Program-made: the position numbers and the translations under genes
From: an uncultured Actinomycetes bacterium
GTDB lineage: Bacteria > Actinomycetota > Acidimicrobiia > Acidimicrobiales > RAAP-2
NCBI GenBank assembly: GCA_903871335.1
Contig: CAIQGE010000006.1
Location: forward strand, 1 to 60,958
Reading direction: 5' to 3'
DNA: 60,958 nt
Notes under the pieces: generated by a model
The model's input: the letters and a program-made list of their open reading frames with translations, nothing else
Database searches by the model: none
Told to the model about the DNA's origin: nothing
Shown: one piece after another, positions 1 through 60,958 of the stretch
Numbering within the stretch: the stretch's first letter is position 1
Layout: each line of letters starts with the position of its first letter

Positions 1-1
1 C

Positions 2-265
2 AGCAGCTCGAACAACAACATCACTTTCGACAATGGTGGCACCGGCCTTCTCACGTTGAGCTCCGGCGCACACCTTGGTGGTCACACCAACGTGACCGTG
101 GCGAACACCTTCAACTTCTCTGGTTCGAGCACGACCGTCACAGCCGTCTCCACACACGGAGCAGTGAATACCTCGAGCGTTGTCGTGACCGGTGCAGCGC
201 ACCAGTCGTCCACCAACAACTCGAACGGCACGACCGTGACGATTACGGGTGGCGGCGATCACTAG
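2..265 (+). CDS. C-terminal end of a Ser/Thr/Asn/Gly-rich exported-type protein (5' truncated)
   Basis: The frame is open from the left edge and stops at 263-265, leaving the last 87 residues. The composition is dominated by Ser, Thr, Asn, Gly and Val, with alternating hydrophobic and small polar residues (for example TVANTFNFSG, TVTAVSTHG, TVTITGGG). It has no Cys, one aromatic cluster and very few charged residues. That pattern is typical of beta-helical or repetitive surface and exported proteins, but no named domain can be assigned. A strong intrinsic terminator follows 35 bases after the stop, so it is the last gene of its transcript. Everything upstream lies outside the window, so the true start, signal peptide and total length are unknown. 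Confidence 0.6.
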   Translation, partial: SSSNNNITFDNGGTGLLTLSSGAHLGGHTNVTVANTFNFSGSSTTVTAVSTHGAVNTSSVVVTGAAHQSSTNNSNGTTVTITGGGDH

Positions 266-299
266 TCGTTGATTTATTCTTGCTGCTTCGCTGCAGTGC

Positions 300-339
300 A
301 AAAGCCGCTCGAGCGTGACGCTCGAGCGGCTTTTGTTTT
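300..339 (+). terminator. Strong intrinsic terminator
   Basis: A perfect inverted repeat pairs AAAGCCGCTCGAGCG (301-315) with CGCTCGAGCGGCTTT (319-333) around a TGA loop. One more A-T pair at 300/334 gives 16 bp. The run TTTTGTTTT follows directly. It ends the transcript of the truncated gene at the left edge. Confidence 0.92.
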
Positions 340-560
340 CTCGTATAGACGAACGGTGGCTTGTACATCGATGTCAGGCGGACTCGGATCTACTCTCTGT
401 GGTCCGGCGCACTAGGCCTCGAGTTGCTGGCAGCGGCGAGTGTTTCTCGTTCCAGACGTTATGAAAGCACCCATTAGGATTGCATCGTGCGACTCGGCCT
501 CTTTCGTCATGTGGCCGACCAGATATTGACCTCCGTGTCGGATGCTGTCGAGGGCGTTCG

Positions 561-1145
561 ATGAAACGATGGTGGCCACTGCTCAGCAAGGGAAGCGTCG
601 TTCTCCTTGTTCTCGCGGTCGTGTTTCTGGCGTACGACGATGTGCAGTTGAGGTCGAAGCAGACGTCCACCACTACGGTCGTCTCAACAACGACAACAAC
701 ACTGTTTGCGTCGTGTCAGGCGTCCACCTTTCGGGGCCGCTTTGTGAATGAAGGCGGATCGTCGGGGACCATCTTCGCGCGGATGTATCTCACCAACCAC
801 GGGTCCACCTGTTCGATGAAGGGCTATCCGCAACTCGTCCCATACGGTCCTCGCGGCCTCGTGGAAGTATCAAGTATCCCTAACAACAGCTTCTTTGTGG
901 GGACCACTCCCGCGGTCCCCATTGCGCCTCCGGCATTTGTGGTGTCGCCGGGAGGCTCCGTTGGCTTCGGCTTGGCGTGGTCAGATCTTCCGAGCGGCGG
1001 TGGGCCGGGTAGTTGTACGTCGGTCGATCGAATGGAAGTAGCTTTTGGCTTCAATGGCGGGTACTCGCCACCGATATCTCTGGGTTCAGATCCCCTCAAG
1101 ACTTGTGGGTCCATCATCGTGAGTTCGATCTTTCCGTTGAACTAA
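561..1145 (+). CDS. Membrane-anchored DUF4232-domain exoprotein
   Basis: This is a 194-residue protein with a short basic N-terminus (MKRWW), one membrane segment at about residues 9-25, and a Thr-rich linker (TSTTTVVSTTTTT, about 36-48). An extracellular domain with paired cysteines follows. The domain has the DUF4232 layout seen in actinobacterial exported proteins and lipoproteins: a Cys near the start, a conserved LTNHG-type strand, C-x-M-x-G-Y-P, and a late Cys pair. An open frame extends upstream to 480, but the ATG at 561 directly precedes the basic and hydrophobic anchor, so it is preferred. The family's function is unknown; a cell-envelope role is inferred from topology only. The gene is monocistronic and converges on the AcuI-type reductase gene. 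Confidence 0.75.
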   Translation: MKRWWPLLSKGSVVLLVLAVVFLAYDDVQLRSKQTSTTTVVSTTTTTLFASCQASTFRGRFVNEGGSSGTIFARMYLTNHGSTCSMKGYPQLVPYGPRGLVEVSSIPNNSFFVGTTPAVPIAPPAFVVSPGGSVGFGLAWSDLPSGGGPGSCTSVDRMEVAFGFNGGYSPPISLGSDPLKTCGSIIVSSIFPLN

Positions 1146-1160
1146 CGAGGCCCGAACGAG

Positions 1161-2141
1161 TTACTCCGCGGTGAGATCCACGAGCCAACGCCCTCGGGTG
1201 GCGCCTCGTCCAATGGCGTCAATACCGTCAGCAATCTCGCTGAGGGAAAGGGTTCGCTCCACGAGTTCTTCGTTATTGACATCGCCGCGTCCGATCTCGT
1301 CCCACACCCGTTGTCGGAGGTGAGGTGGTGTGTCGACGGCGTCGATGCCTAAAAGACTCACGCCACGCGTGATGAAGGGATAGACCGTGCCACCGAGCTC
1401 ATTGCCCCCGACGAGTCCACTGGCCGCGACTGCGGCGCCGTAGCGCAGCGTACGAATGATGTTCGTGAGTGTCTCTCCGCCGACACAGTCGATCGCGCCG
1501 CTCCAGCGTTCAGATCCCAAGGTCCTGCCAGGTCGGTCGCCGATGTCGTCTCGTGCAATGATGTCCTGCGCGCCAATCCCTCGGAGCCACTCCTCATGTT
1601 GTGGCGAACCCGTCACGGCTGTGACGTGATATCCGCGCTGATGCAACAATCGCACCGCGAGAGAACCCACCCCTCCGGTGGCTCCGGTGACGAGAACACT
1701 ACCGCCATCGTGTGTCAGGCCGTGATCCTCGAGTGCGAGAACGCTCGCCATGGCGGTGTACCCGGCGATGCCCCAGATCATCGCGGAGCGACTCGTGAAT
1801 GTCGTGGCGTCGAGGGCCGTCACTAATGCAGGAGGCACCGAAATAGATTGTGTGAATCCGCCGTCGCGTCCAACGCCAAAGGCACCCCCGTAGAGAATGA
1901 CGAGGTCGCCCACGGAAAAATCGGCCGACTGGGACGATTGAATGATCCCCGCCGCTTCGACGCCCATGATCAGCGTGTCGCGCCGCCGCACTCGGCTGTG
2001 TGGCATGCCCACCAAGTAGTCCTTGAAGTTGAGTGCACTATGAAAAAGCTCGACGGTCACTTCACCGTCATCGACGGAGGTGACGTCTTCGAGCCCGAGC
2101 GAGACGCCGTCGCTCGTCGTTCTCAGGACGAAGGATTGCAT
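1161..2141 (-). CDS. AcuI/YhdH-type zinc-independent quinone oxidoreductase (acryloyl-CoA reductase family)
   Basis: At 326 residues this medium-chain dehydrogenase/reductase matches the usual YhdH/AcuI size of about 324. Visible signatures are the N-terminal catalytic segment with SALNFKDYL, the GVEAAG strand, and the NADPH-binding VTGATGGVGSLAV motif near the middle. AcuI members reduce acryloyl-CoA to propionyl-CoA with NADPH; the exact substrate here is inferred from family membership only. The open frame extends to 2231, but family alignment places the start at the ATG of MQSFVL (2139-2141). A TATTGT box (2148-2153) lies 6 nt upstream, consistent with a leaderless mRNA. It diverges from the S9 peptidase gene with only 32 bases between the starts. 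Confidence 0.85.
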   Translation of the reverse strand: MQSFVLRTTSDGVSLGLEDVTSVDDGEVTVELFHSALNFKDYLVGMPHSRVRRRDTLIMGVEAAGIIQSSQSADFSVGDLVILYGGAFGVGRDGGFTQSISVPPALVTALDATTFTSRSAMIWGIAGYTAMASVLALEDHGLTHDGGSVLVTGATGGVGSLAVRLLHQRGYHVTAVTGSPQHEEWLRGIGAQDIIARDDIGDRPGRTLGSERWSGAIDCVGGETLTNIIRTLRYGAAVAASGLVGGNELGGTVYPFITRGVSLLGIDAVDTPPHLRQRVWDEIGRGDVNNEELVERTLSLSEIADGIDAIGRGATRGRWLVDLTAE

Positions 2142-2147
2142 GAAGTG

Positions 2148-2153
2148 ACAATA
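2148..2153 (-). promoter_or_regulatory. Leaderless-type -10 box for the AcuI-type gene
   Basis: TATTGT on the minus strand ends 6 nt before the ATG at 2141. No Shine-Dalgarno sequence fits in the gap. Confidence 0.5.
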
Positions 2154-2162
2154 GGCGTGTCC

Positions 2163-2168
2163 TAGGGT
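2163..2168 (+). promoter_or_regulatory. Leaderless-type -10 box for the S9 peptidase gene
   Basis: TAGGGT ends 5 nt before the ATG at 2174. It sits back to back with the opposing box at 2148-2153. Confidence 0.5.
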
Positions 2169-2173
2169 TGGGC

Positions 2174-3949
2174 ATGGCCGACGACCACCCGGTGGATGAA
2201 CCCGTCGGTGCGGGGTCGGGAGTTCTGGCATCCTCTCGTCGACGGCGTGAACTGGGCGTCTGGCGAGGGAGGCCCACGTGGATCGAGAATTCTGGTCCGG
2301 GTGGTGAATGGCAGTTCATGACGTATCGCGACGGCGATGTCGTCGACGTGCCGGGCCCGGCTTCCAGTACTCCCTTTTACGGATATGGAGCACCCTCGTG
2401 GTGTTCTGTGAGCGAGGATCTCCGGTGCCTCGTAATCGGAAGCCCGAGTTCTCTCGTCGTGGTGAGCGCCGAAGGTGCTGAGTTGGCGCGGTGGGAGTGC
2501 GGGGGCGTCGCGGGCTACCCCGTGGCAATGAACGATGACGCGATCGCCGTCATTGTTCATGACCCCGAACAACGCCGGCGACGTGTTGTCCTGTGGGACT
2601 GGAGAGCGCGGGTCGTGACGACTGTTCTCGAAACGGATGAACTCGTAGGGGACCTGACGGGTAGTGCGATCCTGGACCAGCTTGCCTGGTTGTCCTGGAG
2701 CTCGGAGACGATGCCCTGGGAAAGCGCCCGACTCCACGTGGCGCAGAACATCGAAGAGCAGTGGCGGGTTCGTGACGTGGTTCTCCCGGGACCAGCAGCC
2801 CAACCGAGATGGCACGACGACGAATTGGTGGTGTCCTGCGAGGCGGGGGAGTGGTACCTCCCGGGCTCCCTCCGAGACGACGCGTGGCGCGTTTGGGACG
2901 TGCCCGAGGGCGAATATCGGCCCGAGGAGTATTTCGGATGGTCCTGGTGGGCCTTTTCCGATGACTTGGTCGTTGCGTCGTACGTGCGCGAGTCGGCGTC
3001 ATACGTGGGCGCGTGGGACGGATCGACATGGCGTGATGTGCCGGGAGGTCCGAATTACGTCACCGAGATGGTTGGTTGCAGGTCGGAGATCTTCGTGCTC
3101 GGGGCCGACGAACACGACACCGCGGAACTATGGAAATGGTCGACGGTTTCTGGAGCGTGGGAGGCACTGGATCGCCCGGTGACACGAGCTCTGTCGCGGA
3201 CGTGGGGAATTCGACGCACCCCGCGCGACACTCCGTTTCGGTGGCGAACACCGAACGCGGAACCACCAGACGGCGCGGGAGAGTCGTTGCCCGGACTGAT
3301 GATCAGGTTGCATGGTGGCCCCGCGCGTTGCGCCAGTTTGGCTTATGACGCGCTCGATGAGGCGCTCACGGGGGCGGACGTCGCGGTGGCGAGTGTGGAT
3401 TACCGCGGAAGTACCAGCTACGGCCGGATGCACCGACGAGCACTCTTCGGGCGATGGGGAGAAGCGGACGTGGAGGACGCACTCGACGTGGCGGCCTACC
3501 TGATTGAGGAGGGCGAGGTCGATCCGTCGCGCGTCTTTATCCGTGGTTCGAGCGCGGGAGCACTCACCGCGTTGCTCGCGAGCGCTGATGACGTGTTTCG
3601 TGGCGTGGTGGTGGTGAGTCCCGTGAGTGACCCACGCGGACTTCTCGAACACGAGGATGAGTTCGAGTCGGGCTTCACCCGCGTTCTCCTCGGGACGAGA
3701 GGCATGGACGACAGCCGTAGTCCTCGGTCGAAGGTCGCCGACCTCGCTCGCCGAGGACTAGTGATTCACGGTGCGCGTGATCCCATCGTGCCCGTATCGC
3801 ACACGCGGGATTTTGTTGCCGCGTGGAGAGCGAGCGGGGCAGACGTGACGTACATCGAATTTCCTGACGAGGGTCATTCGTTGCGGTCTTCTGACGCCCA
3901 GCGGCAAGCTCTGGCGGCGGAACTGGCGTTTCTGCGCGGGCCTATGTGA
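2174..3949 (+). CDS. Prolyl oligopeptidase family (S9) serine peptidase
   Basis: This 591-residue protein has a beta-propeller-like N-terminal region of about 350 residues rich in Trp and Asp. A C-terminal alpha/beta-hydrolase domain follows. The catalytic triad is readable: Ser460 in G-S-S-A-G, Asp536 in GARDPIVP and His568 in DEGHS. The oxyanion-side HGGP motif and the YRGS-x-YG motif typical of acylaminoacyl-peptidase/dipeptidyl-peptidase relatives are also present. No signal peptide is seen, so it is probably cytoplasmic and acts on short peptides or N-acylated peptides. Its stop overlaps the GTG of the next gene (GTGA), so the two are translationally coupled. The ATG at 2174 is preferred over the in-frame TTG at 2168 because of the upstream TAGGGT box. 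Confidence 0.9.
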   Translation: MADDHPVDEPVGAGSGVLASSRRRRELGVWRGRPTWIENSGPGGEWQFMTYRDGDVVDVPGPASSTPFYGYGAPSWCSVSEDLRCLVIGSPSSLVVVSAEGAELARWECGGVAGYPVAMNDDAIAVIVHDPEQRRRRVVLWDWRARVVTTVLETDELVGDLTGSAILDQLAWLSWSSETMPWESARLHVAQNIEEQWRVRDVVLPGPAAQPRWHDDELVVSCEAGEWYLPGSLRDDAWRVWDVPEGEYRPEEYFGWSWWAFSDDLVVASYVRESASYVGAWDGSTWRDVPGGPNYVTEMVGCRSEIFVLGADEHDTAELWKWSTVSGAWEALDRPVTRALSRTWGIRRTPRDTPFRWRTPNAEPPDGAGESLPGLMIRLHGGPARCASLAYDALDEALTGADVAVASVDYRGSTSYGRMHRRALFGRWGEADVEDALDVAAYLIEEGEVDPSRVFIRGSSAGALTALLASADDVFRGVVVVSPVSDPRGLLEHEDEFESGFTRVLLGTRGMDDSRSPRSKVADLARRGLVIHGARDPIVPVSHTRDFVAAWRASGADVTYIEFPDEGHSLRSSDAQRQALAAELAFLRGPM

Positions 3950-5265
3950 CGGATACCGAAGACCCCTCGGTACACTGGAATCCAGTGGAAAAGCGGATTC
4001 TCAGCACCCGTTCGGCGCTCGTCCGCTGGTGGAACGACCTGCCTGCCGGGTCGAGTGACGCCCTCTTGTACGGCGTCTCCGCGCTCTTCGCGTTGTTCAT
4101 GACCGTCGCGTCCGACCAGTCTGCTCAGACGCGCTGGGGATGGATCTCGGCGGGACCATTCGCTCTCGCCGCACTCGTCGCGTTCTTTTTCGGTCGCCTT
4201 CGTCGACGGGATCAGATTGCGTGGCGCGCAATTTTGGCTGGTGTTGTCGGTTTCTGCGTGGTGGTGATCCCCCTGGGTGTGGAAATCGCTCTTCCCAATC
4301 CGGTTGGCCAGCCGGAGGTCTGGGTCATTGAGCGTTCCGCCTTCTACATCTCGCACTTCGAGAGTCCGTATCGCAGCTACGTGCTCGAGGGTCACCTCGT
4401 CAACGAAATTCACGGCATCCCTAGTTACGAGTCGTTCTTTCCGTACTTCCCATTAATGAGCGTATTCGGCTTGCCGTCGGCGCTGGATCACCGCGTCTCG
4501 GGTCCGACGGACGCGCGCGTGATCATGTCGCTGTGCACTTTGCTCTTGATGGCTGGAGCACTCGTACTCCTGCGTTCGCCGTCGGAACGCAAACTACGCA
4601 TTGCCCAACTTCTGGTGGTGCTACCGACGGGTTCTCTTTTTCTCGCCACCGGTGGCGACGACATGCCCATTTTGGCGCTCTGCCTCCTCGCGCTGGTCAC
4701 ACTGCAGCGACGACAAGTGTGGACATCGGGACTACTCATGGGTGCGGCGGCGGCTATGAAACTCACCGCCTGGCCCTTCGCCCTAGCGACGCTGTTGGTG
4801 GCGCGCGACCAACAAGGTCGTCGCTCGTGGGGTCGATTGGTAACCGAGATCGGCGCCATTGTCGCGGTCGTGGTGCTGCCGTTTGCGATTCACAGTCCCC
4901 ACGCCTTTACGGCGAATGTTCTCGAGTTCCCTGCCGGACTGGCGGGGATTCATTCGCCCGCGGCGAGTCCACTACCGGGACACCTCCTCACCACGTGGTT
5001 CCCGGTGCTCAGTCACGTGATCATGCCGCTCGTCTTCGTGGGCGGTGGCGTCTACCTAGCTCGACGATTCAAGCGACACTGGCCCGAAACAATCAGTGAG
5101 GTGATGCGAATTCTTGCCGCGGTGATGGCGGTGTTGATCTGTGCTGCCACCGCGACTCGCGTGGGCTACGTGATCTATCCGCTGAACTTTTGGTTGTGGG
5201 CGTGGGCCTTTGATTCCGCGCAGCCCGACGTTCTAGACGAACGAGTCGTTCTGGTAGAAGCGTAG
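3946..5265 (+). CDS. Polytopic membrane protein, GT87/DUF2029-like glycosyltransferase candidate
   Basis: This 439-residue protein has roughly ten hydrophobic segments. An extracytoplasmic loop near residues 125-170 is rich in aromatic and charged residues (SPYRSYVLEG, IPSYESFFPYFPL). The LPTGSLFLATGGDDMP segment, followed by repeated membrane spans, resembles actinobacterial GT-C fold proteins of the DUF2029/GT87 type, which transfer sugars from polyprenyl donors. The catalytic acidic motif is not certain, so the enzymatic assignment is tentative. It starts at a GTG overlapping the S9 peptidase stop by 4 bp. Its last 33 bases overlap, tail to tail, the opposing membrane-anchored protein gene. 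Confidence 0.6.
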   Translation: MTDTEDPSVHWNPVEKRILSTRSALVRWWNDLPAGSSDALLYGVSALFALFMTVASDQSAQTRWGWISAGPFALAALVAFFFGRLRRRDQIAWRAILAGVVGFCVVVIPLGVEIALPNPVGQPEVWVIERSAFYISHFESPYRSYVLEGHLVNEIHGIPSYESFFPYFPLMSVFGLPSALDHRVSGPTDARVIMSLCTLLLMAGALVLLRSPSERKLRIAQLLVVLPTGSLFLATGGDDMPILALCLLALVTLQRRQVWTSGLLMGAAAAMKLTAWPFALATLLVARDQQGRRSWGRLVTEIGAIVAVVVLPFAIHSPHAFTANVLEFPAGLAGIHSPAASPLPGHLLTTWFPVLSHVIMPLVFVGGGVYLARRFKRHWPETISEVMRILAAVMAVLICAATATRVGYVIYPLNFWLWAWAFDSAQPDVLDERVVLVEA

Positions 5266-5832
5266 ATTCCAGGTTGCGCTCGTGGCGGTGTGTGACTGAA
5301 TGGTGATACCGGCGACCCAATAAAAGGTGTCGGAACTCGCGTGCTCGAACAACAATTGCTCGCCACCATGATCCGCCGCGAGGCCGCTCGAGATCATCTT
5401 CCAGCCGAGTGCTTCGAGGTGCGCCTGGTAGAAGCCGAGGACTTGTGCCTGGGGGGCGTTCAGGAAGAGTCGCGACGTGCAGTCGTAATTTCCCGGGTCA
5501 TTGCTCTGCACGTGCGTCGTGCCCGCGAGAATGGTGTGCGTGGGCACGATGTAGGACGACTTGATGTCCTCGGGAGGATTCGACGGCAGAATGCAGTCCG
5601 CCAGGACCGCGTTGGACGGGGACACCTCTAAACCGCCGGCGACCACGATGGTCGACGTCGTGGTGGTGGTCTGAGAACCAAAGACGCCGTCAATGAAGAC
5701 GAAGGCGAGCAGGATCAGAGCGCCAACGACGAGCACCGTCATTGCGGGACGGATCGACGTGGTGGTCGTGAGAGGGGGAGCGACGGGCCCGTTGGCTGCG
5801 TCGGGCACGTCAGACTCAGAGTTGGTGTTCAC
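5233..5832 (-). CDS. Membrane-anchored protein with Thr-rich linker, function unknown
   Basis: This 199-residue protein has a short polar N-terminus, one membrane segment at about residues 31-50, a TTTTTS linker, and an extracytoplasmic domain of about 130 residues. The domain has two Cys (in ADCILP and YDCTSR) and a final strand-rich half (GFYQAHLEALGWKM, then WNLRFYQND). The phrase FYQAHLEALGWK is reminiscent of small actinobacterial exoproteins that bind or sense envelope components, but no domain is assigned. The start is the GTG at 5830-5832, which overlaps the thiD stop by 4 bp (GTGA), so it should be co-translated with thiD. The open frame upstream of this GTG runs through thiD and is ignored. 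It has the same anchor architecture as the DUF4232 protein at 561. Confidence 0.65.
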   Translation of the reverse strand: MNTNSESDVPDAANGPVAPPLTTTTSIRPAMTVLVVGALILLAFVFIDGVFGSQTTTTTSTIVVAGGLEVSPSNAVLADCILPSNPPEDIKSSYIVPTHTILAGTTHVQSNDPGNYDCTSRLFLNAPQAQVLGFYQAHLEALGWKMISSGLAADHGGEQLLFEHASSDTFYWVAGITIQSHTATSATWNLRFYQNDSFV

Positions 5833-6653
5833 GTGTTCCACCCCATGTGGTCGATCGGACCGTGGCCCTTTCCGATGCGCCACGTGGCGGCGCCGGCGAG
5901 TGCGCGAGCAACGTACGACTTGGCGTGCGTCACGGCGGTAGGCACGTCGTGGTCGAGCGCGAGGTAGGCCACGCACGCGGCAGCTAGCGAGCAACCAGTT
6001 CCGTGATCGTTCGGCGTGTCGATCCGCGGTCCGTCGAGCACCATTTCACCATTGGGCCCGAGAAGAACGTCGGGCGCACGGTCCTGGGTGACGGCGCCTT
6101 CGAGAAAGTGACCACCCTTGATCAATACGTAACGGGGGCCCAGGCTCAATATCTCACGGCCGACGGCGAAAATGGCGTCGAGGGTGCTCAGCTCTCGCAC
6201 GTCCACACGACCGAGGACGGCCGCCTCGCGCAAATTCGGTGTCGTGAGGAGAGCGTGGGGTAGCAAGGCCCTCCGGTACGCGTCGGTGCCCCCATCTTCC
6301 ATGAGGGCGTGACCCGACGACGAGACGAGAACGGGATCAACCACCAGGCGGGGCAGGAGACCACGAGCCGCCAACTCAGCGACCGCTTCGACGGTACGCG
6401 GACGAGCGAGCATGCCCGTTTTTACGGCGGTCAACTCAATGTCGTCGGTCACCGTGGTCACCTGCGCGGCCACCATTTCGGGCTCGAGGGGGCAGACCGC
6501 GGTCACAGAAAACGTGTTCTGGGCGGTGATGGCGGTTAGGGCCACCGTACCGTGCACCCCGAGTGCGGCGAAGGTTCGAAGGTCGGCTTCGATGCCAGCG
6601 CCGCCCCCTGAATCTGAGCCAGCAATGGTCATCACGGCGCGCGGTTGCACCAC
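5829..6653 (-). CDS. thiD: Hydroxymethylpyrimidine/phosphomethylpyrimidine kinase
   Basis: ThiD phosphorylates HMP and then HMP-phosphate, giving the pyrimidine diphosphate used in thiamine assembly. The 274-residue protein has the ribokinase-fold ThiD signatures: [14 protein letters not shown] near the start, the KTGML strand, [16 protein letters not shown], and the anion-hole motif NDHGTGCSL near residue 225. It begins at a GTG 43 bases from the divergently transcribed thiG, so the two thiamine genes share an intergenic region too short for a TPP riboswitch. Its stop overlaps the start of the anchored protein gene downstream. Confidence 0.93.
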
Positions 6654-6663
6654 GTCAGCCTAA

Positions 6664-7473
<810 letters not shown>

Positions 7474-7483
7474 AAACTACCCC

Positions 7484-7512
7484 TTGTGGAACGACAAAGG
7501 TGTAACTACACT
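7484..7512 (+). promoter_or_regulatory. Promoter of the merR-gcv operon
   Basis: A -35-like TTGTGG (7484-7489) and a -10 TACACT (7507-7512) are separated by 17 bases. TTGTGG recurs at 7514-7519. The palindrome at 7496-7515 covers the -10. Confidence 0.55.
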
Positions 7513-7515
7513 TTT
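7496..7515. promoter_or_regulatory. Imperfect palindrome over the merR-gcv promoter (candidate operator)
   Basis: AAAGGTGTA and TACACTTTT face each other across AC; eight of nine positions in each arm pair. The site overlaps the presumed -10 box and lies 44 bases before the MerR-family start codon, where autoregulation by the MerR protein is plausible. Confidence 0.55.
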
Positions 7516-7559
7516 GTGGCGCACTCGGCGCGAACAGCCTTGGTCGGAAGGACGTTCCC

Positions 7560-8021
7560 ATGCAAGAAGTAGTTACGGAAGGCTTTAGTGGCCCGGCGGT
7601 CTGCCGGCTCACCGGCGTCACGTATCGGCAGTTGGACTACTGGGCTCGTACGGAGCTGGTGCTGCCGTCGTTGGTGGCCGCCAACGGTTCCGGATCCAAG
7701 CGCCGGTATTCCTACGGGGACGTGGTGGAGGTCAAGGTCATCAAGTCGTTGATCGACGCGGGTGTCTCGCTAGCGCGTACGCGCCAGGCGGTTGAGTGTC
7801 TGCGCGACGGTCTGGGCGCGGACCTGGGCTCGGCGAGTTTGATACTCAGCGGCTCGTCGACCGTCATGGCGCACTCCAATGGGGAGATTGTTGATCTGCT
7901 GCGCGGTGGCCAAGGCGTCTTTAACATCGTGCCCCTCGCCGGAGTCGTAGCTGAGCTGGACACCCTCCTTCAGACGAGCGCTGACGAGGCCGTGAGCGCG
8001 CGGACCGACCTGAGCGCGTAA
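7560..8021 (+). CDS. MerR-family transcriptional regulator
   Basis: The 153-residue protein has an N-terminal winged helix-turn-helix: FSGPAVCRLTGVTYRQLDYWARTEL, a variable wing, KRRYSYGDVVEVKVIKSLIDAGVSL, then a helix. This is the MerR pattern. The C-terminal half (about residues 85-150) has no Cys-rich metal site, so metal sensing is unlikely; it resembles the actinobacterial MerR group encoded near glycine-cleavage genes. A GGAAGGA ribosome-binding site lies 6-7 nt upstream of the ATG. It is followed after 42 bases by gcvT, and its promoter contains a palindrome. Regulation of the gcv genes is an inference from context. Confidence 0.88.
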   Translation: MQEVVTEGFSGPAVCRLTGVTYRQLDYWARTELVLPSLVAANGSGSKRRYSYGDVVEVKVIKSLIDAGVSLARTRQAVECLRDGLGADLGSASLILSGSSTVMAHSNGEIVDLLRGGQGVFNIVPLAGVVAELDTLLQTSADEAVSARTDLSA

Positions 8022-8063
8022 GTCGACCCCTTCGGCCCGACGGCCGTTTAGGGTAGAGGGCTG

Positions 8064-9119
8064 ATGAGTGATGATCGGCGCCCTTTTCTGTTTGACCAAC
8101 ACGTTGCGTTAGGGGCCAAGATCGTCCCCTTTGGCGGGTGGGCTATGCCCCTGCACTACGCGACCGGGACATTGCAAGAACACCTCGCCTGTCGGCACGA
8201 CGCCGTGGTCTTTGACGTCTCGCACCTCGGGACCGTTCGCGCGTCGGGTCCCGACGTCTACGACATCCTGCAGTCCACGTTCACGAATGATTTGGCCAAG
8301 GTGGCGCCGGGTCGAGCACAGTACACGCACCTGCTGAATGACAACGGTGGGGTTGAGGACGACATCATCGTGTGGTGGGTGAGCGACCAGGAGTTCGACG
8401 TCATGCCGAACGCGTCGAACACCTCTCGAGTGCTCTCGGTGCTTCCAGGAACCGACGTGACGTCCGAACGTTGCGTGCTCGCCGTTCAGGGACCTCACGC
8501 ACGCGCCAAAATCGCGAACGTCGATTCCCGTTTTGCGACGGTTCCACGCTTCGCGGTGCAGAAGTTGGACTTCCGGGGCGTTGAAGTACGAGTGGCCGGG
8601 ACGGGCTACACGGGCGAGGACGGAATTGAAATTGCCGTGCCGAATGAAGTCGCCGCCGAGCTCTTGGCCGCGATCGTCGACGCCGAGATCACGCCGGCGG
8701 GACTCGGCTCCCGCGACACACTTCGGCTCGAAGCGGCGCTGCCACTTCACGGACATGAATTGTCACCCACCATCACACCACTCGAAGCGAAATTGAGTTG
8801 GGTAGTCGGGTGGAGCAAGCCCGTCTTTCGAGGTCGTGAGGCCCTCTTCACCCAGCGCGAGGAAGGTGTCACTCGGCATCTGACGGGACTCGTGGCGGAA
8901 GGACGTCAACCACTACGAGAAGGGGCCACCGTTCGCCACGAAGGCCGCGACCTCGGTGTGCTCACCTCGGGAAATTTCTCTCCCGTCCTTCAGCGAGGCA
9001 TTGGGCTCGGTTTGCTCAGCGGCGACACACCCGTTGGGACCTCTGTCATCGTCGAGTTACGCGGTCGAGAAGTCCCCGCCATGATCACGGCTCTGCCCTT
9101 TATTCGAAAGGCCAAGTGA
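8064..9119 (+). CDS. gcvT: Glycine cleavage system T protein (aminomethyltransferase)
   Basis: GcvT releases ammonia from the aminomethyl group on lipoyl-GcvH and transfers the methylene unit to tetrahydrofolate. The 351 residues match the family. They include KIVPFGGWAMPLHY near the start, VFDVSHLGTVRASG, FTNDLAKVAPGRAQYTHLLNDNGGVEDDIIV, GYTGEDGIEIAVP, LGSRDTLRLEAALPLHGHEL and the C-terminal beta-barrel with LTSGNFSPVLQRGIGLGLL. A TAGGGT at 8049-8054 lies 9 nt upstream of the ATG. No glycine riboswitch fits in the 42-base gap after merR. gcvPA follows after one base. Confidence 0.95.
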   Translation: MSDDRRPFLFDQHVALGAKIVPFGGWAMPLHYATGTLQEHLACRHDAVVFDVSHLGTVRASGPDVYDILQSTFTNDLAKVAPGRAQYTHLLNDNGGVEDDIIVWWVSDQEFDVMPNASNTSRVLSVLPGTDVTSERCVLAVQGPHARAKIANVDSRFATVPRFAVQKLDFRGVEVRVAGTGYTGEDGIEIAVPNEVAAELLAAIVDAEITPAGLGSRDTLRLEAALPLHGHELSPTITPLEAKLSWVVGWSKPVFRGREALFTQREEGVTRHLTGLVAEGRQPLREGATVRHEGRDLGVLTSGNFSPVLQRGIGLGLLSGDTPVGTSVIVELRGREVPAMITALPFIRKAK

Positions 9120-9120
9120 G

Positions 9121-10488
9121 GTGCCCGACTACTTACCGCATACCGACGAAGAACGCGAGAGCATGCTCGCATTTTTGGGTTTGGAGTCCATCGAGGACCT
9201 CTTTGATCACGTGCCGAGTGCCGTGCGTCTCGCGGGCGGTCTACATCTCCCCGCCGGCAAGAGTGAGCCCGACGTGGCGGCAGATTTTGATCGATTGGGC
9301 AGCGCGAACCGCGGCACGACGGCCAATCTGGTGTGTTTCGCTGGTGCGGGCGCCTACGACCACGAGGTTCCGGCGGTGGTGCGCGCGTTGAGCTCACGAT
9401 CGGAGTTCGTGACGGCCTACACGCCCTATCAGCCCGAAGTCGCCCAAGGCGTTCTCCAAGCCATCTTTGAATACCAGACAATGATTTCTCGTTTGAGCGG
9501 ACTACCGATCGCGAACGCGTCGCTCTACGACGGCGCGACCGCACTCGTCGAGGCGGTCAACATGGCCGCCGGTGCCACGAACCGCCAAAAGTTGTTGGTG
9601 TCCTCTGGAGTGCACCCCCATTGGCGTGCGGTCGTGCGAACATTCGCGCGGGGCACCGGACACGAGCTCATCGAGGTTCCGCTCGTCGACGGGATCACCC
9701 AGTGGAGTGCCGTGGACACACGAGGAGCGGCCGCCGTCGTTGCGGCGTACCCGAACTATCTCGGGGTATTGGAAGACCTCAGCGAGGCGAAGGCCGTAGC
9801 CGAAGAGTCCGGAGCACTCTTTATTGTGGGTGCGGATCCCATCGCGGCGAGCGTGCTGCGCACAGCAGGTGACTGGGGTGCGGACGTGGTTGTCGGAGAA
9901 GGTCAGCCCCTCGGAACCGCTCTCGCTTTCGGTGGGCCGTATCTCGGACTCTTTGCGTGCACGGAGGCTCAGATTCGACGACTCCCCGGACGACTCGTCG
10001 GTGAGACCGTTGACACCGGGGGACGTCGGGCCTTTGTCACCACGTTGCGGGCGAGAGAGCAAGACATTCGTCGCGAAAAGGCCACGTCCAATGTCTGCAC
10101 GAATCAGACACTGATGGCCGTGACGGCGGCTATTCAATTGGGATGGCTCGGCACGCAGGGCCTTCGTGACGTGGCCACTCGCTGCGCCGTCGGAGCCCAC
10201 TACGCGCATGATCAACTCCTCGAGATCTCCGGTGTCGAAGACGCCAGCACGCAACCTTTCTTCCGTGAATTCGCCGTCACGACACCCTTGCCGGCGGCGC
10301 ACGTCCTGTCTCGCTTGACGGACGAAGGAATTCTGGGCGGCATCGCCGTGAGCGCTCTGGCAACGGCGGATGATCCGTCGTTGCCCACCGGCGTTTTGGA
10401 CCGCACCATTTTGATTGCCGTCACGGAACGACGAACCCGAGAAGAGATTGATCAATTAGTGGCGGCGTTCGCCAAGGCGGTGAAGTAG
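9121..10488 (+). CDS. gcvPA: Glycine dehydrogenase (decarboxylating) subunit 1
   Basis: This is the N-terminal half of the P protein in split form, 455 residues. It carries LPHTDEERESMLAFLG at the start, the SEFVTAYTPYQPEVAQGVLQAIFEYQTMISRLSGLPIAN region, ASLYDGATALVEA, GEGQPLG, and the C-terminal FVTTLRAREQDIRREKATSNVCTNQTLMA block, all classical GcvPA features. It forms the alpha2beta2 PLP enzyme with GcvPB, which decarboxylates glycine and loads the aminomethyl group on lipoyl-GcvH. The GTG start lies one base after the gcvT stop, and gcvPB begins two bases after its own stop, so the three are a tight operon. Confidence 0.95.
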   Translation: MPDYLPHTDEERESMLAFLGLESIEDLFDHVPSAVRLAGGLHLPAGKSEPDVAADFDRLGSANRGTTANLVCFAGAGAYDHEVPAVVRALSSRSEFVTAYTPYQPEVAQGVLQAIFEYQTMISRLSGLPIANASLYDGATALVEAVNMAAGATNRQKLLVSSGVHPHWRAVVRTFARGTGHELIEVPLVDGITQWSAVDTRGAAAVVAAYPNYLGVLEDLSEAKAVAEESGALFIVGADPIAASVLRTAGDWGADVVVGEGQPLGTALAFGGPYLGLFACTEAQIRRLPGRLVGETVDTGGRRAFVTTLRAREQDIRREKATSNVCTNQTLMAVTAAIQLGWLGTQGLRDVATRCAVGAHYAHDQLLEISGVEDASTQPFFREFAVTTPLPAAHVLSRLTDEGILGGIAVSALATADDPSLPTGVLDRTILIAVTERRTREEIDQLVAAFAKAVK

Positions 10489-10490
10489 TC

Positions 10491-12008
10491 ATGACGAAGA
10501 TGATCTACGCCGGTGGTCGCGCGGCTTCGGCTCCCTTGCTGGGTCACGAAACAGAGCCCACGCTGTTCGAAATCTCCTCACCGGGTCGCAGCGCCTATCA
10601 GCTTCGCACCACAGGAATACCGGCGGTACCACTCAGCGATGTGATTCCGGCGGCCCATCTCGCTACTGACGTTGTCGACATCGCTGAAGTCTCCGAACGG
10701 GATCTCGTGGGACACTTCACTCGACTGTCGCACCGTCAGTTCTCGGTGGATCTCGGTGCGTATCCGCTTGGTTCGTGCACGATGAAGTACAACCCGAAGT
10801 TCTGTGACGCAGTAGCTGCCGACCCGCGATTCAACACGGTGCACCCGGCCGCGCCGGCCGCACTCACGCAAGGTTGGTTGGAACTCATGGTCACCCTGGA
10901 GGAGACCTTGTGCGAAGTGACGGGCATGTCGGCGGCGACATTGCAACCGGCCGCTGGAGCTGCGGGTGAGCTGACCGGACTCTTGTTGATGCGGGCGTAT
11001 CACGAAGCCAATGGTGACGTCCGCCGCCGCGTGATCATTCCGGACTCCGCTCACGGCACCAATCCCGCGTCGGTCACGCTCGGGGGCTATGACGTCACGA
11101 CTATTCCCTCGGACGAGCGAGGTCTCGTGGACCTGGCGGCCCTCAAGGCGGCCCTCGGCCCCGACGTCGCTGGCATCATGCTGACCAATCCCAACACGGT
11201 GGGTTTGTTCGAAGACGAGATCACCGAGATCGCCGCGGCCGTGCACGACGTGGGCGGACTCCTCTACTACGACGGTGCCAACTTGAATGCCATCTTGGGA
11301 GTGGTGCGACCGGGCGACATGGGTTTTGACATTGTGCATATGAACCTGCACAAGACCTTCGCGACGCCGCACGGTGGGGGAGGTCCGGGAGCCGGTCCGG
11401 TCGCCGTCTCGTCCCGGCTCGTCGAATTTCTCCCTGGGCCCAAGGCAACCCGCCTCGAGGACGGACGTTACGACTGGACGACACCATCGCGTTCGATCGG
11501 ACGAGTCCACGGCTGGCACGGCAACGCGATGGTTCTCGCGCGTGCGCTGGCGTACATCAACGTGCACGGTGGTGACGGGCTCACCCGAGTTGCGCAACAC
11601 GCGGTCCTCAACGCCAACTGGCTCAAGAAGCGACTGTCGGCGACTTTGCCCGCCGCATACGACCGACCGTGCATGCACGAATGTGTTCTCACGTCGTCGC
11701 AGCTCAAGGCCGATTACGGCGTTCGCGCCCTCGACGTGGCCAAGAGTCTGCTGGAGGAAGGTTTCCACGCCCCCACCGTCTACTTCCCGCTCATTGTCGA
11801 TGAGGCGCTCATGTTTGAACCCACCGAAACCGAGAGCGTCCAGACGTTGGAGGCTCTCGCGGTGGCTCTCGAGACGATCGCTGAACGGTCTCGCGTCGAT
11901 CCCGACGCAGTTCGTCACGCTCCTCAGGCGACACCGGTCACGCGCGTGGACGAAGCTCGGGCGGCACGACACCTCATTCCCACCGAAGACGCCGCGCAGC
12001 GGGCGTAG
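10491..12008 (+). CDS. gcvPB: Glycine dehydrogenase (decarboxylating) subunit 2
   Basis: This is the catalytic PLP subunit of the split P protein, 505 residues. Visible motifs are LGSCTMKYNPK, LQPAAGAAGELTGLLLMRAYH, IPDSAHGTNPAS, the YYDGANLNA metal/PLP region, and the PLP lysine Lys288 in HMNLHKTFATPHGGGGPG. A long C-terminal domain contains FHAPTVYFPLIVDEALMFEPTE. It is co-transcribed with gcvT and gcvPA. The lipoyl carrier gene gcvH is not in this operon or elsewhere in the window. A very long antisense frame covers this gene and is a GC-bias shadow. Confidence 0.95.
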   Translation: MTKMIYAGGRAASAPLLGHETEPTLFEISSPGRSAYQLRTTGIPAVPLSDVIPAAHLATDVVDIAEVSERDLVGHFTRLSHRQFSVDLGAYPLGSCTMKYNPKFCDAVAADPRFNTVHPAAPAALTQGWLELMVTLEETLCEVTGMSAATLQPAAGAAGELTGLLLMRAYHEANGDVRRRVIIPDSAHGTNPASVTLGGYDVTTIPSDERGLVDLAALKAALGPDVAGIMLTNPNTVGLFEDEITEIAAAVHDVGGLLYYDGANLNAILGVVRPGDMGFDIVHMNLHKTFATPHGGGGPGAGPVAVSSRLVEFLPGPKATRLEDGRYDWTTPSRSIGRVHGWHGNAMVLARALAYINVHGGDGLTRVAQHAVLNANWLKKRLSATLPAAYDRPCMHECVLTSSQLKADYGVRALDVAKSLLEEGFHAPTVYFPLIVDEALMFEPTETESVQTLEALAVALETIAERSRVDPDAVRHAPQATPVTRVDEARAARHLIPTEDAAQRA

Positions 12009-12029
12009 AGAACAGAGAGCGGCCGTCTC

Positions 12030-12770
12030 GTGTCGAAGCCCCTCATTGGCATCACTGGACGCAGGTGGCCACTCAAGCGAGTGAAGGACTACATGCCGAG
12101 GGCCACGTGGGAGAGCACGTTCGACCTGCACATGTCCGACTATCCACGTTCGGTGGCCGCCGCGGGCGGAATTCCGGTGCAGCTCACTCGGGACGCCGCC
12201 GCCGAGGATGTTTTGGACCACCTTGATGGTTTGATCCTCAGTGGTGGCGCCGATATTGACCCCGATCTCTATGGTGCTGAGCCGCATCCACGGTTGGGCC
12301 GACTCGAGAAGGACCGCGACACGTGGGAGATGGCTTTACTCGCAGGAGCCCGCCGCCGCCATTTGCCCATCTTGGCCATTTGCCGAGGCTTCCAATTGGT
12401 CAACGTCAGCTGTGGCGGTTCCCTCGTGCAACACGTCGAAGAAGATGAAGGCTCCGGTCATCCTCGTTGGGAGGCTGATGGGCGTACGGCGGTCCATGAC
12501 GTCCACGTGGTGCCAGGAACGATGACGAGCTCGCTGCTCGCACCGTTGACGGGGGTGAATTCGCTACACCACCAGACAGTCGACCGGGTGGGGGAGGGAT
12601 TGGTGGTGTCGGCGGTCGCCCCGGACGGGGTGGTGGAAGGTCTCGAGTCCTCAGATGGTGAGATCCTCGCGGTCCAGTGGCACCCGGAGCTACTGGGTGG
12701 ACCCGACCCTACATTTCGGTGGATCGTCGCCGAGAGCACGAAGTACGCCGAGGCGCGCACAGTGAGGTAA
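12030..12770 (+). CDS. Class I glutamine amidotransferase-like (peptidase C26, PuuD-type) hydrolase
   Basis: The 246-residue protein is of the gamma-glutamyl-gamma-aminobutyrate hydrolase family. It shows SKPLIGITGRR, the GLILSGGADIDPDLYG motif, the nucleophile Cys118 in ILAICRGFQLVNV, LHHQTVD, and His218/Glu220 in AVQWHPE, giving a complete Cys-His-Glu triad. Family members cleave gamma-glutamyl amides, often in polyamine or gamma-glutamyl metabolite breakdown. The real substrate is unknown here. It starts at a GTG 21 bases after gcvPB on the same strand with no clear promoter between, so it probably belongs to the gcv transcript. It converges on purU. Confidence 0.85.
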   Translation: MSKPLIGITGRRWPLKRVKDYMPRATWESTFDLHMSDYPRSVAAAGGIPVQLTRDAAAEDVLDHLDGLILSGGADIDPDLYGAEPHPRLGRLEKDRDTWEMALLAGARRRHLPILAICRGFQLVNVSCGGSLVQHVEEDEGSGHPRWEADGRTAVHDVHVVPGTMTSSLLAPLTGVNSLHHQTVDRVGEGLVVSAVAPDGVVEGLESSDGEILAVQWHPELLGGPDPTFRWIVAESTKYAEARTVR

Positions 12771-12783
12771 CGACGCGGACCGT

Positions 12784-13635
12784 CTACTGGTAGAAGATGA
12801 CCGTTCGTTTTCCGACGAGAGCCACCCGGTCTTCGGCAACGAGCTTCACGGCGCGTGAGAGAACCGTTCGCTCAACGTCGCGACCAATCGCGACGAGATC
12901 TTCGGGTTGACGGGCGTGTGAGACGCGCACGACGTCTTGGTCGATGATGGGACCCTCGTCGAGGTCTGCGGTGACAAAGTGAGCAGTGGCACCGACTAAT
13001 TTCACGCCTCGTTCGTAGGCCTGGTGATAGGGACGAGCACCCTTGAAACCCGGGAGGAACGAGTGATGAATATTGATGATGCGTCCGGGGAGGGCGTCAC
13101 AAAAAGTCGGTGACAGGATCTGCATGTAGCGAGCCAAAACGACAAAGTCGACCGACTCGCGCTCCATGAGACCCAGGATCTCCTCTTCGACCCCTGCCTT
13201 GGAGTCCTTTGTGATCTCGCGCTGGAGGAAGGGCACGCCGTACGAGGCGGCCAGCGGTTCGCAGTCGGGATGATTGGCGACAATCGCCGAGATCGTGATC
13301 GGTACGTCGCCGTTGCGTTGACGATAGAGCAGGTCGGCGAGGCAGTGGTCGTACTGGGAGGCGAAAATCACCACTCGGCGCTTGTCAGCCTCGTGGCGCA
13401 GTTCGATGTTCGGAGAGAACTCCAACAACTGACCTTCGAGAAGCGCTCGAACTTCGATGACTGAATCGCGTTCACATTCGAATCTCGTGCGCATGCAGAA
13501 AGTTGACGTCGACGGATCAGTGAATTGGTCGTTTTCGATAATGTTGCCGCCAAAATCCGCGATGGCGTTCGCCACCGCCCGCACGATTCCGGGCCGATCG
13601 GCGCATTGCAACGTCAATAAATAGGTAATAGTCAC
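12784..13635 (-). CDS. purU: Formyltetrahydrofolate deformylase
   Basis: PurU hydrolyses 10-formyl-THF to THF and formate, balancing folate one-carbon pools, which fits next to the glycine cleavage genes. The 283-residue protein has an N-terminal ACT domain (about residues 1-82, with CADRPGIVRAVANAIADFGGNI) and a formyltransferase-like domain. The catalytic Asn188, His190 and Asp226 are in NIHHSFLPGFKGARP and TADLDEGPIIDQ. The GTG start has a good ribosome-binding site (AAGGAGAG, about 5 nt upstream), one of the better ones in the window. It is convergent with the amidotransferase gene, separated by 13 bases. Confidence 0.94.
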   Translation of the reverse strand: MTITYLLTLQCADRPGIVRAVANAIADFGGNIIENDQFTDPSTSTFCMRTRFECERDSVIEVRALLEGQLLEFSPNIELRHEADKRRVVIFASQYDHCLADLLYRQRNGDVPITISAIVANHPDCEPLAASYGVPFLQREITKDSKAGVEEEILGLMERESVDFVVLARYMQILSPTFCDALPGRIINIHHSFLPGFKGARPYHQAYERGVKLVGATAHFVTADLDEGPIIDQDVVRVSHARQPEDLVAIGRDVERTVLSRAVKLVAEDRVALVGKRTVIFYQ

Positions 13636-13731
13636 GACTCTCCTTGAGAATGACTGTAGGAGGTTGACAGAATCCGCCGCTACTTCGGGTCTCGTTGGTT
13701 AGAATCTTCACCGGTACTGGGAGGGGTTCTC

Positions 13732-15063
13732 GTGTCCGTAGCGAATGAGTCGATCCGTCATCACGAGCCGCGACGTTCCCCTCGACTCATTCCTTACGTG
13801 CTTCTCGCAATCTTGACCATTGTCGCGGGATTCGTAGCGGTGACGGGCAGTAACGCGTCTCGACGAGACGCGTTACTGCGGGAGACGCGCTACGTGACAA
13901 TTTCCTCTACCCACGGTGCCGCCGCCCTCTCCAGTGCGGTGGCGTGGTCCACGTGGCCAGTCGGTCACACCGATTGCGCGACATTGGCAGACGGGACGCT
14001 GTGTGCGACCCCGACGAAGTTGGTCGTGCGCTACTCCCGAGCGCCCACGGGGTTCGCCACCCCGAGTCTCAACACACAGCCATCTTCGGCGAGGGTGATA
14101 TTCGAAGTAGTGAACACGAGTTCGTATCGAACGATGTTGGACAGTTTCGGGCCGACGAGCGGCCTTGGTTTTGCGTACGGCGCCAACCCCCCCGCGGCGT
14201 ACGTCTCGAATCTCCGGGTGTCACTATCGCCCGACCACCACGCGAGCGGTTGTGCGACGGCTTCGAAGAGCGGACGCATTGTCATTGGTCCGCACGATTC
14301 TGTGAAGGTGTGCGCCACGACGGCCGACATTGGATTTGTCGACAATGAAGGAACACGTCCTCAAGGGCATTTCGACAGCCTCGCACTCGGCGGCATTTTT
14401 GAATGGGCCACGGGGGCCACGCAGTCAAAGCTCGAGCAACTCGTAGAGGTCCTGCCCAATACGTTGCCTGGGGGACAAGACTCTTCGTTCGGCGTGTCGA
14501 TCGGTCAACTGAAACAAATCGCCCACGCGTACGGTCTGCTCTCGTCAGCAACGCGCACGCAGCTGGCGGATCGCGATGGAATGTCACTTGGCTATACCGG
14601 GAGGCTTCCTGCCACTGAATCGCAACGACGTGCCTGTCTCGTCGCGGGAGGTACCGACTGGTTGACGTGTGACGGGAGCCTGCGGGCCTCGCCATCGAGC
14701 GGGGCGATGGTTCTGGAATTGGGACTCACCAATCCGACGCATCATTCGGTGAGTTTGTCGCCCGCGGAAATGTACGTTGACACGCAATGGTCGTGCACGA
14801 CAAATGGCTGCAGCTCGGGGCGCTTTCAACGTGTCACTGATCCGAGCTCACAATTGCCGAAGGCGTGCACGGCGGAAGGGCACATGATTCTCTCGCCCGC
14901 GGGGCAGCGAGGGTCGAGTGGCACTCTGTGTGTGGTCTTCCCGACGCCGAAGGGCTCCCTCGTCATGGACGGTGAGTTCTCGTTACACGTAGAACCCGTG
15001 CCCACGGAGTACCCGAGTTTGCCCGTCGTGTTCTTTAGCCAGGCCCCCTACGGCGTCTACTAA
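13732..15063 (+). CDS. Membrane-anchored exoprotein of unknown function
   Basis: This 443-residue protein has a polar basic N-terminus, one membrane segment at about residues 20-38, and a long extracytoplasmic part with many Ser/Thr/Gly residues. About ten cysteines lie in short-spaced pairs (for example HTDCATLADGTLCATP, GCATASKSG..VCATTA, WSCTTNGCSSG), which suggests disulfide-stabilised beta domains. The part around residues 310-440 resembles a DUF4232-like beta sandwich but is not clearly that family. The GTG start has a GGGAGGGG ribosome-binding site 4-5 nt upstream. Codons 39-49 are written as a perfect 31-base inverted repeat (13848-13878). It overlaps the end of the opposing crcB gene by 4 bases. 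Confidence 0.7.
   Translation: MSVANESIRHHEPRRSPRLIPYVLLAILTIVAGFVAVTGSNASRRDALLRETRYVTISSTHGAAALSSAVAWSTWPVGHTDCATLADGTLCATPTKLVVRYSRAPTGFATPSLNTQPSSARVIFEVVNTSSYRTMLDSFGPTSGLGFAYGANPPAAYVSNLRVSLSPDHHASGCATASKSGRIVIGPHDSVKVCATTADIGFVDNEGTRPQGHFDSLALGGIFEWATGATQSKLEQLVEVLPNTLPGGQDSSFGVSIGQLKQIAHAYGLLSSATRTQLADRDGMSLGYTGRLPATESQRRACLVAGGTDWLTCDGSLRASPSSGAMVLELGLTNPTHHSVSLSPAEMYVDTQWSCTTNGCSSGRFQRVTDPSSQLPKACTAEGHMILSPAGQRGSSGTLCVVFPTPKGSLVMDGEFSLHVEPVPTEYPSLPVVFFSQAPYGVY
13848..13878. repeat. Perfect 15-bp inverted repeat inside a coding sequence
   Basis: CAGTAACGCGTCTCG (13848-13862) and its exact complement (13864-13878) flank a single A. It lies just after the membrane segment of the 13732 gene and would form a near-continuous hairpin in its mRNA. 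Confidence 0.9.
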
Positions 15064-15425
15064 CTCACCGCCACGGCGAGAGCGGTTGCGGTGACGCACA
15101 GCAGGGGAGTGCCCACGAGGACGACGAGAGAGCGGATTCTTTCGCCGCGTCGCCACTCGAACATCGGCAACGCGAGCGCCGAGGAAAACGTCGTGAATCC
15201 TCCACAGAAGCCGGTGATGAAGTACCAGTGCCAGTTCTCGAATGTTCCAATGGGGTACACGTGAATGGAGCGGACGACGAAAACGGCCAGAAAACAACCC
15301 AAAGCATTCACGAACATCGTGGCATAGGGACGCCAGGAATAACGACGAACTTCCACGATTTCTTCGATGCCATACCGAAAGAGCGCTCCGACGCCACCGC
15401 AAAAGGAAATCAGTAGCAAAGTCAC
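15060..15425 (-). CDS. crcB: CrcB/Fluc-type fluoride channel subunit (second of a pair)
   Basis: A 121-residue, four-span membrane protein with the Fluc signatures GGVGALFRYG in span 1, FVNALGCFLAVF in span 2, and GFCGGFTTFSSAL in span 3, which supplies the Phe and Ser/Thr residues lining the fluoride path. The usual length is 110-130. The GTG start at 15423-15425 overlaps the stop of the preceding crcB by 4 bp (GTGA). The open frame upstream of that is the other crcB read out of frame. Tandem crcB genes often encode heterodimeric dual-topology-derived channels. It exports fluoride across the cytoplasmic membrane. Confidence 0.9.
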   Translation of the reverse strand: MTLLLISFCGGVGALFRYGIEEIVEVRRYSWRPYATMFVNALGCFLAVFVVRSIHVYPIGTFENWHWYFITGFCGGFTTFSSALALPMFEWRRGERIRSLVVLVGTPLLCVTATALAVAVS

Positions 15426-15865
15426 TTTCTCGCCACCTTGATACCGATGATTCCCGCGAGCACTCCGGCACTGACGGCACCCACGAGCACGATCCCAGCA
15501 CCAACCCAACTAATGGTTCGCATGTACTCCAGCGCGACGAAGAGGCTGGAGTAGGAGGTCAGTCCACCAAGAATGCCGGTGACGGCGAACAACCGAACGG
15601 GGTCATCGGGGGCGCGGAGTCGAAGTGGTCCCGCCAGGAGCCACGCCGCCACGAAGACGCCGACCGTGTTGATGATGAGGAGTCGCAGCGGAACTTCGGT
15701 CGTCCACGTGGGTGTCAACCGAAGGAGGCCTGTACGAGACGCGTGAACCACGTCATGAAGAATCCACGCTCGCACGAAGGTGCCGACGAAGCCTCCTAGG
15801 AATACACCGATGACGGCTCGTGACGGACGAAAGACCTTGAGGTCGTCAGCCGTCGGAGTAGTCAC
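15422..15865 (-). CDS. crcB: CrcB/Fluc-type fluoride channel subunit (first of a pair)
   Basis: A 147-residue homologue of the downstream crcB with a longer N-terminus and a longer loop after span 1. Signatures are GGFVGTFVRAWI, INTVGVFVAAWLL and GILGGLTSYSSLF. The T-T-F-S of the other subunit is S-Y-S-S here, so the two copies differ at a pore position. The two proteins are clearly diverged, supporting an obligate heterodimer rather than a recent duplication. It starts at a GTG 49 bases from the divergently transcribed DHA2 exporter gene. No fluoride riboswitch (crcB motif) is recognisable in that gap. Confidence 0.88.
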   Translation of the reverse strand: MTTPTADDLKVFRPSRAVIGVFLGGFVGTFVRAWILHDVVHASRTGLLRLTPTWTTEVPLRLLIINTVGVFVAAWLLAGPLRLRAPDDPVRLFAVTGILGGLTSYSSLFVALEYMRTISWVGAGIVLVGAVSAGVLAGIIGIKVARK

Positions 15866-15902
15866 CCCTCTGAAGATAACCGTCGCCCAAGGTGTCAGAC
15901 GT

Positions 15903-15908
15903 TAGCCT
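15903..15908 (+). promoter_or_regulatory. Leaderless-type -10 box for the DHA2 exporter gene
   Basis: TAGCCT ends 6 nt before the ATG at 15915. Confidence 0.5.
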
Positions 15909-15914
15909 TGCTCG

Positions 15915-17528
15915 ATGGCAAAAAGAAGTGGATCATCATTCGTTCTCGCCCTCCTCGCCGCTTCGATGTTCCTCATGGCCCTCGACGCGTCGGTGATGAA
16001 TGTCTCGATCGCGAATGTGGCGCACGACGTGAATACGAATATTCACGGCATCCAGATTGCGCTGACGACATACACGTTGATCATGGCGTCTCTCATGATC
16101 GCCGGCGGCAAGGTGGGCAGTCTCATCGGACGCCGTAGGACCATGAGCATTGGTCTTGTTGTCTACGCCTCGGGCAGCGGACTGACCGCATTGTCGCATT
16201 CGCTACCGGTGTTGATGTTGGGATGGAGCTTTCTTGAGGGCGTGGGTGCAGCCTTGATCATGCCGAGCATCGTCGCTCTGATCGCCGACAATTTTGAGCC
16301 CGCCAAACGAAGCGGTGCCTACGGCATCGTCGCGTCAGCCAGTGCCGTTGCGATCACGATCGGGCCAGTGTTGGGTGGACTCGTGACGTCGTTCTTTTCC
16401 TGGCGCTGGGTTTTTGTGGGGGAAGTCGTTATTGCGGCGTTCATCCTCGCAAATATGCGTCGCATGGTCGAAGGTGCCGTGGCGGAAAAAGAACGCTTCG
16501 ACGTCAGTGGATTCATTGTGTCGACCATCGGCATGGTCACGATCGTCTTCGGCGCCACGCAGGCGGGAGAGTGGGGTTGGTGGCACGCCAAGGCAGGTGC
16601 GCCGTCCGTGGGTTCCTTTTCTCTCGCCCCCTTCTTGCTCGTCGGCGGGGTAGTGGTGTGGGGGAGTTTCCTGCTTCTCGAGCGGTCGAGGCAGCGTCGA
16701 GGCAAGTCAGTGCTCCTGGATCCCCTCTTGTTCTCGCAAGCACGAATTCGGCGAGGTCTGTCGTCGTTTTTTGTCATGAACGGTGCCATGTCGGGCACCT
16801 TCTACGTGCTTCCGCTCTTTCTGGTCGTGTCCTCTGGGCTGAGCCCCTTGGGCTGCGGACTGCGGATGGTCCCACTCTCGATCGCGTTGTTGTTCTTTGC
16901 GGGTGTGGGTCCGCGCTTCCTTGGCAACCTGAACGTCCAGGTTGTCGCCCTTATCGGTATGTCGTCACTTCTGGTGGGCACCGTTACGTTCGCGGCGGGA
17001 CTTTCGCCGTCGGCGAACCCGGGCATCGTGGCGATCCCCATGATCTTCTTTGGCTCGGGCCTTGGTCTCTTGTCGACTCAACTCGGGGCCACGACGGTCT
17101 CCGGGGCCCCGGCGAGATTGGCGAGTCAGGTGGGGGGTCTGCAGAATACGTTCGTAAACTTGGGATTGAGTCTCGGGACCGCGATCGCCGGTTCACTCCT
17201 GATTGCCTCACTCGGGGCCCATATTGGGGCGGGCCTCAACAGCATTCCGGGGCTCAGTCAGCAGGAACTGTCAAAGGTCTCCGTGTCGGTCACTGACAAT
17301 TTGGCGATCGTCAGCGACGCTCAGCTCGAGGCGGCCCTCAATACCACGACCGCAACGCCCGCGCAGAAGGACGCAGCCCTCAGTTTGAACCGCGACGCTC
17401 GCGCGGGAGCCCTGCAGTCATCCCTGTGGGGTGTGGCAGCCTTCGAAGCCATCGGCCTCTTCATGGCGTGGCGTCTGCCGCGACAGAAGGTTGGCTCCTT
17501 GGAGCCGCCCGTCGAGATCGCTGTGTAA
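15915..17528 (+). CDS. DHA2-family (14-span) MFS drug/proton antiporter
   Basis: This 537-residue polytopic protein has the DHA2 marks: LDASVMNVSIANVAHDV in span 1 (motif D1-like), GGKVGSLIGRRRTMSIG after span 2 (motif A), and the span-5 antiporter motif ASASAVAITIGPVLGGL (motif C). An additional central pair of spans gives about 14 in total. An extracytoplasmic loop near residues 435-490 is rich in Ser, Thr and Ala. Family members export drugs, dyes or metabolites using the proton gradient; the substrate cannot be told. No TetR or MarR regulator lies next to it. Confidence 0.9.
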   Translation: MAKRSGSSFVLALLAASMFLMALDASVMNVSIANVAHDVNTNIHGIQIALTTYTLIMASLMIAGGKVGSLIGRRRTMSIGLVVYASGSGLTALSHSLPVLMLGWSFLEGVGAALIMPSIVALIADNFEPAKRSGAYGIVASASAVAITIGPVLGGLVTSFFSWRWVFVGEVVIAAFILANMRRMVEGAVAEKERFDVSGFIVSTIGMVTIVFGATQAGEWGWWHAKAGAPSVGSFSLAPFLLVGGVVVWGSFLLLERSRQRRGKSVLLDPLLFSQARIRRGLSSFFVMNGAMSGTFYVLPLFLVVSSGLSPLGCGLRMVPLSIALLFFAGVGPRFLGNLNVQVVALIGMSSLLVGTVTFAAGLSPSANPGIVAIPMIFFGSGLGLLSTQLGATTVSGAPARLASQVGGLQNTFVNLGLSLGTAIAGSLLIASLGAHIGAGLNSIPGLSQQELSKVSVSVTDNLAIVSDAQLEAALNTTTATPAQKDAALSLNRDARAGALQSSLWGVAAFEAIGLFMAWRLPRQKVGSLEPPVEIAV

Positions 17529-17741
17529 CTTTACATAACGTACATTATCGGCGGTAGAAGTTAACTGGCCCAGTTCGCCGGGCCGATCCCGACTTCATAC
17601 GAGACTGCTCTCTGAGACCGTGTGCTCGGTTACCGAGTCCATTCCTACCTTCAGGACCTGGCGACGCTCGCACTGAGTCGCCGTTGAAGTGCGACGAAGG
17701 CCCGGCACTACGGGGCGACCACTCCCCTGACGCCCTCACGT
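17529..17741. other. Intergenic region with an AT-rich imperfect palindrome, no gene seen
   Basis: 213 bases lie between the converging DHA2 exporter and YHYH genes. Next to the exporter stop is ATAACGTACATTAT (17535-17548), symmetric except for one base pair, in a local AT-rich patch beginning CTTTACATAACG. A short GC hairpin (GGCCC 17568-17572 with GGGCC) follows but lacks a T-run. The minus-strand open frame through here has no ribosome-binding site and an implausible Arg/Gly/Pro composition. Confidence 0.5.
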
Positions 17742-18821
17742 TCAGCAGACGTGTCGTTGGCTGACCGTCGCGAACTCGTGGCTCAGTATCTCGAGCTGCT
17801 CCTTGTTGGCCGCCAGGCTCCACGCGGTCGCCGTCGCGGCGGTCTTCGCGGGGGTCACGACGGACGTCGATGAGGCACCCGGTGCGATGGCGTTGATGGA
17901 GAGCTGTAGGGCGTGGGTGTACGCCGAGGACACGACGCCGTGGTAACAGGCCAGAGACGAGCGAGCGGACTTCACGTTTTCCAGCACGTAGTGATACACG
18001 CCCTTCGCGTATCCAGGTACGGGAGAGAAAATGCCATTGCAGGCGTCGAGCGCCGACACCGGAATGGTGGCGCCACTTTCGTCGATGTTGTCGTAGATCC
18101 CATAGCCGTCGAAGGCGAACCCTAGGAGAACGGGCTTCTTAGCCCCAGCGTTGGTGGTGGCGACGGCGGGCGTCGTGGTGCCGGAGAAGTCACTTACCGA
18201 CGTCACCTGGGCGGTGGCGCCCGTCGTGGAGTACGCGACGAGACACGCGGGCATCCCGTGATAGTGGTACTGCCCACCGGGACCAGGGTGTCCGTCACAG
18301 CTGTCGATGAACGAGGCGGTCACCCCCTTGACGGCGACCGAGAAGTTGTCATTCGTGGCGACGGTGGATTTATTGGCTTCGTAGGGGTTGTAGAGCACGC
18401 CGCCATTCAGCAGCACGCCGATGGCGCCCATATTCGTCGTCGTGGTCGAGGAATAGACCGGCGTCTCGGGGATGGTGAACTTGTAGTTCTGGTTCTTGAG
18501 GACGGTCGTGGTGGCGATCACGCTCGCACCCGACGCACTGACGTTGAAGGCATCTTTCGGGACCGCGTAATGGGATGCGGTAAAGACACTCTTGGGCACA
18601 CCACTCGACGCGAAGGTCCAGCTTCCCTTGCCGTAGGTGACCTTCACGTTGCTGGTCCACTTGAGTGACTTGATCGCCGGTAGTTCACCTTGTGCGCTGT
18701 TGGCGTTGACGTGAGTCGACACGGAGTGAAGTACTGCGGCGCTCGAGGCCGCACCGGTAGCGACAACGGGAACGACAAGCGCGATGGCGGGAGCGATGAT
18801 TCGTAGACGAGACAGCAGCAT
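17742..18821 (-). CDS. Secreted YHYH-domain protein
   Basis: The 359-residue protein starts with a clear signal peptide (MLLSRLRIIAPAIALVVPVVATGAASSA). It contains the YHYH-family hallmarks GQYHYHGMP near residue 188 and GVYHYVLEN near residue 277, plus FAFDGYGIYDN and the paired Cys of SFIDSCDGHP and MPAC. YHYH proteins are secreted, probably metal-binding through the His-rich motif, and their function is not established. A region of about 60 residues after the domain is Ala/Thr/Ser-rich. The ATG has GAGGATCA just upstream. A 25-base perfect palindrome lies 24 bases upstream of the start. Confidence 0.85.
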   Translation of the reverse strand: MLLSRLRIIAPAIALVVPVVATGAASSAAVLHSVSTHVNANSAQGELPAIKSLKWTSNVKVTYGKGSWTFASSGVPKSVFTASHYAVPKDAFNVSASGASVIATTTVLKNQNYKFTIPETPVYSSTTTTNMGAIGVLLNGGVLYNPYEANKSTVATNDNFSVAVKGVTASFIDSCDGHPGPGGQYHYHGMPACLVAYSTTGATAQVTSVSDFSGTTTPAVATTNAGAKKPVLLGFAFDGYGIYDNIDESGATIPVSALDACNGIFSPVPGYAKGVYHYVLENVKSARSSLACYHGVVSSAYTHALQLSINAIAPGASSTSVVTPAKTAATATAWSLAANKEQLEILSHEFATVSQRHVC

Positions 18822-18844
18822 TGATCCTCATTCTCTGATGGTCG

Positions 18845-18869
18845 TTTCACGGCTGCGGCAGCCGTGAAA
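18845..18869. promoter_or_regulatory. Perfect 25-base palindrome upstream of the YHYH gene
   Basis: TTTCACGGCTGC, a central G, then the exact complement. It lies in the divergent gap between the YHYH and HAD phosphatase genes, nearer the YHYH start. Neither side has the T-run of a terminator, so an operator is more likely. Confidence 0.6.
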
Positions 18870-18927
18870 AATGCAGGCTAACTCGCGATTCATGAAAAGA
18901 CGTTCGGTGTTTGTTAAATCTTCCATT

Positions 18928-18933
18928 TACACT
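18928..18933 (+). promoter_or_regulatory. Leaderless-type -10 box for the HAD phosphatase gene
   Basis: TACACT ends 5 nt before the GTG at 18939, within an AT-rich stretch. Confidence 0.5.
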
Positions 18934-18938
18934 GAAGC

Positions 18939-19619
18939 GTGCCTCGTACCTCGAACATCGATGTCGTGTTGTTTGACCTCGACGGCACACTCGTAGATTC
19001 CCGACCAGGCATTGTTCGCTGCGCGAACCTGGCGTTAGCCGATCACGGTCTACCGCCGCTTCGCGATGATCAAGTGCCCGGGTTCATCGGGCCTCCCCTT
19101 CGTGACTCCTTTCGTTCGATTGCTCCACCGGAAGAACTTCTTGAGTCGTTGGTCTCGACATATCGACGTCACTACGGCGAAGGAGGGCTGACCGAATTCA
19201 CCGTGTACGACGGGATCGCCGACACTCTGTCCGCACTCGTGGACGACGGTCACGTTTTGGGAGTGGCGACATCGAAAGCGGCCGACTTCGCCCGCATTGT
19301 CCTCGAGCACGGGGCTATCGACGGTCCCTTCCAATTCGTCGCCGGTGCTCACGCTGATGGCACGGGTGCTGACAAGGCCGAGGTCATGCGACGCGCCATG
19401 GCGGGACTTAACGTCTCGTCCCCGTCACGCGTCGTCATGGTTGGTGACCGCATTTTTGACCTCGACGGTGCAAAGTCGACACGAACCCACTTCGCAGTGG
19501 CTGGTTGGGGGTTCAGTATTCCGGGCGAATTCGATCACGAGCCCGCCATCGCCATCTTGGGCCACCCTCACGAACTCATCACCTGGACACCGACGACACC
19601 CCTCGGTCAACCTCATTAG
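18939..19619 (+). CDS. HAD-superfamily phosphatase, phosphoglycolate phosphatase-like
   Basis: This 226-residue protein has HAD motif I DLDGTLVDS near residue 13, a helical C1-type cap, the motif II Thr/Ser in GVATSKAADFA, and motif IV GDRIFDLDGAKS. Its layout matches Gph and PpaX phosphatases of 210-230 residues, which clear phosphoglycolate or pyrophosphate. The substrate is not determined by sequence alone. It begins at a GTG with no Shine-Dalgarno sequence and an apparent leaderless promoter. The next gene starts 39 bases later with its own promoter. Confidence 0.88.
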   Translation: MPRTSNIDVVLFDLDGTLVDSRPGIVRCANLALADHGLPPLRDDQVPGFIGPPLRDSFRSIAPPEELLESLVSTYRRHYGEGGLTEFTVYDGIADTLSALVDDGHVLGVATSKAADFARIVLEHGAIDGPFQFVAGAHADGTGADKAEVMRRAMAGLNVSSPSRVVMVGDRIFDLDGAKSTRTHFAVAGWGFSIPGEFDHEPAIAILGHPHELITWTPTTPLGQPH

Positions 19620-19630
19620 TTCGTAGAACG

Positions 19631-19651
19631 GTATATCGGATTCCGATATAC
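19631..19651. promoter_or_regulatory. Perfect 9-3-9 palindrome overlapping the esterase promoter (candidate operator)
   Basis: GTATATCGG (19631-19639), ATT, CCGATATAC (19643-19651). Its right arm contains most of the -10 hexamer TATACT (19647-19652), which ends 6 nt before the GTG at 19659. A repressor bound here would block initiation of a leaderless transcript. The cognate regulator is not identified in the window. Confidence 0.7.
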
Positions 19652-19658
19652 TTTACCC

Positions 19659-20597
19659 GTGCCGGCACATCATCGACGCGGGCAGAAGCCGATCACTTAC
19701 ACCCGACGTCGGCTGCTCGTCCTGGGAGCAGCGACGGGTGTCGCCGTGGGCGTGAGCGCCGTCATCCGGCCGTTGGAGTCCGCGGCGCATTTCGCGGACG
19801 GTCTGTACAACGAGTGGGCGGGAGACTGCCAGAGTCCCAGTGGAGAACTCGGTTGCACACCACGCGGTACGAACGTGTCGGGTTCCTTCGTCTCAAGGTT
19901 TCGTCGTCGACGGGTCAATTACACGGTCGGGTACCCCGAAGGACACGGGCCGGGTTCGCGCCTCCCCGTCGTTTTCATGTTGCACGGCTTCGGAGGGTCG
20001 AACGGCTCGGTGGGTGGCTATTCGCCCGCACAAGCGGCGTCGCTGAGTACCGGGTTGAAGGGTGCACGACCATTGGCCATTGTGACCATGGACGGGGGCC
20101 AGGGGTACTGGCACCCCCACCCCGCTGACGATCCAATGGGCATGATCGTCCACGAGTTGATTCCGATGCTGCGCCGGTGGGGTCTCGGGCGGGGTCCGGA
20201 CGCGATTGGCGCGATGGGGATCTCCATGGGCGGATACGGCGCCATTGCTCTAGGCGAGAACTACCCCACAATTTTTCGCGCCGTCGCCGCGATCAGTCCA
20301 GCCATCTTTGTGAGTTACGAGCACGTGCACTACGTCAATCCCGGCGCGTACGTGAACGCCGCAGACTTTGCGCGCTACGACGCGGTCACGCACACGGGCA
20401 GCCTCGCCGCGACCCCGCTACGAGTTGCGTCAGGGGACCACGACCCGTTCCATCCTTGGGTGGAGGACTTTCAGCGAGCTCTTCCGGCCCACTCCCCCGC
20501 CACGTTTCTGTATCCCCCGGGCGGGCACGACGAAGACTTCTTTGGTCCTCAAGTAGCGCCGTCAGTGGCGTTCCTCGCCGAGCGCCTTGAGCCCTAA
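19659..20597 (+). CDS. Tat-exported alpha/beta-hydrolase (esterase D/antigen 85-like fold)
   Basis: A 312-residue protein with a twin-arginine type signal (YTRRRLLVLGAATG, residues 14-27) and a mature hydrolase domain. The triad is visible: Ser189 in GISMGGYGA, Asp in ASGDHDPF (260 or 262) and His290 in PPGGHDED. The oxyanion HGFGGS motif follows strand 3. Cys57 and Cys66 could form a disulfide, in keeping with export. The overall fold matches the esterase/putative-lipase group used for acyl or carbohydrate esters. It is controlled by a striking palindrome over its -10 box. The gene cluster to its right (small protein, SDR) does not reveal the substrate. Confidence 0.82.
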   Translation: MPAHHRRGQKPITYTRRRLLVLGAATGVAVGVSAVIRPLESAAHFADGLYNEWAGDCQSPSGELGCTPRGTNVSGSFVSRFRRRRVNYTVGYPEGHGPGSRLPVVFMLHGFGGSNGSVGGYSPAQAASLSTGLKGARPLAIVTMDGGQGYWHPHPADDPMGMIVHELIPMLRRWGLGRGPDAIGAMGISMGGYGAIALGENYPTIFRAVAAISPAIFVSYEHVHYVNPGAYVNAADFARYDAVTHTGSLAATPLRVASGDHDPFHPWVEDFQRALPAHSPATFLYPPGGHDEDFFGPQVAPSVAFLAERLEP

Positions 20598-20624
20598 CCA
20601 GTGACTAGCGTTCGTGGCGACGCT

Positions 20625-20843
20625 ATGACGACCTTCGACGGCACTAACGGTGGTCCCTTTCTGTGGCGTGTTCTGTGGGGATCAATCGCTCGTCCTGGTT
20701 TCACTCAGGAGATCGTCGAGGCGTACGACGTGGACGAAGCACTGCAACTGGCCCACGAGCGTCGCCCCGACCTGTTCCGTCCCCGCGTCGCGTTTCTCGT
20801 TGGCGGACTCCCCACACCATTGGCGGACGCGCCTCAGGCCTGA
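20625..20843 (+). CDS. Small acidic protein of unknown function
   Basis: 72 residues from the ATG at 20625; an in-frame GTG at 20601 would add eight. The protein contains GPFLWRVLWGSI near its start, the helix IVEAYDVDEALQLAHERRPDLF, and a short Gly/Pro-rich tail. No signal or membrane segment is seen. The DVDEALQLAHERRPDL helix is reminiscent of small actinobacterial proteins of unknown role. It lies between the esterase and the SDR gene on the same strand, 27 bases after the esterase stop, and may be read with it. Confidence 0.5.
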   Translation: MTTFDGTNGGPFLWRVLWGSIARPGFTQEIVEAYDVDEALQLAHERRPDLFRPRVAFLVGGLPTPLADAPQA

Positions 20844-20878
20844 GAAGAACGAGCACATCGTGGCGGGCCAGCGTCTTC

Positions 20879-20884
20879 TACAGT
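20879..20884 (+). promoter_or_regulatory. Leaderless-type -10 box for the SDR gene
   Basis: TACAGT ends 7 nt before the ATG at 20892, which supports that ATG over the upstream GTG at 20883. Confidence 0.45.
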
Positions 20885-20891
20885 GGCCTAC

Positions 20892-21659
20892 ATGAGTGAT
20901 CTCTTCAGCGTTCAGGGCAAAGTGGTGTTGGTAACGGGAGGCAGCCGCGGGATTGGCGAGATGATCGCACGCGGATTTGTGGCCGGTGGCGCCAAGGTGT
21001 ACATCTCGTCACGCAAAGCGGACGTGTGCGAAGCGCTCGCGAAGGAATTGAGCGCCGAAGGTACGTGTATTGCGCTGCCCGCGGACCTGTCCAGTGAGGC
21101 GGAGTGCCAGCGGCTCGCGAACGAGATCGCATCTCGTGAAGACCACCTCGACGTGCTCGTGAACAACGCCGGCGCCACGTGGGGTGCCCCCATGGTGGAC
21201 TACGACGAAATTGCCTTCGAGAGAGTCCTGGCTCTCAACGTCAAGGGCGTCTTCCACCTCACCAAGTTTCTGCGACCGCTCCTCGACGCCGCCGCGACGG
21301 CGGACGAGCCGAGCCGAGTCATCAACATAGGTTCCATCGACGGCATCCACGTGCCCGCCTTGGAGACCTACGCCTACTCCGCTTCTAAGGCGGCGGTACA
21401 CCAACTGACGCGTCACATGGCGAAGGCCATGGCGCCCACCATCACCGTGAACGCGATTGCTCCGGGCCCCTTCGAGTCCAAAATGATGAAGGCCACGCTC
21501 GACGCCTTCGGTGATGCCATCGCGCAAGCAGCTCCCCTGAAGCGCATTGGACGCCCCGACGACATGGCGGGTGCGGCGTTGTTCCTCGCGTCGCGCGCGG
21601 GTGCCTACGTGACCGGCGTCATCCTGCCGGTCGACGGTGGAATTGCGACTCTCGCGTAG
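20892..21659 (+). CDS. Short-chain dehydrogenase/reductase (RhlG/FabG-like)
   Basis: A 255-residue classical SDR with the cofactor motif TGGSRGIG (15-22), the NADP-favouring SRK after strand 2, NNAG (91-94), Ser148 in INIGSIDG, and Tyr162-x3-Lys166. The segment ITVNAIAPGPFESKMM and the late VDGG are also family-typical. Members of this type reduce 3-oxoacyl or other ketone groups with NADPH. The substrate cannot be told. It converges on htrA with a 2-base gap. Confidence 0.9.
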   Translation: MSDLFSVQGKVVLVTGGSRGIGEMIARGFVAGGAKVYISSRKADVCEALAKELSAEGTCIALPADLSSEAECQRLANEIASREDHLDVLVNNAGATWGAPMVDYDEIAFERVLALNVKGVFHLTKFLRPLLDAAATADEPSRVINIGSIDGIHVPALETYAYSASKAAVHQLTRHMAKAMAPTITVNAIAPGPFESKMMKATLDAFGDAIAQAAPLKRIGRPDDMAGAALFLASRAGAYVTGVILPVDGGIATLA

Positions 21660-21661
21660 CT

Positions 21662-23008
21662 CTAAAAGGGAGTCTCGCCGAGAGTGGCGGTCAACGTGAG
21701 TTTCTGACCGAAGCGGTTGACCGACATCGTGATCGTGTCGCCGGGCTTTTTGGCGCCGACAATCTTGGTGACTTGAAGTGCCGTCGAAATCGAGTGTCCG
21801 TCGATCGACGTGATCACATCCCCTTGCTGCAGCCCAGCGGTCGCGGCCGCCGAACCCGGGAGAACTTCCGCGACGAGAGCGCCGGTCGTGACGCTCAAGT
21901 TGTTGGCTTGCGCGTTCTTCGGGGTGACGGTGCTGACTTCGACGCCGAGATAGCCGCGTCCCTTCTGGACATTGCTACCGCCCTTGAGCAGTACGGGAAT
22001 CATCGTCTTAATCTTGGCCACCGGAATGGCGAAACCGATGTTCTGGGCGTTCGTCCCATCCGGCAGAGTTCCGGCGACCGCCGTATTCATGCCAATAACG
22101 CGACCTTCGGCGTCGAGAAGCGGACCACCGGAGTTACCGGGGTTGATCGCGGCGTCGGTTTGGATCATGTTGTAGAGCGTTTCGCTGTTCGTGCCATTAC
22201 TCGCGGTGACCTCACGTCCGAGTGCGGACACAATGCCGGCGGTGACCGTGGGGGTGGACGACGAGAGACCGAGAGCATTACCAATCGCCACGACCGAGTC
22301 GCCGGTCACCAACTTGTGCGAGTTACCGAGGGTGACGGTGGGCAGGCCATTGACACCCTGCGCACGAATGAGGGCGATGTCGTCGGTTGGGTCTGTTCCC
22401 ACGAGGATCGCGGGTATGGCTTTCGTGGTGCCGTAGCGAGTGACGGTGATCGTGCCACCGTTGAGGGAGTCGGCGATGACGTGGTTGTTGGTCAAAATGA
22501 GGCCGTTGGACGTCAGGATCATCCCGGTCCCCTGATCCTCCTGGACCGGGGACTTCACGTCAATGGACACGATCGACGGCGCCACTTTCGTGACCAACGA
22601 CGGGATCGACACGTTGCCCGTCAGGAGGGCGGCGGTGGGCGCACCATTGGAACTTGAAATGGAATACGAGTTGTTGCCGCGCGAAGCGAAGTGACCAGCT
22701 AGCGCTCCAACGAGCGCCGCGACCAAGAGCAGGCTGAGTCGTTGACCCCAATTACTCCGAGGAATCGGGCGAGTTGTCACGTCGTGGGCCAGGGGCGCGC
22801 TGGGACGTGGCCAGGTGGGACCGTCGTCGCGATGAGTCGAGGACGCAAAGTCGCCGTCATCGTGCGAGGATGGCGCGACAAAGGCCTCCGGTGCGGTGGC
22901 CGCCGTCGACTCACCGCTGGTTGAGGGTTTGTCCGCGACGCGCCCCCACAGGTCAGCGGCAGGACTGGGGTTGTCGTGAGGTTCCGGGTTCACAGGCTGA
23001 TCCGTCAT
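21662..23008 (-). CDS. HtrA-like membrane-anchored serine protease with PDZ domain
   Basis: This 448-residue protein has a long acidic, Pro/Ser-rich cytoplasmic segment (1-86), a membrane span at about 90-105, a trypsin-like domain, and one PDZ domain at about 350-440. The triad is His176 in LTNNHVIAD, Asp210 in DPTDDIALI and Ser293 in INPGNSGGPLLD. It matches DegP/HtrA-type envelope quality-control proteases of actinobacteria, acting outside the membrane. The ATG is preceded by TAGCAT (23015-23020) 6 nt upstream and no Shine-Dalgarno sequence. It diverges from the Arg-rich protein gene. Confidence 0.93.
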   Translation of the reverse strand: MTDQPVNPEPHDNPSPAADLWGRVADKPSTSGESTAATAPEAFVAPSSHDDGDFASSTHRDDGPTWPRPSAPLAHDVTTRPIPRSNWGQRLSLLLVAALVGALAGHFASRGNNSYSISSSNGAPTAALLTGNVSIPSLVTKVAPSIVSIDVKSPVQEDQGTGMILTSNGLILTNNHVIADSLNGGTITVTRYGTTKAIPAILVGTDPTDDIALIRAQGVNGLPTVTLGNSHKLVTGDSVVAIGNALGLSSSTPTVTAGIVSALGREVTASNGTNSETLYNMIQTDAAINPGNSGGPLLDAEGRVIGMNTAVAGTLPDGTNAQNIGFAIPVAKIKTMIPVLLKGGSNVQKGRGYLGVEVSTVTPKNAQANNLSVTTGALVAEVLPGSAAATAGLQQGDVITSIDGHSISTALQVTKIVGAKKPGDTITMSVNRFGQKLTLTATLGETPF

Positions 23009-23014
23009 GGATTC

Positions 23015-23020
23015 ATGCTA
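23015..23020 (-). promoter_or_regulatory. Leaderless-type -10 box for htrA
   Basis: TAGCAT on the minus strand ends 6 nt before the ATG at 23008. Confidence 0.5.
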
Positions 23021-23095
23021 GGCACGCGACCTAAGAATTGATTGAGAATCGATTGAAATTTTCCCATGGCGGCCAACGGCTAGATTGTTCGGGCT

Positions 23096-24361
23096 ATGTC
23101 CCGACGGATCGATATCGAAATCACCAGCATCAACGGCACCACCGCAACGTGGCGTGCCGCGGGTGCCCGCCAACCTAAGGGCACGCTGGACACCAGCCTG
23201 CTCACGGAGGGCTTCGTCGTGGGCAATGTGTACCGCGCCGAGGTCGAGCAGTACATGGAGGGTGTCGACGTTTTGTCCGTCACACCGCCCAAAACTGCGT
23301 CTCCGCTCGACCCCCGCAACGAGCGCCTCAGCCTCATTGCGCCGGAACCGAAGGGTCCCGACGTACAAGTCATTTACGCCTCCAAAGGCCGCGGTGCTCG
23401 TCGTGACGACGACCGTCGCGGCGGCGACCGCCCGCGCAGCGACCGCCCCCGTGGCGACCGCCCCGATCGCGGTGGCGAACGCAGCGAGCGCAGTTCCAGT
23501 GACCGCAAGCCACGCGAAGGTGGCGGCGACCGATCCGGCCGCGGACCGCGTCCGAGCGGTGACCGCCGAGGTGCTCGTCCGACGGGACCTGCGCAGGCAC
23601 CGGTCGCGACCGTCCACCGCAACGCCCTTCTCGCCACTCTGTCCCCGGAACAACTTCCCGTAGCCGAGCAATTGCTCCGCGGTGGTATGCCGGCTGTGCG
23701 CACGGCAGTCGCCGAACAGAACAAGAACGCCACACAACAGGGACGTCCGACCATTAACGCCGAAGCGATCGATCGCATCGCTGAGGAATTGTTGCCCAAG
23801 ACGAACCTCGCCTTCTGGAAGGACCGCGCCGCGGGCGCCCTTGGAGCGGGCAAAGAACTCCGCTTGCGCGACCTGCGCGCGGTGGTGACGTCTGCCAAAA
23901 CCGTCAATGTTGACGACGAAGCTCGCGCGCAGTTGAAGGAACTCCAGGCGCAACTCACTACTCGTGTCGACGCGTTGCGCACGGAGTGGACGAACAAATT
24001 GGACAAGGCGCTTGCCAACAACGATGTCCTCGAGTCTTTGCGTCTCGCGTCACGCACGCCGGACCCGTCGACGCGCGTGAGCTCAGAGAATGCCACCAAG
24101 ATCGCTCACATGGTGTCAGAAGCCTTGTCCGTCGACACAGCGCCGGCCGTCTGGATCGAGATTGTCAACACCGCCGTGGAGTCCCCGATTCGACGTCTGG
24201 TGAAGCCGGCCGGTATCCCCGCTGACGAGGCGTGTAACGCCCTCGCCGTCAAGAGTGCGGGTTCCATTCCCGAATTCGCGAAGATGCTGGGCATGAAGGT
24301 TCCCCCACCGCCACCGCCCGTTCGCTCTACTCGGCGTCCGAGTCCCTCGCGTCACTCATAG
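23096..24361 (+). CDS. Protein with Arg/Gly/Asp-rich disordered region and helical C-terminal domain, function unknown
   Basis: At 421 residues it is not recognised as a named family. Residues 1-95 form a small beta-rich domain (DIEITSINGTTATWRAAGARQPKGTLDTS). Residues about 97-170 are a low-complexity segment of DRP/GDR/RGG-like units (RGGDRPRSDRPRGDRPDRGGERSE in part). Residues about 175-400 are helical and Ala/Leu-rich, ending in a poly-Pro and basic tail. Such Arg/Gly-rich linkers are common in RNA-binding proteins, so an RNA role is plausible but not shown. The helical part has heptad-like spacing near 275-310 (LKELQAQLTTRVDALRTEW). A TAGATT lies 9 nt upstream of the ATG. Its 3' end overlaps the opposing GNAT gene by 35 bases. 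Confidence 0.7.
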   Translation: MSRRIDIEITSINGTTATWRAAGARQPKGTLDTSLLTEGFVVGNVYRAEVEQYMEGVDVLSVTPPKTASPLDPRNERLSLIAPEPKGPDVQVIYASKGRGARRDDDRRGGDRPRSDRPRGDRPDRGGERSERSSSDRKPREGGGDRSGRGPRPSGDRRGARPTGPAQAPVATVHRNALLATLSPEQLPVAEQLLRGGMPAVRTAVAEQNKNATQQGRPTINAEAIDRIAEELLPKTNLAFWKDRAAGALGAGKELRLRDLRAVVTSAKTVNVDDEARAQLKELQAQLTTRVDALRTEWTNKLDKALANNDVLESLRLASRTPDPSTRVSSENATKIAHMVSEALSVDTAPAVWIEIVNTAVESPIRRLVKPAGIPADEACNALAVKSAGSIPEFAKMLGMKVPPPPPPVRSTRRPSPSRHS

Positions 24362-24776
24362 TAAGTAGACGGGCCTTCCAGCCCGCCTTCTCGTAGATCG
24401 ACTTCATTCCCCTATCGCCGGGAAGCGCCCACGCATCGACCGGGGGGCGGTCGCTTTCCAGGAGTGCCTTCAATAGGGTCGCGCCCCAGCCCTGGCGACG
24501 GTCCTCGGGTCGTACGAAAAGGCCCTGAATGGTCACGGGTGGGCCTGAACTAACGACCGCGAACCCGCGCAGGTCACCGTCGTCGTACGCCGCTGTGAGG
24601 CATCCTCGGGCGACCAGATCTACGAGGGCGGCCTCGTGGTCGCCACTGGTCATCGTGAGTAACTCACGAACAATGGCATTTCCCCCACGATGCGCACGCA
24701 GGTCAGCGAGACCGCTGTTAAAGAGAGTCAACAACTGCGAGTCAACGGTCATCACGACCGCGACGTGTCGCGTCAT
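24327..24776 (-). CDS. GNAT-family N-acetyltransferase
   Basis: A 149-residue GNAT protein. The acetyl-CoA pyrophosphate loop is VRPEDRRQGWGATLLKALLE (about residues 89-108), with the preceding strand TIQGLFV and a later YEKAGWKA typical of motif B. Family members acetylate amines of small molecules, peptides or proteins; the substrate is unknown. Its ATG overlaps the stop of the preceding gene by 4 bp, so it is translated with the two genes before it. The 3' end runs 35 bases into the oppositely oriented Arg-rich protein gene. Confidence 0.85.
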   Translation of the reverse strand: MTRHVAVVMTVDSQLLTLFNSGLADLRAHRGGNAIVRELLTMTSGDHEAALVDLVARGCLTAAYDDGDLRGFAVVSSGPPVTIQGLFVRPEDRRQGWGATLLKALLESDRPPVDAWALPGDRGMKSIYEKAGWKARLLTMSDARDSDAE

Positions 24777-25210
24777 TCCGCCGGGGTCCGCAGTGCGGCC
24801 AGGATCGTTTTGCGACCGCGTGTGGCCGATTCGTAGGCGGCAATCTCGTCGCGCTCCATCGACGTCAGGCCGTCGAGCAGGGGGATAATTTGTGACGCCG
24901 ACAAGTTCTTGTAGTCCGGAATCGCGGTGGGCGTGGGCGGCACGACGACGTTGCTCGTTTCCTCACTCACGTCCGAAGCCACGTGCGTCGGCGTGGGTGA
25001 GGAAAACTGTTGCTTCAACTTTGCTGTCGCTGTCAACACCGTGAATTGACCCACAGCACGTGCCTGGCGTAACTCGCGCGCGACGCGCTCGGAGGTGGGG
25101 CCGGCGGCCTGGAGTGACTCCCCGATGACCTTCTCGCCCAAGTGGACGAGCGAGCCCACCATTTTCTCCGCCGACGTTACGAGGGCACGAAAGTCGGGTG
25201 ACTCAGACAC
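24773..25210 (-). CDS. Actinobacterial small helical protein with lipid-droplet-associated-type C-terminus
   Basis: 145 residues: an N-terminal amphipathic helix (FRALVTSAEKMVGSLVHLGEKVIGESLQAAG), a Ser/Thr/Pro-rich linker, and a C-terminal module (IPDYKNLSASQIIPLLDGL then ERDEIAAYESATRGRKTIL). That C-terminal module recurs in many actinobacterial proteins, including those annotated as lipid-droplet or granule associated. The first half could bind a membrane or a lipid surface. Function is inferred only from this resemblance. It starts at a GTG inside the last 8 bases of the DUF4193 gene and overlaps the GNAT start by 4 bp. Confidence 0.7.
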   Translation of the reverse strand: MSESPDFRALVTSAEKMVGSLVHLGEKVIGESLQAAGPTSERVARELRQARAVGQFTVLTATAKLKQQFSSPTPTHVASDVSEETSNVVVPPTPTAIPDYKNLSASQIIPLLDGLTSMERDEIAAYESATRGRKTILAALRTPAE

Positions 25211-25652
25211 AATCGCGGCACAGCGTGCGGTCCTTGTCAGCCAACTGACTGACCTTCTTCAAGAGGCGACACGATTTGCAACGGAATTCATCGTCTTGCT
25301 TGGGCAGTACCGACTCAACCGGTTCGCCCTTTTCGTCCGTGTCGGGGACGGCGTCTTCGTCATCGTCTACTTCGGTGGTAAGGCGCATCGTCTCAGCGAG
25401 CACTTCGTCGAGAGCCAGTTCAACGTCCTCGTCGAGTGCGAGATCGTCCTCATCGTCGACGACCGCGGGTTCAACGACGACATCGGCAACGACGTCATCG
25501 TCTCCTTCATCGTCAGCGTCCACCACCGCTGTGGTGTCGTCATCGAGCGCATCGGGATCGATGAATTCGTCTGTTTCGGCGTCGTCGCCGTCGAAGCCTT
25601 CGGCGAGATCCTCTTCGTCGAAAACCTCATCCTGATCTAAATTATCTGCCAT
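25203..25652 (-). CDS. DUF4193-family acidic protein with C-terminal zinc ribbon
   Basis: A 149-residue protein, strongly acidic over its first 110 residues (long Asp/Glu runs). It ends in a C-x2-C...C-x2-C ribbon: FRCKSCRLLKKVSQLADKDRTLCRDCV. That layout is the actinobacterial DUF4193 family, whose function is unknown; binding of nucleic acid or of a basic partner is a guess. The ATG has GAAGGA upstream. It is first in an overlapping trio with the helical protein and GNAT genes, so the three are probably co-expressed. A 90-base gap separates it from the ThyX-like gene. Confidence 0.88.
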   Translation of the reverse strand: MADNLDQDEVFDEEDLAEGFDGDDAETDEFIDPDALDDDTTAVVDADDEGDDDVVADVVVEPAVVDDEDDLALDEDVELALDEVLAETMRLTTEVDDDEDAVPDTDEKGEPVESVLPKQDDEFRCKSCRLLKKVSQLADKDRTLCRDCV

Positions 25653-25742
25653 TTCAGTCCTTCGTTAGGCGGTGGCAGCATAGACCGAGATGGAGTCCTT
25701 CACGCCGCTTTAGGGCACAAATGACGACAGACTTATGAAAAA

Positions 25743-27350
25743 TTAAAGTCCGGCTCGTTGGCGAGCCCGTTCCGCGGCACGTTCTGACGCCAAACGTTCA
25801 AGATCCGTCGATGAATAGTCCACGTAGGTCATGGCGTCAGCGATGTGCTGGTGGCCCGCTTGGTTCTTGATCAGTCGGTGCATTTCTTGGGCCACCCGGC
25901 GATAGCTGGGGTGTCCCTGGGGTCCCGAACGAAGTTCGATCAGGTGCATGGCTTCTCGAGCGTTCATTTGCATGACGTACCGAATCCGGAAGGCCAACGC
26001 TACTGCGTACTGCGCCTGCTCCGGCAACTCCTCGCGGAGGGATTCGTAGAGGTCCCGTGAACGTTCCAGTGACGCCACGTACGTATCGGTGAGTCCCGCT
26101 TCCGTGACGACCTCGGGTACGTCGTAACCGAGAGACGTGGACAGGTTCTGCCACTCGATCGTCAGCAGTCGGTGTCGCTGGAGATCGCGGAAGGCTCCGT
26201 AGTCCGTGACGAGCTCGAATCGGTAATCCGTCCGCTCGAATGCTCGTCCCGGCCGGTGTCGTCGATTGCTGCGATCCCCGACGTAGGCGTTGAACAGTTG
26301 GGTTCGTTCGAGCGGCGACATCGCGGCGACTTTTCGCGCGGCTTCGTCGTGGCTCATCGTGGAGTTGCCAAAAATGATGGCCTCGAGGACTCGGCTCTCC
26401 CCTTCCGGGTCGTAGTCCACGAGCCGTACGAACTCACCCTCGTCGGCATCACTCTCACCGAGGGTGGCAATGATTTGCGCGGTAGCGGACTTCGTGTCGG
26501 CGAAGTACTCACTCCACCGCACACCTCGGTCAGCAACTTCGACGCGACGGAGGAATGACGGGATGACCTTTGACAATTCGGTCAACATCATCTGTGAGTA
26601 CTCGCGCACCTCGTCCAATGGGTGCGCCCTCATGCGCAGCAACAGGGCTTCGTACGCTTGACCCGAGCCGTAGATGCCCACGTTGGACAAGGCACTCGCA
26701 GGTAACAATCCGCGCACCGCGTCCAGCGCTTTGGCTCGTATCGCCTGGCGATAGGCGAAGTCGGTGTCGTCGGGAGTTTTTGGATAGCGGCGCGTCAACC
26801 ATTCGGTCAGTTGCGGCAACAACTCACCATACGTATCGAACATCCGATCCATTTCGCCGACGTATCGGGCCCCGAATCGCGACTCCAAAATGCCAGTGTC
26901 GCGGTAGAAGCGGTAGTGCCCGTTCTCGAGTCGCTTGTCGTATCCCATATAACGAGTCGACTGCTCGAGGTAGCTCATGATGCGGCCCCACTCGAGCACC
27001 TTGGTGAGGACGTTGCTGGACTGCTCGCAGGCGAGGTGGACGCCACCCAGCTGGGCGACCGAGTCATCGCCGTATTCGAAAAAGACCTTCTGGTACAGCT
27101 CGTCGGCTCGATCGAGTCCGACGGTGGCGTCGATCGAAGCGTCGCCCGTCAGGTCGAGATCGCCCACGAATTCATCGAGGAAGAGACGTCGGAGACTCTT
27201 CGACGAGCGCGAGTATCGGGCAAAGAGGGCACCTTTGACCACTTCGGGCAAATTCACGAGAGCGAAGACTGGGCCGTCCAAGTTGGTGAAGTAGCGACGC
27301 AAAATGGCCACTTCAGCCTCGTTGAATTCCTCCGAAACGTACTGGTGCAT
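25743..27350 (-). CDS. Double-domain ThyX-like (FAD-dependent thymidylate synthase family) protein
   Basis: The 535 residues are about twice the usual ThyX length (220-250). The C-terminal half carries a near-canonical ThyX motif: RHRLLTIEWQNLSTSLGY, compared with RHR-x7-S-x-R. The N-terminal half carries a related but degenerate block with VHLACEQSSNVLTKVLEWGRIMSYLEQSTRYMGYD and HYRFYRD. It therefore looks like a tandem of two ThyX folds. True ThyX makes dTMP with FAD and methylene-THF. Whether this protein does so, or has another flavin reaction, is not clear. It follows helY by 12 bases in the long minus-strand run, with GGAG 6 nt before its ATG. Confidence 0.8.
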   Translation of the reverse strand: MHQYVSEEFNEAEVAILRRYFTNLDGPVFALVNLPEVVKGALFARYSRSSKSLRRLFLDEFVGDLDLTGDASIDATVGLDRADELYQKVFFEYGDDSVAQLGGVHLACEQSSNVLTKVLEWGRIMSYLEQSTRYMGYDKRLENGHYRFYRDTGILESRFGARYVGEMDRMFDTYGELLPQLTEWLTRRYPKTPDDTDFAYRQAIRAKALDAVRGLLPASALSNVGIYGSGQAYEALLLRMRAHPLDEVREYSQMMLTELSKVIPSFLRRVEVADRGVRWSEYFADTKSATAQIIATLGESDADEGEFVRLVDYDPEGESRVLEAIIFGNSTMSHDEAARKVAAMSPLERTQLFNAYVGDRSNRRHRPGRAFERTDYRFELVTDYGAFRDLQRHRLLTIEWQNLSTSLGYDVPEVVTEAGLTDTYVASLERSRDLYESLREELPEQAQYAVALAFRIRYVMQMNAREAMHLIELRSGPQGHPSYRRVAQEMHRLIKNQAGHQHIADAMTYVDYSSTDLERLASERAAERARQRAGL

Positions 27351-27362
27351 GGAACTCCGAGA

Positions 27363-29498
27363 TTAGAACCCCGTGTCCTTCCGTGGGTGGACCGTACTCG
27401 CGCCGGCCACCACGCTGCGCAGAACCCCGTCTCGGGCCTCATTTGCGGCGGCGGTGAGGGAACCCGACGACAGTCGTGAGACTTGCTCGCAGAGGTCGGC
27501 CACCTGTTTCGCGTTGCGAACGAAGTCGCCGGCGGAAAACTGCCCTGTGTCGGCTTCGGCAATTTCGAGGACTGTGGACAGAGGTGCCCCGCGAACCCAC
27601 GCCGCGATCGTCGACGCGAAGCCGCCGTCGAGCTCCTTGGCGTGTCGGACGTGGTGATTGTCCTCCACTTGTTGGATGTAGGCGGCAATTCCCATAATGG
27701 CACCGATACGTCCATTGATGTCACTGCGACGCTGGTCACCCAGTCGGTCGTTGCGGACTCTCTTCTTGGCCGTCGGCGTGTGGCGATGCGGTCCGGTCTT
27801 CTTGGCCTTCTTGGGCTCAAACACAAAGGCCGACAAAGCCGCGGCGATGGTGGCGGGTTCGGCATCCTCGAGCACGCCTTCGGCCAGAGTCTCCGCGATG
27901 AGGAGGTCACATTCGTGATAGATGGACCGCAAACACTCCCCCGACGGCGTGAGGCTCCAACCGTCCGCGTAACCGAGGTCGAGCAGGACGTGATGGCGCG
28001 CGGTCATTTGCTCCACCAAGGGCCGACGGGCGGACGTGGCGCGGCGGTCGGCTTCGAACTGGGCGTAGGACTGGTTCAGGATGGAGATGGCCGTGTCGCG
28101 ATCGAAATGATGCAACAAGTTCGCCGTGAAGTTATAGGTCGGTCGAAATGAGCTGTGCAGATCCGGCGGCGGAGCCAGAGCGACTCTCGCGACATCGAAG
28201 AGAGCCGTCTCGGTGGCGAAGCAGACAACGGCGTGTCCCTCATCGTCGAGTCCTCGGCGACCCGCTCGACCCGTGAGCTGCGCGTAATCCCCGGACGTCA
28301 AGACATTGCGACCAGCGTCGGAGTATTTGGTGAAGCGTTCCAAGACGACCGAGCGCGCGGGCATGTTGATGCCGAGGGCGAGCGTCTCGGTGGCGAAGAC
28401 GACGCCGAGCAAATTGGCGGTGAAGCAGGCCTCCACAATCTCCCGAAACGCCGGCACCATGCCGGCGTGGTGGGCCGCGATTCCCCTCTCGAGAGCGTCG
28501 ATGAACTCGGCGTAGTCGAGCGCCTGAAGATCGTCGTCGCTGAAGTCGACGAGTCGTCGAGCGGCAAGTTCGTGAATCTCCGCACGTTGCTCAACGTTGG
28601 TGAAGAGGAGGCCGTCACGGCGGCATTGACGCACGGCATCGTCGCAGGCCGCTCGTGAGAAAATGAACACAATCGCCGGCAGAAGGTCGGTCGCGTCCAT
28701 GACACGTAAGAGGTCGCTGCGTCGTGGTGCGCGCACCGGTGGTGGTGGCGCGCTCTGTCGGTTGCCGTGCCATTGGGGACCGGGTCGAAAACGCCTCGTG
28801 GATTTCATCTGATTGTCGACGCGGCGAGCTTCGTCAGACAGGGCATTCCCCTTCAAAAGATCGATGAGTTCGGGGAGCTCCTGGGCGCGTCGCGCGATCG
28901 CAACGTGGTTGTGGAGTGCGATCGGACGCGTCTGTTCAACGACCACCGTTGTCGGACCACGAACCTCGCTCAACCATTCCGCCACGACGCGGGCATTGGC
29001 AATCGTGGCGGACAGGGCGACGAATTGCACGATCGTCGGGGTGAGGATGATGACTTCCTCCCATACTCCCCCGCGATACGGGTCCTGTAGGTAATGGACC
29101 TCGTCGAGGATGACGACGTTGAGTCGTTGAATCTGGGACGACTCAGTGAGCAGCATGTTCCGCAGCACCTCAGTCGTCATAACGACGACGTCCGCGTCAG
29201 GGTTGACGGAATTGTCGCCGGTGAGCAGACCCACCTTGTGCGCACCGTACCGCTCAACGAGTTCATTGAACTTTTGGTTCGACAGTGCCTTGAGGGGGGT
29301 TGTATAAAAGGCACGTCCACCATTGCTCAGCACCCGTTCGATGGCGTAGGTCGCCACCAGTGTCTTGCCCGAACCCGTCGGGGCCGAGACCAGTACGTTC
29401 TCGCCCTCGTCAACAGCGGCGAACGCCTCTAGTTGGAAGTCGTCGACGCTAAAGCCGAGACCCGCGACGAATCGCTCGCGGCGCGACAGGTCGGTCAC
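27363..29498 (-). CDS. helY: SKI2/Mtr4-like DEAD-box RNA helicase
   Basis: A 711-residue superfamily 2 helicase. Walker A is APTGSGKT (39-46) and motif II is DEVH (132-135). Motif III is ALSAT, and motif VI is QLTGRAGRRG with the preceding FATETLALGINMPAR. The C-terminal helical region is like that of actinobacterial HelY, which is encoded beside tatC in many of these genomes. HelY probably unwinds structured RNA for decay or ribosome maturation. The start is the GTG at 29496-29498, which overlaps the tatC stop by 4 bp; the longer open frame upstream reads through tatC and is not used. Confidence 0.92.
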   Translation of the reverse strand: MTDLSRRERFVAGLGFSVDDFQLEAFAAVDEGENVLVSAPTGSGKTLVATYAIERVLSNGGRAFYTTPLKALSNQKFNELVERYGAHKVGLLTGDNSVNPDADVVVMTTEVLRNMLLTESSQIQRLNVVILDEVHYLQDPYRGGVWEEVIILTPTIVQFVALSATIANARVVAEWLSEVRGPTTVVVEQTRPIALHNHVAIARRAQELPELIDLLKGNALSDEARRVDNQMKSTRRFRPGPQWHGNRQSAPPPPVRAPRRSDLLRVMDATDLLPAIVFIFSRAACDDAVRQCRRDGLLFTNVEQRAEIHELAARRLVDFSDDDLQALDYAEFIDALERGIAAHHAGMVPAFREIVEACFTANLLGVVFATETLALGINMPARSVVLERFTKYSDAGRNVLTSGDYAQLTGRAGRRGLDDEGHAVVCFATETALFDVARVALAPPPDLHSSFRPTYNFTANLLHHFDRDTAISILNQSYAQFEADRRATSARRPLVEQMTARHHVLLDLGYADGWSLTPSGECLRSIYHECDLLIAETLAEGVLEDAEPATIAAALSAFVFEPKKAKKTGPHRHTPTAKKRVRNDRLGDQRRSDINGRIGAIMGIAAYIQQVEDNHHVRHAKELDGGFASTIAAWVRGAPLSTVLEIAEADTGQFSAGDFVRNAKQVADLCEQVSRLSSGSLTAAANEARDGVLRSVVAGASTVHPRKDTGF

Positions 29499-30238
29499 TT
29501 GCGAGCGAGCTTGCCGACGCCGATGGAAGCGAAATAGAAGCCCACCAGCGGAACGGCGAGAGCCAGCATGGAGAAGGGATCCCCACTCGGTGTGATGACC
29601 GCGGAAATCACCACGATCCCGATGATGGCCCAGCGCCACGCCCGTAACAATTGATGGGGTGTGACGATATTGGCGAGTTCCAAACTGACCAAAATGACGG
29701 GAAACTCAAAGGTCAGCCCAAAGATGAACATCATCAAGAGGATGAGCGTGAGGTAGCTATTGGGCTGGTAGTCGGCGTGAATCTGGGATCCTCCCACGGC
29801 CTGGAGGAACTTGAGTGCGTGTTCAAAGCTGTAATAGGCGAGCAAGGCTCCGCCCGCAAAGAAAACGAGTGAAGCGGTCACGAAGGGGATGATGTACTTC
29901 TTCTCCTTCGCCTTGAGACCGGGCGTGATGAATCGCCATATCTCGTAGAACACGATGGGTGACGCGAGGAAGAGTCCGCCGAAGAGGGCAATCTTGATGC
30001 GCAGGGTGAGTCCGTCCAAGGGTCCCGTGGCGAGGAAGGTGCAATGGTGGGGCGAAATCGAGCAATACGGCTGCTGCAGAAGTTTCAGCATGTCGTTGTA
30101 GCCAACGAACCCCACGATCGCCATGAACACCAAGACGGCACCAACGCTGATCATCAATCGAGTTCGTAACTCAATGAGGTGCTCGCCGAGGGTCATCCCC
30201 GTAGCGGCCTTCTTGCCGGATTTCGAAATAGGTGACAT
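29495..30238 (-). CDS. tatC: Sec-independent protein translocase TatC
   Basis: TatC is the signal-peptide receptor of the twin-arginine pathway. The 247-residue protein has six predicted spans and the family marks EHLIELRTRL at the N-terminus, YEIWRFITPGLKAKEKK in the first cytoplasmic loop, FEFPVILV, and ITPSGDPFSMLALAVPL near the end. It is the second Tat gene, four bases after tatB, and its stop overlaps helY. The Tat-type esterase at 19.7 kb is a likely client in this window. Confidence 0.96.
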   Translation of the reverse strand: MSPISKSGKKAATGMTLGEHLIELRTRLMISVGAVLVFMAIVGFVGYNDMLKLLQQPYCSISPHHCTFLATGPLDGLTLRIKIALFGGLFLASPIVFYEIWRFITPGLKAKEKKYIIPFVTASLVFFAGGALLAYYSFEHALKFLQAVGGSQIHADYQPNSYLTLILLMMFIFGLTFEFPVILVSLELANIVTPHQLLRAWRWAIIGIVVISAVITPSGDPFSMLALAVPLVGFYFASIGVGKLARK

Positions 30239-30242
30239 GGGC

Positions 30243-30704
30243 TTAATTCAGCGACGCGTCCGGTGGGGCCGTAGCGACATCAGTCGTGGCGCGGCGTGGA
30301 GGAATCACTTGTGATGCGCGTGGAGGTAGGTCGACAATCGAATCTGGTTCCACAAGAATCTCCGGTTGAGGTTCGCTCTCACCCTCCGGCGACCCAGCTC
30401 CGACGGGTGCCTCGTGGGCCGCTGCCGCGGCCGCATTGGTCGCCTCCTCATCGGCCGCAGTAGCGCGGTCGGCCAAGGAGTTCAAGAGACCAACGGGATT
30501 ACGAGCCATGCGCGCGATATCGGACGTCGACGGCAGGTCGGGTACCGCGTCGCGAACCTCAGATTCGATCTTGGACTGCAAATTCTTCAGCGAGTGCCAC
30601 GCCTGACCGGCTTGGCGAGCGACTTCGGGCAGTTTGTCGGGTCCGAGGACCACCAAGATGACCACCACAATGATCAAGATCTTGATGGGGCTCAGGTCAA
30701 ACAC
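30243..30704 (-). CDS. tatB: Sec-independent translocase component TatA/TatB
   Basis: A 153-residue protein with one N-terminal membrane helix (KILIIVVVILVVLG, residues 7-20) followed by the hinge GPDKLPEVARQAGQAW and an amphipathic helix, then an Ala/Glu/Pro-rich tail. The GPDKLPE form and the long tail favour TatB over TatA, but actinobacterial members are hard to separate. The start is the GTG at 30702-30704. TACAAT (30711-30716) lies 6 nt upstream and gives a leaderless promoter. The larger open frame on this strand extends into lepB and is ignored. Confidence 0.88.
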   Translation of the reverse strand: MFDLSPIKILIIVVVILVVLGPDKLPEVARQAGQAWHSLKNLQSKIESEVRDAVPDLPSTSDIARMARNPVGLLNSLADRATAADEEATNAAAAAAHEAPVGAGSPEGESEPQPEILVEPDSIVDLPPRASQVIPPRRATTDVATAPPDASLN

Positions 30705-30710
30705 AGGGTC

Positions 30711-30716
30711 ATTGTA
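30711..30716 (-). promoter_or_regulatory. Leaderless-type -10 box for tatB
   Basis: TACAAT on the minus strand ends 6 nt before the GTG at 30704; this is the closest of these boxes to the consensus TATAAT. Confidence 0.5.
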
Positions 30717-30739
30717 GGACTCTCGCTCGATCGGGCGTG

Positions 30740-31342
30740 TTACAGGGCGCCGAATCTGTTGAGCGGCAGGATGATCATGACCACCTTGCCAATCACGTAC
30801 TTTCGGTCCAGGGTGCCCCAATAGCGACTGTCGCACGAGTCGCTGTGGTTGTCGCCCATCATGAAGTACGAATTTGCGGGCACGGTCGTAGCAATCAGGG
30901 GCGATCCCAACGGCTCGGTGTGGGGCCAGTTTTCTTGGAGTGGCTTGCCGTTGACGTAGATCGTGTTGCCGACGGAAATCAATTTGTCCCCCGGCAGGCC
31001 GATGACTCTCTTCACGAGATCGTCGTAGGCCGGACCGCCACAATTTTCGGCGGGCGGACGATGAAACACCAACACGTCGCCGATATTGATCGTTCCGAAG
31101 CGTACGCCCAATTTGGACACAATGATCCGGTCACCGGGGTGCAGGGTTGGCTCCATCGAGGCCGAGGGAATGGAAAAGGTTTCAAAGGCGTAGGTACGTA
31201 GACCCCCAGCCACCAACAAGGCCACCGCGATGATGAGAGTCCACTCGAGAACCCAGCGACCCAGCGAGCGACGTCGATGCCGACGTGGCGGGCCCTCTGG
31301 GGCGAGTGTCTCAATCGGCACCTCGCCGACCTCGTCGGTCAT
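30740..31342 (-). CDS. lepB: Type I signal peptidase
   Basis: LepB removes signal peptides at the outer face of the membrane. The 200-residue protein has a cytoplasmic basic N-terminus, one membrane span (about 30-48), the nucleophile Ser62 in PSASMEPTL, and the general base Lys111 in VKRVIGLPGD. GDNHSDSCDSRYWG (domain E) and a final GKVVMIILPL segment follow. It sits between pafA and tatB in the minus-strand run, linking processing of exported proteins with the Tat genes. TAGCCT lies 6 nt upstream of the ATG. Confidence 0.95.
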   Translation of the reverse strand: MTDEVGEVPIETLAPEGPPRRHRRRSLGRWVLEWTLIIAVALLVAGGLRTYAFETFSIPSASMEPTLHPGDRIIVSKLGVRFGTINIGDVLVFHRPPAENCGGPAYDDLVKRVIGLPGDKLISVGNTIYVNGKPLQENWPHTEPLGSPLIATTVPANSYFMMGDNHSDSCDSRYWGTLDRKYVIGKVVMIILPLNRFGAL

Positions 31343-31348
31343 TACGAC

Positions 31349-31354
31349 AGGCTA
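31349..31354 (-). promoter_or_regulatory. Leaderless-type -10 box for lepB
   Basis: TAGCCT on the minus strand ends 6 nt before the ATG at 31342. Confidence 0.5.
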
Positions 31355-31373
31355 CTCAGGCTGGAGGAGCCAT

Positions 31374-32732
31374 TTAGAGCGAGTGCAGGAGTCGATCGAA
31401 TCGATCGTCGTGGCTCTTGAAGGGGTCCTTCAGCATGAGCGTTCGCTGCAGCTGATCGTTCAGTTTGAGATGCACCCAATCCACGGTGAAGTCCCGATTT
31501 CGTTCATTGGCTCGCTTCACGAACGCTCCGCGCATTCGCGCTCTCGTCGTTTGCGGGGGCGTAATCGTGGCCTCGTTGATGATGTCGTCGGTGACCATGC
31601 GTTCGGCTTGTCCGCGCGCTTGCAGACGGTAGAACAGGCCCCGTAGATGAGAGGTGTCGTGGTACAACAAGTCGATCATGGCGACTTTCGGATTGGTCAA
31701 GGAGATCTGCTCGCGTTCGCGCAGCTGCTCGATCAAACGGTATTTCGCGACCCAATCGATCTCGCGATACAACTCGAGGGGATCTTTGCGCAACTGCGTC
31801 AGGGTCTGGCGCCACATGCGAACGGCTTCTTGCTGGTCGTCGGGCAGTTGACGAGACTGCGCGAAGAGTTCGGCACGGTCGCAGAGGTCTTCTTGGAGCT
31901 CGAGGGCGGTGATTTCACGTCCGTTGTGAAGTCGAATTGTGTTTTCGCTGAAAAGGTCGGTGGACACGTCACGCAGGGCGTTCATGGGCTGGGCCAAGGT
32001 GTAGTCGCGCAAGATGGTCGTCTTGTCCTCCACCATGGCGAGCACCACGGACATCGTCCCCGTCTTGAGGAACGTTGCGTATTCACTCATGTTCGAGTCG
32101 CCGATGATCACGTGGAGCCGCCGGTATTTTTCGGGATCGGCGTGAGGTTCGTCGCGCGTATTGATCACGGGCCGCGACCGTGTCGTGGCGGACGAGATGG
32201 TCTCCCATATGACTTCCGCACGCTGCGAGAGGGCGTAGTGAGTTCCCCGGTTCGTCGTCACGACCCGTCCAGCCCCCGCGAAGATTTGACGGGTAATCAA
32301 GAAGGGAATGGTGAGTTGCTCGTGTCGTGAGAGGTCTTCGTCACGCTCGGTGCAGTAGTTCTCGTGGCAACCATAGGAATTGCCCGCCGAGTCGGAATTG
32401 TTCTTGAAGAGATAGATCTCCCCTTTCACACCCTCCGCTTCGAGCTGGGCCTGCGCGTGCTGCACGAGACCTTGGAGGATCGCCTCACCGGCTTTGTCCT
32501 GCGCTACGAGGTCATACAAATTGTCGCACTCGGCGGTGGCGTACTCGGGGTGGGAACCAACATCGAGATAGAGCCGACTTCCGTTTTCGAGAAAGACGTT
32601 GGAACTTCTTCCCCAGGCGACCACCTTGCGGAACAAGAAGCGCGAGACTTCGTCGGGGCTCAGGCGACGTTGTCCTCGGAAGGCAAACGTGACGCCATAT
32701 TCCGTCTCAATTCCGAAAATGCGGCGTTCCAT
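31374..32732 (-). CDS. pafA: Pup-protein ligase
   Basis: PafA joins the C-terminal Glu of Pup to substrate lysines using ATP. The 452 residues are of the expected size. The carboxylate-amine ligase fold shows [12 protein letters not shown] at the start, Asp57 in [17 protein letters not shown] at the position of the family's catalytic aspartate, [39 protein letters not shown], and a C-terminal DWVHLK region. It follows prcA after 10 bases. TAGCGT (32740-32745) lies 7 nt before its ATG, so it may also have its own promoter. Confidence 0.96.
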
Positions 32733-32739
32733 GGAGGTG

Positions 32740-32745
32740 ACGCTA
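32740..32745 (-). promoter_or_regulatory. Leaderless-type -10 box for pafA
   Basis: TAGCGT on the minus strand ends 7 nt before the ATG at 32732 and overlaps the stop of prcA. Confidence 0.4.
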
Positions 32746-33423
32746 GTGGGTCAGCAGTTCTGCGACGTCTGCGTCACTCACGCGGGTGAAGGTGCGGCGA
32801 GCACCGCGATCCTCCAAAATGGCTACTTCAAGATCGGCGGCCGGAATGACACGATCAGGTCCCGAGAGTGCCGACACCGCGTGGTGCAGTGCACCAGCGA
32901 GATCGGACGTTCCTTGATCGGCATCGACGAATCGCTGCTTGATCGTGTCCGCGTCGCCGCCCAGGACGGCAAAGCGCTCTTCGTCAGTGATGGTGCCCTC
33001 GTAGGCGAGGTGATAGAGCTTCGTGGGGCGGAGCTCGTTACCGAGTTGCGCAATCAAGATCTCGATTTCGAGGGGCTTGGGTCCTTCGGCGAACATCGAA
33101 CCGAGATATTGGGCGTAATAGTTCGCCAGCGCACGCGCGTCCACGTCCTCGCGCGAGTACGTGTATCCCGTTCCATCGGCCCAACGAATCCCTGCTTCGC
33201 GCAGACGATCAAATTCGTTGTACTTGCCGACACCGGCGAACGCGATGCGGTCGTAAATCTCCGAGATCTTGTTGAGTGACGCCGAAGGATTCTCGGCGAC
33301 GAGCAAGACGCCCTTGTCGTAGGTGGTGGCGACCATGGACCGCCCGCGGGCAATACCCTTTTGCGCGAACTCGGCACGATCCTTGGTGAGCTGTTCGGGC
33401 GATACGTAAAACGGCATACTCAT
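32743..33423 (-). CDS. prcA: 20S proteasome alpha subunit
   Basis: The alpha ring gates the proteasome chamber and docks the ARC ATPase. The 226-residue protein has the Acidimicrobiia/actinobacterial form: [31 protein letters not shown] with no propeptide, [50 protein letters not shown], and an acidic C-terminus ending VAELLTH. No catalytic N-terminal Thr is present, as expected for alpha. Its ATG overlaps the prcB stop by 4 bp, giving coupled synthesis of the two ring subunits. Confidence 0.96.
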
Positions 33424-34211
33424 CGCAGGGCTCCCCCGGGTCGACCACCTGACGCCGTGCGTCGCTCGTGAATGGCGCGGAAACGCTCAGCGGTTTCGTC
33501 GTGCGACAGCTCTTCGAAGCCCGCATCGGTCACCGTCACGATCATCGGGAAGATGTTGCGAACAAAATCGGGTCCCCCAGTCGCGGGATCGTTATCGCCA
33601 GCTTCGTAGACCGCCAGGGCCGCGAGCTCAACGGTCTCGTCGATGGTCATGTCGTCACGAAAACCGAGTCGCAGCGCGCTCTCGGCGAAGGGCGTACCCG
33701 AGCCGATCGTGACGAAATCGCTTCGTTCGTAACAGCCACCGGCGCCGTCGTATTCGAAGACGCGACCGCGTCGACGATTGACGTCGTAGCCCGCCAACAG
33801 GGGAAGCACGAGGAACGGTGTCGTCAGATTGTTGCGTTGGATCAGCGGCGAGAGGTAATTTGCCTTACCTTCCAGGCTGAGGACCGCGTCGGTCATCTTC
33901 TCGTAGTGCTCAAAAGAGAGCTGCGCCATACGAATGAATTCCATGCCCATTGCCGCGGAACCAGAAATAGCAATGGCGGTAAATCGGTCAGCCGCCTCAA
34001 TCTTGCGCACGTCACGACTAGCGATATAGGCACCCGTGGCCTGACGATCGCCGACGAGCACCACGCCTTCTGCGGCGCGCACGGCCACCACCGTGGTGGC
34101 GTGAGGTGAATCCACACCCATGGGGAGTGAGCGCGTCACTCCTTGAGCGTCGAGGTACTGAAGAAACGAGGGTCCCGGATCCTCGCCCACGGAGAACAGC
34201 GGCAGACCCAT
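33420..34211 (-). CDS. prcB: 20S proteasome beta subunit
   Basis: This is the peptidase subunit, 263 residues. The propeptide of 38 residues ends at SPHA. Self-cleavage before Thr39 in HATTVVAVRAAEGVVLVGDRQAT would expose the N-terminal nucleophile. SGSAAMGMEF, the GDNDPATGGPDF loop and the late EELSHDETAERF tail follow. Assembly with PrcA forms the 28-subunit core that degrades pupylated proteins. It lies 3 bases after pup and overlaps prcA. Confidence 0.96.
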   Translation of the reverse strand: MGLPLFSVGEDPGPSFLQYLDAQGVTRSLPMGVDSPHATTVVAVRAAEGVVLVGDRQATGAYIASRDVRKIEAADRFTAIAISGSAAMGMEFIRMAQLSFEHYEKMTDAVLSLEGKANYLSPLIQRNNLTTPFLVLPLLAGYDVNRRRGRVFEYDGAGGCYERSDFVTIGSGTPFAESALRLGFRDDMTIDETVELAALAVYEAGDNDPATGGPDFVRNIFPMIVTVTDAGFEELSHDETAERFRAIHERRTASGGRPGGALR

Positions 34212-34214
34212 GTA

Positions 34215-34409
34215 CTACTCGCCACCCTTTTGGACGTAGTTGCGGACGAACTCCTCCGCGTTGTCCTCGAGCACTTCGTCGATCTCGTCCAATAGGTCGT
34301 CGAGGTCGGCCTTGATCTGGTCGCCGCGCGTGGCGTCGACTTCGGGCGCGGTGGATTCGTCGGTGCGCCTCTCGGGGCGCTGCTTGCGTACTTGCTCTTG
34401 TTCACTCAT
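34215..34409 (-). CDS. pup: Prokaryotic ubiquitin-like protein Pup
   Basis: 64 residues, the usual length for Pup. The acidic helical centre contains DQIKADLDDLLDEIDEVLEDNAEEFVRNYVQKGGE. It ends in Gly-Gly-Glu rather than Gly-Gly-Gln, so it is encoded in the form that PafA can ligate without prior deamidation by Dop. The start is the ATG at 34407-34409, with GGAGAG 8 nt upstream; the GTG at 34416-34418, which overlaps that site, is rejected. It is 16 bases after dop and 3 before prcB. Confidence 0.96.
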   Translation of the reverse strand: MSEQEQVRKQRPERRTDESTAPEVDATRGDQIKADLDDLLDEIDEVLEDNAEEFVRNYVQKGGE

Positions 34410-34425
34410 GGTCGTCACTCTCCGG

Positions 34426-35913
34426 TCAGGAGCCGAGTTCGTCCAATAACTGTCGCGCCGTGGTGCAGCGGTCCAACAATTCCTCGGTCAACTCAGCAGT
34501 TCCCCTTAGTGGGTCCATCATAGGAACTCGCTGTAGCGGATCGGCACCGAGGTCAAAGACCACGGAATCCCAATTGGCGGCCGCAATGGATTCAGGGTAC
34601 TGGGCAATACAGCGCCCGCGAAAATAGGCGCGGGTGCTGCGGGGCGGCTCGGCGAGCGAACGCTGAATGTCATTCGGTGCGATCAATTCTCGTAGCCCGC
34701 AACGTGCGGCCAGAGATCGTTCGGGTCGCACGTCGTGGTACTGCAGGTCAATGGCTCGCAGCCGCATGTCGTCACTTCGAAGTCCGTGACGTTCTTGATA
34801 GCCCTCAATGAGTCGCAGTTTGGCTACCCAGTCAATGCGGTCAGCTACGAGATCGCGGTCATCGCGTACCCCGTCCAACAATTCACGCCAGGTCGACAGG
34901 ATGAAGGCAACTTCGCTCTCTCCGGCGACGGCGGATCCTCCTGTCTCCCCCACGTACTGATCCGCGAGGTGCCACAGGGCATCTTGGTAGTCCCACGCCG
35001 ACAGCGACCGTCCCTCTTCGTCTTCCACCGACGCTCGAAGGGATACGTCAGATCCATAGAGACGCACCGCGCGCACGGGCTGGCGTGGAGGGAGCGGGAA
35101 CGCTGACGTTCCGAAATCTTCGAGTGTCGCGAGTAAGAGTGAGGTCGATCCCAGCTTGACGAACGTCGCCACTTGGGACATGTTGGCGTCGCCGATAATC
35201 ACGTGCAGACGACGAAAGCGCTCAGGATCGCCGTGGGGTTCGTCCCGAGTATTAACGATCGGACGCTTGAGCGTCGTTTCGAGACCGACGATCTCCTCAA
35301 AGAATTCGCTGCGCTGTGCGATTTGATAGGTCGGTCCGAGAGCGAATCCGGCCTCGGTTTCTGCTCCCACCTTTCCCGCCCCGCAAATGATCTGCCGAGA
35401 GATGAGGTGCGGCACCATCGCGCGAACGATGTCGGCGAACTCAATTGATCGCTCGACGAGGTAATTCTCGTGAGTACCGTACGAGTTTCCTTTGCCGTCC
35501 GAGTTGTTCTTGTACACGACGATGGGCTGCGGGTAGTGGCCCAACTCGTTGGCCGCTCGGGCCGCGCGTCGGAGCACTTCTTCTCCCGCGGCGTCATAGC
35601 GCACTCCTTCCAAGGGCGTTCGAACTTCGGGGGATGAATATTCCGGGTGAGCGTGATCGACGTAGAAACGAGCACCATTCGGGAGCACGGTGTTGGCGAG
35701 GTGGGTTTCGATCAGCGGAGCAACGGAGGTGAAGGCGGGAAAGCCTCGAGCGTCGTGTCCGGGCATTTCGTCCTCGAAATCCCAGTTCACGTGACTCATG
35801 CCAGGTTGGGCGAAGGCGTTCACGACCAAGCTCGAGGCCGTGATGGGGTCGTGGTCTGGTCCCCCAACGATCCCGTATTCGGTCTCGATACCGAGAACCT
35901 TTTCAATGGCCAT
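34426..35913 (-). CDS. dop: Pup deamidase/depupylase
   Basis: Dop removes Pup from substrates and, where Pup ends in Gln, deamidates it. The 495-residue protein is homologous to PafA and shows EKVLGIETEYGIVGG, the Dop-specific loop region (about 44-62, FEDEMPGHDARGF), and the catalytic Asp86 in RFYVDHAHPEYSSPE. KNNSDGKGNSYGTHENY, PIVNTRDEPHGDPERFRRLHVI and LQYHDVRPE are also present. Because Pup here already ends in Glu, depupylation should be its main role. It starts 2 bases after arc. Confidence 0.96.
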   Translation of the reverse strand: MAIEKVLGIETEYGIVGGPDHDPITASSLVVNAFAQPGMSHVNWDFEDEMPGHDARGFPAFTSVAPLIETHLANTVLPNGARFYVDHAHPEYSSPEVRTPLEGVRYDAAGEEVLRRAARAANELGHYPQPIVVYKNNSDGKGNSYGTHENYLVERSIEFADIVRAMVPHLISRQIICGAGKVGAETEAGFALGPTYQIAQRSEFFEEIVGLETTLKRPIVNTRDEPHGDPERFRRLHVIIGDANMSQVATFVKLGSTSLLLATLEDFGTSAFPLPPRQPVRAVRLYGSDVSLRASVEDEEGRSLSAWDYQDALWHLADQYVGETGGSAVAGESEVAFILSTWRELLDGVRDDRDLVADRIDWVAKLRLIEGYQERHGLRSDDMRLRAIDLQYHDVRPERSLAARCGLRELIAPNDIQRSLAEPPRSTRAYFRGRCIAQYPESIAAANWDSVVFDLGADPLQRVPMMDPLRGTAELTEELLDRCTTARQLLDELGS

Positions 35914-35915
35914 GA

Positions 35916-37664
35916 CTAGAGGTACTGACCGGTGCCCACGTGGTCGATCGAGCGTCCACCGCGAGGTTCCTCGGACGGCTGGTTGACGAGCGTCCGGATG
36001 AACACAATGCGCTCACCCTTCTTGCCCGAAATGCGTGCCCAGTCGTCCGGATTCGTCGTGTTCGGAAGATCCTCATTTTCTCGGTATTCCTGACGGATTG
36101 ACTCCATGAGGTCACTCTGTCGCAGTCCGCGGCCGGTGTCAGCAATCTCGCGCTTCACCGCCAACTTCTTGGCGCGACGCACAATGTTCTCGATCATGGC
36201 GCCAGAGGCGAAGTCCTTGTAGTAGAGAATTTCCTTGTCGCCACCCTGGTAGGTCACTTCAAGGAAACGGTTCTCGTCATCTACGCGGTACATCTCGGAG
36301 ACGGTGCGCTCAATCATGACGCGAACGGCCTTTTCGACATCACCGCCACCCAATTCACGAACTTGCCCTTCGTCCATTGGTAGGGAGTGGTGGAGGTAGC
36401 GGCTGAAGATCTGTACGGCGGCGTCCTCGTTCGGGCGCTCGATCTTGATCTTCACGTCGAGGCGACCGGGGCGCAAGATGGCGGGGTCGATCAAATCCTC
36501 TCGGTTGGTGGCGCCGATGACAATGACGTCGCGAAGCGACTCGACGCCGTCAATTTCGGCGAGCAACTGAGGAACGATGGTGGACTCCATGTCCGAGCTG
36601 ATGCCGGAGCCTCTGGTGCGAAACAGGGAGTCCATCTCGTCGAAGAAGACAATCACCGGGACACCCTCTTCGGCCTTTTCCCGGGCTCGTTGGAAGACGA
36701 GTCGAATCTGACGCTCGGTTTCCCCCACGTACTTGTTCAGAAGTTCCGGGCCCTTAATGTTCAAGAAGTAGGAACGGACATTGGTGTTGCCCGTGATTTC
36801 CGCCACCTTGGCCGCGAGCGAGTTCGCCACGGCCTTGGCGATGAGCGTCTTTCCGCACCCGGGCGGGCCGTAGAGCAAGATCCCCTTCGGTGCCGGCAAC
36901 TCGTACTCCGAAAACAATCGACGGTGAAGATACGGCAGTTCCACCGCGTCGGTGATGAGTTCAATTTGGGAATCGAGACCGCCCACGTCGGCGTAACTAA
37001 TGTCCGGCACCTCTTCGAGAACAAGGTCTTCGACTTCCTGACGTGCGAGCTTCTCGATCAACAGATTTGATCGCGCGTCGAACAACAGAGCGTCGCCGGC
37101 GCGCAATTTCAGATGAGCAAGGGCCTCAGAGCGTTCCACAACTCGTTCGTCGTCACCGCGTGCGGCGATCAGAACACGCCGTTCGTCGAGGACCTCTTTG
37201 ACCGTCACGACTTCACCCTGGCCGTCGGGATCCCGAACCGCGATCACGGTGAAGGACTCGTTCAGAACGACTTCGTTGCCGCGATTCACCTGGCCCGGAT
37301 CGATTCCTGGGTGCAGCGCGACGCGCATCTTGCGGCCCGACGCGAAGATGTCGACACTCCCATCAGCGTTGAATTCAAGAAAGGTCCCGTAGACCGACGG
37401 GGGCTGCGTGAGCTTTTCTACCTCTTCGCGTAGCGCCGCCACTTGCTCGCGCGCCTGTTGGATGGTGATGGTCAACTTCTCGTTGTTGGAGCGTGCTTGC
37501 GTGAGTTGCCCGCGCGTCTCGAGTAATTGTTCCTCCAAGCTTTCGACGCGCGACGGATACTCCTCGCCACGACGACGCAGTGCGTCGAGTTCCTCGAGCG
37601 CGTGGCGCAGATCGCTCTGAACTTGTTGAAACTCTTCTGCCGTTGGCGACTCGTGAGCGTCCAT
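35916..37664 (-). CDS. arc: Proteasome-associated AAA+ ATPase (ARC/Mpa)
   Basis: This hexameric unfoldase recognises Pup and threads substrates into the 20S core. The 582-residue protein has an N-terminal coiled coil (about 8-85) that binds Pup, tandem OB domains (about 90-220), and an AAA+ domain. Walker A is GPPGCGKT (266-273) and Walker B is VFFDEMD with Asp342/Glu343. The C-terminus GTGQYL contains the Gln-Tyr-Leu docking tail for the alpha ring. The ATG at 37662-37664 follows a TAGGGT box by 7 nt and is preferred over earlier in-frame ATGs. It heads the long minus-strand run. Confidence 0.96.
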
Positions 37665-37671
37665 GCCACCT

Positions 37672-37677
37672 ACCCTA
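37672..37677 (-). promoter_or_regulatory. Leaderless-type -10 box for arc and the proteasome run
   Basis: TAGGGT on the minus strand ends 7 nt before the ATG at 37664; this decides the arc start. Confidence 0.5.
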
Positions 37678-37705
37678 GTGAGTGACATTTGCCGACGAGA
37701 GAGAG

Positions 37706-37734
37706 TTCGAAGTGCCTCACACAACGGCTAAAGT
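37706..37734 (+). promoter_or_regulatory. Candidate promoter of the ferredoxin gene
   Basis: TTCGAA (37706-37711), a 17-base spacer, then TAAAGT (37729-37734). A leader of about 27 nt with GGAGGAG before the ATG would follow. Confidence 0.45.
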
Positions 37735-37767
37735 CATGGTCCGAGCGTTCTCCACGGAGGAGTTGAC

Positions 37768-38004
37768 ATGAAGGTGTGGATCGACCAGGACCTGTGCACT
37801 GGTGACGGGCTATGTGAGGAAATTGCTCCGGCCGTTTTCACGCTGCTGGACGACGGCCTGGCCTACGTCAAAGAGGGCGCGGAGATCAAGAGCAACCCCG
37901 GTGGTTCTGACGGCATGGCCAATGTGCCGGCCGAACTGGAGGATGCGGTGACTGAGGCCTCGGAAGAGTGCCCCGGTGAGTGCATTTTCATCGAAAAGGA
38001 CTAG
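37768..38004 (+). CDS. Ferredoxin, [3Fe-4S]-type
   Basis: A 78-residue acidic ferredoxin. Cys10 and Cys16 in LCTGDGLC, with Asp13 where a fourth Cys would lie, and Cys68 in SEECPGEC give a 3Fe-4S ligand set. Cys72 is an additional cysteine. Such single-cluster ferredoxins often serve cytochrome P450s or other oxidoreductases, but no P450 lies nearby. GGAGGAG ends about 4 nt upstream of the ATG. It diverges from arc and converges on trmI, overlapping the trmI end by 4 bases. Confidence 0.88.
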   Translation: MKVWIDQDLCTGDGLCEEIAPAVFTLLDDGLAYVKEGAEIKSNPGGSDGMANVPAELEDAVTEASEECPGECIFIEKD

Positions 38005-38843
38005 TCGACGTCTTCGTCATCACTCGCGTCGTCCGTCTCGACGTCGCTCGATACGGGAGTGCTGGCATGCATGTTCTTGACGAGACGTCGCGCGGTCGTG
38101 AGAAATCCGGTGTGCGCCACCATTCGATGATCCGGACGTACTGATCGATTCTCGATGTGCCACGTGCGTCGCAAGACTTCCACCGTGTCGGCGAGACCGA
38201 AGGCGTAGTGATGGAGAGTCTCGCGCAGCAACTGGGTTTGATTGATCGTCGGTAAGTAGGCGAGGAAAATGCCCCCCGGTCGGAGCGCTTTTTCGGCGTG
38301 TTCGACGACCTTCCACGGTTCGGGCATGTCCAAGAGGACCCGGTCGAGGTCTCGCTCTTCGATGCCGAGGGTCACGTCACGAATTTCGACGTCGTAGGGA
38401 ACGTCGGGGCCGAGCATCGCGTACACGTTCTCTTTGGCCCGTTCCGCGAAATCCTCACGGATCTCATAACCCTTCACGAGGGCTCCCGCGCGAAGGATGG
38501 TCATAGATAGTGCCCCCGAGCCAACGCCAGCTTCGAGGATTCTCATTCCCGGACCAATGTCGGCGGACATCAAAATGGCGCCGAGGTCCTTCGGGTAGAT
38601 GACCTGGGCGCCTCGCGGCATCTTGAGGACGACGTCGCTGAGAGTCGGACGCAGAACAAGAAAGTAGCGACCCGTGGAGCCGGCGATCTGGTCACCTTCG
38701 GTGGCGCCGATGAGTTGATCGTGCGCGACAATGCCGGCGTGCGTATGGAACGACGCCCCTTCTCGAAGGGAAATCAGGTAGCGACGATCTTTGCCGTCGA
38801 TCAACATCACGCGCTCACCGGCGCGCAGCGTGGACGGATTCAC
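38001..38843 (-). CDS. trmI: tRNA (adenine-58-N1)-methyltransferase TrmI
   Basis: TrmI methylates A58 (and in some species A57) in the tRNA T-loop. The 280-residue protein has an N-terminal beta domain (AGERVMLIDGKDRRYLISL) and a SAM-binding motif EAGVGSG (104-110) within GMRILEAGVGSGALSMTI. The catalytic-side LLDMPEPW and YLPTINQ follow. The C-terminal tail is acidic (DDASDDEDVD). The start is the GTG at 38841-38843, where the previous gene stops (4-bp overlap); the long upstream open frame lies over the three small genes before it and is ignored. Actinobacterial trmI is often near arc, as here. Confidence 0.92.
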   Translation of the reverse strand: MNPSTLRAGERVMLIDGKDRRYLISLREGASFHTHAGIVAHDQLIGATEGDQIAGSTGRYFLVLRPTLSDVVLKMPRGAQVIYPKDLGAILMSADIGPGMRILEAGVGSGALSMTILRAGALVKGYEIREDFAERAKENVYAMLGPDVPYDVEIRDVTLGIEERDLDRVLLDMPEPWKVVEHAEKALRPGGIFLAYLPTINQTQLLRETLHHYAFGLADTVEVLRRTWHIENRSVRPDHRMVAHTGFLTTARRLVKNMHASTPVSSDVETDDASDDEDVD

Positions 38844-39040
38844 GCGCTCACTCGAGACGCGACGTCGAGATCGAGGTGTTGTCCCTCGCGAATGCGGTAG
38901 CGCCGTGTGCGCGGTGGCCGGCCGTCGACGGCTCGCACCAGGAACGCCACAGCAGCGACGGCCCACCACAGGCGACTCCCGTAGCGTTGGGCCTGGCGTA
39001 TCGCGATCGCCAGCGCCAAGGTTAAAAGACGGGTGCTCAT
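38840..39040 (-). CDS. Small membrane protein in the trmI cascade
   Basis: A 66-residue protein with a single hydrophobic stretch (LWWAVAAVAFLVRAV) flanked by basic residues, a likely single-span membrane protein. Its ATG at 39038-39040 overlaps the stop of the DUF3618-like gene by 4 bp. Its stop overlaps the trmI start by 4 bp. The overlaps on both sides are the main evidence that it is real. Function is unknown. Confidence 0.7.
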   Translation of the reverse strand: MSTRLLTLALAIAIRQAQRYGSRLWWAVAAVAFLVRAVDGRPPRTRRYRIREGQHLDLDVASRVSA

Positions 39041-39246
39041 CGGCGACGCTGCACCCGCACGGATGCGGAACGTCGGCGACCGCGTCGACGTCCGTAGGCG
39101 AAAGCGAGCAGGGCCGCGAGAAGCCCGACGGCCGGTGCGGCACTCTTCGCGGAGCCTTTGGCGTCCTTGCTCAAAGACGTGGTGTCTCCGACCAAGCGGC
39201 GAATGGCGGCCTCGAGTTCTTGGCGGGTCTGCGAGTGTTCGCTCAT
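39037..39246 (-). CDS. DUF3618-like small protein
   Basis: A 69-residue protein with an N-terminal helix SEHSQTRQELEAAIRRLVGDTTSLSKDAK, of the type found in actinobacterial DUF3618 proteins, one hydrophobic stretch (AAPAVGLLAALLAFAYG), and an Arg-rich tail (RRRGRRRSA). DUF3618 proteins are commonly next to Holin-X genes, as here. Its ATG overlaps the Holin-X-like stop (ATGA), and its own stop overlaps the next start. Confidence 0.72.
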   Translation of the reverse strand: MSEHSQTRQELEAAIRRLVGDTTSLSKDAKGSAKSAAPAVGLLAALLAFAYGRRRGRRRSASVRVQRRR

Positions 39247-39602
39247 GATTCCTTCTTCGGAGCGGGAAGTCGCCGCTTCGACGGACCCGACACGATGCGC
39301 CACACAATGAGTCCCATCACACCCACACCCACCAGAGCGACAATGAGATAGGGAATCCAGGAAAGATTGCCGTGGAAGACAGCGGTCTCGTCCTGCAGAA
39401 TGCGCAGCAGTGCCACCAACGTCAGCAGGGAGCCCAGTCCGATGAAGAGCGAGCCCGCACATCCCCACGAGGCGTAGCGACCGAGTTGTTTAACCGGATC
39501 GATGCTCTCTTGTTTGACGTACTTTGTTGCGAGTTCTTTGATGTCATCAACGTCGCGACGCACGGAGCTGCCGTCGATGTACTGCCGCCACTTAGAAGTC
39601 AC
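39243..39602 (-). CDS. Actinobacterial Holin-X/phage-holin-like membrane protein
   Basis: A 119-residue protein. The N-terminal half is polar and helical (VDDIKELATKYVKQESIDPVKQLGRYASWG). Two membrane segments follow (AGSLFIGLGSLLTLVALLRIL and PYLIVALVGVGVMGLIVWRIV), and the tail is basic. The arrangement matches the Phage_holin_3_6/Holin-X group of actinobacteria, which despite the name are housekeeping genes of unknown role. TAGGCT lies 6 nt before its GTG, and it heads the cascade of four overlapping genes. Confidence 0.75.
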   Translation of the reverse strand: MTSKWRQYIDGSSVRRDVDDIKELATKYVKQESIDPVKQLGRYASWGCAGSLFIGLGSLLTLVALLRILQDETAVFHGNLSWIPYLIVALVGVGVMGLIVWRIVSGPSKRRLPAPKKES

Positions 39603-39608
39603 TCTCGC

Positions 39609-39614
39609 AGCCTA
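39609..39614 (-). promoter_or_regulatory. Leaderless-type -10 box for the Holin-X-like gene
   Basis: TAGGCT on the minus strand ends 6 nt before the GTG at 39602. It also covers the stop codon of the thioesterase gene. Confidence 0.45.
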
Positions 39615-40010
39615 CTGAGATCGTTCTTTGGCGATGTACGTCGAGCTCGCCTTGGCGATCACCCGTTGCTCGTCGTCGGTAATGGTGCCTTCGACGAATA
39701 TGACGGTGGAACCGCTCTCGATGGCAACTGCTTCACAGGTCAGCAGCGAGCCCACCTTCGCCGAGCGATAGAAGGAGACCTTCATCTCAGCGTTCGCGAC
39801 GCGAGCACGGCGACCGTTCAATGAGGTGACCGCGCTCGCCCCCATGGAGGAGTCCAGCATGGCACTGAGAAATCCACCCTGAATGACGCCACCGGGATTG
39901 GCGAAACGTTCGTCCGCGCGCATCTCCCAGATTGTTCGGCCCGGCTCGGTCTTCTCGACACAGCGCAGTCCGAGGGTCAGATCGCAGTTCGGGGGCACTT
40001 GCAGACGCAC
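39612..40010 (-). CDS. PaaI/hotdog-fold thioesterase
   Basis: A 132-residue hotdog protein. The family motif NPGGVIQGGFLSAMLDSSMGAS (in part) gives the catalytic Gly/Gln/Asp region. It is followed by VANAEMKVSFYRSAKVGSLLTCEAVAIE, typical of PaaI-like acyl-CoA thioesterases. The substrate is not determined. It begins at a GTG with TAGCCT 6 nt upstream, 63 bases from the divergently transcribed transketolase start. Confidence 0.85.
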   Translation of the reverse strand: MRLQVPPNCDLTLGLRCVEKTEPGRTIWEMRADERFANPGGVIQGGFLSAMLDSSMGASAVTSLNGRRARVANAEMKVSFYRSAKVGSLLTCEAVAIESGSTVIFVEGTITDDEQRVIAKASSTYIAKERSQ

Positions 40011-40016
40011 ACCGTC

Positions 40017-40022
40017 AGGCTA
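40017..40022 (-). promoter_or_regulatory. Leaderless-type -10 box for the thioesterase gene
   Basis: TAGCCT on the minus strand ends 6 nt before the GTG at 40010. Confidence 0.45.
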
Positions 40023-40060
40023 CCCAGAGGGAGTTGCACCGCGAGACACCGTGGGTTCAC

Positions 40061-40066
40061 TACTCT
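40061..40066 (+). promoter_or_regulatory. Leaderless-type -10 box for tkt
   Basis: TACTCT ends 7 nt before the ATG at 40074. This supports that ATG over the in-frame ATG at 39999, which lies inside the opposing gene. Confidence 0.5.
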
Positions 40067-40073
40067 TCTGGCG

Positions 40074-42068
40074 ATGGCGAACGTTACTTTTGTAGGTGCA
40101 ACCCCCCACGAGGACCACGCAATACGGCAGATCGTGGCGCTCGCCATGGATGCTCCGGCACGCGCTAATTCAGGTCACACGGGCACGGCGATGGCCCTGG
40201 CGCCCTTGGGAGTGACGCTCTTCTCTCGCATTCTTCGCCACGATCCACTTCAACCCGAGTGGTTGGATCGGGACCGCTTCATTCTTTCGGCGGGCCACGC
40301 GTCAATTCTGCAATACGGGTTGGCGCACACCTTTGGCTACAACCTGGCCGTCGAGGATCTGGAGGCATTTCGCCAACCCCACTCGCGCACGCCCGGTCAC
40401 CCCGAAGCGGGAGTGACGCCCACCGTTGAAGTCACCACGGGCCCACTCGGACAAGGTCTGGCGAACGGCGTCGGCATGGCGATTGCGGAACGACAACTGC
40501 GCTCTCAGCACGGTAGTGATCTGGTGGACCATCGGGTTTGGGTGATCGCGGGCGACGGCTGCCTGGAGGAAGGCATCAGTCACGAGGCGGCATCACTGGC
40601 CGGGTCCTTGGGACTGGACCGACTGACGGTGTTCTACGACGACAATCACATCACGATCGACGGTGGCACGGAGCTCGCGCTACGCGACGACACGGCGGGG
40701 CGCTTTCGAGCCTACGGGTGGCACGTGATTGACCTTGGGGAACAAGCCACCAATGTCACGGCCATTGAAGAAGCCTGCCGCGACGCCATCGCGGAAGTGA
40801 AGCGTCCGACCCTCGTGATCCTGCGCTCGCACATTGGATTCCCCTCCCCCACCATGGTCGACCGCAAGGAAGCGCACGGCACCATTTTTTCAACTGCGGC
40901 GATCGCGGAAACCAAGGAAATCTTGGGTGTCGAGCAGACTCCCTTCACGCTCGACAGCGAACTTCCGCGTCACTTCGTCGCCGCCCTGCAAGAGCGTGAA
41001 TTGGTGAAGCAGTGGGAAGCACGCATGTCTGCCGCCGGACCGCTCGGTGAGGCACTGCGTTCGCAGTTCGTGCACCACGGCGTTGATCCACACGCCCCGG
41101 AAGCTCCTCGTTACGAACCCGGAACAAAGGTAGCTACCCGCAAGGCATTGCAACGAGCGCTCGATGCCGTCGCGTCCAACGCGTCGGGCATCATTGCGGG
41201 CTCGGCGGACCTGACTGACAACACGGGTGTGGTCCTACCCGGCACTCGCCAGCAGACGCATCCCACGCCCGACGGTCGCCAGATCTACTACGGCATTCGA
41301 GAATTTGCGATGGGCGCCATCATGGTGGGAATGTCACTCCACGGCGGCGTGCGTCCCCTGGGTTCCACGTTCTTCGTCTTCAGCGATTACGTCCGGCCCG
41401 CCATTCGCCTCGCCGCTTTGTCGCACGCGTCGACGTTGTTCGTCTTTACGCACGACTCGATCGGCGTGGGCGAAGACGGTCCGACCCACCAACCCGTCGA
41501 GCAGTTGATGTCGCTCCGGGCGATGCCACATCTTCACGTGGTACGACCGTCGGACGGGAATGAGACCTTGGATCTCGTCCACGAACTGCTGACCGACGCG
41601 GACATGGCCCCCACCGCACTCGTCTTGAGTCGTCAGGACCTACCAGTGCTCGAGGGAGAGGCCGCGGCCGCGTCACACGAGAATGCGCACCGTGGCGCGT
41701 TCGTCGCTCGCGAAAATGATGGTGCGCGCTGCACCTTGATCGGCACGGGCTCGGAAGTTTCCGTGTGTCTCGCCGCCGCCGATCAGCTCGCCGAGATGGG
41801 TATCGCCGTGCGAGTGGTGGCGATGCCGTGCTGGACCTGCTTTGAAGATCAAAGCGTTGAGTACCGCACGTCGGTGCTGCCGCGCTCGCACCCGACGGTT
41901 GCCGTCGAAGCGGGAGCGACCCTCGGGTGGTACCGCTACGCCGACGAGGCCATTGGCATTGACACCTTTGGACTGTCCGCCCCTGGTGCGTACGTCTTTG
42001 AATACTTCAACATCACGGCGGATGCCGTGGCCGCGCATATTGCGCGCAAACTGGAGGATGAGCAGTGA
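40074..42068 (+). CDS. tkt: Transketolase
   Basis: Tkt transfers two-carbon units between pentose phosphates with thiamine diphosphate. The 664-residue protein shows the N-terminal SGHTGTAMALAPLG, GPLGQGLANGVGMAIAE, the ThDP/Mg motif GDGCLEEGISHEA...YDDN, the central FVFSDYVRPAIRLAALS, HDSIGVGEDGPTHQPVEQL, and the C-terminal GTGSEVSV. It is first in a tkt-tal-pgi operon; tal starts within its stop (GTGA). It draws on thiamine, whose biosynthesis genes are also in this window. Confidence 0.96.
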   Translation: MANVTFVGATPHEDHAIRQIVALAMDAPARANSGHTGTAMALAPLGVTLFSRILRHDPLQPEWLDRDRFILSAGHASILQYGLAHTFGYNLAVEDLEAFRQPHSRTPGHPEAGVTPTVEVTTGPLGQGLANGVGMAIAERQLRSQHGSDLVDHRVWVIAGDGCLEEGISHEAASLAGSLGLDRLTVFYDDNHITIDGGTELALRDDTAGRFRAYGWHVIDLGEQATNVTAIEEACRDAIAEVKRPTLVILRSHIGFPSPTMVDRKEAHGTIFSTAAIAETKEILGVEQTPFTLDSELPRHFVAALQERELVKQWEARMSAAGPLGEALRSQFVHHGVDPHAPEAPRYEPGTKVATRKALQRALDAVASNASGIIAGSADLTDNTGVVLPGTRQQTHPTPDGRQIYYGIREFAMGAIMVGMSLHGGVRPLGSTFFVFSDYVRPAIRLAALSHASTLFVFTHDSIGVGEDGPTHQPVEQLMSLRAMPHLHVVRPSDGNETLDLVHELLTDADMAPTALVLSRQDLPVLEGEAAAASHENAHRGAFVARENDGARCTLIGTGSEVSVCLAAADQLAEMGIAVRVVAMPCWTCFEDQSVEYRTSVLPRSHPTVAVEAGATLGWYRYADEAIGIDTFGLSAPGAYVFEYFNITADAVAAHIARKLEDEQ

Positions 42069-43174
42069 CCAAACTGGATTCGCTCTACCTTGAGCACGGG
42101 CAGAGCCCGTGGATCGACAACATTCGACGTGATTGGCTCGAAGACGGCACCCTCGCGGCGTTGGTCGATCGGGGTGTTCGTGGCGTGACGTCCAACCCCG
42201 CGATTTTCGCGAAGGCGCTCGCCACCTCGAGTGCGTACGACACGGCCATCGCGTCGTCGTCCGCATCGCTGCCCGAAGAATTATTTGAAGAACTCGCGAT
42301 CGCCGACGTGCAGTCCGCCTGCGACGTGCTGGCCAACGTGCATGCTGCGTCGGTGCGGGAGTTTGCGAGCGGCGCGCGCCGCTACACGGACGGCTACGTG
42401 TCCCTTGAAGTGTCACCGCGACTCGCCTACGACACCACCGCGACCGTCGCTGCGGCCACACGTTTGGCCCAAAGGGTCGAGCGTGACAATCTGATGATCA
42501 AGATTCCGGCCACGGTGGCGGGTCTCGGGGCCATTCGTGAGACCTTGGCGCGCGGCATCAGTGTCAACGTCACGCTGATCTTCTCCCTGGAGCGGTACGC
42601 GCAGGTGATGGACGAGTTCGTTCTGGGCGTTCGCGAGGCCATCGTTCGAGGCCACGATCCTCGTCGCATCGCCTCGGTGGCGTCCTTCTTTGTCTCGCGT
42701 GTCGACTCGGCCGCGGACCCCCTGCTGGATGCTCATCCGGCCCTCAAAGGACACGGCGCCAATGCACAGGTGGCCTCGGCGTACCAGCTCTACCTCGACC
42801 GCTTCGAACGCACCGACGCCGCAGAAATCCTTTCCTCGGGCGGTCAAGTGCAGCGTCCGCTATGGGCTTCGACCTCGACCAAAAATCCGGATTACGACCC
42901 GCTACTGTACGTCGTGCCTCTGATCGCTAACGAGACCGTGAACACCATGCCCGAAGCAACTTTAGAAATGTTCTCTAGTGCGGGGACCTTCGATCCCGCA
43001 GCGATCAGTGACGACGCGACGAGGCAAAGCATGCTCGCGCAATTTGACCAGTTGAGTTCTCTCATTGATGTTCACGCCCTCACGGCGCAACTCGAACACG
43101 ACGGCGTGAAGGCCTTCGAAGATTCGTACCGTGATTTGTTGGACACGGTGGGAGCGAAGTTACACCGGAGCTAA
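42065..43174 (+). CDS. tal: Transaldolase
   Basis: Tal transfers a dihydroxyacetone unit via a Schiff base. The 369-residue protein is of the TalB-like long form of actinobacteria and shows SPWIDNIRRDWL, GVTSNPAIFAKAL, EVSPRLAYDT, the Schiff-base Lys146 in NLMIKIPAT, VNVTLIFSLERYAQVMD, VASFFVSRVD, and STSTKNPDY. The GTG start overlaps the tkt stop by 4 bp. pgi begins on the last base of its own stop. Confidence 0.96.
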   Translation: MTKLDSLYLEHGQSPWIDNIRRDWLEDGTLAALVDRGVRGVTSNPAIFAKALATSSAYDTAIASSSASLPEELFEELAIADVQSACDVLANVHAASVREFASGARRYTDGYVSLEVSPRLAYDTTATVAAATRLAQRVERDNLMIKIPATVAGLGAIRETLARGISVNVTLIFSLERYAQVMDEFVLGVREAIVRGHDPRRIASVASFFVSRVDSAADPLLDAHPALKGHGANAQVASAYQLYLDRFERTDAAEILSSGGQVQRPLWASTSTKNPDYDPLLYVVPLIANETVNTMPEATLEMFSSAGTFDPAAISDDATRQSMLAQFDQLSSLIDVHALTAQLEHDGVKAFEDSYRDLLDTVGAKLHRS

Positions 43175-44514
43175 TGCACATGGACGCCGAGATCGCCGGA
43201 CTTCGTTTCTGGGACGCTGACGCCACGTTGTTCGAAGGTTCCACCGCGGCGACGTCACTGGGATGGCTGCAACACGCGGCGCAATGGCCCGGACGAGTGA
43301 GCGAGCTCGACCAAAGGTGGCACCGTGCACGTCCCGCGCGTCACGAACGGACGGTGTTACTCGGGATGGGCGGATCCGCATCGCCCGCCGGAATGTTCGC
43401 CACGTTGATCGGTTCGTCCACGTTGGACATCCTGGACACGTCGAATCCCGATTCGATTTTGGCCACCGATTTCCGAAACGTCAACGTGATTGCCGCCTCG
43501 AAGTCCGGTGGCACCATTGAAACGATCACCACGTTGGCGTGGGCGTTGTCGCACGGTCTCGACCCTCGGGATCTCTCCATCATCACGGACCCACGAACCG
43601 GACTCGCGGAGCTCGCCGGCTCGCTCGGTGCCGAACTCTTCTACGGTGACCCCCATACGGGAGGCCGTTTTGGCGCCTTGTCCGCCATGGGCATCGTCCC
43701 GGCGTTGGCCGCGGGTTGGACGGCCGAGGAACTCATCGAGACCGGATTTGCCCAGACGATTGAAAAGGGTGAATTCCTGCAATGGTTCGCCGACGGTGTG
43801 GCCAAGGTGCAACCCGAGAGCGCGCTGCACTGGTATCCGCTGGCCTGCGCGCCGAGTGCCGGCAGCGGCGAGTTGTGGCTGGAGCAATTGGTGGCCGAGT
43901 CGACCGGCAAAGACGGACGGGGAGTGGTGCCGATCGTTGGACCACACGCCATGGCTGCTCCGCAGCGCAGGTCGGTTGCTCGCGATGTCTACCGCTTTCA
44001 CGTCGAAACTGCGGCCATGGCTTGGGCGATGAATGTGGACCCCTTTAATCAACCCGACGTCGAGGGTGCCAAGCGGAATGTCTTCGCTCGACTGAACGAG
44101 AGCCACGAGTGGACGCCCGAACGACACGTCCCTTTGGCGGACCTTGATCGGGCAGATGAATCCGCCTACGTGGCACTGCAAGTCTTTGGTCCCCTCGATC
44201 TCGACCAGGAGGTCGTCTCACTGCGCGAGACACTCTCGAAGCGATTCCCCAGGATCACCGCGGCGATCGGGCCTCGCTTCCTCCATTCGACCGGCCAACT
44301 CCACAAGGGTGGACCAGCTTCGATGGTGGCAATCCAGGTGTCCGTGAAGCCCCGCAGCGCGCCGGAGAGAATCTCCGGACGACGTTTTTCGTTCCACGAT
44401 CTCCACGCCGCCCAAGCTCACGCCGACGCTATTGCTCTACGCAGCGCGGACCGCACGGTCATCGAACTTCGCGTCGACAATCTTGACGAGGTTGCTCCCC
44501 TTTTCGGACTTTAA
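43174..44514 (+). CDS. pgi: Glucose-6-phosphate isomerase (divergent, short form)
   Basis: The 446-residue protein is a divergent SIS-domain Pgi. It shows LLGMGGSASPAGMF and the phosphate-binding ASKSGGTIET, GGRFGALSAMGIVPAL, and GPRFLHSTGQLHKGGP near the end, the hallmark of the Pgi domain found in fused transaldolase-Pgi proteins. Here it is a separate gene that begins at the last base of the tal stop codon. The overall pathway is interconversion of glucose 6-phosphate and fructose 6-phosphate, feeding the tkt/tal reactions. Confidence 0.9.
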   Translation: MHMDAEIAGLRFWDADATLFEGSTAATSLGWLQHAAQWPGRVSELDQRWHRARPARHERTVLLGMGGSASPAGMFATLIGSSTLDILDTSNPDSILATDFRNVNVIAASKSGGTIETITTLAWALSHGLDPRDLSIITDPRTGLAELAGSLGAELFYGDPHTGGRFGALSAMGIVPALAAGWTAEELIETGFAQTIEKGEFLQWFADGVAKVQPESALHWYPLACAPSAGSGELWLEQLVAESTGKDGRGVVPIVGPHAMAAPQRRSVARDVYRFHVETAAMAWAMNVDPFNQPDVEGAKRNVFARLNESHEWTPERHVPLADLDRADESAYVALQVFGPLDLDQEVVSLRETLSKRFPRITAAIGPRFLHSTGQLHKGGPASMVAIQVSVKPRSAPERISGRRFSFHDLHAAQAHADAIALRSADRTVIELRVDNLDEVAPLFGL

Positions 44515-44517
44515 GCC

Positions 44518-44523
44518 TACGAT
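44518..44523 (+). promoter_or_regulatory. Leaderless-type -10 box for fbiC
   Basis: TACGAT ends 6 nt before the ATG at 44530, supporting that ATG over the GTG at 44527. Confidence 0.45.
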
Positions 44524-44529
44524 GAGGTG

Positions 44530-46791
44530 ATGCCGACCACCTCCGTCTCCACCGGTCCTCTGCGCTACTTGGACGCGACCGCCAGCGACTTGGCCCCGAT
44601 CGCGTACGAGAAGGCCCGTTCGAGCTTCGGCAACGTGGTCACCTATTCGCCCAAGGTCTTTATTCCCCTCACGAAACTGTGCCGTGATCGGTGTGGGTAC
44701 TGCACTTTCGCGCAGGCGCCCGCCCATCTGCCAGCACCCTTTCTCACCATGGACGAAGTGCTCGCCATCGCCCAGGCGGGGGCGGACGCACATTGTTCCG
44801 AGGCGCTTTTTACTCTCGGCGAGCGGCCCGAGTTGCGGTACGACGACGCGGCGCGGTGGCTAGCCGGGCACGGATTTCGCTCGACGATCGATTACCTCGC
44901 CGAGGCCGCTCGCGCTGTCGTGCACACCACGGGTCTTCTGCCGCACGCCAACGCGGGGGCGCTGTACGCCCATGAACTCGCGCAACTTCGCACCGTGACC
45001 GCGTCTCAGGGCATGATGCTCGAAACACTCGCTGACGTGGAGGCACATCGTCTGGCCCCCGACAAGGTGCCGTCACGAAGATTGGCAACCCTGCAAGCGG
45101 CGGGTGCTCAAAAGATTCCGTTCACGACCGGGTTGTTGGTCGGGATTGGCGAGACGCGCCGTGATCGCCTCGAAACTCTAGAAGCCATTGCGGCCGCCCA
45201 CCTCGAGCACGGACACATCCAGGAAGTCATCGTTCAAAACTTCCTACCGAAGCCGAGAACCGCCATGAAGGATTGGCCGGCGGCTGACGAGGAGGAATTT
45301 CTCTGGACGATCGCTTTGGCGCGTATCGTTCTGCCGGCGGATATCCACGTGCAAGCGCCACCGAATCTCAGTGAAAATCCGGCAAAACTTCTGGCGTACG
45401 GCATTGATGACTTCGGCGGCATCAGCCCGGTCACCATGGATCACGTCAACCCTGAGCGTGCGTGGCCGGCGGTGGAGACCTTAGGGAATGAAGTGGACCA
45501 ACACGGGTTGGTACTTGTACCCCGTCTGACGATCTACCCGGAATTTGCTCGACGAGCCGCGGAGTTCCTCGACGAATCAGTGCGACCCGCCGTGCTGGCT
45601 CTGAGTGACGGATCACAGCACGGGCGAGACGATCAGTGGTTGTCCGGTGGTGAGACGACGCCCCCGGCGCCGCGAGGTTTGACGGCCGAGACGAACGACG
45701 TTCGTTCACTCCTCGAGCGTTACGAGCCGGGTTACGACTTTTCCGAATCGGAGCTCGTGACGTTGTTCAACGCTCGGGGTGCCGACGTGGACGCCATCGC
45801 CGAGCGAGCTGATGCCGTACGCGCGGAACGAAGTGGCGAGGACGTGACCTTCGTCATCAATCGGAACATCAACTACACGAACGTGTGCACATTCAAGTGT
45901 CGATTCTGTGCTTTTTCCAAAGGACCGCTCTCTCTCAACCTGCGAGGCGACCCCTACCTGTTGACTCTTGACGAAATCAGTGAGCGCGTCCGCGAGGCTG
46001 AGGATAAGGGTGCCACGGAAGTCTGTTTGCAAGGCGGCATTCATCCCAAGTTTGACGGTGACTATTACATTGATGTCGTTGCCGCCGTTCGTGCCGGCTC
46101 CCCCACGATTCACATTCACGCGTTCAGCGCTCTCGAGGTTTTCGAAGGTGCAAGACGGTTGGACGTGGACCTCGAAACTTATTTGGCGCGACTGCGGGAT
46201 GCGGGTCTGAAGACCTTGCCGGGCACCGCCGCCGAGATTCTCGACGACGATGTTCGTGCGGAACTCTGTCCGGACAAGATCAATACCGAGCAGTGGTTGA
46301 GCGTTCATCGTGCCGCCCACAACGTGGGACTTCGATCGAACATCACGATCATGTTCGGCGCGGTGGAGGGTTATGACGCGTGGGCTCGTCACCTGATCCG
46401 TACCCGTGACCTGCAGAAGGAAACGGGCGGATTCACTGAGTTCGTGCCCCTGGCGTTTGTCCACATGGCCACCCCCATTTTCTTGCGTGGACGCGCTCGC
46501 AAGGGTCCGACGTTCCGTGAGAACTTGCTGATGCACGCCGTGGGACGACTGCACTACGCCACGTTGATCGACAACATCCAAACGAGCTGGGTCAAGACCG
46601 GTGTCGAAGGCGCTCGTCGCATCCTGACAGCTGGCGCCAACGACCTTGGCGGAACGCTGATGGAAGAGAACATCTCGCGCGCGGCGGGGGCGTCTCACGG
46701 CCAGGAGATGGACGTGGCGCAACTAGAGGCCTTGGTCAAGCCTCTGGGGCGTCCGCTCCGACAGCGAACGACTCTCTACGCCACCGCATGA
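44530..46791 (+). CDS. fbiC: FO synthase (fused CofG/CofH)
   Basis: FbiC builds the deazaflavin FO of coenzyme F420 from tyrosine and a ribityl-pyrimidine. The 753-residue protein is a fusion of two radical-SAM modules. The N-terminal CofG half has Cys51, Cys55 and Cys58 in CRDRCGYC. The C-terminal CofH half has Cys453, Cys457 and Cys460 in CTFKCRFC. ASQGMMLETL, GIGETRRDR, QGGIHPKFDGDYY, and the late LIRTRDLQKETGGFTEFVPLAF are family features. FO synthase in fused form is the actinobacterial arrangement. LOG-family gene follows by a 4-bp overlap. Confidence 0.96.
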   Translation: MPTTSVSTGPLRYLDATASDLAPIAYEKARSSFGNVVTYSPKVFIPLTKLCRDRCGYCTFAQAPAHLPAPFLTMDEVLAIAQAGADAHCSEALFTLGERPELRYDDAARWLAGHGFRSTIDYLAEAARAVVHTTGLLPHANAGALYAHELAQLRTVTASQGMMLETLADVEAHRLAPDKVPSRRLATLQAAGAQKIPFTTGLLVGIGETRRDRLETLEAIAAAHLEHGHIQEVIVQNFLPKPRTAMKDWPAADEEEFLWTIALARIVLPADIHVQAPPNLSENPAKLLAYGIDDFGGISPVTMDHVNPERAWPAVETLGNEVDQHGLVLVPRLTIYPEFARRAAEFLDESVRPAVLALSDGSQHGRDDQWLSGGETTPPAPRGLTAETNDVRSLLERYEPGYDFSESELVTLFNARGADVDAIAERADAVRAERSGEDVTFVINRNINYTNVCTFKCRFCAFSKGPLSLNLRGDPYLLTLDEISERVREAEDKGATEVCLQGGIHPKFDGDYYIDVVAAVRAGSPTIHIHAFSALEVFEGARRLDVDLETYLARLRDAGLKTLPGTAAEILDDDVRAELCPDKINTEQWLSVHRAAHNVGLRSNITIMFGAVEGYDAWARHLIRTRDLQKETGGFTEFVPLAFVHMATPIFLRGRARKGPTFRENLLMHAVGRLHYATLIDNIQTSWVKTGVEGARRILTAGANDLGGTLMEENISRAAGASHGQEMDVAQLEALVKPLGRPLRQRTTLYATA

Positions 46792-47816
46792 GTTCTACTG
46801 CCGCAGCGGTCGAAGCGCTCCTTGCCGCCATTTTGGAGGAGCATCCTGAACAGAGTCGCCAGCGACGTGACTTGATGCGCAGCCTGGTTGACAACGTCGT
46901 GATTCTCGCGGCGCAGGATCCCGACACGCTCGATTTGAAGATTGCCGAGACGGCACTCGGCGAGCTTGTCGAAGCCTTTGAGGTCTTCGCTCCGTATCGC
47001 GACGAGAAGAAAGTCACCATCTTTGGTTCAGCCCGAACCAAGCCGACGTCACCGCTCTATCAACTCGCCCACGATTTCGCGGCGCGGATAGCTCACGAGG
47101 GCTGGATGGTGGTCACTGGTGCGGGGCCGGGCATCATGGCGGCGGGCATTCAGGGTGCCGGCCGCGAGCGATCCTTTGGTGTCAATATCCGACTCCCCTT
47201 CGAGCAGGGTGCGAACGAATTCATCATCGACGACGACAAGTTGATCGAGATGCGGTACTTCTTCACACGCAAAGTCATGCTCACCAAGGAATCGAGCGCC
47301 TTTGCGGTGTTCCCGGGCGGATTCGGAACCCTGGACGAGGTCTTCGAGCTGTTAACCCTATTGCAGACGGGTAAGGCATCTCCCGCGCCGGTCGTGCTCG
47401 TCGATACGCCCGACGGATCATACTGGCGAGACTGGCTGGCTTTCGTTCAGGAGCGCGTCGTCAGTGATGGCTACGTCAGTTCCACCGACGACGGTTTCTT
47501 CACCATCGTCACCTCGGCGAGCGCGGCCATTGAGGAGATCACTCATTTTTATCGCAATTACCACTCGCTACGTCACGTCGGGGACCGCACCGTGATTCGT
47601 TTGCGTCAAGCGCCAACTGCCGCGCAGTTCGAAACGTTGCGGGAACAATTCTCTGGCTTGCTCGCGTCCGGTGATTTTGAGATCACGAGTGCACTCGACA
47701 TCGAGAAGAAGTCGAACGATGTCCCTGACCTACCGCGGCTGGTTTTTACTTTCGATCGTCAGAGTTACGGACTTCTACGTCGCCTGATCACCGCCATCAA
47801 CGACTGGACCGTCTAG
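46788..47816 (+). CDS. LOG-family protein (lysine decarboxylase-like fold)
   Basis: A 342-residue protein. The Rossmann-fold LOG domain has VTIFGSART, VVTGAGPGIMAAG and the signature PGGFGTLDEVFELLTLLQ. Classical LOG enzymes hydrolyse nucleoside 5'-monophosphates (cytokinin activation); longer bacterial members such as this may have nucleotide hydrolase activity. An N-terminal helical extension of about 65 residues and a C-terminal extension of about 85 make it longer than the typical 180-260. It starts within the fbiC stop (ATGA). Its end overlaps the opposing small coiled-coil gene by 4 bp. Confidence 0.85.
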   Translation: MSSTAAAVEALLAAILEEHPEQSRQRRDLMRSLVDNVVILAAQDPDTLDLKIAETALGELVEAFEVFAPYRDEKKVTIFGSARTKPTSPLYQLAHDFAARIAHEGWMVVTGAGPGIMAAGIQGAGRERSFGVNIRLPFEQGANEFIIDDDKLIEMRYFFTRKVMLTKESSAFAVFPGGFGTLDEVFELLTLLQTGKASPAPVVLVDTPDGSYWRDWLAFVQERVVSDGYVSSTDDGFFTIVTSASAAIEEITHFYRNYHSLRHVGDRTVIRLRQAPTAAQFETLREQFSGLLASGDFEITSALDIEKKSNDVPDLPRLVFTFDRQSYGLLRRLITAINDWTV

Positions 47817-48022
47817 TCGTTGTCTGAGGTTTCGACTCCGCGTAACGTCGATTCTGCCTTGGTGAGCGCTCGACGAACTTTGGCGAGTTGACGTTCGAGT
47901 TCTTTGGCACCCGGTGCATCTTGACTTCGCGTTTGTGATCGAAGCGCCTCGTACATCAAGTCGCTGACGCGCTCGTTGATGGCGTCAATCGCCGCGGCGA
48001 GTTCTTCCAGTTCCTGATTCAC
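47813..48022 (-). CDS. Small coiled-coil protein
   Basis: A 69-residue, charged, helical protein with heptad-like spacing (LEELAAAIDAINERVSDLMYEALRS and ELERQLAKVRRALTKAESTL). It has no signal, membrane segment or Cys. The ATG overlaps the acyl-CoA synthetase stop by 4 bp, so it is translated with it. It probably acts as a dimer; the function is unknown. Confidence 0.72.
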   Translation of the reverse strand: MNQELEELAAAIDAINERVSDLMYEALRSQTRSQDAPGAKELERQLAKVRRALTKAESTLRGVETSDND

Positions 48023-49641
48023 GAGAGAGTGGTGACGTCTAACTCGTTGGCGGCGTACTGCGCTCGCAGAACCTTCTTGTCGAACTTGCCGACCGACGTC
48101 TTAGGAATGGTGGCGATGAAGCTCCATCGCTCTGGAATCCACCATTTCGCCACGCGAGAGGCGAGAAAGTCTCGTAGAGCTTCGGCGGTCACTTCGGCGC
48201 CGGGACTGAGCACGACACAGCACAGTGGGCGCTCCTGCCACTTCTCGTCGGGCACAGCCACCACGGCGGCTTCGAAGACGTCCGGGTACGCCATCACTTC
48301 GTTTTCGAGCTCCACAGAACTAATCCACTCCCCGCCCGACTTGATGACGTCTTTCGTGCGGTCGGAGATGACCATGAAACCTTCGGCATCCAGCGTGCCC
48401 ACGTCACCCGTCCGCAACCACCCGTCGCGGAACTTCTCGGGATCGTCCACGCCAAAGTACGCACCCGTGATCCACGGTCCGCGAATTTCGAATTCGCCGA
48501 CTGATTCGCCGTCGTGCGGCAGAATGGTCCCGTCTTCGGCCGTTGTTCGGACCTCGACACCCGCCACAATGCGACCAGCTTTGACCTGATAGTCAATTTC
48601 GCGATTTACCGGTGTTCCGTGCGGGGGGATCGATACGGCCGCGAGCGGTGACGTCTCGGTCATTCCCCAACCCTGGATCAGCTTCAAGTTGTGGTGTTCG
48701 CGGAACGCCTCGATCATCACGCGCGGTACGGCGGAACCGCCAGCAACGATGGTTCGCAAACTCGATAGGTCGGCCGTCGGATCCTCGGCGGCCACGCGCA
48801 AGACGTCGTTCCACACGGTCGGTACACCCAAGGACAGGGTGGGCTTCAGTTCTCGAATGATCCTCACGAGGGGTTCGCCCTGGAGGTACATCTGCGGCAT
48901 GATCAATTCGGCACCGGCGAAAAAGGCCGTGTACGCGGCGCCCCATGCGTTGACGTGGAACATCGGCACGATGAGAAGGCAACGGTCCGCTTCGGAGAAA
49001 CCAATGGAATTCGCGGTCATCGACGCCATTGAGTGCAACCACATGGAACGATGGGAATAGACAACGCCCTTTGGGTTTCCGGTAGTGCCGGACGTGTAAC
49101 ACATGGCGGCGGCACTACGTTCGTCAAGATCCTCGGGCCAGACGAAGCCCGGCTCTTCGGCGTCAAGAAGCTCGTCGTAGTCGAGAGTGTCGCCGAGAAG
49201 TGATCGGTCACCTGCACCCTTGACGATGAAGTGCTGCACGTTGGTGAGCTGATCTCGTACCTTGGCCAGGAGCGGAATGAGTGATCCGTCCACGATGATG
49301 ACTTTGTCGTCGGCGTGATTCACGATGAATGACAGTTGTTCCGGAAACAGCCGAATGTTCAAGGTGTGCAGGACAGCGCCCATCGAAGGAACGGCGAGGT
49401 ACGCCTCCATGTGCGTCTGGTTGTTCCACTGGAAGGTTGCCACGCGGTCTCCACGGTCGACACCCAGCCGGGTGAGGGCCGCGGCGAGACGCTCGGCTCG
49501 CTTCGAGATTTCGTAAAAAGTCGCTTCTTCAGTGCCGTCGGGTGTGATCGTAAAGACCTTCTTGTTGGCGTACAACCACTCGCCGTGTCGGACGATACTG
49601 CTGATGAGTAACGGCACGTCCTGCATAGTGCTTTCCACGGT
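48019..49641 (-). CDS. Fatty-acyl-CoA synthetase (AMP-binding family)
   Basis: A 540-residue adenylating enzyme. The AMP-binding signature is YTSGTTGNPKGVVYSHRS, with later GWGMTETSPL, GWLRTGDVG, SDRTKDVIKSGGEWIS and the C-terminal Lys in PKTSVGKFDKKVLR. It activates medium- or long-chain acids to acyl-CoA; the chain length is not evident. The GTG at 49639-49641, with GGAGGGGG 5 nt upstream, aligns with the STMQDVPLL start seen in the family and is preferred over the upstream ATG at 49653. It is 42 bases after gltD on the same strand. Confidence 0.9.
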   Translation of the reverse strand, partial: TVESTMQDVPLLISSIVRHGEWLYANKKVFTITPDGTEEATFYEISKRAERLAAALTRLGVDRGDRVATFQWNNQTHMEAYLAVPSMGAVLHTLNIRLFPEQLSFIVNHADDKVIIVDGSLIPLLAKVRDQLTNVQHFIVKGAGDRSLLGDTLDYDELLDAEEPGFVWPEDLDERSAAAMCYTSGTTGNPKGVVYSHRSMWLHSMASMTANSIGFSEADRCLLIVPMFHVNAWGAAYTAFFAGAELIMPQMYLQGEPLVRIIRELKPTLSLGVPTVWNDVLRVAAEDPTADLSSLRTIVAGGSAVPRVMIEAFREHHNLKLIQGWGMTETSPLAAVSIPPHGTPVNREIDYQVKAGRIVAGVEVRTTAEDGTILPHDGESVGEFEIRGPWITGAYFGVDDPEKFRDGWLRTGDVGTLDAEGFMVISDRTKDVIKSGGEWISSVELENEVMAYPDVFEAAVVAVPDEKWQERPLCCVVLSPGAEVTAEALRDFLASRVAKWWIPERWSFIATIPKTSVGKFDKKVLRAQYAANELDVTTLS

Positions 49642-49683
49642 GACCCCCTCCATTGACGTGATGTTGATGCTACAAAATGCCCG

Positions 49684-51141
49684 TTAGCGAACTGGTGAAT
49701 CCCAGGGCGTGGCGTAGGGCGCGAGTGGCTCCGGTAAGCGCGCGACGCCCCCGCGCAGGTATCGGTCCACGCCGCCCGCCGCTGAGCGACCTTCCGCCAG
49801 AGCCCACACGATCAGACTCTGTCCGCGCACAGCGTCGCCACAGGCGAACAGTGGACCGATGTCATCTCGTCCCGCGTCGACGAGCCAGTGGGAGTTCACC
49901 TGCAGAGATTCTCGCGCCGTCGTGGGAAGAGGCTGACTGCTCAACGAATCGAGCTCGGGACCAACAAACCCCGCCGCAATCAACACGAGATCGGCCAGAA
50001 TCTCTCTGGCCTCTCCCCCGCTCGCGGGCTGGACCTCGAGAGCGCGCACGCGTCCATCAGATGTTCCGAGGAATCTCTGCGTGGCGACGTTGTAGTCCCG
50101 CACACCACCTTCCTCGTGGGCGGACGTGACTTTGTAGAGCAGGGGCATCGTCGGCCACGGTTGACCCTCGGGGCGACTCTCGGGAGGCTGCGGCATGATC
50201 TCGAGTTGCGTCACGGAACGAGCTCCTTGGCGCAGGGCCGTGCCGAGGCAGTCTGCGCCGGTGTCACCACCGCCGAGAATGACCACGTGCCGATCTCGTG
50301 CGCTGTAGAACTCTTGAGCCTCAACGCCCTCGAGGACCCGATTAGCGGGCTTGAGATACTCCATGGCGGGCATGATTCCTTCGAATTCTCGCCCGGGCAA
50401 TGGCAGTTCTCGAGGCCGTGTTGAGCCAATCGCCAAGATGACCGCGTCGAAGTCCGAACGCAACTGCTCCAACGAGATATCACCGCTGGCCCCGACCGAC
50501 ACACCCGTACGAAAAGTAATGCCCTCATCGAGCATCTGCGTCAATCGTCGGTCAATGACCGACTTTTCCATCTTGAACTCCGGAATCCCGTAACGAAGAA
50601 GCCCACCCAATTTCTCTTGTCGCTCAAAAACGGTGACCAGGTATCCCGCCCTTTGTAACTGCTGTGCGGCGGCGAGACCCGCTGGACCGCTGCCCACGAC
50701 AGCTACGCGAGTGCCGTGGGGTGACTCAGCGCGACGTGGAGTTACCCACCCCCGCGCGAAGCCTCGTTCGGCAATTTCGTATTCGGTTCGTTCAATAGAG
50801 ACCGGCAAGTCCGCAATACCGAGCACGCACGCGGACTCACACGGTGCCGGACACAGCCGACCCGTGAACTCCGGAAAATTATTCGTCGCGTGCAAGCGTT
50901 CGAGCGCCGCGGCAAAATCCTCTTGGTACACGAGGTCGTTCCATTCGGGAATGAGGTTCCCCAAGGGACATCCGTTGTGACAGAACGGGATACCGCAATC
51001 CATACACCGCGCAGCTTGTTCGACGACTTCCGTGGTGTCCTGCGGCAGGTACACCTCGCTCCAATCGCGAAGACGAAGCTCCACCGGACGCCGACGGGGA
51101 CCCTGACGTGAGAACTCGAGGAAACCAGTCGGCTTAGCCAC
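49684..51141 (-). CDS. gltD: Glutamate synthase small subunit
   Basis: GltD is the NADPH-oxidising subunit of glutamate synthase. The 485 residues show the N-terminal Fe-S cysteine cluster (RCMDCGIPFCHNGCPLGNLIPEWN then LCPAPCESACVLGI) and the FAD motif VVGSGPAGLAAAQQL. GGGDTGADCLG is the NADPH motif, and a late GLxGD-like FACGDAVRGQSL is present. It overlaps the end of gltB by 8 bp, so the two subunits are translationally coupled. Confidence 0.95.
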   Translation of the reverse strand: MAKPTGFLEFSRQGPRRRPVELRLRDWSEVYLPQDTTEVVEQAARCMDCGIPFCHNGCPLGNLIPEWNDLVYQEDFAAALERLHATNNFPEFTGRLCPAPCESACVLGIADLPVSIERTEYEIAERGFARGWVTPRRAESPHGTRVAVVGSGPAGLAAAQQLQRAGYLVTVFERQEKLGGLLRYGIPEFKMEKSVIDRRLTQMLDEGITFRTGVSVGASGDISLEQLRSDFDAVILAIGSTRPRELPLPGREFEGIMPAMEYLKPANRVLEGVEAQEFYSARDRHVVILGGGDTGADCLGTALRQGARSVTQLEIMPQPPESRPEGQPWPTMPLLYKVTSAHEEGGVRDYNVATQRFLGTSDGRVRALEVQPASGGEAREILADLVLIAAGFVGPELDSLSSQPLPTTARESLQVNSHWLVDAGRDDIGPLFACGDAVRGQSLIVWALAEGRSAAGGVDRYLRGGVARLPEPLAPYATPWDSPVR

Positions 51142-54100
51142 GTGCTGCCTCCATGACTCGTCGGTACTCCGCGCTCTGGATCCGCATGAAATCCATACGC
51201 GCCTGTGACCAGTTCGCTATGAGCTGCTGCGCGAGCGGTGAATTGGTGGACGCTTGGTACCTACGAAGTAGTTCGTTGAGGAAGCGGTCCTCATCAAACT
51301 CCAAGAGATCCACGTCAAAATCTCCCGCACTCAGACGGGACGTCAGCTGCTGTCGCGGGTCGTACAAGTAGGCCGTTCCGCCCGACATTCCAGCGGCGAA
51401 GTTGCGACCCACGTCACCGAGAATCACGACGGTGCCGCCGGTCATGTATTCACACGCGTGATCGCCGGCACCTTCGGCGACGATGGTCGCACCCGAATTT
51501 CGCACCGCGAGACGTTCTCCGACGACCCCATTGAGGAAGATTTCACCACTGGTCGCTCCGTAGGCGATGACGTTGCCCGCAATGACGTTCTGGGCGGGAT
51601 CAAAGGGAGAATCCTCGGGTGCCGAAATCACGATGCGACCTCCGGAGAGACCTTTACCCACGTAGTCGTTCGCGTCTCCGCGAAGGTCAATGGTGATGCC
51701 TCGCGGCAGGAACGCACCGAGGGACTGGCCAGCGGACCCGGTGAATCGAAGTACCACTTGATCGTCCCGCAGGGCAGATGAACCCAACTCTCGCACGATG
51801 GCTGATCCCGTCAAGGTTCCCGTGGTTCGGTCCGTGTTGTGAATGAAACCTTCGTACAGGAACGGACGTCCTTCGCGGGCGGCGGTGAGCGCGTCATCTT
51901 GAAAATGGCGATCGTGGACGTTCGCAATGCCGTGGTCTTGATTGACACGGTGCGAACGCTGTAGTTCATGTGGAGGGTGCAGAAGACGTGAGAGGTGGAA
52001 AGTGGATCCCTCCGGCAGTCGATCTTCGTCAATGCCGAGGAGATCGGTGCGACCAATGGCTTCCTCGAGCGAGCGCAAGCCCAGAAGGGATAGATACTCA
52101 CGTACCTCGTTGGCAATGAACATGAAGAAGTTCTCGACGAATTCCGGTTGTCCGGTAAAGCGCTGTCGCAATTCGGGGTTTTGCGTGGCAATGCCAACCG
52201 GACAGGTGTCCAATTGACACACGCGCATCATCACGCAGCCAGAGACCACCAACGGCGCGGTCGCGAAACCAAATTCTTCGGCCCCGAGCAGCGCGGCGAT
52301 GACGACGTCGCGACCCGTTTTGAGTTGGCCGTCGACTTGCACGACGACGCGGTCGCGAAGCCCATTCGCCGCGAGGGTCTGTTGGACTTCGGCGAGGCCA
52401 ATCTCCCACGGCGTCCCCGCATGCTTGAGAGACGTCAGCGGAGCGGCACCAGTGCCGCCGTCGTGACCGGAAATCAAAATCACGTCCGCGTGGGCCTTGG
52501 CGACGCCCGCGGCGACGGTGCCCACCCCACTTTCGGACACGAGCTTCACGTGGACGCGAGCAAATTCATTGGCGTTCTTGAGGTCAAAGATGAGTTGCGC
52601 CAGATCTTCGATCGAGTAGATGTCGTGGTGCGGAGGAGGCGAAATGAGGCCCACGCCGGGTGTGGAGTGACGCGTCTTCGCGATCCAGTCGTACACCTTG
52701 GTACCCGGCAGCTGACCACCCTCTCCGGGTTTGGCCCCCTGGGCCACCTTGATTTGAAGGTCATCGGCGTTGACCAGGTATTCGGATGTCACGCCGAAAC
52801 GACCCGACGCCACCTGCTTGATCGCGGACCGACGGTTGAAACGGGGGTCGGACGTATCGAATCGTTCGGCGTCTTCTCCACCTTCGCCAGTATTGGACTT
52901 TCCACCCAATCGGTTCATCGCAATGGCCAGGGTCTCGTGCGCTTCGGCCGAGATAGAGCCGTAGCTCATGGCCCCCGTTGAGAAGCGTCGGAAGAGGTGT
53001 TCGACACCCTCAACTTCGTCAAGCGGGGTCGGCTCAGCGGCGGTGCGCAAGTGGAGCAGGCTACGCAGCGTCACCAATCCTTCGGCCTGGTCGTCCACCA
53101 TCTTCGTGTACTCACGAAAGATATCCTCACGCTTGGCGCGCGTCGCGTGCTGCAACTTAAAGACAGTCTTCGGGTTGAACAAGTGCACTTCGCCGTCGCG
53201 ACGCCACTGGTATTCGCCCTTCGCCGGCAGCAGGCCGTGCTCGTCCGCCACGTCGTAGGCGATGGCGTGGCGGCGCAACACCGCACGGGCAAAACCGTCA
53301 AAAGTGGTTCCCCCGACACGGGCGCTCAGGTCAGGAAAGCATCGTTCAAGCACGTCGTCGGCGACACCGACCGCTTCAAACAACTGGGAGCCCACGTAAC
53401 TCGCCACCGTGGAGACACCCATTTTGGACATTACCTTCAAGATGCCCTTGGTCAATGCTTTGGCGTAGCGGTACCTCGCCTGCTCAGAGGAAAGTGCGCC
53501 CAGCTCACCGCGTGTGGCGAGGTCATTGATGGTGTCGTAGGCCAAGTAGGGCGATACGGCTGATGCGCCAAAGCCCAAGAGGAGGGCCATGTGGTGCACT
53601 TCTCGAGCGTCCGCCGCCTCGATGACCAGGGCCACCTTGGCACGAAGGCGTTCGTGAACCAATCGATTGTGTACTGCGGCGGTGACCAACAAGCTCGGTA
53701 TCGGCGCGCGCTCACGTGAGGCGTTACGGTCCGAGAGGATGACGATGTTGGTGCCGCTGGTCACCACGTCAATGACTCGTTGTTCGATGTCGGCTAGTCC
53801 CGCGAGCAGAGATGCTTGCGGGTCGGCGGAGCGCGCGTCAAAGAGCCCATCGATCGCGACCGAGTGGAAACCCTCCGCGCCACCCTCTTCGTGGATGTAC
53901 CTCAGTTTGGCTAATTCTTCGAGCGATAGCACGGGCGAGGAGAGGACGATCTGTCGGCAATGCTCCGCTGAGGCGTGGAGCAGATCATGTTGCGGCCCGA
54001 TGGCTACGCGCACCGCGGTTACGAGTTCCTCACGGATGGCGTCGAGCGGTGGGTTGGTGACCTGAGCAAATTGTTGACTAAAGAAATCAAAAAGAGTGTG

Positions 54101-55588
54101 ATCCTCGTGAGAGAGTGCGGGCAACGCCGCGTCCGACCCCATGGAACCAATGGGTTCTTCACCGGCACGAGCCATCGGTTCGAGGATCAGTCGGATGTCT
54201 TCTTCGGAGTAACCGAAGAGTCGTTGGTGCTGGAGAACGCTGCGATGTTCAGGCACGAGCATGGAGCGATTGGGCAGCTCGTCCAGCGTCCGTTGACCGG
54301 CGTCTAACCACTCACCGTAAGGTGCGGCGGCCGCGAGATCCGCCTTGATCTCGTGATCTTCGACAATGCGCCCCTTGTGCGTATCGACCAAGAACATGCG
54401 ACCCGGCTGGAGTCGTCCCTTGCGAACGATCTCGGAGGACGGAACGGGAAGGACACCGACTTCCGACGCGAAGATGACCCTTTCGTCGGATGTCTCCCAA
54501 AATCGTGCCGGGCGCAACCCGTTTCGGTCGAGCACCGCCCCCACCAGTGTTCCGTCGCAGAATGTCACCGACGCCGGACCGTCCCACGGCTCCATGAGCG
54601 CGGAGTGGTATCGATAGAAATCACGTCGCGCGGCTTCCATGTCCGTGGACCTCTCCCACGCCTCGGGAATCATCATCAAGATGGCGTGCGGCAGCGACCG
54701 CCCACTGAGGTGTAGCAACTCCGCCACTTCATCAAAACTCCCGGAGTCACTCATGGTCGGCGTGATGATGGGCGCAAGCGTGTCCGCGTCGCAACCAAAA
54801 ACTGAAGTATCCAGGAGGGCCTCGCGGGCGGTCATCCAATTTCGATTCGACCGAACGGTGTTGATCTCTCCGTTGTGCGCAATCAGACGAAAAGGTTGCG
54901 CGAGGGGCCACGAGGGGAACGTGTTAGTCGAAAACCGGCTGTGTACAAGCGCAATAGACGAGCTGAGCCGTTCATCTTGTAGGTCGGAGAAGTAGCGACG
55001 CAACTGCGTGGACGTCAGCATTCCTTTATAGATCAAGGTTCGGCTGGATGATGAGGACGCGTAGAGACCCGTCTCTCGTGACGTCCACCGGCGAGCGCGA
55101 AACAGCAGCCGCTCGAGATGGAGGTCAGATTCACCGTGAGTACCGGCCGTGAACTGCATCCACTGTGCTGGCTCGCTCGCTCGGGCCGCGGCTCCTAAGA
55201 GTGTGCTGTCGACGGGAATTTCTCGCCAACCGAGCGTGGTGAGACCTCCTCGTTCCGCAATCGAACTGACGCGGGAACGTGACTCATCGACCTCGTCGTG
55301 CGGTAGGAACCACACCGAGACTCCATAGGAGCCGAGCGGCGGAAGATCGATGCTGATGTCGGCGCACACCTCGCGCAGGTAGCTATCGGGCATGCGCAAC
55401 AACAGCCCCGCACCGTCGCCGCTGTTTTCGTCCGACCCGGTAGCGCCACGGTGTTCGAGGTTCTCGAGGATGGTGAGCGCATCAGAAACAGTCCGGTGGG
55501 ATTCCCTCTGGCGTAGGTCCGCCACCATGCCCACACCGCAGGCGTCGTGTTCGAATTGGGAATTGTAAAGGCTCTGTGTCATCGTCAT
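51134..55588 (-). CDS. gltB: Glutamate synthase large subunit
   Basis: GltB transfers glutamine amide nitrogen to 2-oxoglutarate. The 1484-residue protein has the N-terminal class II amidotransferase domain with nucleophile Cys17 in EHDACGVG (counted from the first ATG), a central domain, the FMN/synthase domain with GAKPGEGGQLPG, and the [3Fe-4S] cysteines Cys1118, Cys1124 and Cys1129 in GCVMMRVCQLDTCPVG. The C-terminal GXGXG beta-helix domain follows. An alternative ATG two codons further in is equally possible. It is followed by gltD and diverges from thiO. Confidence 0.96.
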   Translation of the reverse strand: MTMTQSLYNSQFEHDACGVGMVADLRQRESHRTVSDALTILENLEHRGATGSDENSGDGAGLLLRMPDSYLREVCADISIDLPPLGSYGVSVWFLPHDEVDESRSRVSSIAERGGLTTLGWREIPVDSTLLGAAARASEPAQWMQFTAGTHGESDLHLERLLFRARRWTSRETGLYASSSSSRTLIYKGMLTSTQLRRYFSDLQDERLSSSIALVHSRFSTNTFPSWPLAQPFRLIAHNGEINTVRSNRNWMTAREALLDTSVFGCDADTLAPIITPTMSDSGSFDEVAELLHLSGRSLPHAILMMIPEAWERSTDMEAARRDFYRYHSALMEPWDGPASVTFCDGTLVGAVLDRNGLRPARFWETSDERVIFASEVGVLPVPSSEIVRKGRLQPGRMFLVDTHKGRIVEDHEIKADLAAAAPYGEWLDAGQRTLDELPNRSMLVPEHRSVLQHQRLFGYSEEDIRLILEPMARAGEEPIGSMGSDAALPALSHEDHTLFDFFSQQFAQVTNPPLDAIREELVTAVRVAIGPQHDLLHASAEHCRQIVLSSPVLSLEELAKLRYIHEEGGAEGFHSVAIDGLFDARSADPQASLLAGLADIEQRVIDVVTSGTNIVILSDRNASRERAPIPSLLVTAAVHNRLVHERLRAKVALVIEAADAREVHHMALLLGFGASAVSPYLAYDTINDLATRGELGALSSEQARYRYAKALTKGILKVMSKMGVSTVASYVGSQLFEAVGVADDVLERCFPDLSARVGGTTFDGFARAVLRRHAIAYDVADEHGLLPAKGEYQWRRDGEVHLFNPKTVFKLQHATRAKREDIFREYTKMVDDQAEGLVTLRSLLHLRTAAEPTPLDEVEGVEHLFRRFSTGAMSYGSISAEAHETLAIAMNRLGGKSNTGEGGEDAERFDTSDPRFNRRSAIKQVASGRFGVTSEYLVNADDLQIKVAQGAKPGEGGQLPGTKVYDWIAKTRHSTPGVGLISPPPHHDIYSIEDLAQLIFDLKNANEFARVHVKLVSESGVGTVAAGVAKAHADVILISGHDGGTGAAPLTSLKHAGTPWEIGLAEVQQTLAANGLRDRVVVQVDGQLKTGRDVVIAALLGAEEFGFATAPLVVSGCVMMRVCQLDTCPVGIATQNPELRQRFTGQPEFVENFFMFIANEVREYLSLLGLRSLEEAIGRTDLLGIDEDRLPEGSTFHLSRLLHPPHELQRSHRVNQDHGIANVHDRHFQDDALTAAREGRPFLYEGFIHNTDRTTGTLTGSAIVRELGSSALRDDQVVLRFTGSAGQSLGAFLPRGITIDLRGDANDYVGKGLSGGRIVISAPEDSPFDPAQNVIAGNVIAYGATSGEIFLNGVVGERLAVRNSGATIVAEGAGDHACEYMTGGTVVILGDVGRNFAAGMSGGTAYLYDPRQQLTSRLSAGDFDVDLLEFDEDRFLNELLRRYQASTNSPLAQQLIANWSQARMDFMRIQSAEYRRVMEAARG

Positions 55589-55658
55589 CTCTTCTGGGAC
55601 GACGTTGGCCCTTGAACGATCCTATCGCAGCAGCCGAATTCGAACATCCGCTCAGTCC

Positions 55659-55664
55659 TACGAT
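55659..55664 (+). promoter_or_regulatory. Leaderless-type -10 box for thiO
   Basis: TACGAT ends 6 nt before the ATG at 55671, which supports this start over the in-frame ATG-like start at 55605. Confidence 0.5.
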
Positions 55665-55670
55665 GGTGGC

Positions 55671-56741
55671 ATGAACTCACCCGTACGCCGAACGGTCATC
55701 GTGGGCGGTGGAGTGATTGGTTTGCTGAGCGCATTGGAGATTGCTCGAGCGGGACACCTCGTGACGGTTGTTGACCCTCAGCCGGCCCTGGGAGCCACCT
55801 TCGCGGCGGCGGGGATGATTGCTCCGAGCGCCGAAGCCAGCGTCGAGCACCCCGAAATGGCCGAGCGGGCAATGGCCTCTCGGCGGGCGTGGCCCGAACT
55901 ACTGGCGAGTTTGAAGCCCTTTTCGGAAACTTCACTGGATCTTTTCGAAGTGGGGACGGTCTTCACCGCATTCGATTCGTCCGATCGACGCGAGATCCAG
56001 CAATATTTGGACATTGCTCGGTCGCAGGGCCACGTGTTCTCCTCGGACATTCCTGCAGGCGACGATCTCTTACGCGAACTGTTGTCGCCACGCATCACGA
56101 CGAGTGACTTCGCGAGTGCTGACGCGTTCGTTGATCCCGACGGGGTGGTGCACGCCATCATGAAGGCGCTGGCCTTTTTAAACGTGGAGATCCGCCGACA
56201 ACGAGTCGTCGCCACCTCACACGACGACCAGGGCGTTTCCGTCGTGTGTGAAAGTGGTGAGGTCGTTGCTGGGGACCGTGGGATCGTGGCGACGGGATAT
56301 GACGGATCACCTCTGCCCCTCACGAGCCGCTCGTCTCACGTCGTGCGGCCGATCCGTGGCATTACCGTCCGACTCTTCGATCCCGAGAGTTCAGTCGGAC
56401 CTATGGTGCGCGGCATTGTGCGGGGACGCTGGGTCTACATCGTGCGCCGTCCGGGTGGGTCGATCTTGATTGGGGCGTCGAGCGACGAATCCGAAGATCG
56501 AGTGGTTGAAGTGGGCGCCTTGCGACGGCTACTCGAGGACGCCGCCACGATGATGCCGTCACTGGAATGGGCTCGATTCGAGGAAGTCCGCGTCGGACTT
56601 CGGCCCGCCACCCCGGATCACTCCCCCTTCTTCAACGTCCTCGTCTCGCAACGTTGGGCGTGGTCCAGCGGACATTTTCGCCACGGCTTCCTCATGGCTC
56701 CCAACGCTGCCCGAGACGCCGTCGCATTCGTGGAGTCCTGA
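55671..56741 (+). CDS. thiO: Glycine oxidase ThiO
   Basis: ThiO oxidises glycine to the imine used by ThiG in thiazole synthesis. The 356-residue flavoprotein of the DAO family shows TVIVGGGVIGLLSALEIARAGH (FAD-binding), GATFAAAGMIAPSAE, AFVDPDGVVHA, GLRPATPDHSPF, and the C-terminal SSGHFRHGFLMAP. It is one base before thiS, so the two are co-expressed. ThiG, their partner, is about 49 kb away in this window. Confidence 0.94.
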   Translation: MNSPVRRTVIVGGGVIGLLSALEIARAGHLVTVVDPQPALGATFAAAGMIAPSAEASVEHPEMAERAMASRRAWPELLASLKPFSETSLDLFEVGTVFTAFDSSDRREIQQYLDIARSQGHVFSSDIPAGDDLLRELLSPRITTSDFASADAFVDPDGVVHAIMKALAFLNVEIRRQRVVATSHDDQGVSVVCESGEVVAGDRGIVATGYDGSPLPLTSRSSHVVRPIRGITVRLFDPESSVGPMVRGIVRGRWVYIVRRPGGSILIGASSDESEDRVVEVGALRRLLEDAATMMPSLEWARFEEVRVGLRPATPDHSPFFNVLVSQRWAWSSGHFRHGFLMAPNAARDAVAFVES

Positions 56742-56742
56742 C

Positions 56743-56934
56743 GTGCGACTGAACGGCGTCGAAATCAACGGAGGTGCTGAGTCGCTGCTCGAACTGCTGG
56801 AGCGTCAGATCCCCATTCGTCACGGCATCGCCGTTGCCGTTAATGGCGACGTCATTCCACGTTCCGAATGGGCCCAGTGCCGCGTAGAGCCGTCCGATGT
56901 GATCGAGGTCGTCACCGCCGCCGCCGGTGGGTGA
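56743..56934 (+). CDS. thiS: Thiamine sulfur-carrier protein ThiS
   Basis: A 63-residue ubiquitin-fold protein ending in Gly-Gly (TAAAGG), the sulfur-carrying C-terminus. It shows LNGVEINGGAESLLELLE and VAVNGDVIPRSEW, both ThiS-typical. The GTG lies one base after thiO. The ThiF-type adenylyltransferase is not in the window. Confidence 0.95.
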   Translation: MRLNGVEINGGAESLLELLERQIPIRHGIAVAVNGDVIPRSEWAQCRVEPSDVIEVVTAAAGG

Positions 56935-56966
56935 TGCGTAGGCTGAACCAGAGCACAGGAGGAACC

Positions 56967-57125
56967 GTGGCCACTCAAGAAGAACTGTTAGCCGCCCTCG
57001 ACGAGAGGATTTTGGATGCACTGCGGGCCAAAGCAACCGGCGAGTCGCTCGCCTATCTCTTCGAAGCGCGAGCGTGGTTGACGCACCCGGATCAAGCCCA
57101 CGGCGGCAACCGTTCGAGCCAGTGA
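56967..57125 (+). CDS. Small protein downstream of thiS, function unknown
   Basis: A 52-residue protein from a GTG with a strong ribosome-binding site (AGGAGG, 4 nt upstream), one of the best in the window. The sequence (ATQEELLAALDERILDALRAKATGE) is helical and charged. It is not recognised. It lies 32 bases after thiS and just before the tRNA gene. Confidence 0.6.
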   Translation: MATQEELLAALDERILDALRAKATGESLAYLFEARAWLTHPDQAHGGNRSSQ

Positions 57126-57149
57126 CGACCGAGTAGGCTGGCATCTTTG

Positions 57150-57227
57150 CGGGCTGTGGCGCAGCTTGGTTAGCGCGCTTGACTGGGGGTCAAGAGGTCC
57201 CGGGTTCAAATCCCGGCAGCCCGACCA
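57150..57227 (+). tRNA. tRNA-Pro (anticodon GGG)
   Basis: The sequence folds as a full cloverleaf. The acceptor stem is CGGGCTG (57150-57156) with CAGCCCG (57217-57223). The D stem is GCGC/GCGC. The anticodon stem is CTTGA/TCAAG with loop CTGGGGG and anticodon GGG at 57185-57187. The T stem is CCGGG/CCCGG with TTCAAAT loop. Discriminator A57224 is followed by encoded CCA (57225-57227). It marks the edge of the accessory region: an excisionase-like gene and a truncated integrase lie immediately downstream. Confidence 0.97.
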
Positions 57228-57265
57228 AAGAAACACCTTTCAGGGACTGGTCTCCGGGAGGTTTC

Positions 57266-57499
57266 ATGACGCAGGCATTTCGGGTTAATAGCGCAACGGG
57301 TGCTCATGGGGGTACTCGTGTGAGATTTGTTACACATTTTTCGGACGAGCCGGAAATTCTGTTGAAACAAGTTTTCGAGAGAAATCTGCGGTTTGGGGGC
57401 TGTTGGCTTCGGCGGGTGACAAAGCAGCGGCTACGATTTTTTCTGCCGAGGAGAGTCGGTTACGTAAGGCAAGTAACTGATGTGGAAAGGCTCTTCTGA
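57266..57499 (+). CDS. Possible small basic protein upstream of the excisionase gene
   Basis: A 77-residue frame with GGGAGG just upstream of the ATG. Its stop overlaps the next ATG by one base. The protein is rich in Arg and Phe (RNLRFGGCWLRRVTKQRLRFFLPRR) and not recognised. A longer open frame runs back into the tRNA and is spurious. It could be non-coding leader. Confidence 0.3.
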   Translation: MTQAFRVNSATGAHGGTRVRFVTHFSDEPEILLKQVFERNLRFGGCWLRRVTKQRLRFFLPRRVGYVRQVTDVERLF

Positions 57500-57738
57500 T
57501 GGCAGTGTATGTACAGACCGAGGCACCACCTCGTCTTGCCTATCCGGTGAAGGACGTTGCGACACTTCTTTCGGTATCCCCCGGGTTGATCTATAAAGAG
57601 ATCAAGGCGGGACGGCTCAAAACGAGCAGAGTCGGCAGCATAATTCGCGTGCCGTTGTCCGCCATTAAGGACTACCTCAACGAGCAAGAGCGAATTGACA
57701 CGGCAGTTCGCTCAGGCCGCATCGGGGGTCGGCGGTGA
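57499..57738 (+). CDS. Excisionase-like helix-turn-helix DNA-binding protein
   Basis: A 79-residue protein with a MerR/AlpA-type helix-turn-helix (YPVKDVATLLSVSPGLIYKEIKAGRLKTSRVGSIIRVPLSAIKDYL), the form used by excisionases and directionality factors of actinobacterial integrative elements. It has GGAAAGG about 9 nt upstream of its ATG. Its stop overlaps the integrase-like start by 4 bp (GTGA), the usual xis-int arrangement. Confidence 0.82.
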   Translation: MAVYVQTEAPPRLAYPVKDVATLLSVSPGLIYKEIKAGRLKTSRVGSIIRVPLSAIKDYLNEQERIDTAVRSGRIGGRR

Positions 57739-58079
57739 GTCGGGCAAAGGGCGATGGATGCGTCTACTACGACCGTCAGAAAGAAGTTTGGGTTGCCCGT
57801 TGGAAGATTGGCAACAAACCGAATGGTGGACCGCGCTTCAAGACCAGGAGTGCCAAGACCAAGTCACAAGCGAATGTGGCCTTGCGAGAATTGCAAGCGA
57901 CTCATGCTCCCGGGCAATGTTCGCGCTGCCGTCATCTGTCTGTGGCCGACCTTGGTGTTGCCTGCTTCGGCGTTCCCCCAGGACCAACTCTTGGCCTTGT
58001 TCAAATACCTTTGGTACTGCACCGACGGCCCCGAGCGACCAACCGAGCTGATGACGATCTACGTGGGCCAGCCGACTGA
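57735..58079 (+). pseudogene. Tyrosine integrase truncated after its N-terminal DNA-binding domain
   Basis: The first ~58 residues (RAKGDGCVYYDRQKEVWVARW, then FKTRSAKTKSQANVALRELQ) match the N-terminal arm-binding domain of phage-type tyrosine integrases. After about 57905 the frame turns to unrelated Arg/Pro-rich residues and stops at 58077-58079. A different frame carries on with coding-like sequence. No core-binding or catalytic domain (R-H-R-Y) follows, so the integrase has lost about 300 residues, probably by deletion. Confidence 0.7.
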
Positions 58080-58371
58080 CGTTGGTCAGCCCCTTGGATT
58101 GTCGTGGAAGACCGATGAGGCGGTGGCCTTGCAGCACGCCCTGGACTACTCGTTCACTTCGGACGCGGAGTGCCTCGCAGCCGTTACTTCCCGCCGTGCC
58201 GTCCTTGCCCGTTTCGTCGCCGAGGATGAGGTCGTTGTTGACCCTGCGCTGTTGACCGACGTCCGCCTCAACGCCCCGTTCATGCACATCGGTAGTGCTT
58301 CCGGCTCGTCTCCCATCCCCTTCACGGCCTTCTCAGGACGTCAGTCCCTGACACTGCTCCTGGACGAGTAG
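57874..58371 (+). CDS. Unknown protein or gene fragment overlapping the truncated integrase
   Basis: A frame of 165 residues from ATG 57874 (ATG 57904 is an alternative). The part from 57904 is coding-like: PGNVRAAVICLWPTLVLPASAFPQDQLLALFKYL, with a Trp/Cys/Pro-rich middle, an acidic segment EDEVVVDPALLTD and a hydrophobic tail. No family is recognised. Because it begins exactly where the integrase frame breaks, it may be the 3' part of another gene joined by a deletion. Confidence 0.4.
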   Translation: MWPCENCKRLMLPGNVRAAVICLWPTLVLPASAFPQDQLLALFKYLWYCTDGPERPTELMTIYVGQPTDVGQPLGLSWKTDEAVALQHALDYSFTSDAECLAAVTSRRAVLARFVAEDEVVVDPALLTDVRLNAPFMHIGSASGSSPIPFTAFSGRQSLTLLLDE

Positions 58372-58412
58372 CACTCGTTGGTCATTCCGCCCTGACCACG
58401 AGACGCGACGCT

Positions 58413-58835
58413 TCAGGCTGCTACGGGAATCTCACCCTTGACACCCTTCAACGGTCTTGCCGACAAGAGGGCGCAACTACCAATGGCACCTATGGAGAGC
58501 AGACCGAAAATCAGACCGAAGAGTGAGAATGCCGTGACGCATGCCGCAACCACCGTTGTCACTGGACCTTGGTTGGAGCGACCCTTCTTCACCCTCCAAG
58601 CCAATTCGGTCGTCGCGATCGCGAGCACAAAGAGCATCAGCGCGCCACCGAGGACAATGATCGCGTGGTCCTTCTGAAAGAGCGTCAGGCTCGCTTGTGG
58701 CAAATCGTTGCCAGCAGCGTCCTGATACGTGATGTTGCTATGCGTCACAGGTACCGCGAAACCTACGACACCGCAAACAAGCATCCACACGTAGCCAGCA
58801 ACAAGCCAGCGAGTATTACGAAGGCTCCAGTTCAC
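58413..58835 (-). CDS. Four-span membrane protein, function unknown
   Basis: A 140-residue protein with four hydrophobic segments (WLVAGYVWMLVCGVVGFAV, HAIIVLGGALMLFVLAIAT, VTTVVAACVTAFSLFGLIF and LLSIGAIGSCALLSA). It starts at a GTG. An external loop after span 1 holds SNITYQDAAGNDLPQAS. It is not recognised. It converges on the preceding fragment gene. Confidence 0.65.
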   Translation of the reverse strand: MNWSLRNTRWLVAGYVWMLVCGVVGFAVPVTHSNITYQDAAGNDLPQASLTLFQKDHAIIVLGGALMLFVLAIATTELAWRVKKGRSNQGPVTTVVAACVTAFSLFGLIFGLLSIGAIGSCALLSARPLKGVKGEIPVAA

Positions 58836-59002
58836 TGATTGCCCAACAGTGCTGCCATAAGAATCATACTAACGCCCGACACGTTCGTGGGTCTGGACTT
58901 CAGATGGCAACGGTTACTTCAACTGCGACTCTCTCGCGGTTGTCCTGTCAGCATCGCGGTATGAAAGAGTCCTAGGCTCACGCATAGCGAAGTGGAGTGC
59001 CC

Positions 59003-59530
59003 ATGACCAAACCCGAGGTTCCAACGGTTGTGCCCAAGGCGAAGGGTGGTCGCGTTCTCATCGGCGCTCTGGTCGTCGGTGCACTCTTGGTTGGAGTGCT
59101 GGTCGGTTGGTTTCTTCCGCACGCCGAGAAAGTGGCCGTGCAAAATGTGGTGAACCTTTCGCAGTCCAATGCTCAGTTAGTCATATCGGCCGAGGGCCTG
59201 AAAACATCAGTTGTCAACCTCAACCACAGTTCGGCACACCCACCCGCCCCGCGTACCGTGTTGGCCCAGTTCCCCGCCGCGGGTACCTTGGTGGCCAAGG
59301 GTTCAAGAGTGCAACTCAACGTTTATCTGTCCACCGTCGCAGTGCCTTGGGTTGTTGGGCAGTCGGCAAGTGCTGCCATCTCAAGCCTGCAAAGGGCCGG
59401 CTTGCGTGCGAGGTACCTCAGCGACCACACCTTCAACTCGGCGGCCCCCGGCATCATTTTCGCTCAGAATCATGGTGCTGGGGAAGTCGTCGCGGGTGGG
59501 ACTCTCGTGATCATCTACGCCAACTCGTAA
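59003..59530 (+). CDS. Membrane-anchored PASTA-domain protein
   Basis: A 175-residue protein with one membrane span (about residues 17-35, VLIGALVVGALLVGVLVGW) and two PASTA modules outside. The second is VPWVVGQSASAAISSLQRAGLRARYL to the end; the first starts near VAVQNVVNLSQSNAQLVISAEGL. PASTA modules bind peptidoglycan or beta-lactams in Ser/Thr kinases and penicillin-binding proteins, but no kinase domain is present. The ATG has GGAG 5 nt upstream and is preferred over the GTG at 58997. Confidence 0.85.
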   Translation: MTKPEVPTVVPKAKGGRVLIGALVVGALLVGVLVGWFLPHAEKVAVQNVVNLSQSNAQLVISAEGLKTSVVNLNHSSAHPPAPRTVLAQFPAAGTLVAKGSRVQLNVYLSTVAVPWVVGQSASAAISSLQRAGLRARYLSDHTFNSAAPGIIFAQNHGAGEVVAGGTLVIIYANS

Positions 59531-59720
59531 TCTCAAGCAATAGCTACTCGGACTGCGCTTCGTTGCACTCCGACATGCAGTGCGAGTCGCCAGCACGAGC
59601 ATGAGTACGAGCAACCGGTCGTCCACATTCCGAGGTTCTGCACGGGCCTCAACTAAAGCACGGTTGGAATTTGCCTTCTGGGACTCTGACACCTCGTGGC
59701 CCGCTGCCGCTCTCACAGGG

Positions 59721-59760
59721 TGGGGAATTTCGATGATCGCCTCTGGGGAATTTCCATGAT
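59721..59760 (+). repeat. Pair of direct repeats resembling an insertion-sequence end
   Basis: TGGGGAATTTCGATGAT (59721-59737) and TGGGGAATTTCCATGAT (59744-59760) differ at one base and are spaced 23 bases apart. Repeated short boxes of this kind are seen at the ends of several insertion-sequence families. Confidence 0.5.
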
Positions 59761-59824
59761 TCTCGTCAGGAGAGCCCGGGCAGGAGAATGACCTCGCGAG
59801 AGAGCGATGACAGAGGGCTTGTGA

Positions 59825-59992
59825 TGGACTCTTCTTTACGTGATCAAGCAACTGCGCTCAGCGTTCTTACACGTGGCCGCACGAGTGGTTCACAGTGGAC
59901 GGCGAATCACGCTGCGCATCCAGAAGGACTGGCCCTGGGAGCAACAACTCGTTGACAGGTTCACCCAGTTGCGCAAAGTCGCACTCTGTTGA
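59825..59992 (+). pseudogene. C-terminal fragment of a transposase (IS1380/IS4-like)
   Basis: An open frame of about 55 residues ends at 59990-59992. It reads LRSAFLHVAARVVHSGRRIT, LRIQKDWPWEQQLVDRFTQL, then a short tail. The pattern of a helix, R-x-I-x-L-R, and WPW near the end is typical of the C-termini of IS1380/IS4-like transposases. A stop codon (59822-59824) precedes it in frame, so the rest of the gene is gone. Confidence 0.5.
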
Positions 59993-60173
59993 GCGCCGTT
60001 TCAACCTCCTCGCTTCACTGAGAAGCGATTCGTCACGTCCGCACACGAAACTCGAACGAACTATCGCGACAAAAGGCCCGCACGATCAACGCGAAACACG
60101 ATGCTGCGCAATTCAGCGACGGGCTCACGAACCAGATTGACGACGCAGTCTCGAAATCACGAATTCTGGAGGC

Positions 60174-60596
60174 TTATTGCACGATCCGGGTTAGCGATTC
60201 ATCTGACTTACGACTCGCGTTGGACTTCGCCAAGTCAAGAAAGAGCCCGAGCGCGATTCCGAGCGGGGCTACCACGGCCAATATCAGCAGAACAAATGCG
60301 ACAGCCGGTGACGATGAGCCGAATTGGGCTGCGGAGCAGGTCTGCGCAACCAAATCAGCGCCGCGAACACACTCGTTAATGGAACTTCTCGAACCAACCG
60401 AAAGCATCAAGAAGTAACCGGCAATCGCACCCCCTGGCACTATTGCGATACCAAGTACCTTCTTGCCCATTGACCAAGCATCGGAAGTCACGAATAGCCA
60501 TAGTCCGATTAGATAGCCAACTCCAAACAGGAGACCTGCTTCGAGAAGTATCACTGTGATCACGTTCACGGCACGGGAACGTGATCGAGTCGTCAT
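60174..60596 (-). CDS. Three-span membrane protein, function unknown
   Basis: A 140-residue protein with hydrophobic segments AVNVITVILLEAGLLFGVGYLIGLWLFV (in two parts), GIAIVPGGAIAGYFLML and VAFVLLILAVVAPLGIALGLFL. An external loop has two Cys (INECVRGADLVAQTCSA) that could pair. The ATG has AAGGAGG 11 nt upstream and is preferred over a GTG at 60626. It is not recognised. Confidence 0.6.
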   Translation of the reverse strand: MTTRSRSRAVNVITVILLEAGLLFGVGYLIGLWLFVTSDAWSMGKKVLGIAIVPGGAIAGYFLMLSVGSRSSINECVRGADLVAQTCSAAQFGSSSPAVAFVLLILAVVAPLGIALGLFLDLAKSNASRKSDESLTRIVQ

Positions 60597-60825
60597 GGGA
60601 CTTTGAGCCTCCTTAGATGCTGTCACAGGAAATCGTCATGTTCCAAGTGGCATTTGACTTCGGAAAGACATCGAGCCGAGTTTGCGACTGATGCGAGACA
60701 TTCACACTCTCCTTATGGATGATCAAGCATGTCTAGTTCGAGCTTCGATCGATGTCAAAATCAAGGCGAAGGAATCGGAGTTATGCGGGAATCTTGTGTC
60801 CGGCGTCGTGATCTCTTGATGTCGT

Positions 60826-60906
60826 TTGCCAGTGACATGGGACCACTGACCGGGTGGTTTTGCCAGTGACATGGGACCACCCCCGTTGCCAGTTATGGGA
60901 CCACCC
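60826..60906 (+). repeat. Three direct repeats at the right edge, resembling an insertion-sequence end
   Basis: The 20-base unit TGCCAGTGACATGGGACCAC (plus a preceding T) occurs at 60826-60846 and 60860-60880. A version lacking two bases is at 60886-60904. Spacings are 34 and 26 bases. Multiple copies of such boxes are common at transposase-binding ends, for example of IS21-like elements; the element itself would continue beyond the window. Confidence 0.65.
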
Positions 60907-60922
60907 TGAGGGTCCACCGTTG

Positions 60923-60946
60923 CCAGCCGAAAAGACATTCGGCTGG
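60923..60946. repeat. Short hairpin next to the direct repeats
   Basis: CCAGCCGAA (60923-60931) pairs with TTCGGCTGG (60938-60946) around a 6-base loop. No T-run follows, so it is not a clear terminator. Confidence 0.5.
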
Positions 60947-60958
60947 GTCTCCACAGCG

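Follow-up and report, generated by a model that had tools for sequence, protein, structure and literature searches.

A tandem ThyX-like protein of Acidimicrobiia probably forms one thymidylate synthase active site from two reciprocally degenerate halves

The 60,958-nucleotide window analyzed here (contig CAIQGE010000006.1 of assembly GCA_903871335.1, from an uncultured member of the Acidimicrobiia) contains a ThyX-like gene of double length, and this raises the question of whether one half is an enzyme and the other a degenerate or regulatory copy, whether the protein catalyzes a different flavin-dependent reaction, or whether both halves contribute to a single thymidylate synthase. The gene lies on the minus strand (25743..27350, the strand of all features of the protein given below) and has 535 codons, with an ATG start and GGAG 5 bases ahead of it. 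The double length noticed in a first-pass annotation is borne out, as the open reading frame is a tandem of two Thy1 (ThyX) domains: a Pfam scan up to E 1 matched Thy1 twice and no other family, PF00303 (ThyA) thus being unmatched, and a six-frame Thy1 search gave E values of 2.2e-19 for the C-terminal half (C-half, residues 301-535, 25746..26450) and 1.3e-13 for the N-terminal half (N-half, residues 1-300, 26451..27350). The six-frame search found no further Thy1 gene in the 2.23-Mb assembly (97.5% complete), of which the tandem is the sole Thy1 gene. The whole protein scores 121.4 bits against PF02511, whose cut-off of 24.8 bits is also passed by each half separately (69.1 and 50.2 bits), and 48.1 bits against the NCBIfam thyX equivalog TIGR02170, below its cut-off of 87.9.

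The two halves had been described as related, and this holds with single-domain ThyX as the intermediate: profiles from 118 tandem sequences matched single ThyX at 97.6% for the N-half and at 98.8% for the C-half, whereas a direct comparison of the N-half and C-half profiles gave no similarity (3.9%). Because each half is tied to single-domain ThyX and not to the other, the two have diverged in different directions. Searched as a single sequence, the protein matched no ThyX among solved structures; a profile of 32 tandems did, its N-half aligning with M. tuberculosis ThyX residues 58-228. Structure prediction, which had been proposed as a check for two ThyX folds, returned one of them. In the full-length single-chain model (mean pLDDT 78.8), residues 304-514 of the C-half superpose on T. 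maritima ThyX with Z 14.3 (191 residues, 2.5 Å, 17% identity), but the N-half modeled alone was poor (pLDDT 66.5), its Z of 5.3 to ThyX being tied with unrelated helical proteins, and ThyX was absent among the 50 Foldseek matches listed for it. By our reading of the full-length model, in which segments 94-103 and 109-132 have pLDDT <50, the order of helices and strands is similar in both halves. The predicted ThyX fold is thus confirmed for the C-half only, and the assignment of the N-half rests on sequence profiles.

ThyX active sites are described as sitting between three monomers of a homotetramer (PMC11940539). For one site of M. tuberculosis ThyX, passages of PMC6514825 assign R95-H96-R97 and R199 to subunit A, S71 and R190 to subunit B, and R87, S105, R107 and the lid residue Y108 to subunit C. 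In PolB, R82, H83 and R86 of one monomer are reported to bind the nucleotide together with E94', S96', R98' and R166' of its neighbor, with R193 on the uracil (PMC5003785), and the description of PBCV-1 ThyX agrees, with Q75 and R182 on one monomer and S88 and Q89 on the other (PMC3498832). Equating these roles with T. maritima numbering by spacing and profile alignment gives R78, H79, R80 and R174 for A, T55 and R165 for B, and E86, S88, R90, Y91 and R147 for C. Across 34 single ThyX sequences chosen by profile and not by motif, R78, S88, R90 and R174 occur in 34/34 and H79, R80, R147 and R165 in 33/34; Y91 is found in 31, with F in the other 3, and at position 86, Q (21) outnumbers E (13).

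Conservation in the tandem was read from 38 sequences of the class, which include the window and were chosen among the better-scoring of 221 genomes with at least two Thy1 matches, and from 22 sequences from elsewhere in the phylum, chosen from genomes with at least two Thy1 matches; both sets were found by Pfam and not by motif. Left out were a locus with a broken frame (L064), a divergent single-domain protein (L069), a sequence of 100 bases (L073) and two partial ones (L087 and L098). Since 59 of the 119 aligned bacterial sequences came from a pattern search (GDDSVAQL, FRDLQRHR), only the sets of 38 and 22 are used for stating how conserved residues 94-101 and 387-394 are. As to two of the loci set aside, L064:5306-6971 (G209) holds a tandem ThyX spread over two overlapping frames, an assembly error or a broken gene, and L069 is a second Thy1 protein of G119, with a 289-aa frame and RNY for RHR, the tandem lying elsewhere in that genome.

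Neither half carries the whole single-domain signature of RHR followed by S-x-R-Y: the first part is in the C-half only, the second, as S-T-R-Y, in the N-half only. The C-half keeps the subunit-A set, with R392, H393 and R394 (R78, H79 and R80) in the D-L-Q-R-H-R stretch (residues 389-394, 26169..26186) and R474 (R174) at the end of N-A-R...E-L-R (residues 463-474, 25929..25964), the latter also holding R465 (R165) and N463 (N163). R392, H393, R394, R465 and R474, as well as D389 in the place of Q75, were each present in 38/38 and 22/22 sequences, and N463 in 37/38 and 20/22. The motif had been called altered, which fits the arrangement as a whole but not the RHR triplet itself, which is intact in every sequence of both sets; what has gone is the dUMP loop that should follow it. 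By alignment, the C-half is without equivalents of E86, S88, R90, Y91 and R147. The place of the substrate loop (residues 395-408, 26127..26168) has no S88-x-R90-Y91, S-x-R-Y after the C-half RHR occurs in 0/117 distinct sequences, and the residue standing for R147, Q447 (26010..26012), varies among the 117 (Q 47, S 21, P 21, A 15).

The N-half is changed in the opposite sense. In its W-G-R...E129-Q-S131-T-R133-Y134 stretch (residues 121-134, 26949..26990), W121 and G122 stand by alignment at the R78 and H79 positions, and the substrate loop with E86, S88, R90 and Y91 is kept as E129, S131, R133 and Y134, each in 38/38 and 22/22 sequences; the same holds for R213 (26712..26714), the equivalent of T. 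maritima R147, which binds the dUMP phosphate. In the 117 distinct sequences, position 121 is W in 86, R in 29 and H in 2, and position 122, the H79 equivalent, is H in none. GDDSVAQ (residues 94-100, 27051..27071) takes the place of ThyX G-H53-x-S/T55-x-x-E58, with D95 for H53 and Q100 for E58, and Q231 (26658..26660) stands for R165, which binds the FAD phosphate. D95, S97, Q100, Q231 and E234 are each invariant (38/38 and 22/22), and D95, Q100, Q231 and E234 neighbor or replace ThyX cofactor residues. The loss in the N-half is incomplete, given that R80 is kept in both halves, R occupies the R78 position in 29/117 sequences, and R239 may be an R174 equivalent. The picture of one normal and one degenerate copy gives way to reciprocal degeneration, and asking for standard ThyX residues in both halves does not apply to a protein in which each half has a different, complementary subset.

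All ten residues kept, namely R392, H393, R394, R474 and R465 in the C-half and E129, S131, R133, Y134 and R213 in the N-half, are found in 38/38 class sequences and 22/22 from elsewhere in the phylum. With four positions retained at random out of nine (R78, H79, R165, R174, E86, S88, R90, Y91 and R147), the set kept by the C-half would have a chance of 1/126, or of 1/42 with T55 counted (four of ten positions). The residues of the third subunit (B) are not cleanly sorted, S97 (T55) being in the N-half and R465 (R165) and E372 (E58) in the C-half. The pattern is the one that would be expected if two of the four sites of a pseudo-tetramer were under selection and two had been released. Taken together, the halves retain most of the ThyX residues that contact FAD and dUMP, with two exceptions, D standing for Q75 and H53 being changed in the N-half; T. 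maritima ThyX with the H53D substitution has been crystallized with FAD, according to the titles of entries 4kar and 4kas.

The tandem is probably a conventional flavin-dependent thymidylate synthase that functions as a dimer of tandems, in which two composite sites would be live and the other two inactive. Together, two chains would bring four Thy1 domains into an arrangement like that of ThyX. At each live site, the C-half would supply RHR and the R174 equivalent for FAD binding and for the orientation and activation of the uracil, and the N-half would supply the E-Q-S-T-R-Y loop and the R147 equivalent for the phosphate and ribose of dUMP, together with the lid tyrosine. The dimer would have two such composite sites, the other two being inactive for want of partner residues on both sides, and the reaction would be dUMP + CH2-THF + NADPH to dTMP + THF. 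As each half has lost the opposite part of the catalytic machinery, the halves probably work only together, and the subunit roles of an ancestral homotetramer have probably been divided between two fused domains. The tandem would work like ThyX and belongs to the Thy1 superfamily, not to ThyX as narrowly defined, since no single domain has the whole signature and the protein scores below the NCBI cut-off.

It would also be conceivable that the C-half makes up the entire enzyme, with the N-half as a pseudo-domain of structural or regulatory function, given that the C-half has the RHR motif and the only confident ThyX fold; this is very unlikely, as the C-half is without S88, R90, Y91 and R147, which are present in 34, 34, 31 (F in 3) and 33 of the 34 single ThyX, and the N-half has all four in 38/38 and 22/22 sequences. 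The purely regulatory half put forward in the first-pass annotation is likewise not upheld, since the N-half carries the half-site by which ThyX holds dUMP. A variant closer to the composite synthase concerns its second pair of sites, which might bind a ligand (nucleotide, flavin or folate) and regulate or assist the live pair, a reading that we regard as rather improbable. The complete conservation of D95, Q100, Q231 and E234 in both sets and the presence of W400 in 113/117 and Q401 in 115/117 distinct sequences speak for it, but the replaced positions 121, 402, 404-406 and 447 drift among the 117 sequences, the conserved replacements may be structural, and residues 95-100 may belong to the live site. 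The corresponding idea that the non-catalytic pair is a conserved ligand-binding site, so that catalytic and regulatory pockets derive from one ancestral site and regulation is built in, is unlikely on the same sequence evidence.

The distribution of the tandem bears on which reaction it carries out. Thy1 was matched in 256/296 genomes of the class, two or more times in 221 (tallies counted by hand on the match listing), and 33 of the Thy1-positive genomes belong to the same small-genome family, in which the protein has one domain and a frame of ~220 aa. PF00303 was found in 24/296, as 20 full-length matches, one in two pieces (G009) and three weak ones (G000, G287, G237). Full or split ThyA occurred in 19 of the 40 Thy1-negative genomes (10 of them named as negative and 9 deduced by absence from the Thy1 match rows) vs 2 of the 256 Thy1-positive ones (G110 and G009; p = 6e-17), so that, across the class, the tandem gene and thyA come close to mutual exclusion. 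Thymidine kinase (PF00265) was present in 65/119 genomes and not found in the genome of the window. Among 20 listed of the 54 kinase-less genomes, 18 have two Thy1 matches, no PF00303 and a completeness of 95-100%, the remaining two being G110 and the genome of the window. For the 18, no source of dTMP other than the tandem was found among the families searched. An enzyme acting on another substrate, such as a flavin-dependent methylase (PolB, for instance, uses UMP), would suit D389 in place of Q75, the altered H53 and the low NCBI thyX score, but sits badly with the near exclusion of ThyA and with the 18 genomes, and we regard it as highly improbable. The different flavin-dependent reaction suggested earlier finds no support, given the same two observations and the retention of most FAD and dUMP contacts.

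DHFR_1 was matched in 14/296 genomes, of which 12 are among the 21 with ThyA and 2 among the remaining 275 (p = 3e-14). This scarcity weakly fits ThyX chemistry, which gives THF and not DHF, the evidence being weak because 9 of the 21 ThyA genomes are also without DHFR_1. Nine genomes of one family (f45, genera g97 and g145) have full-length ThyA without Thy1 and DHFR_1 and should therefore have another dihydrofolate reductase. In G009, the ThyA match (C39:1968-3886) is in two pieces ~1 kb apart (profile positions 1-176 and 172-266) beside a DHFR_1 match; this genome also has two Thy1 matches, and its split ThyA is an interrupted gene or carries an insertion. Among single-domain proteins, the ThyX at L174:262-1950 (G599) carries an intein-like insertion (Intein_splicing 57 bits, HNH 33 bits) that breaks its frame between positions 79 and 81 of the Thy1 profile.

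The genome of the window itself encodes, on contig C22 (L003:1261-1917), a 218-aa protein with a partial PF00303 match. With about 52 bits, this protein could be thought to make the dTMP of the genome, leaving the tandem to do something else, but it covers only profile positions 88-227 of 266, the 20 full-length ThyA of the class score 390-432 bits, and it was not found in any of the genus's 12 other genomes, each of which has two Thy1 matches; we hold this to be extremely unlikely. It is perhaps a nucleotide hydroxymethylase or a methylase of another pathway, and the open reading frame before it presumably resembles a sugar O-methyltransferase.

The composite synthase that we favor shares features with several known systems. 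Compared with ThyX (T. maritima TM0449, M. tuberculosis; PF02511), both halves are homologous by profile and RHR, R165, R174, E86, S88, R90, Y91 and R147 are shared out between them, but the tandem has two fused non-equivalent domains, D for Q75, D for the N-half H53, and a score below the NCBI thyX cut-off. PolB, a UMP/dUMP C5 methylase of polyoxin biosynthesis, has the ThyX fold and is described as drawing the same substrate contacts from two monomers (PMC5003785); unlike the tandem, it is a single domain, accepts UMP and acts in an antibiotic pathway. Trypanosomatid deoxyhypusine synthase and its dead paralog, described in PMC3663545, offer a functional analogy only, a homotetramer having given way to non-equivalent subunits, although the protein is unrelated and two genes without fusion are involved. 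Among the papers listed by searches of the open-licence PMC library, none was found to describe a double-length ThyX; PMC9931769 was checked for words of duplication or fusion only.

Long Thy1 proteins other than these are annotated in databases, for example in chlamydiae. Outside the class, 22 full-length relatives from 14 families score 638-867 bits against the class profile, and the pattern search gave at least 80 loci, those listed being mostly from Acidimicrobiia, Acidimicrobiales or actinobacterial assemblies without placement, a spread that by itself points to a probable origin of the window in Acidimicrobiia. Of the viral proteins, the 491-aa Microcystis phage LMM01 enzyme gave the best fold match (546 columns). 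The proteins of Tunturiibacter phage Tunturi_5 (518 aa) and of Microcystis phages (491 aa) are tandem and Thy1-type, with the same split of A and C residues between N- and C-halves and about 26% identity to the bacterial tandem over the aligned part. Unlike the bacterial tandem, these phage proteins (L074, L075) retain an H53 equivalent in the N-half and have lost that of R165 from the C-half; their T55 equivalent, too, lies in the N-half. In the Microcystis-phage protein, Pfam recognizes a single Thy1 stretch. A tree of 82 rows groups the 26 N-halves, those of the phages among them, in one clade (100/99) and the 26 C-halves likewise in a second (100/100). This tentatively suggests one old fusion behind bacterial and phage tandems, tentatively because the program warned that long branches meet in the tree. 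One viral contig carries a close relative of the tandem (53% identity); a viral scan with the Tunturi_5 protein found nothing, and one with the Microcystis-phage protein returned 24 loci at 91-96% identity. The view of the tandem as a phage gene in this genome was considered and is unsupported, its neighborhood being common to other genomes of the class.

If the composite reading is right, DNA synthesis in a bacterial class and in relatives from other parts of the phylum depends on a ThyX with its active site divided between domains. Such a protein would naturally put to the test the multi-subunit active site inferred from crystal structures and mutants, as the two best-defined sets (RHR/R174 and E86-S88-R90-Y91-R147) have been sorted to opposite halves by subunit role, and the tandem would allow one set of ThyX sites to be altered independently of the other. 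It may also close an annotation gap, because the NCBI thyX model misses the tandem at its cut-off and such genomes can consequently seem to have no thymidylate synthase.

The surroundings of the tandem look like ordinary chromosomal housekeeping genes. A helY-like helicase gene with DEAD and DSHCT domains (27363..29639, minus strand) lies 12 bp upstream and is probably on the same transcript, a neighbor and not part of the enzyme. A position after helY had seemed odd for a nucleotide enzyme but is not peculiar to this genome, a helY relative being upstream on the same strand in 23/38 class loci and tatC in 21/38. As a hint at function, helY was dropped, given that the fetched stretch of 15/38 loci holds no helY relative. 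The next gene downstream of the tandem (25203-25652, minus strand) encodes a very acidic protein with a C-terminal DUF4193 match, relatives of which lie near the tandem in 10/38 class loci.
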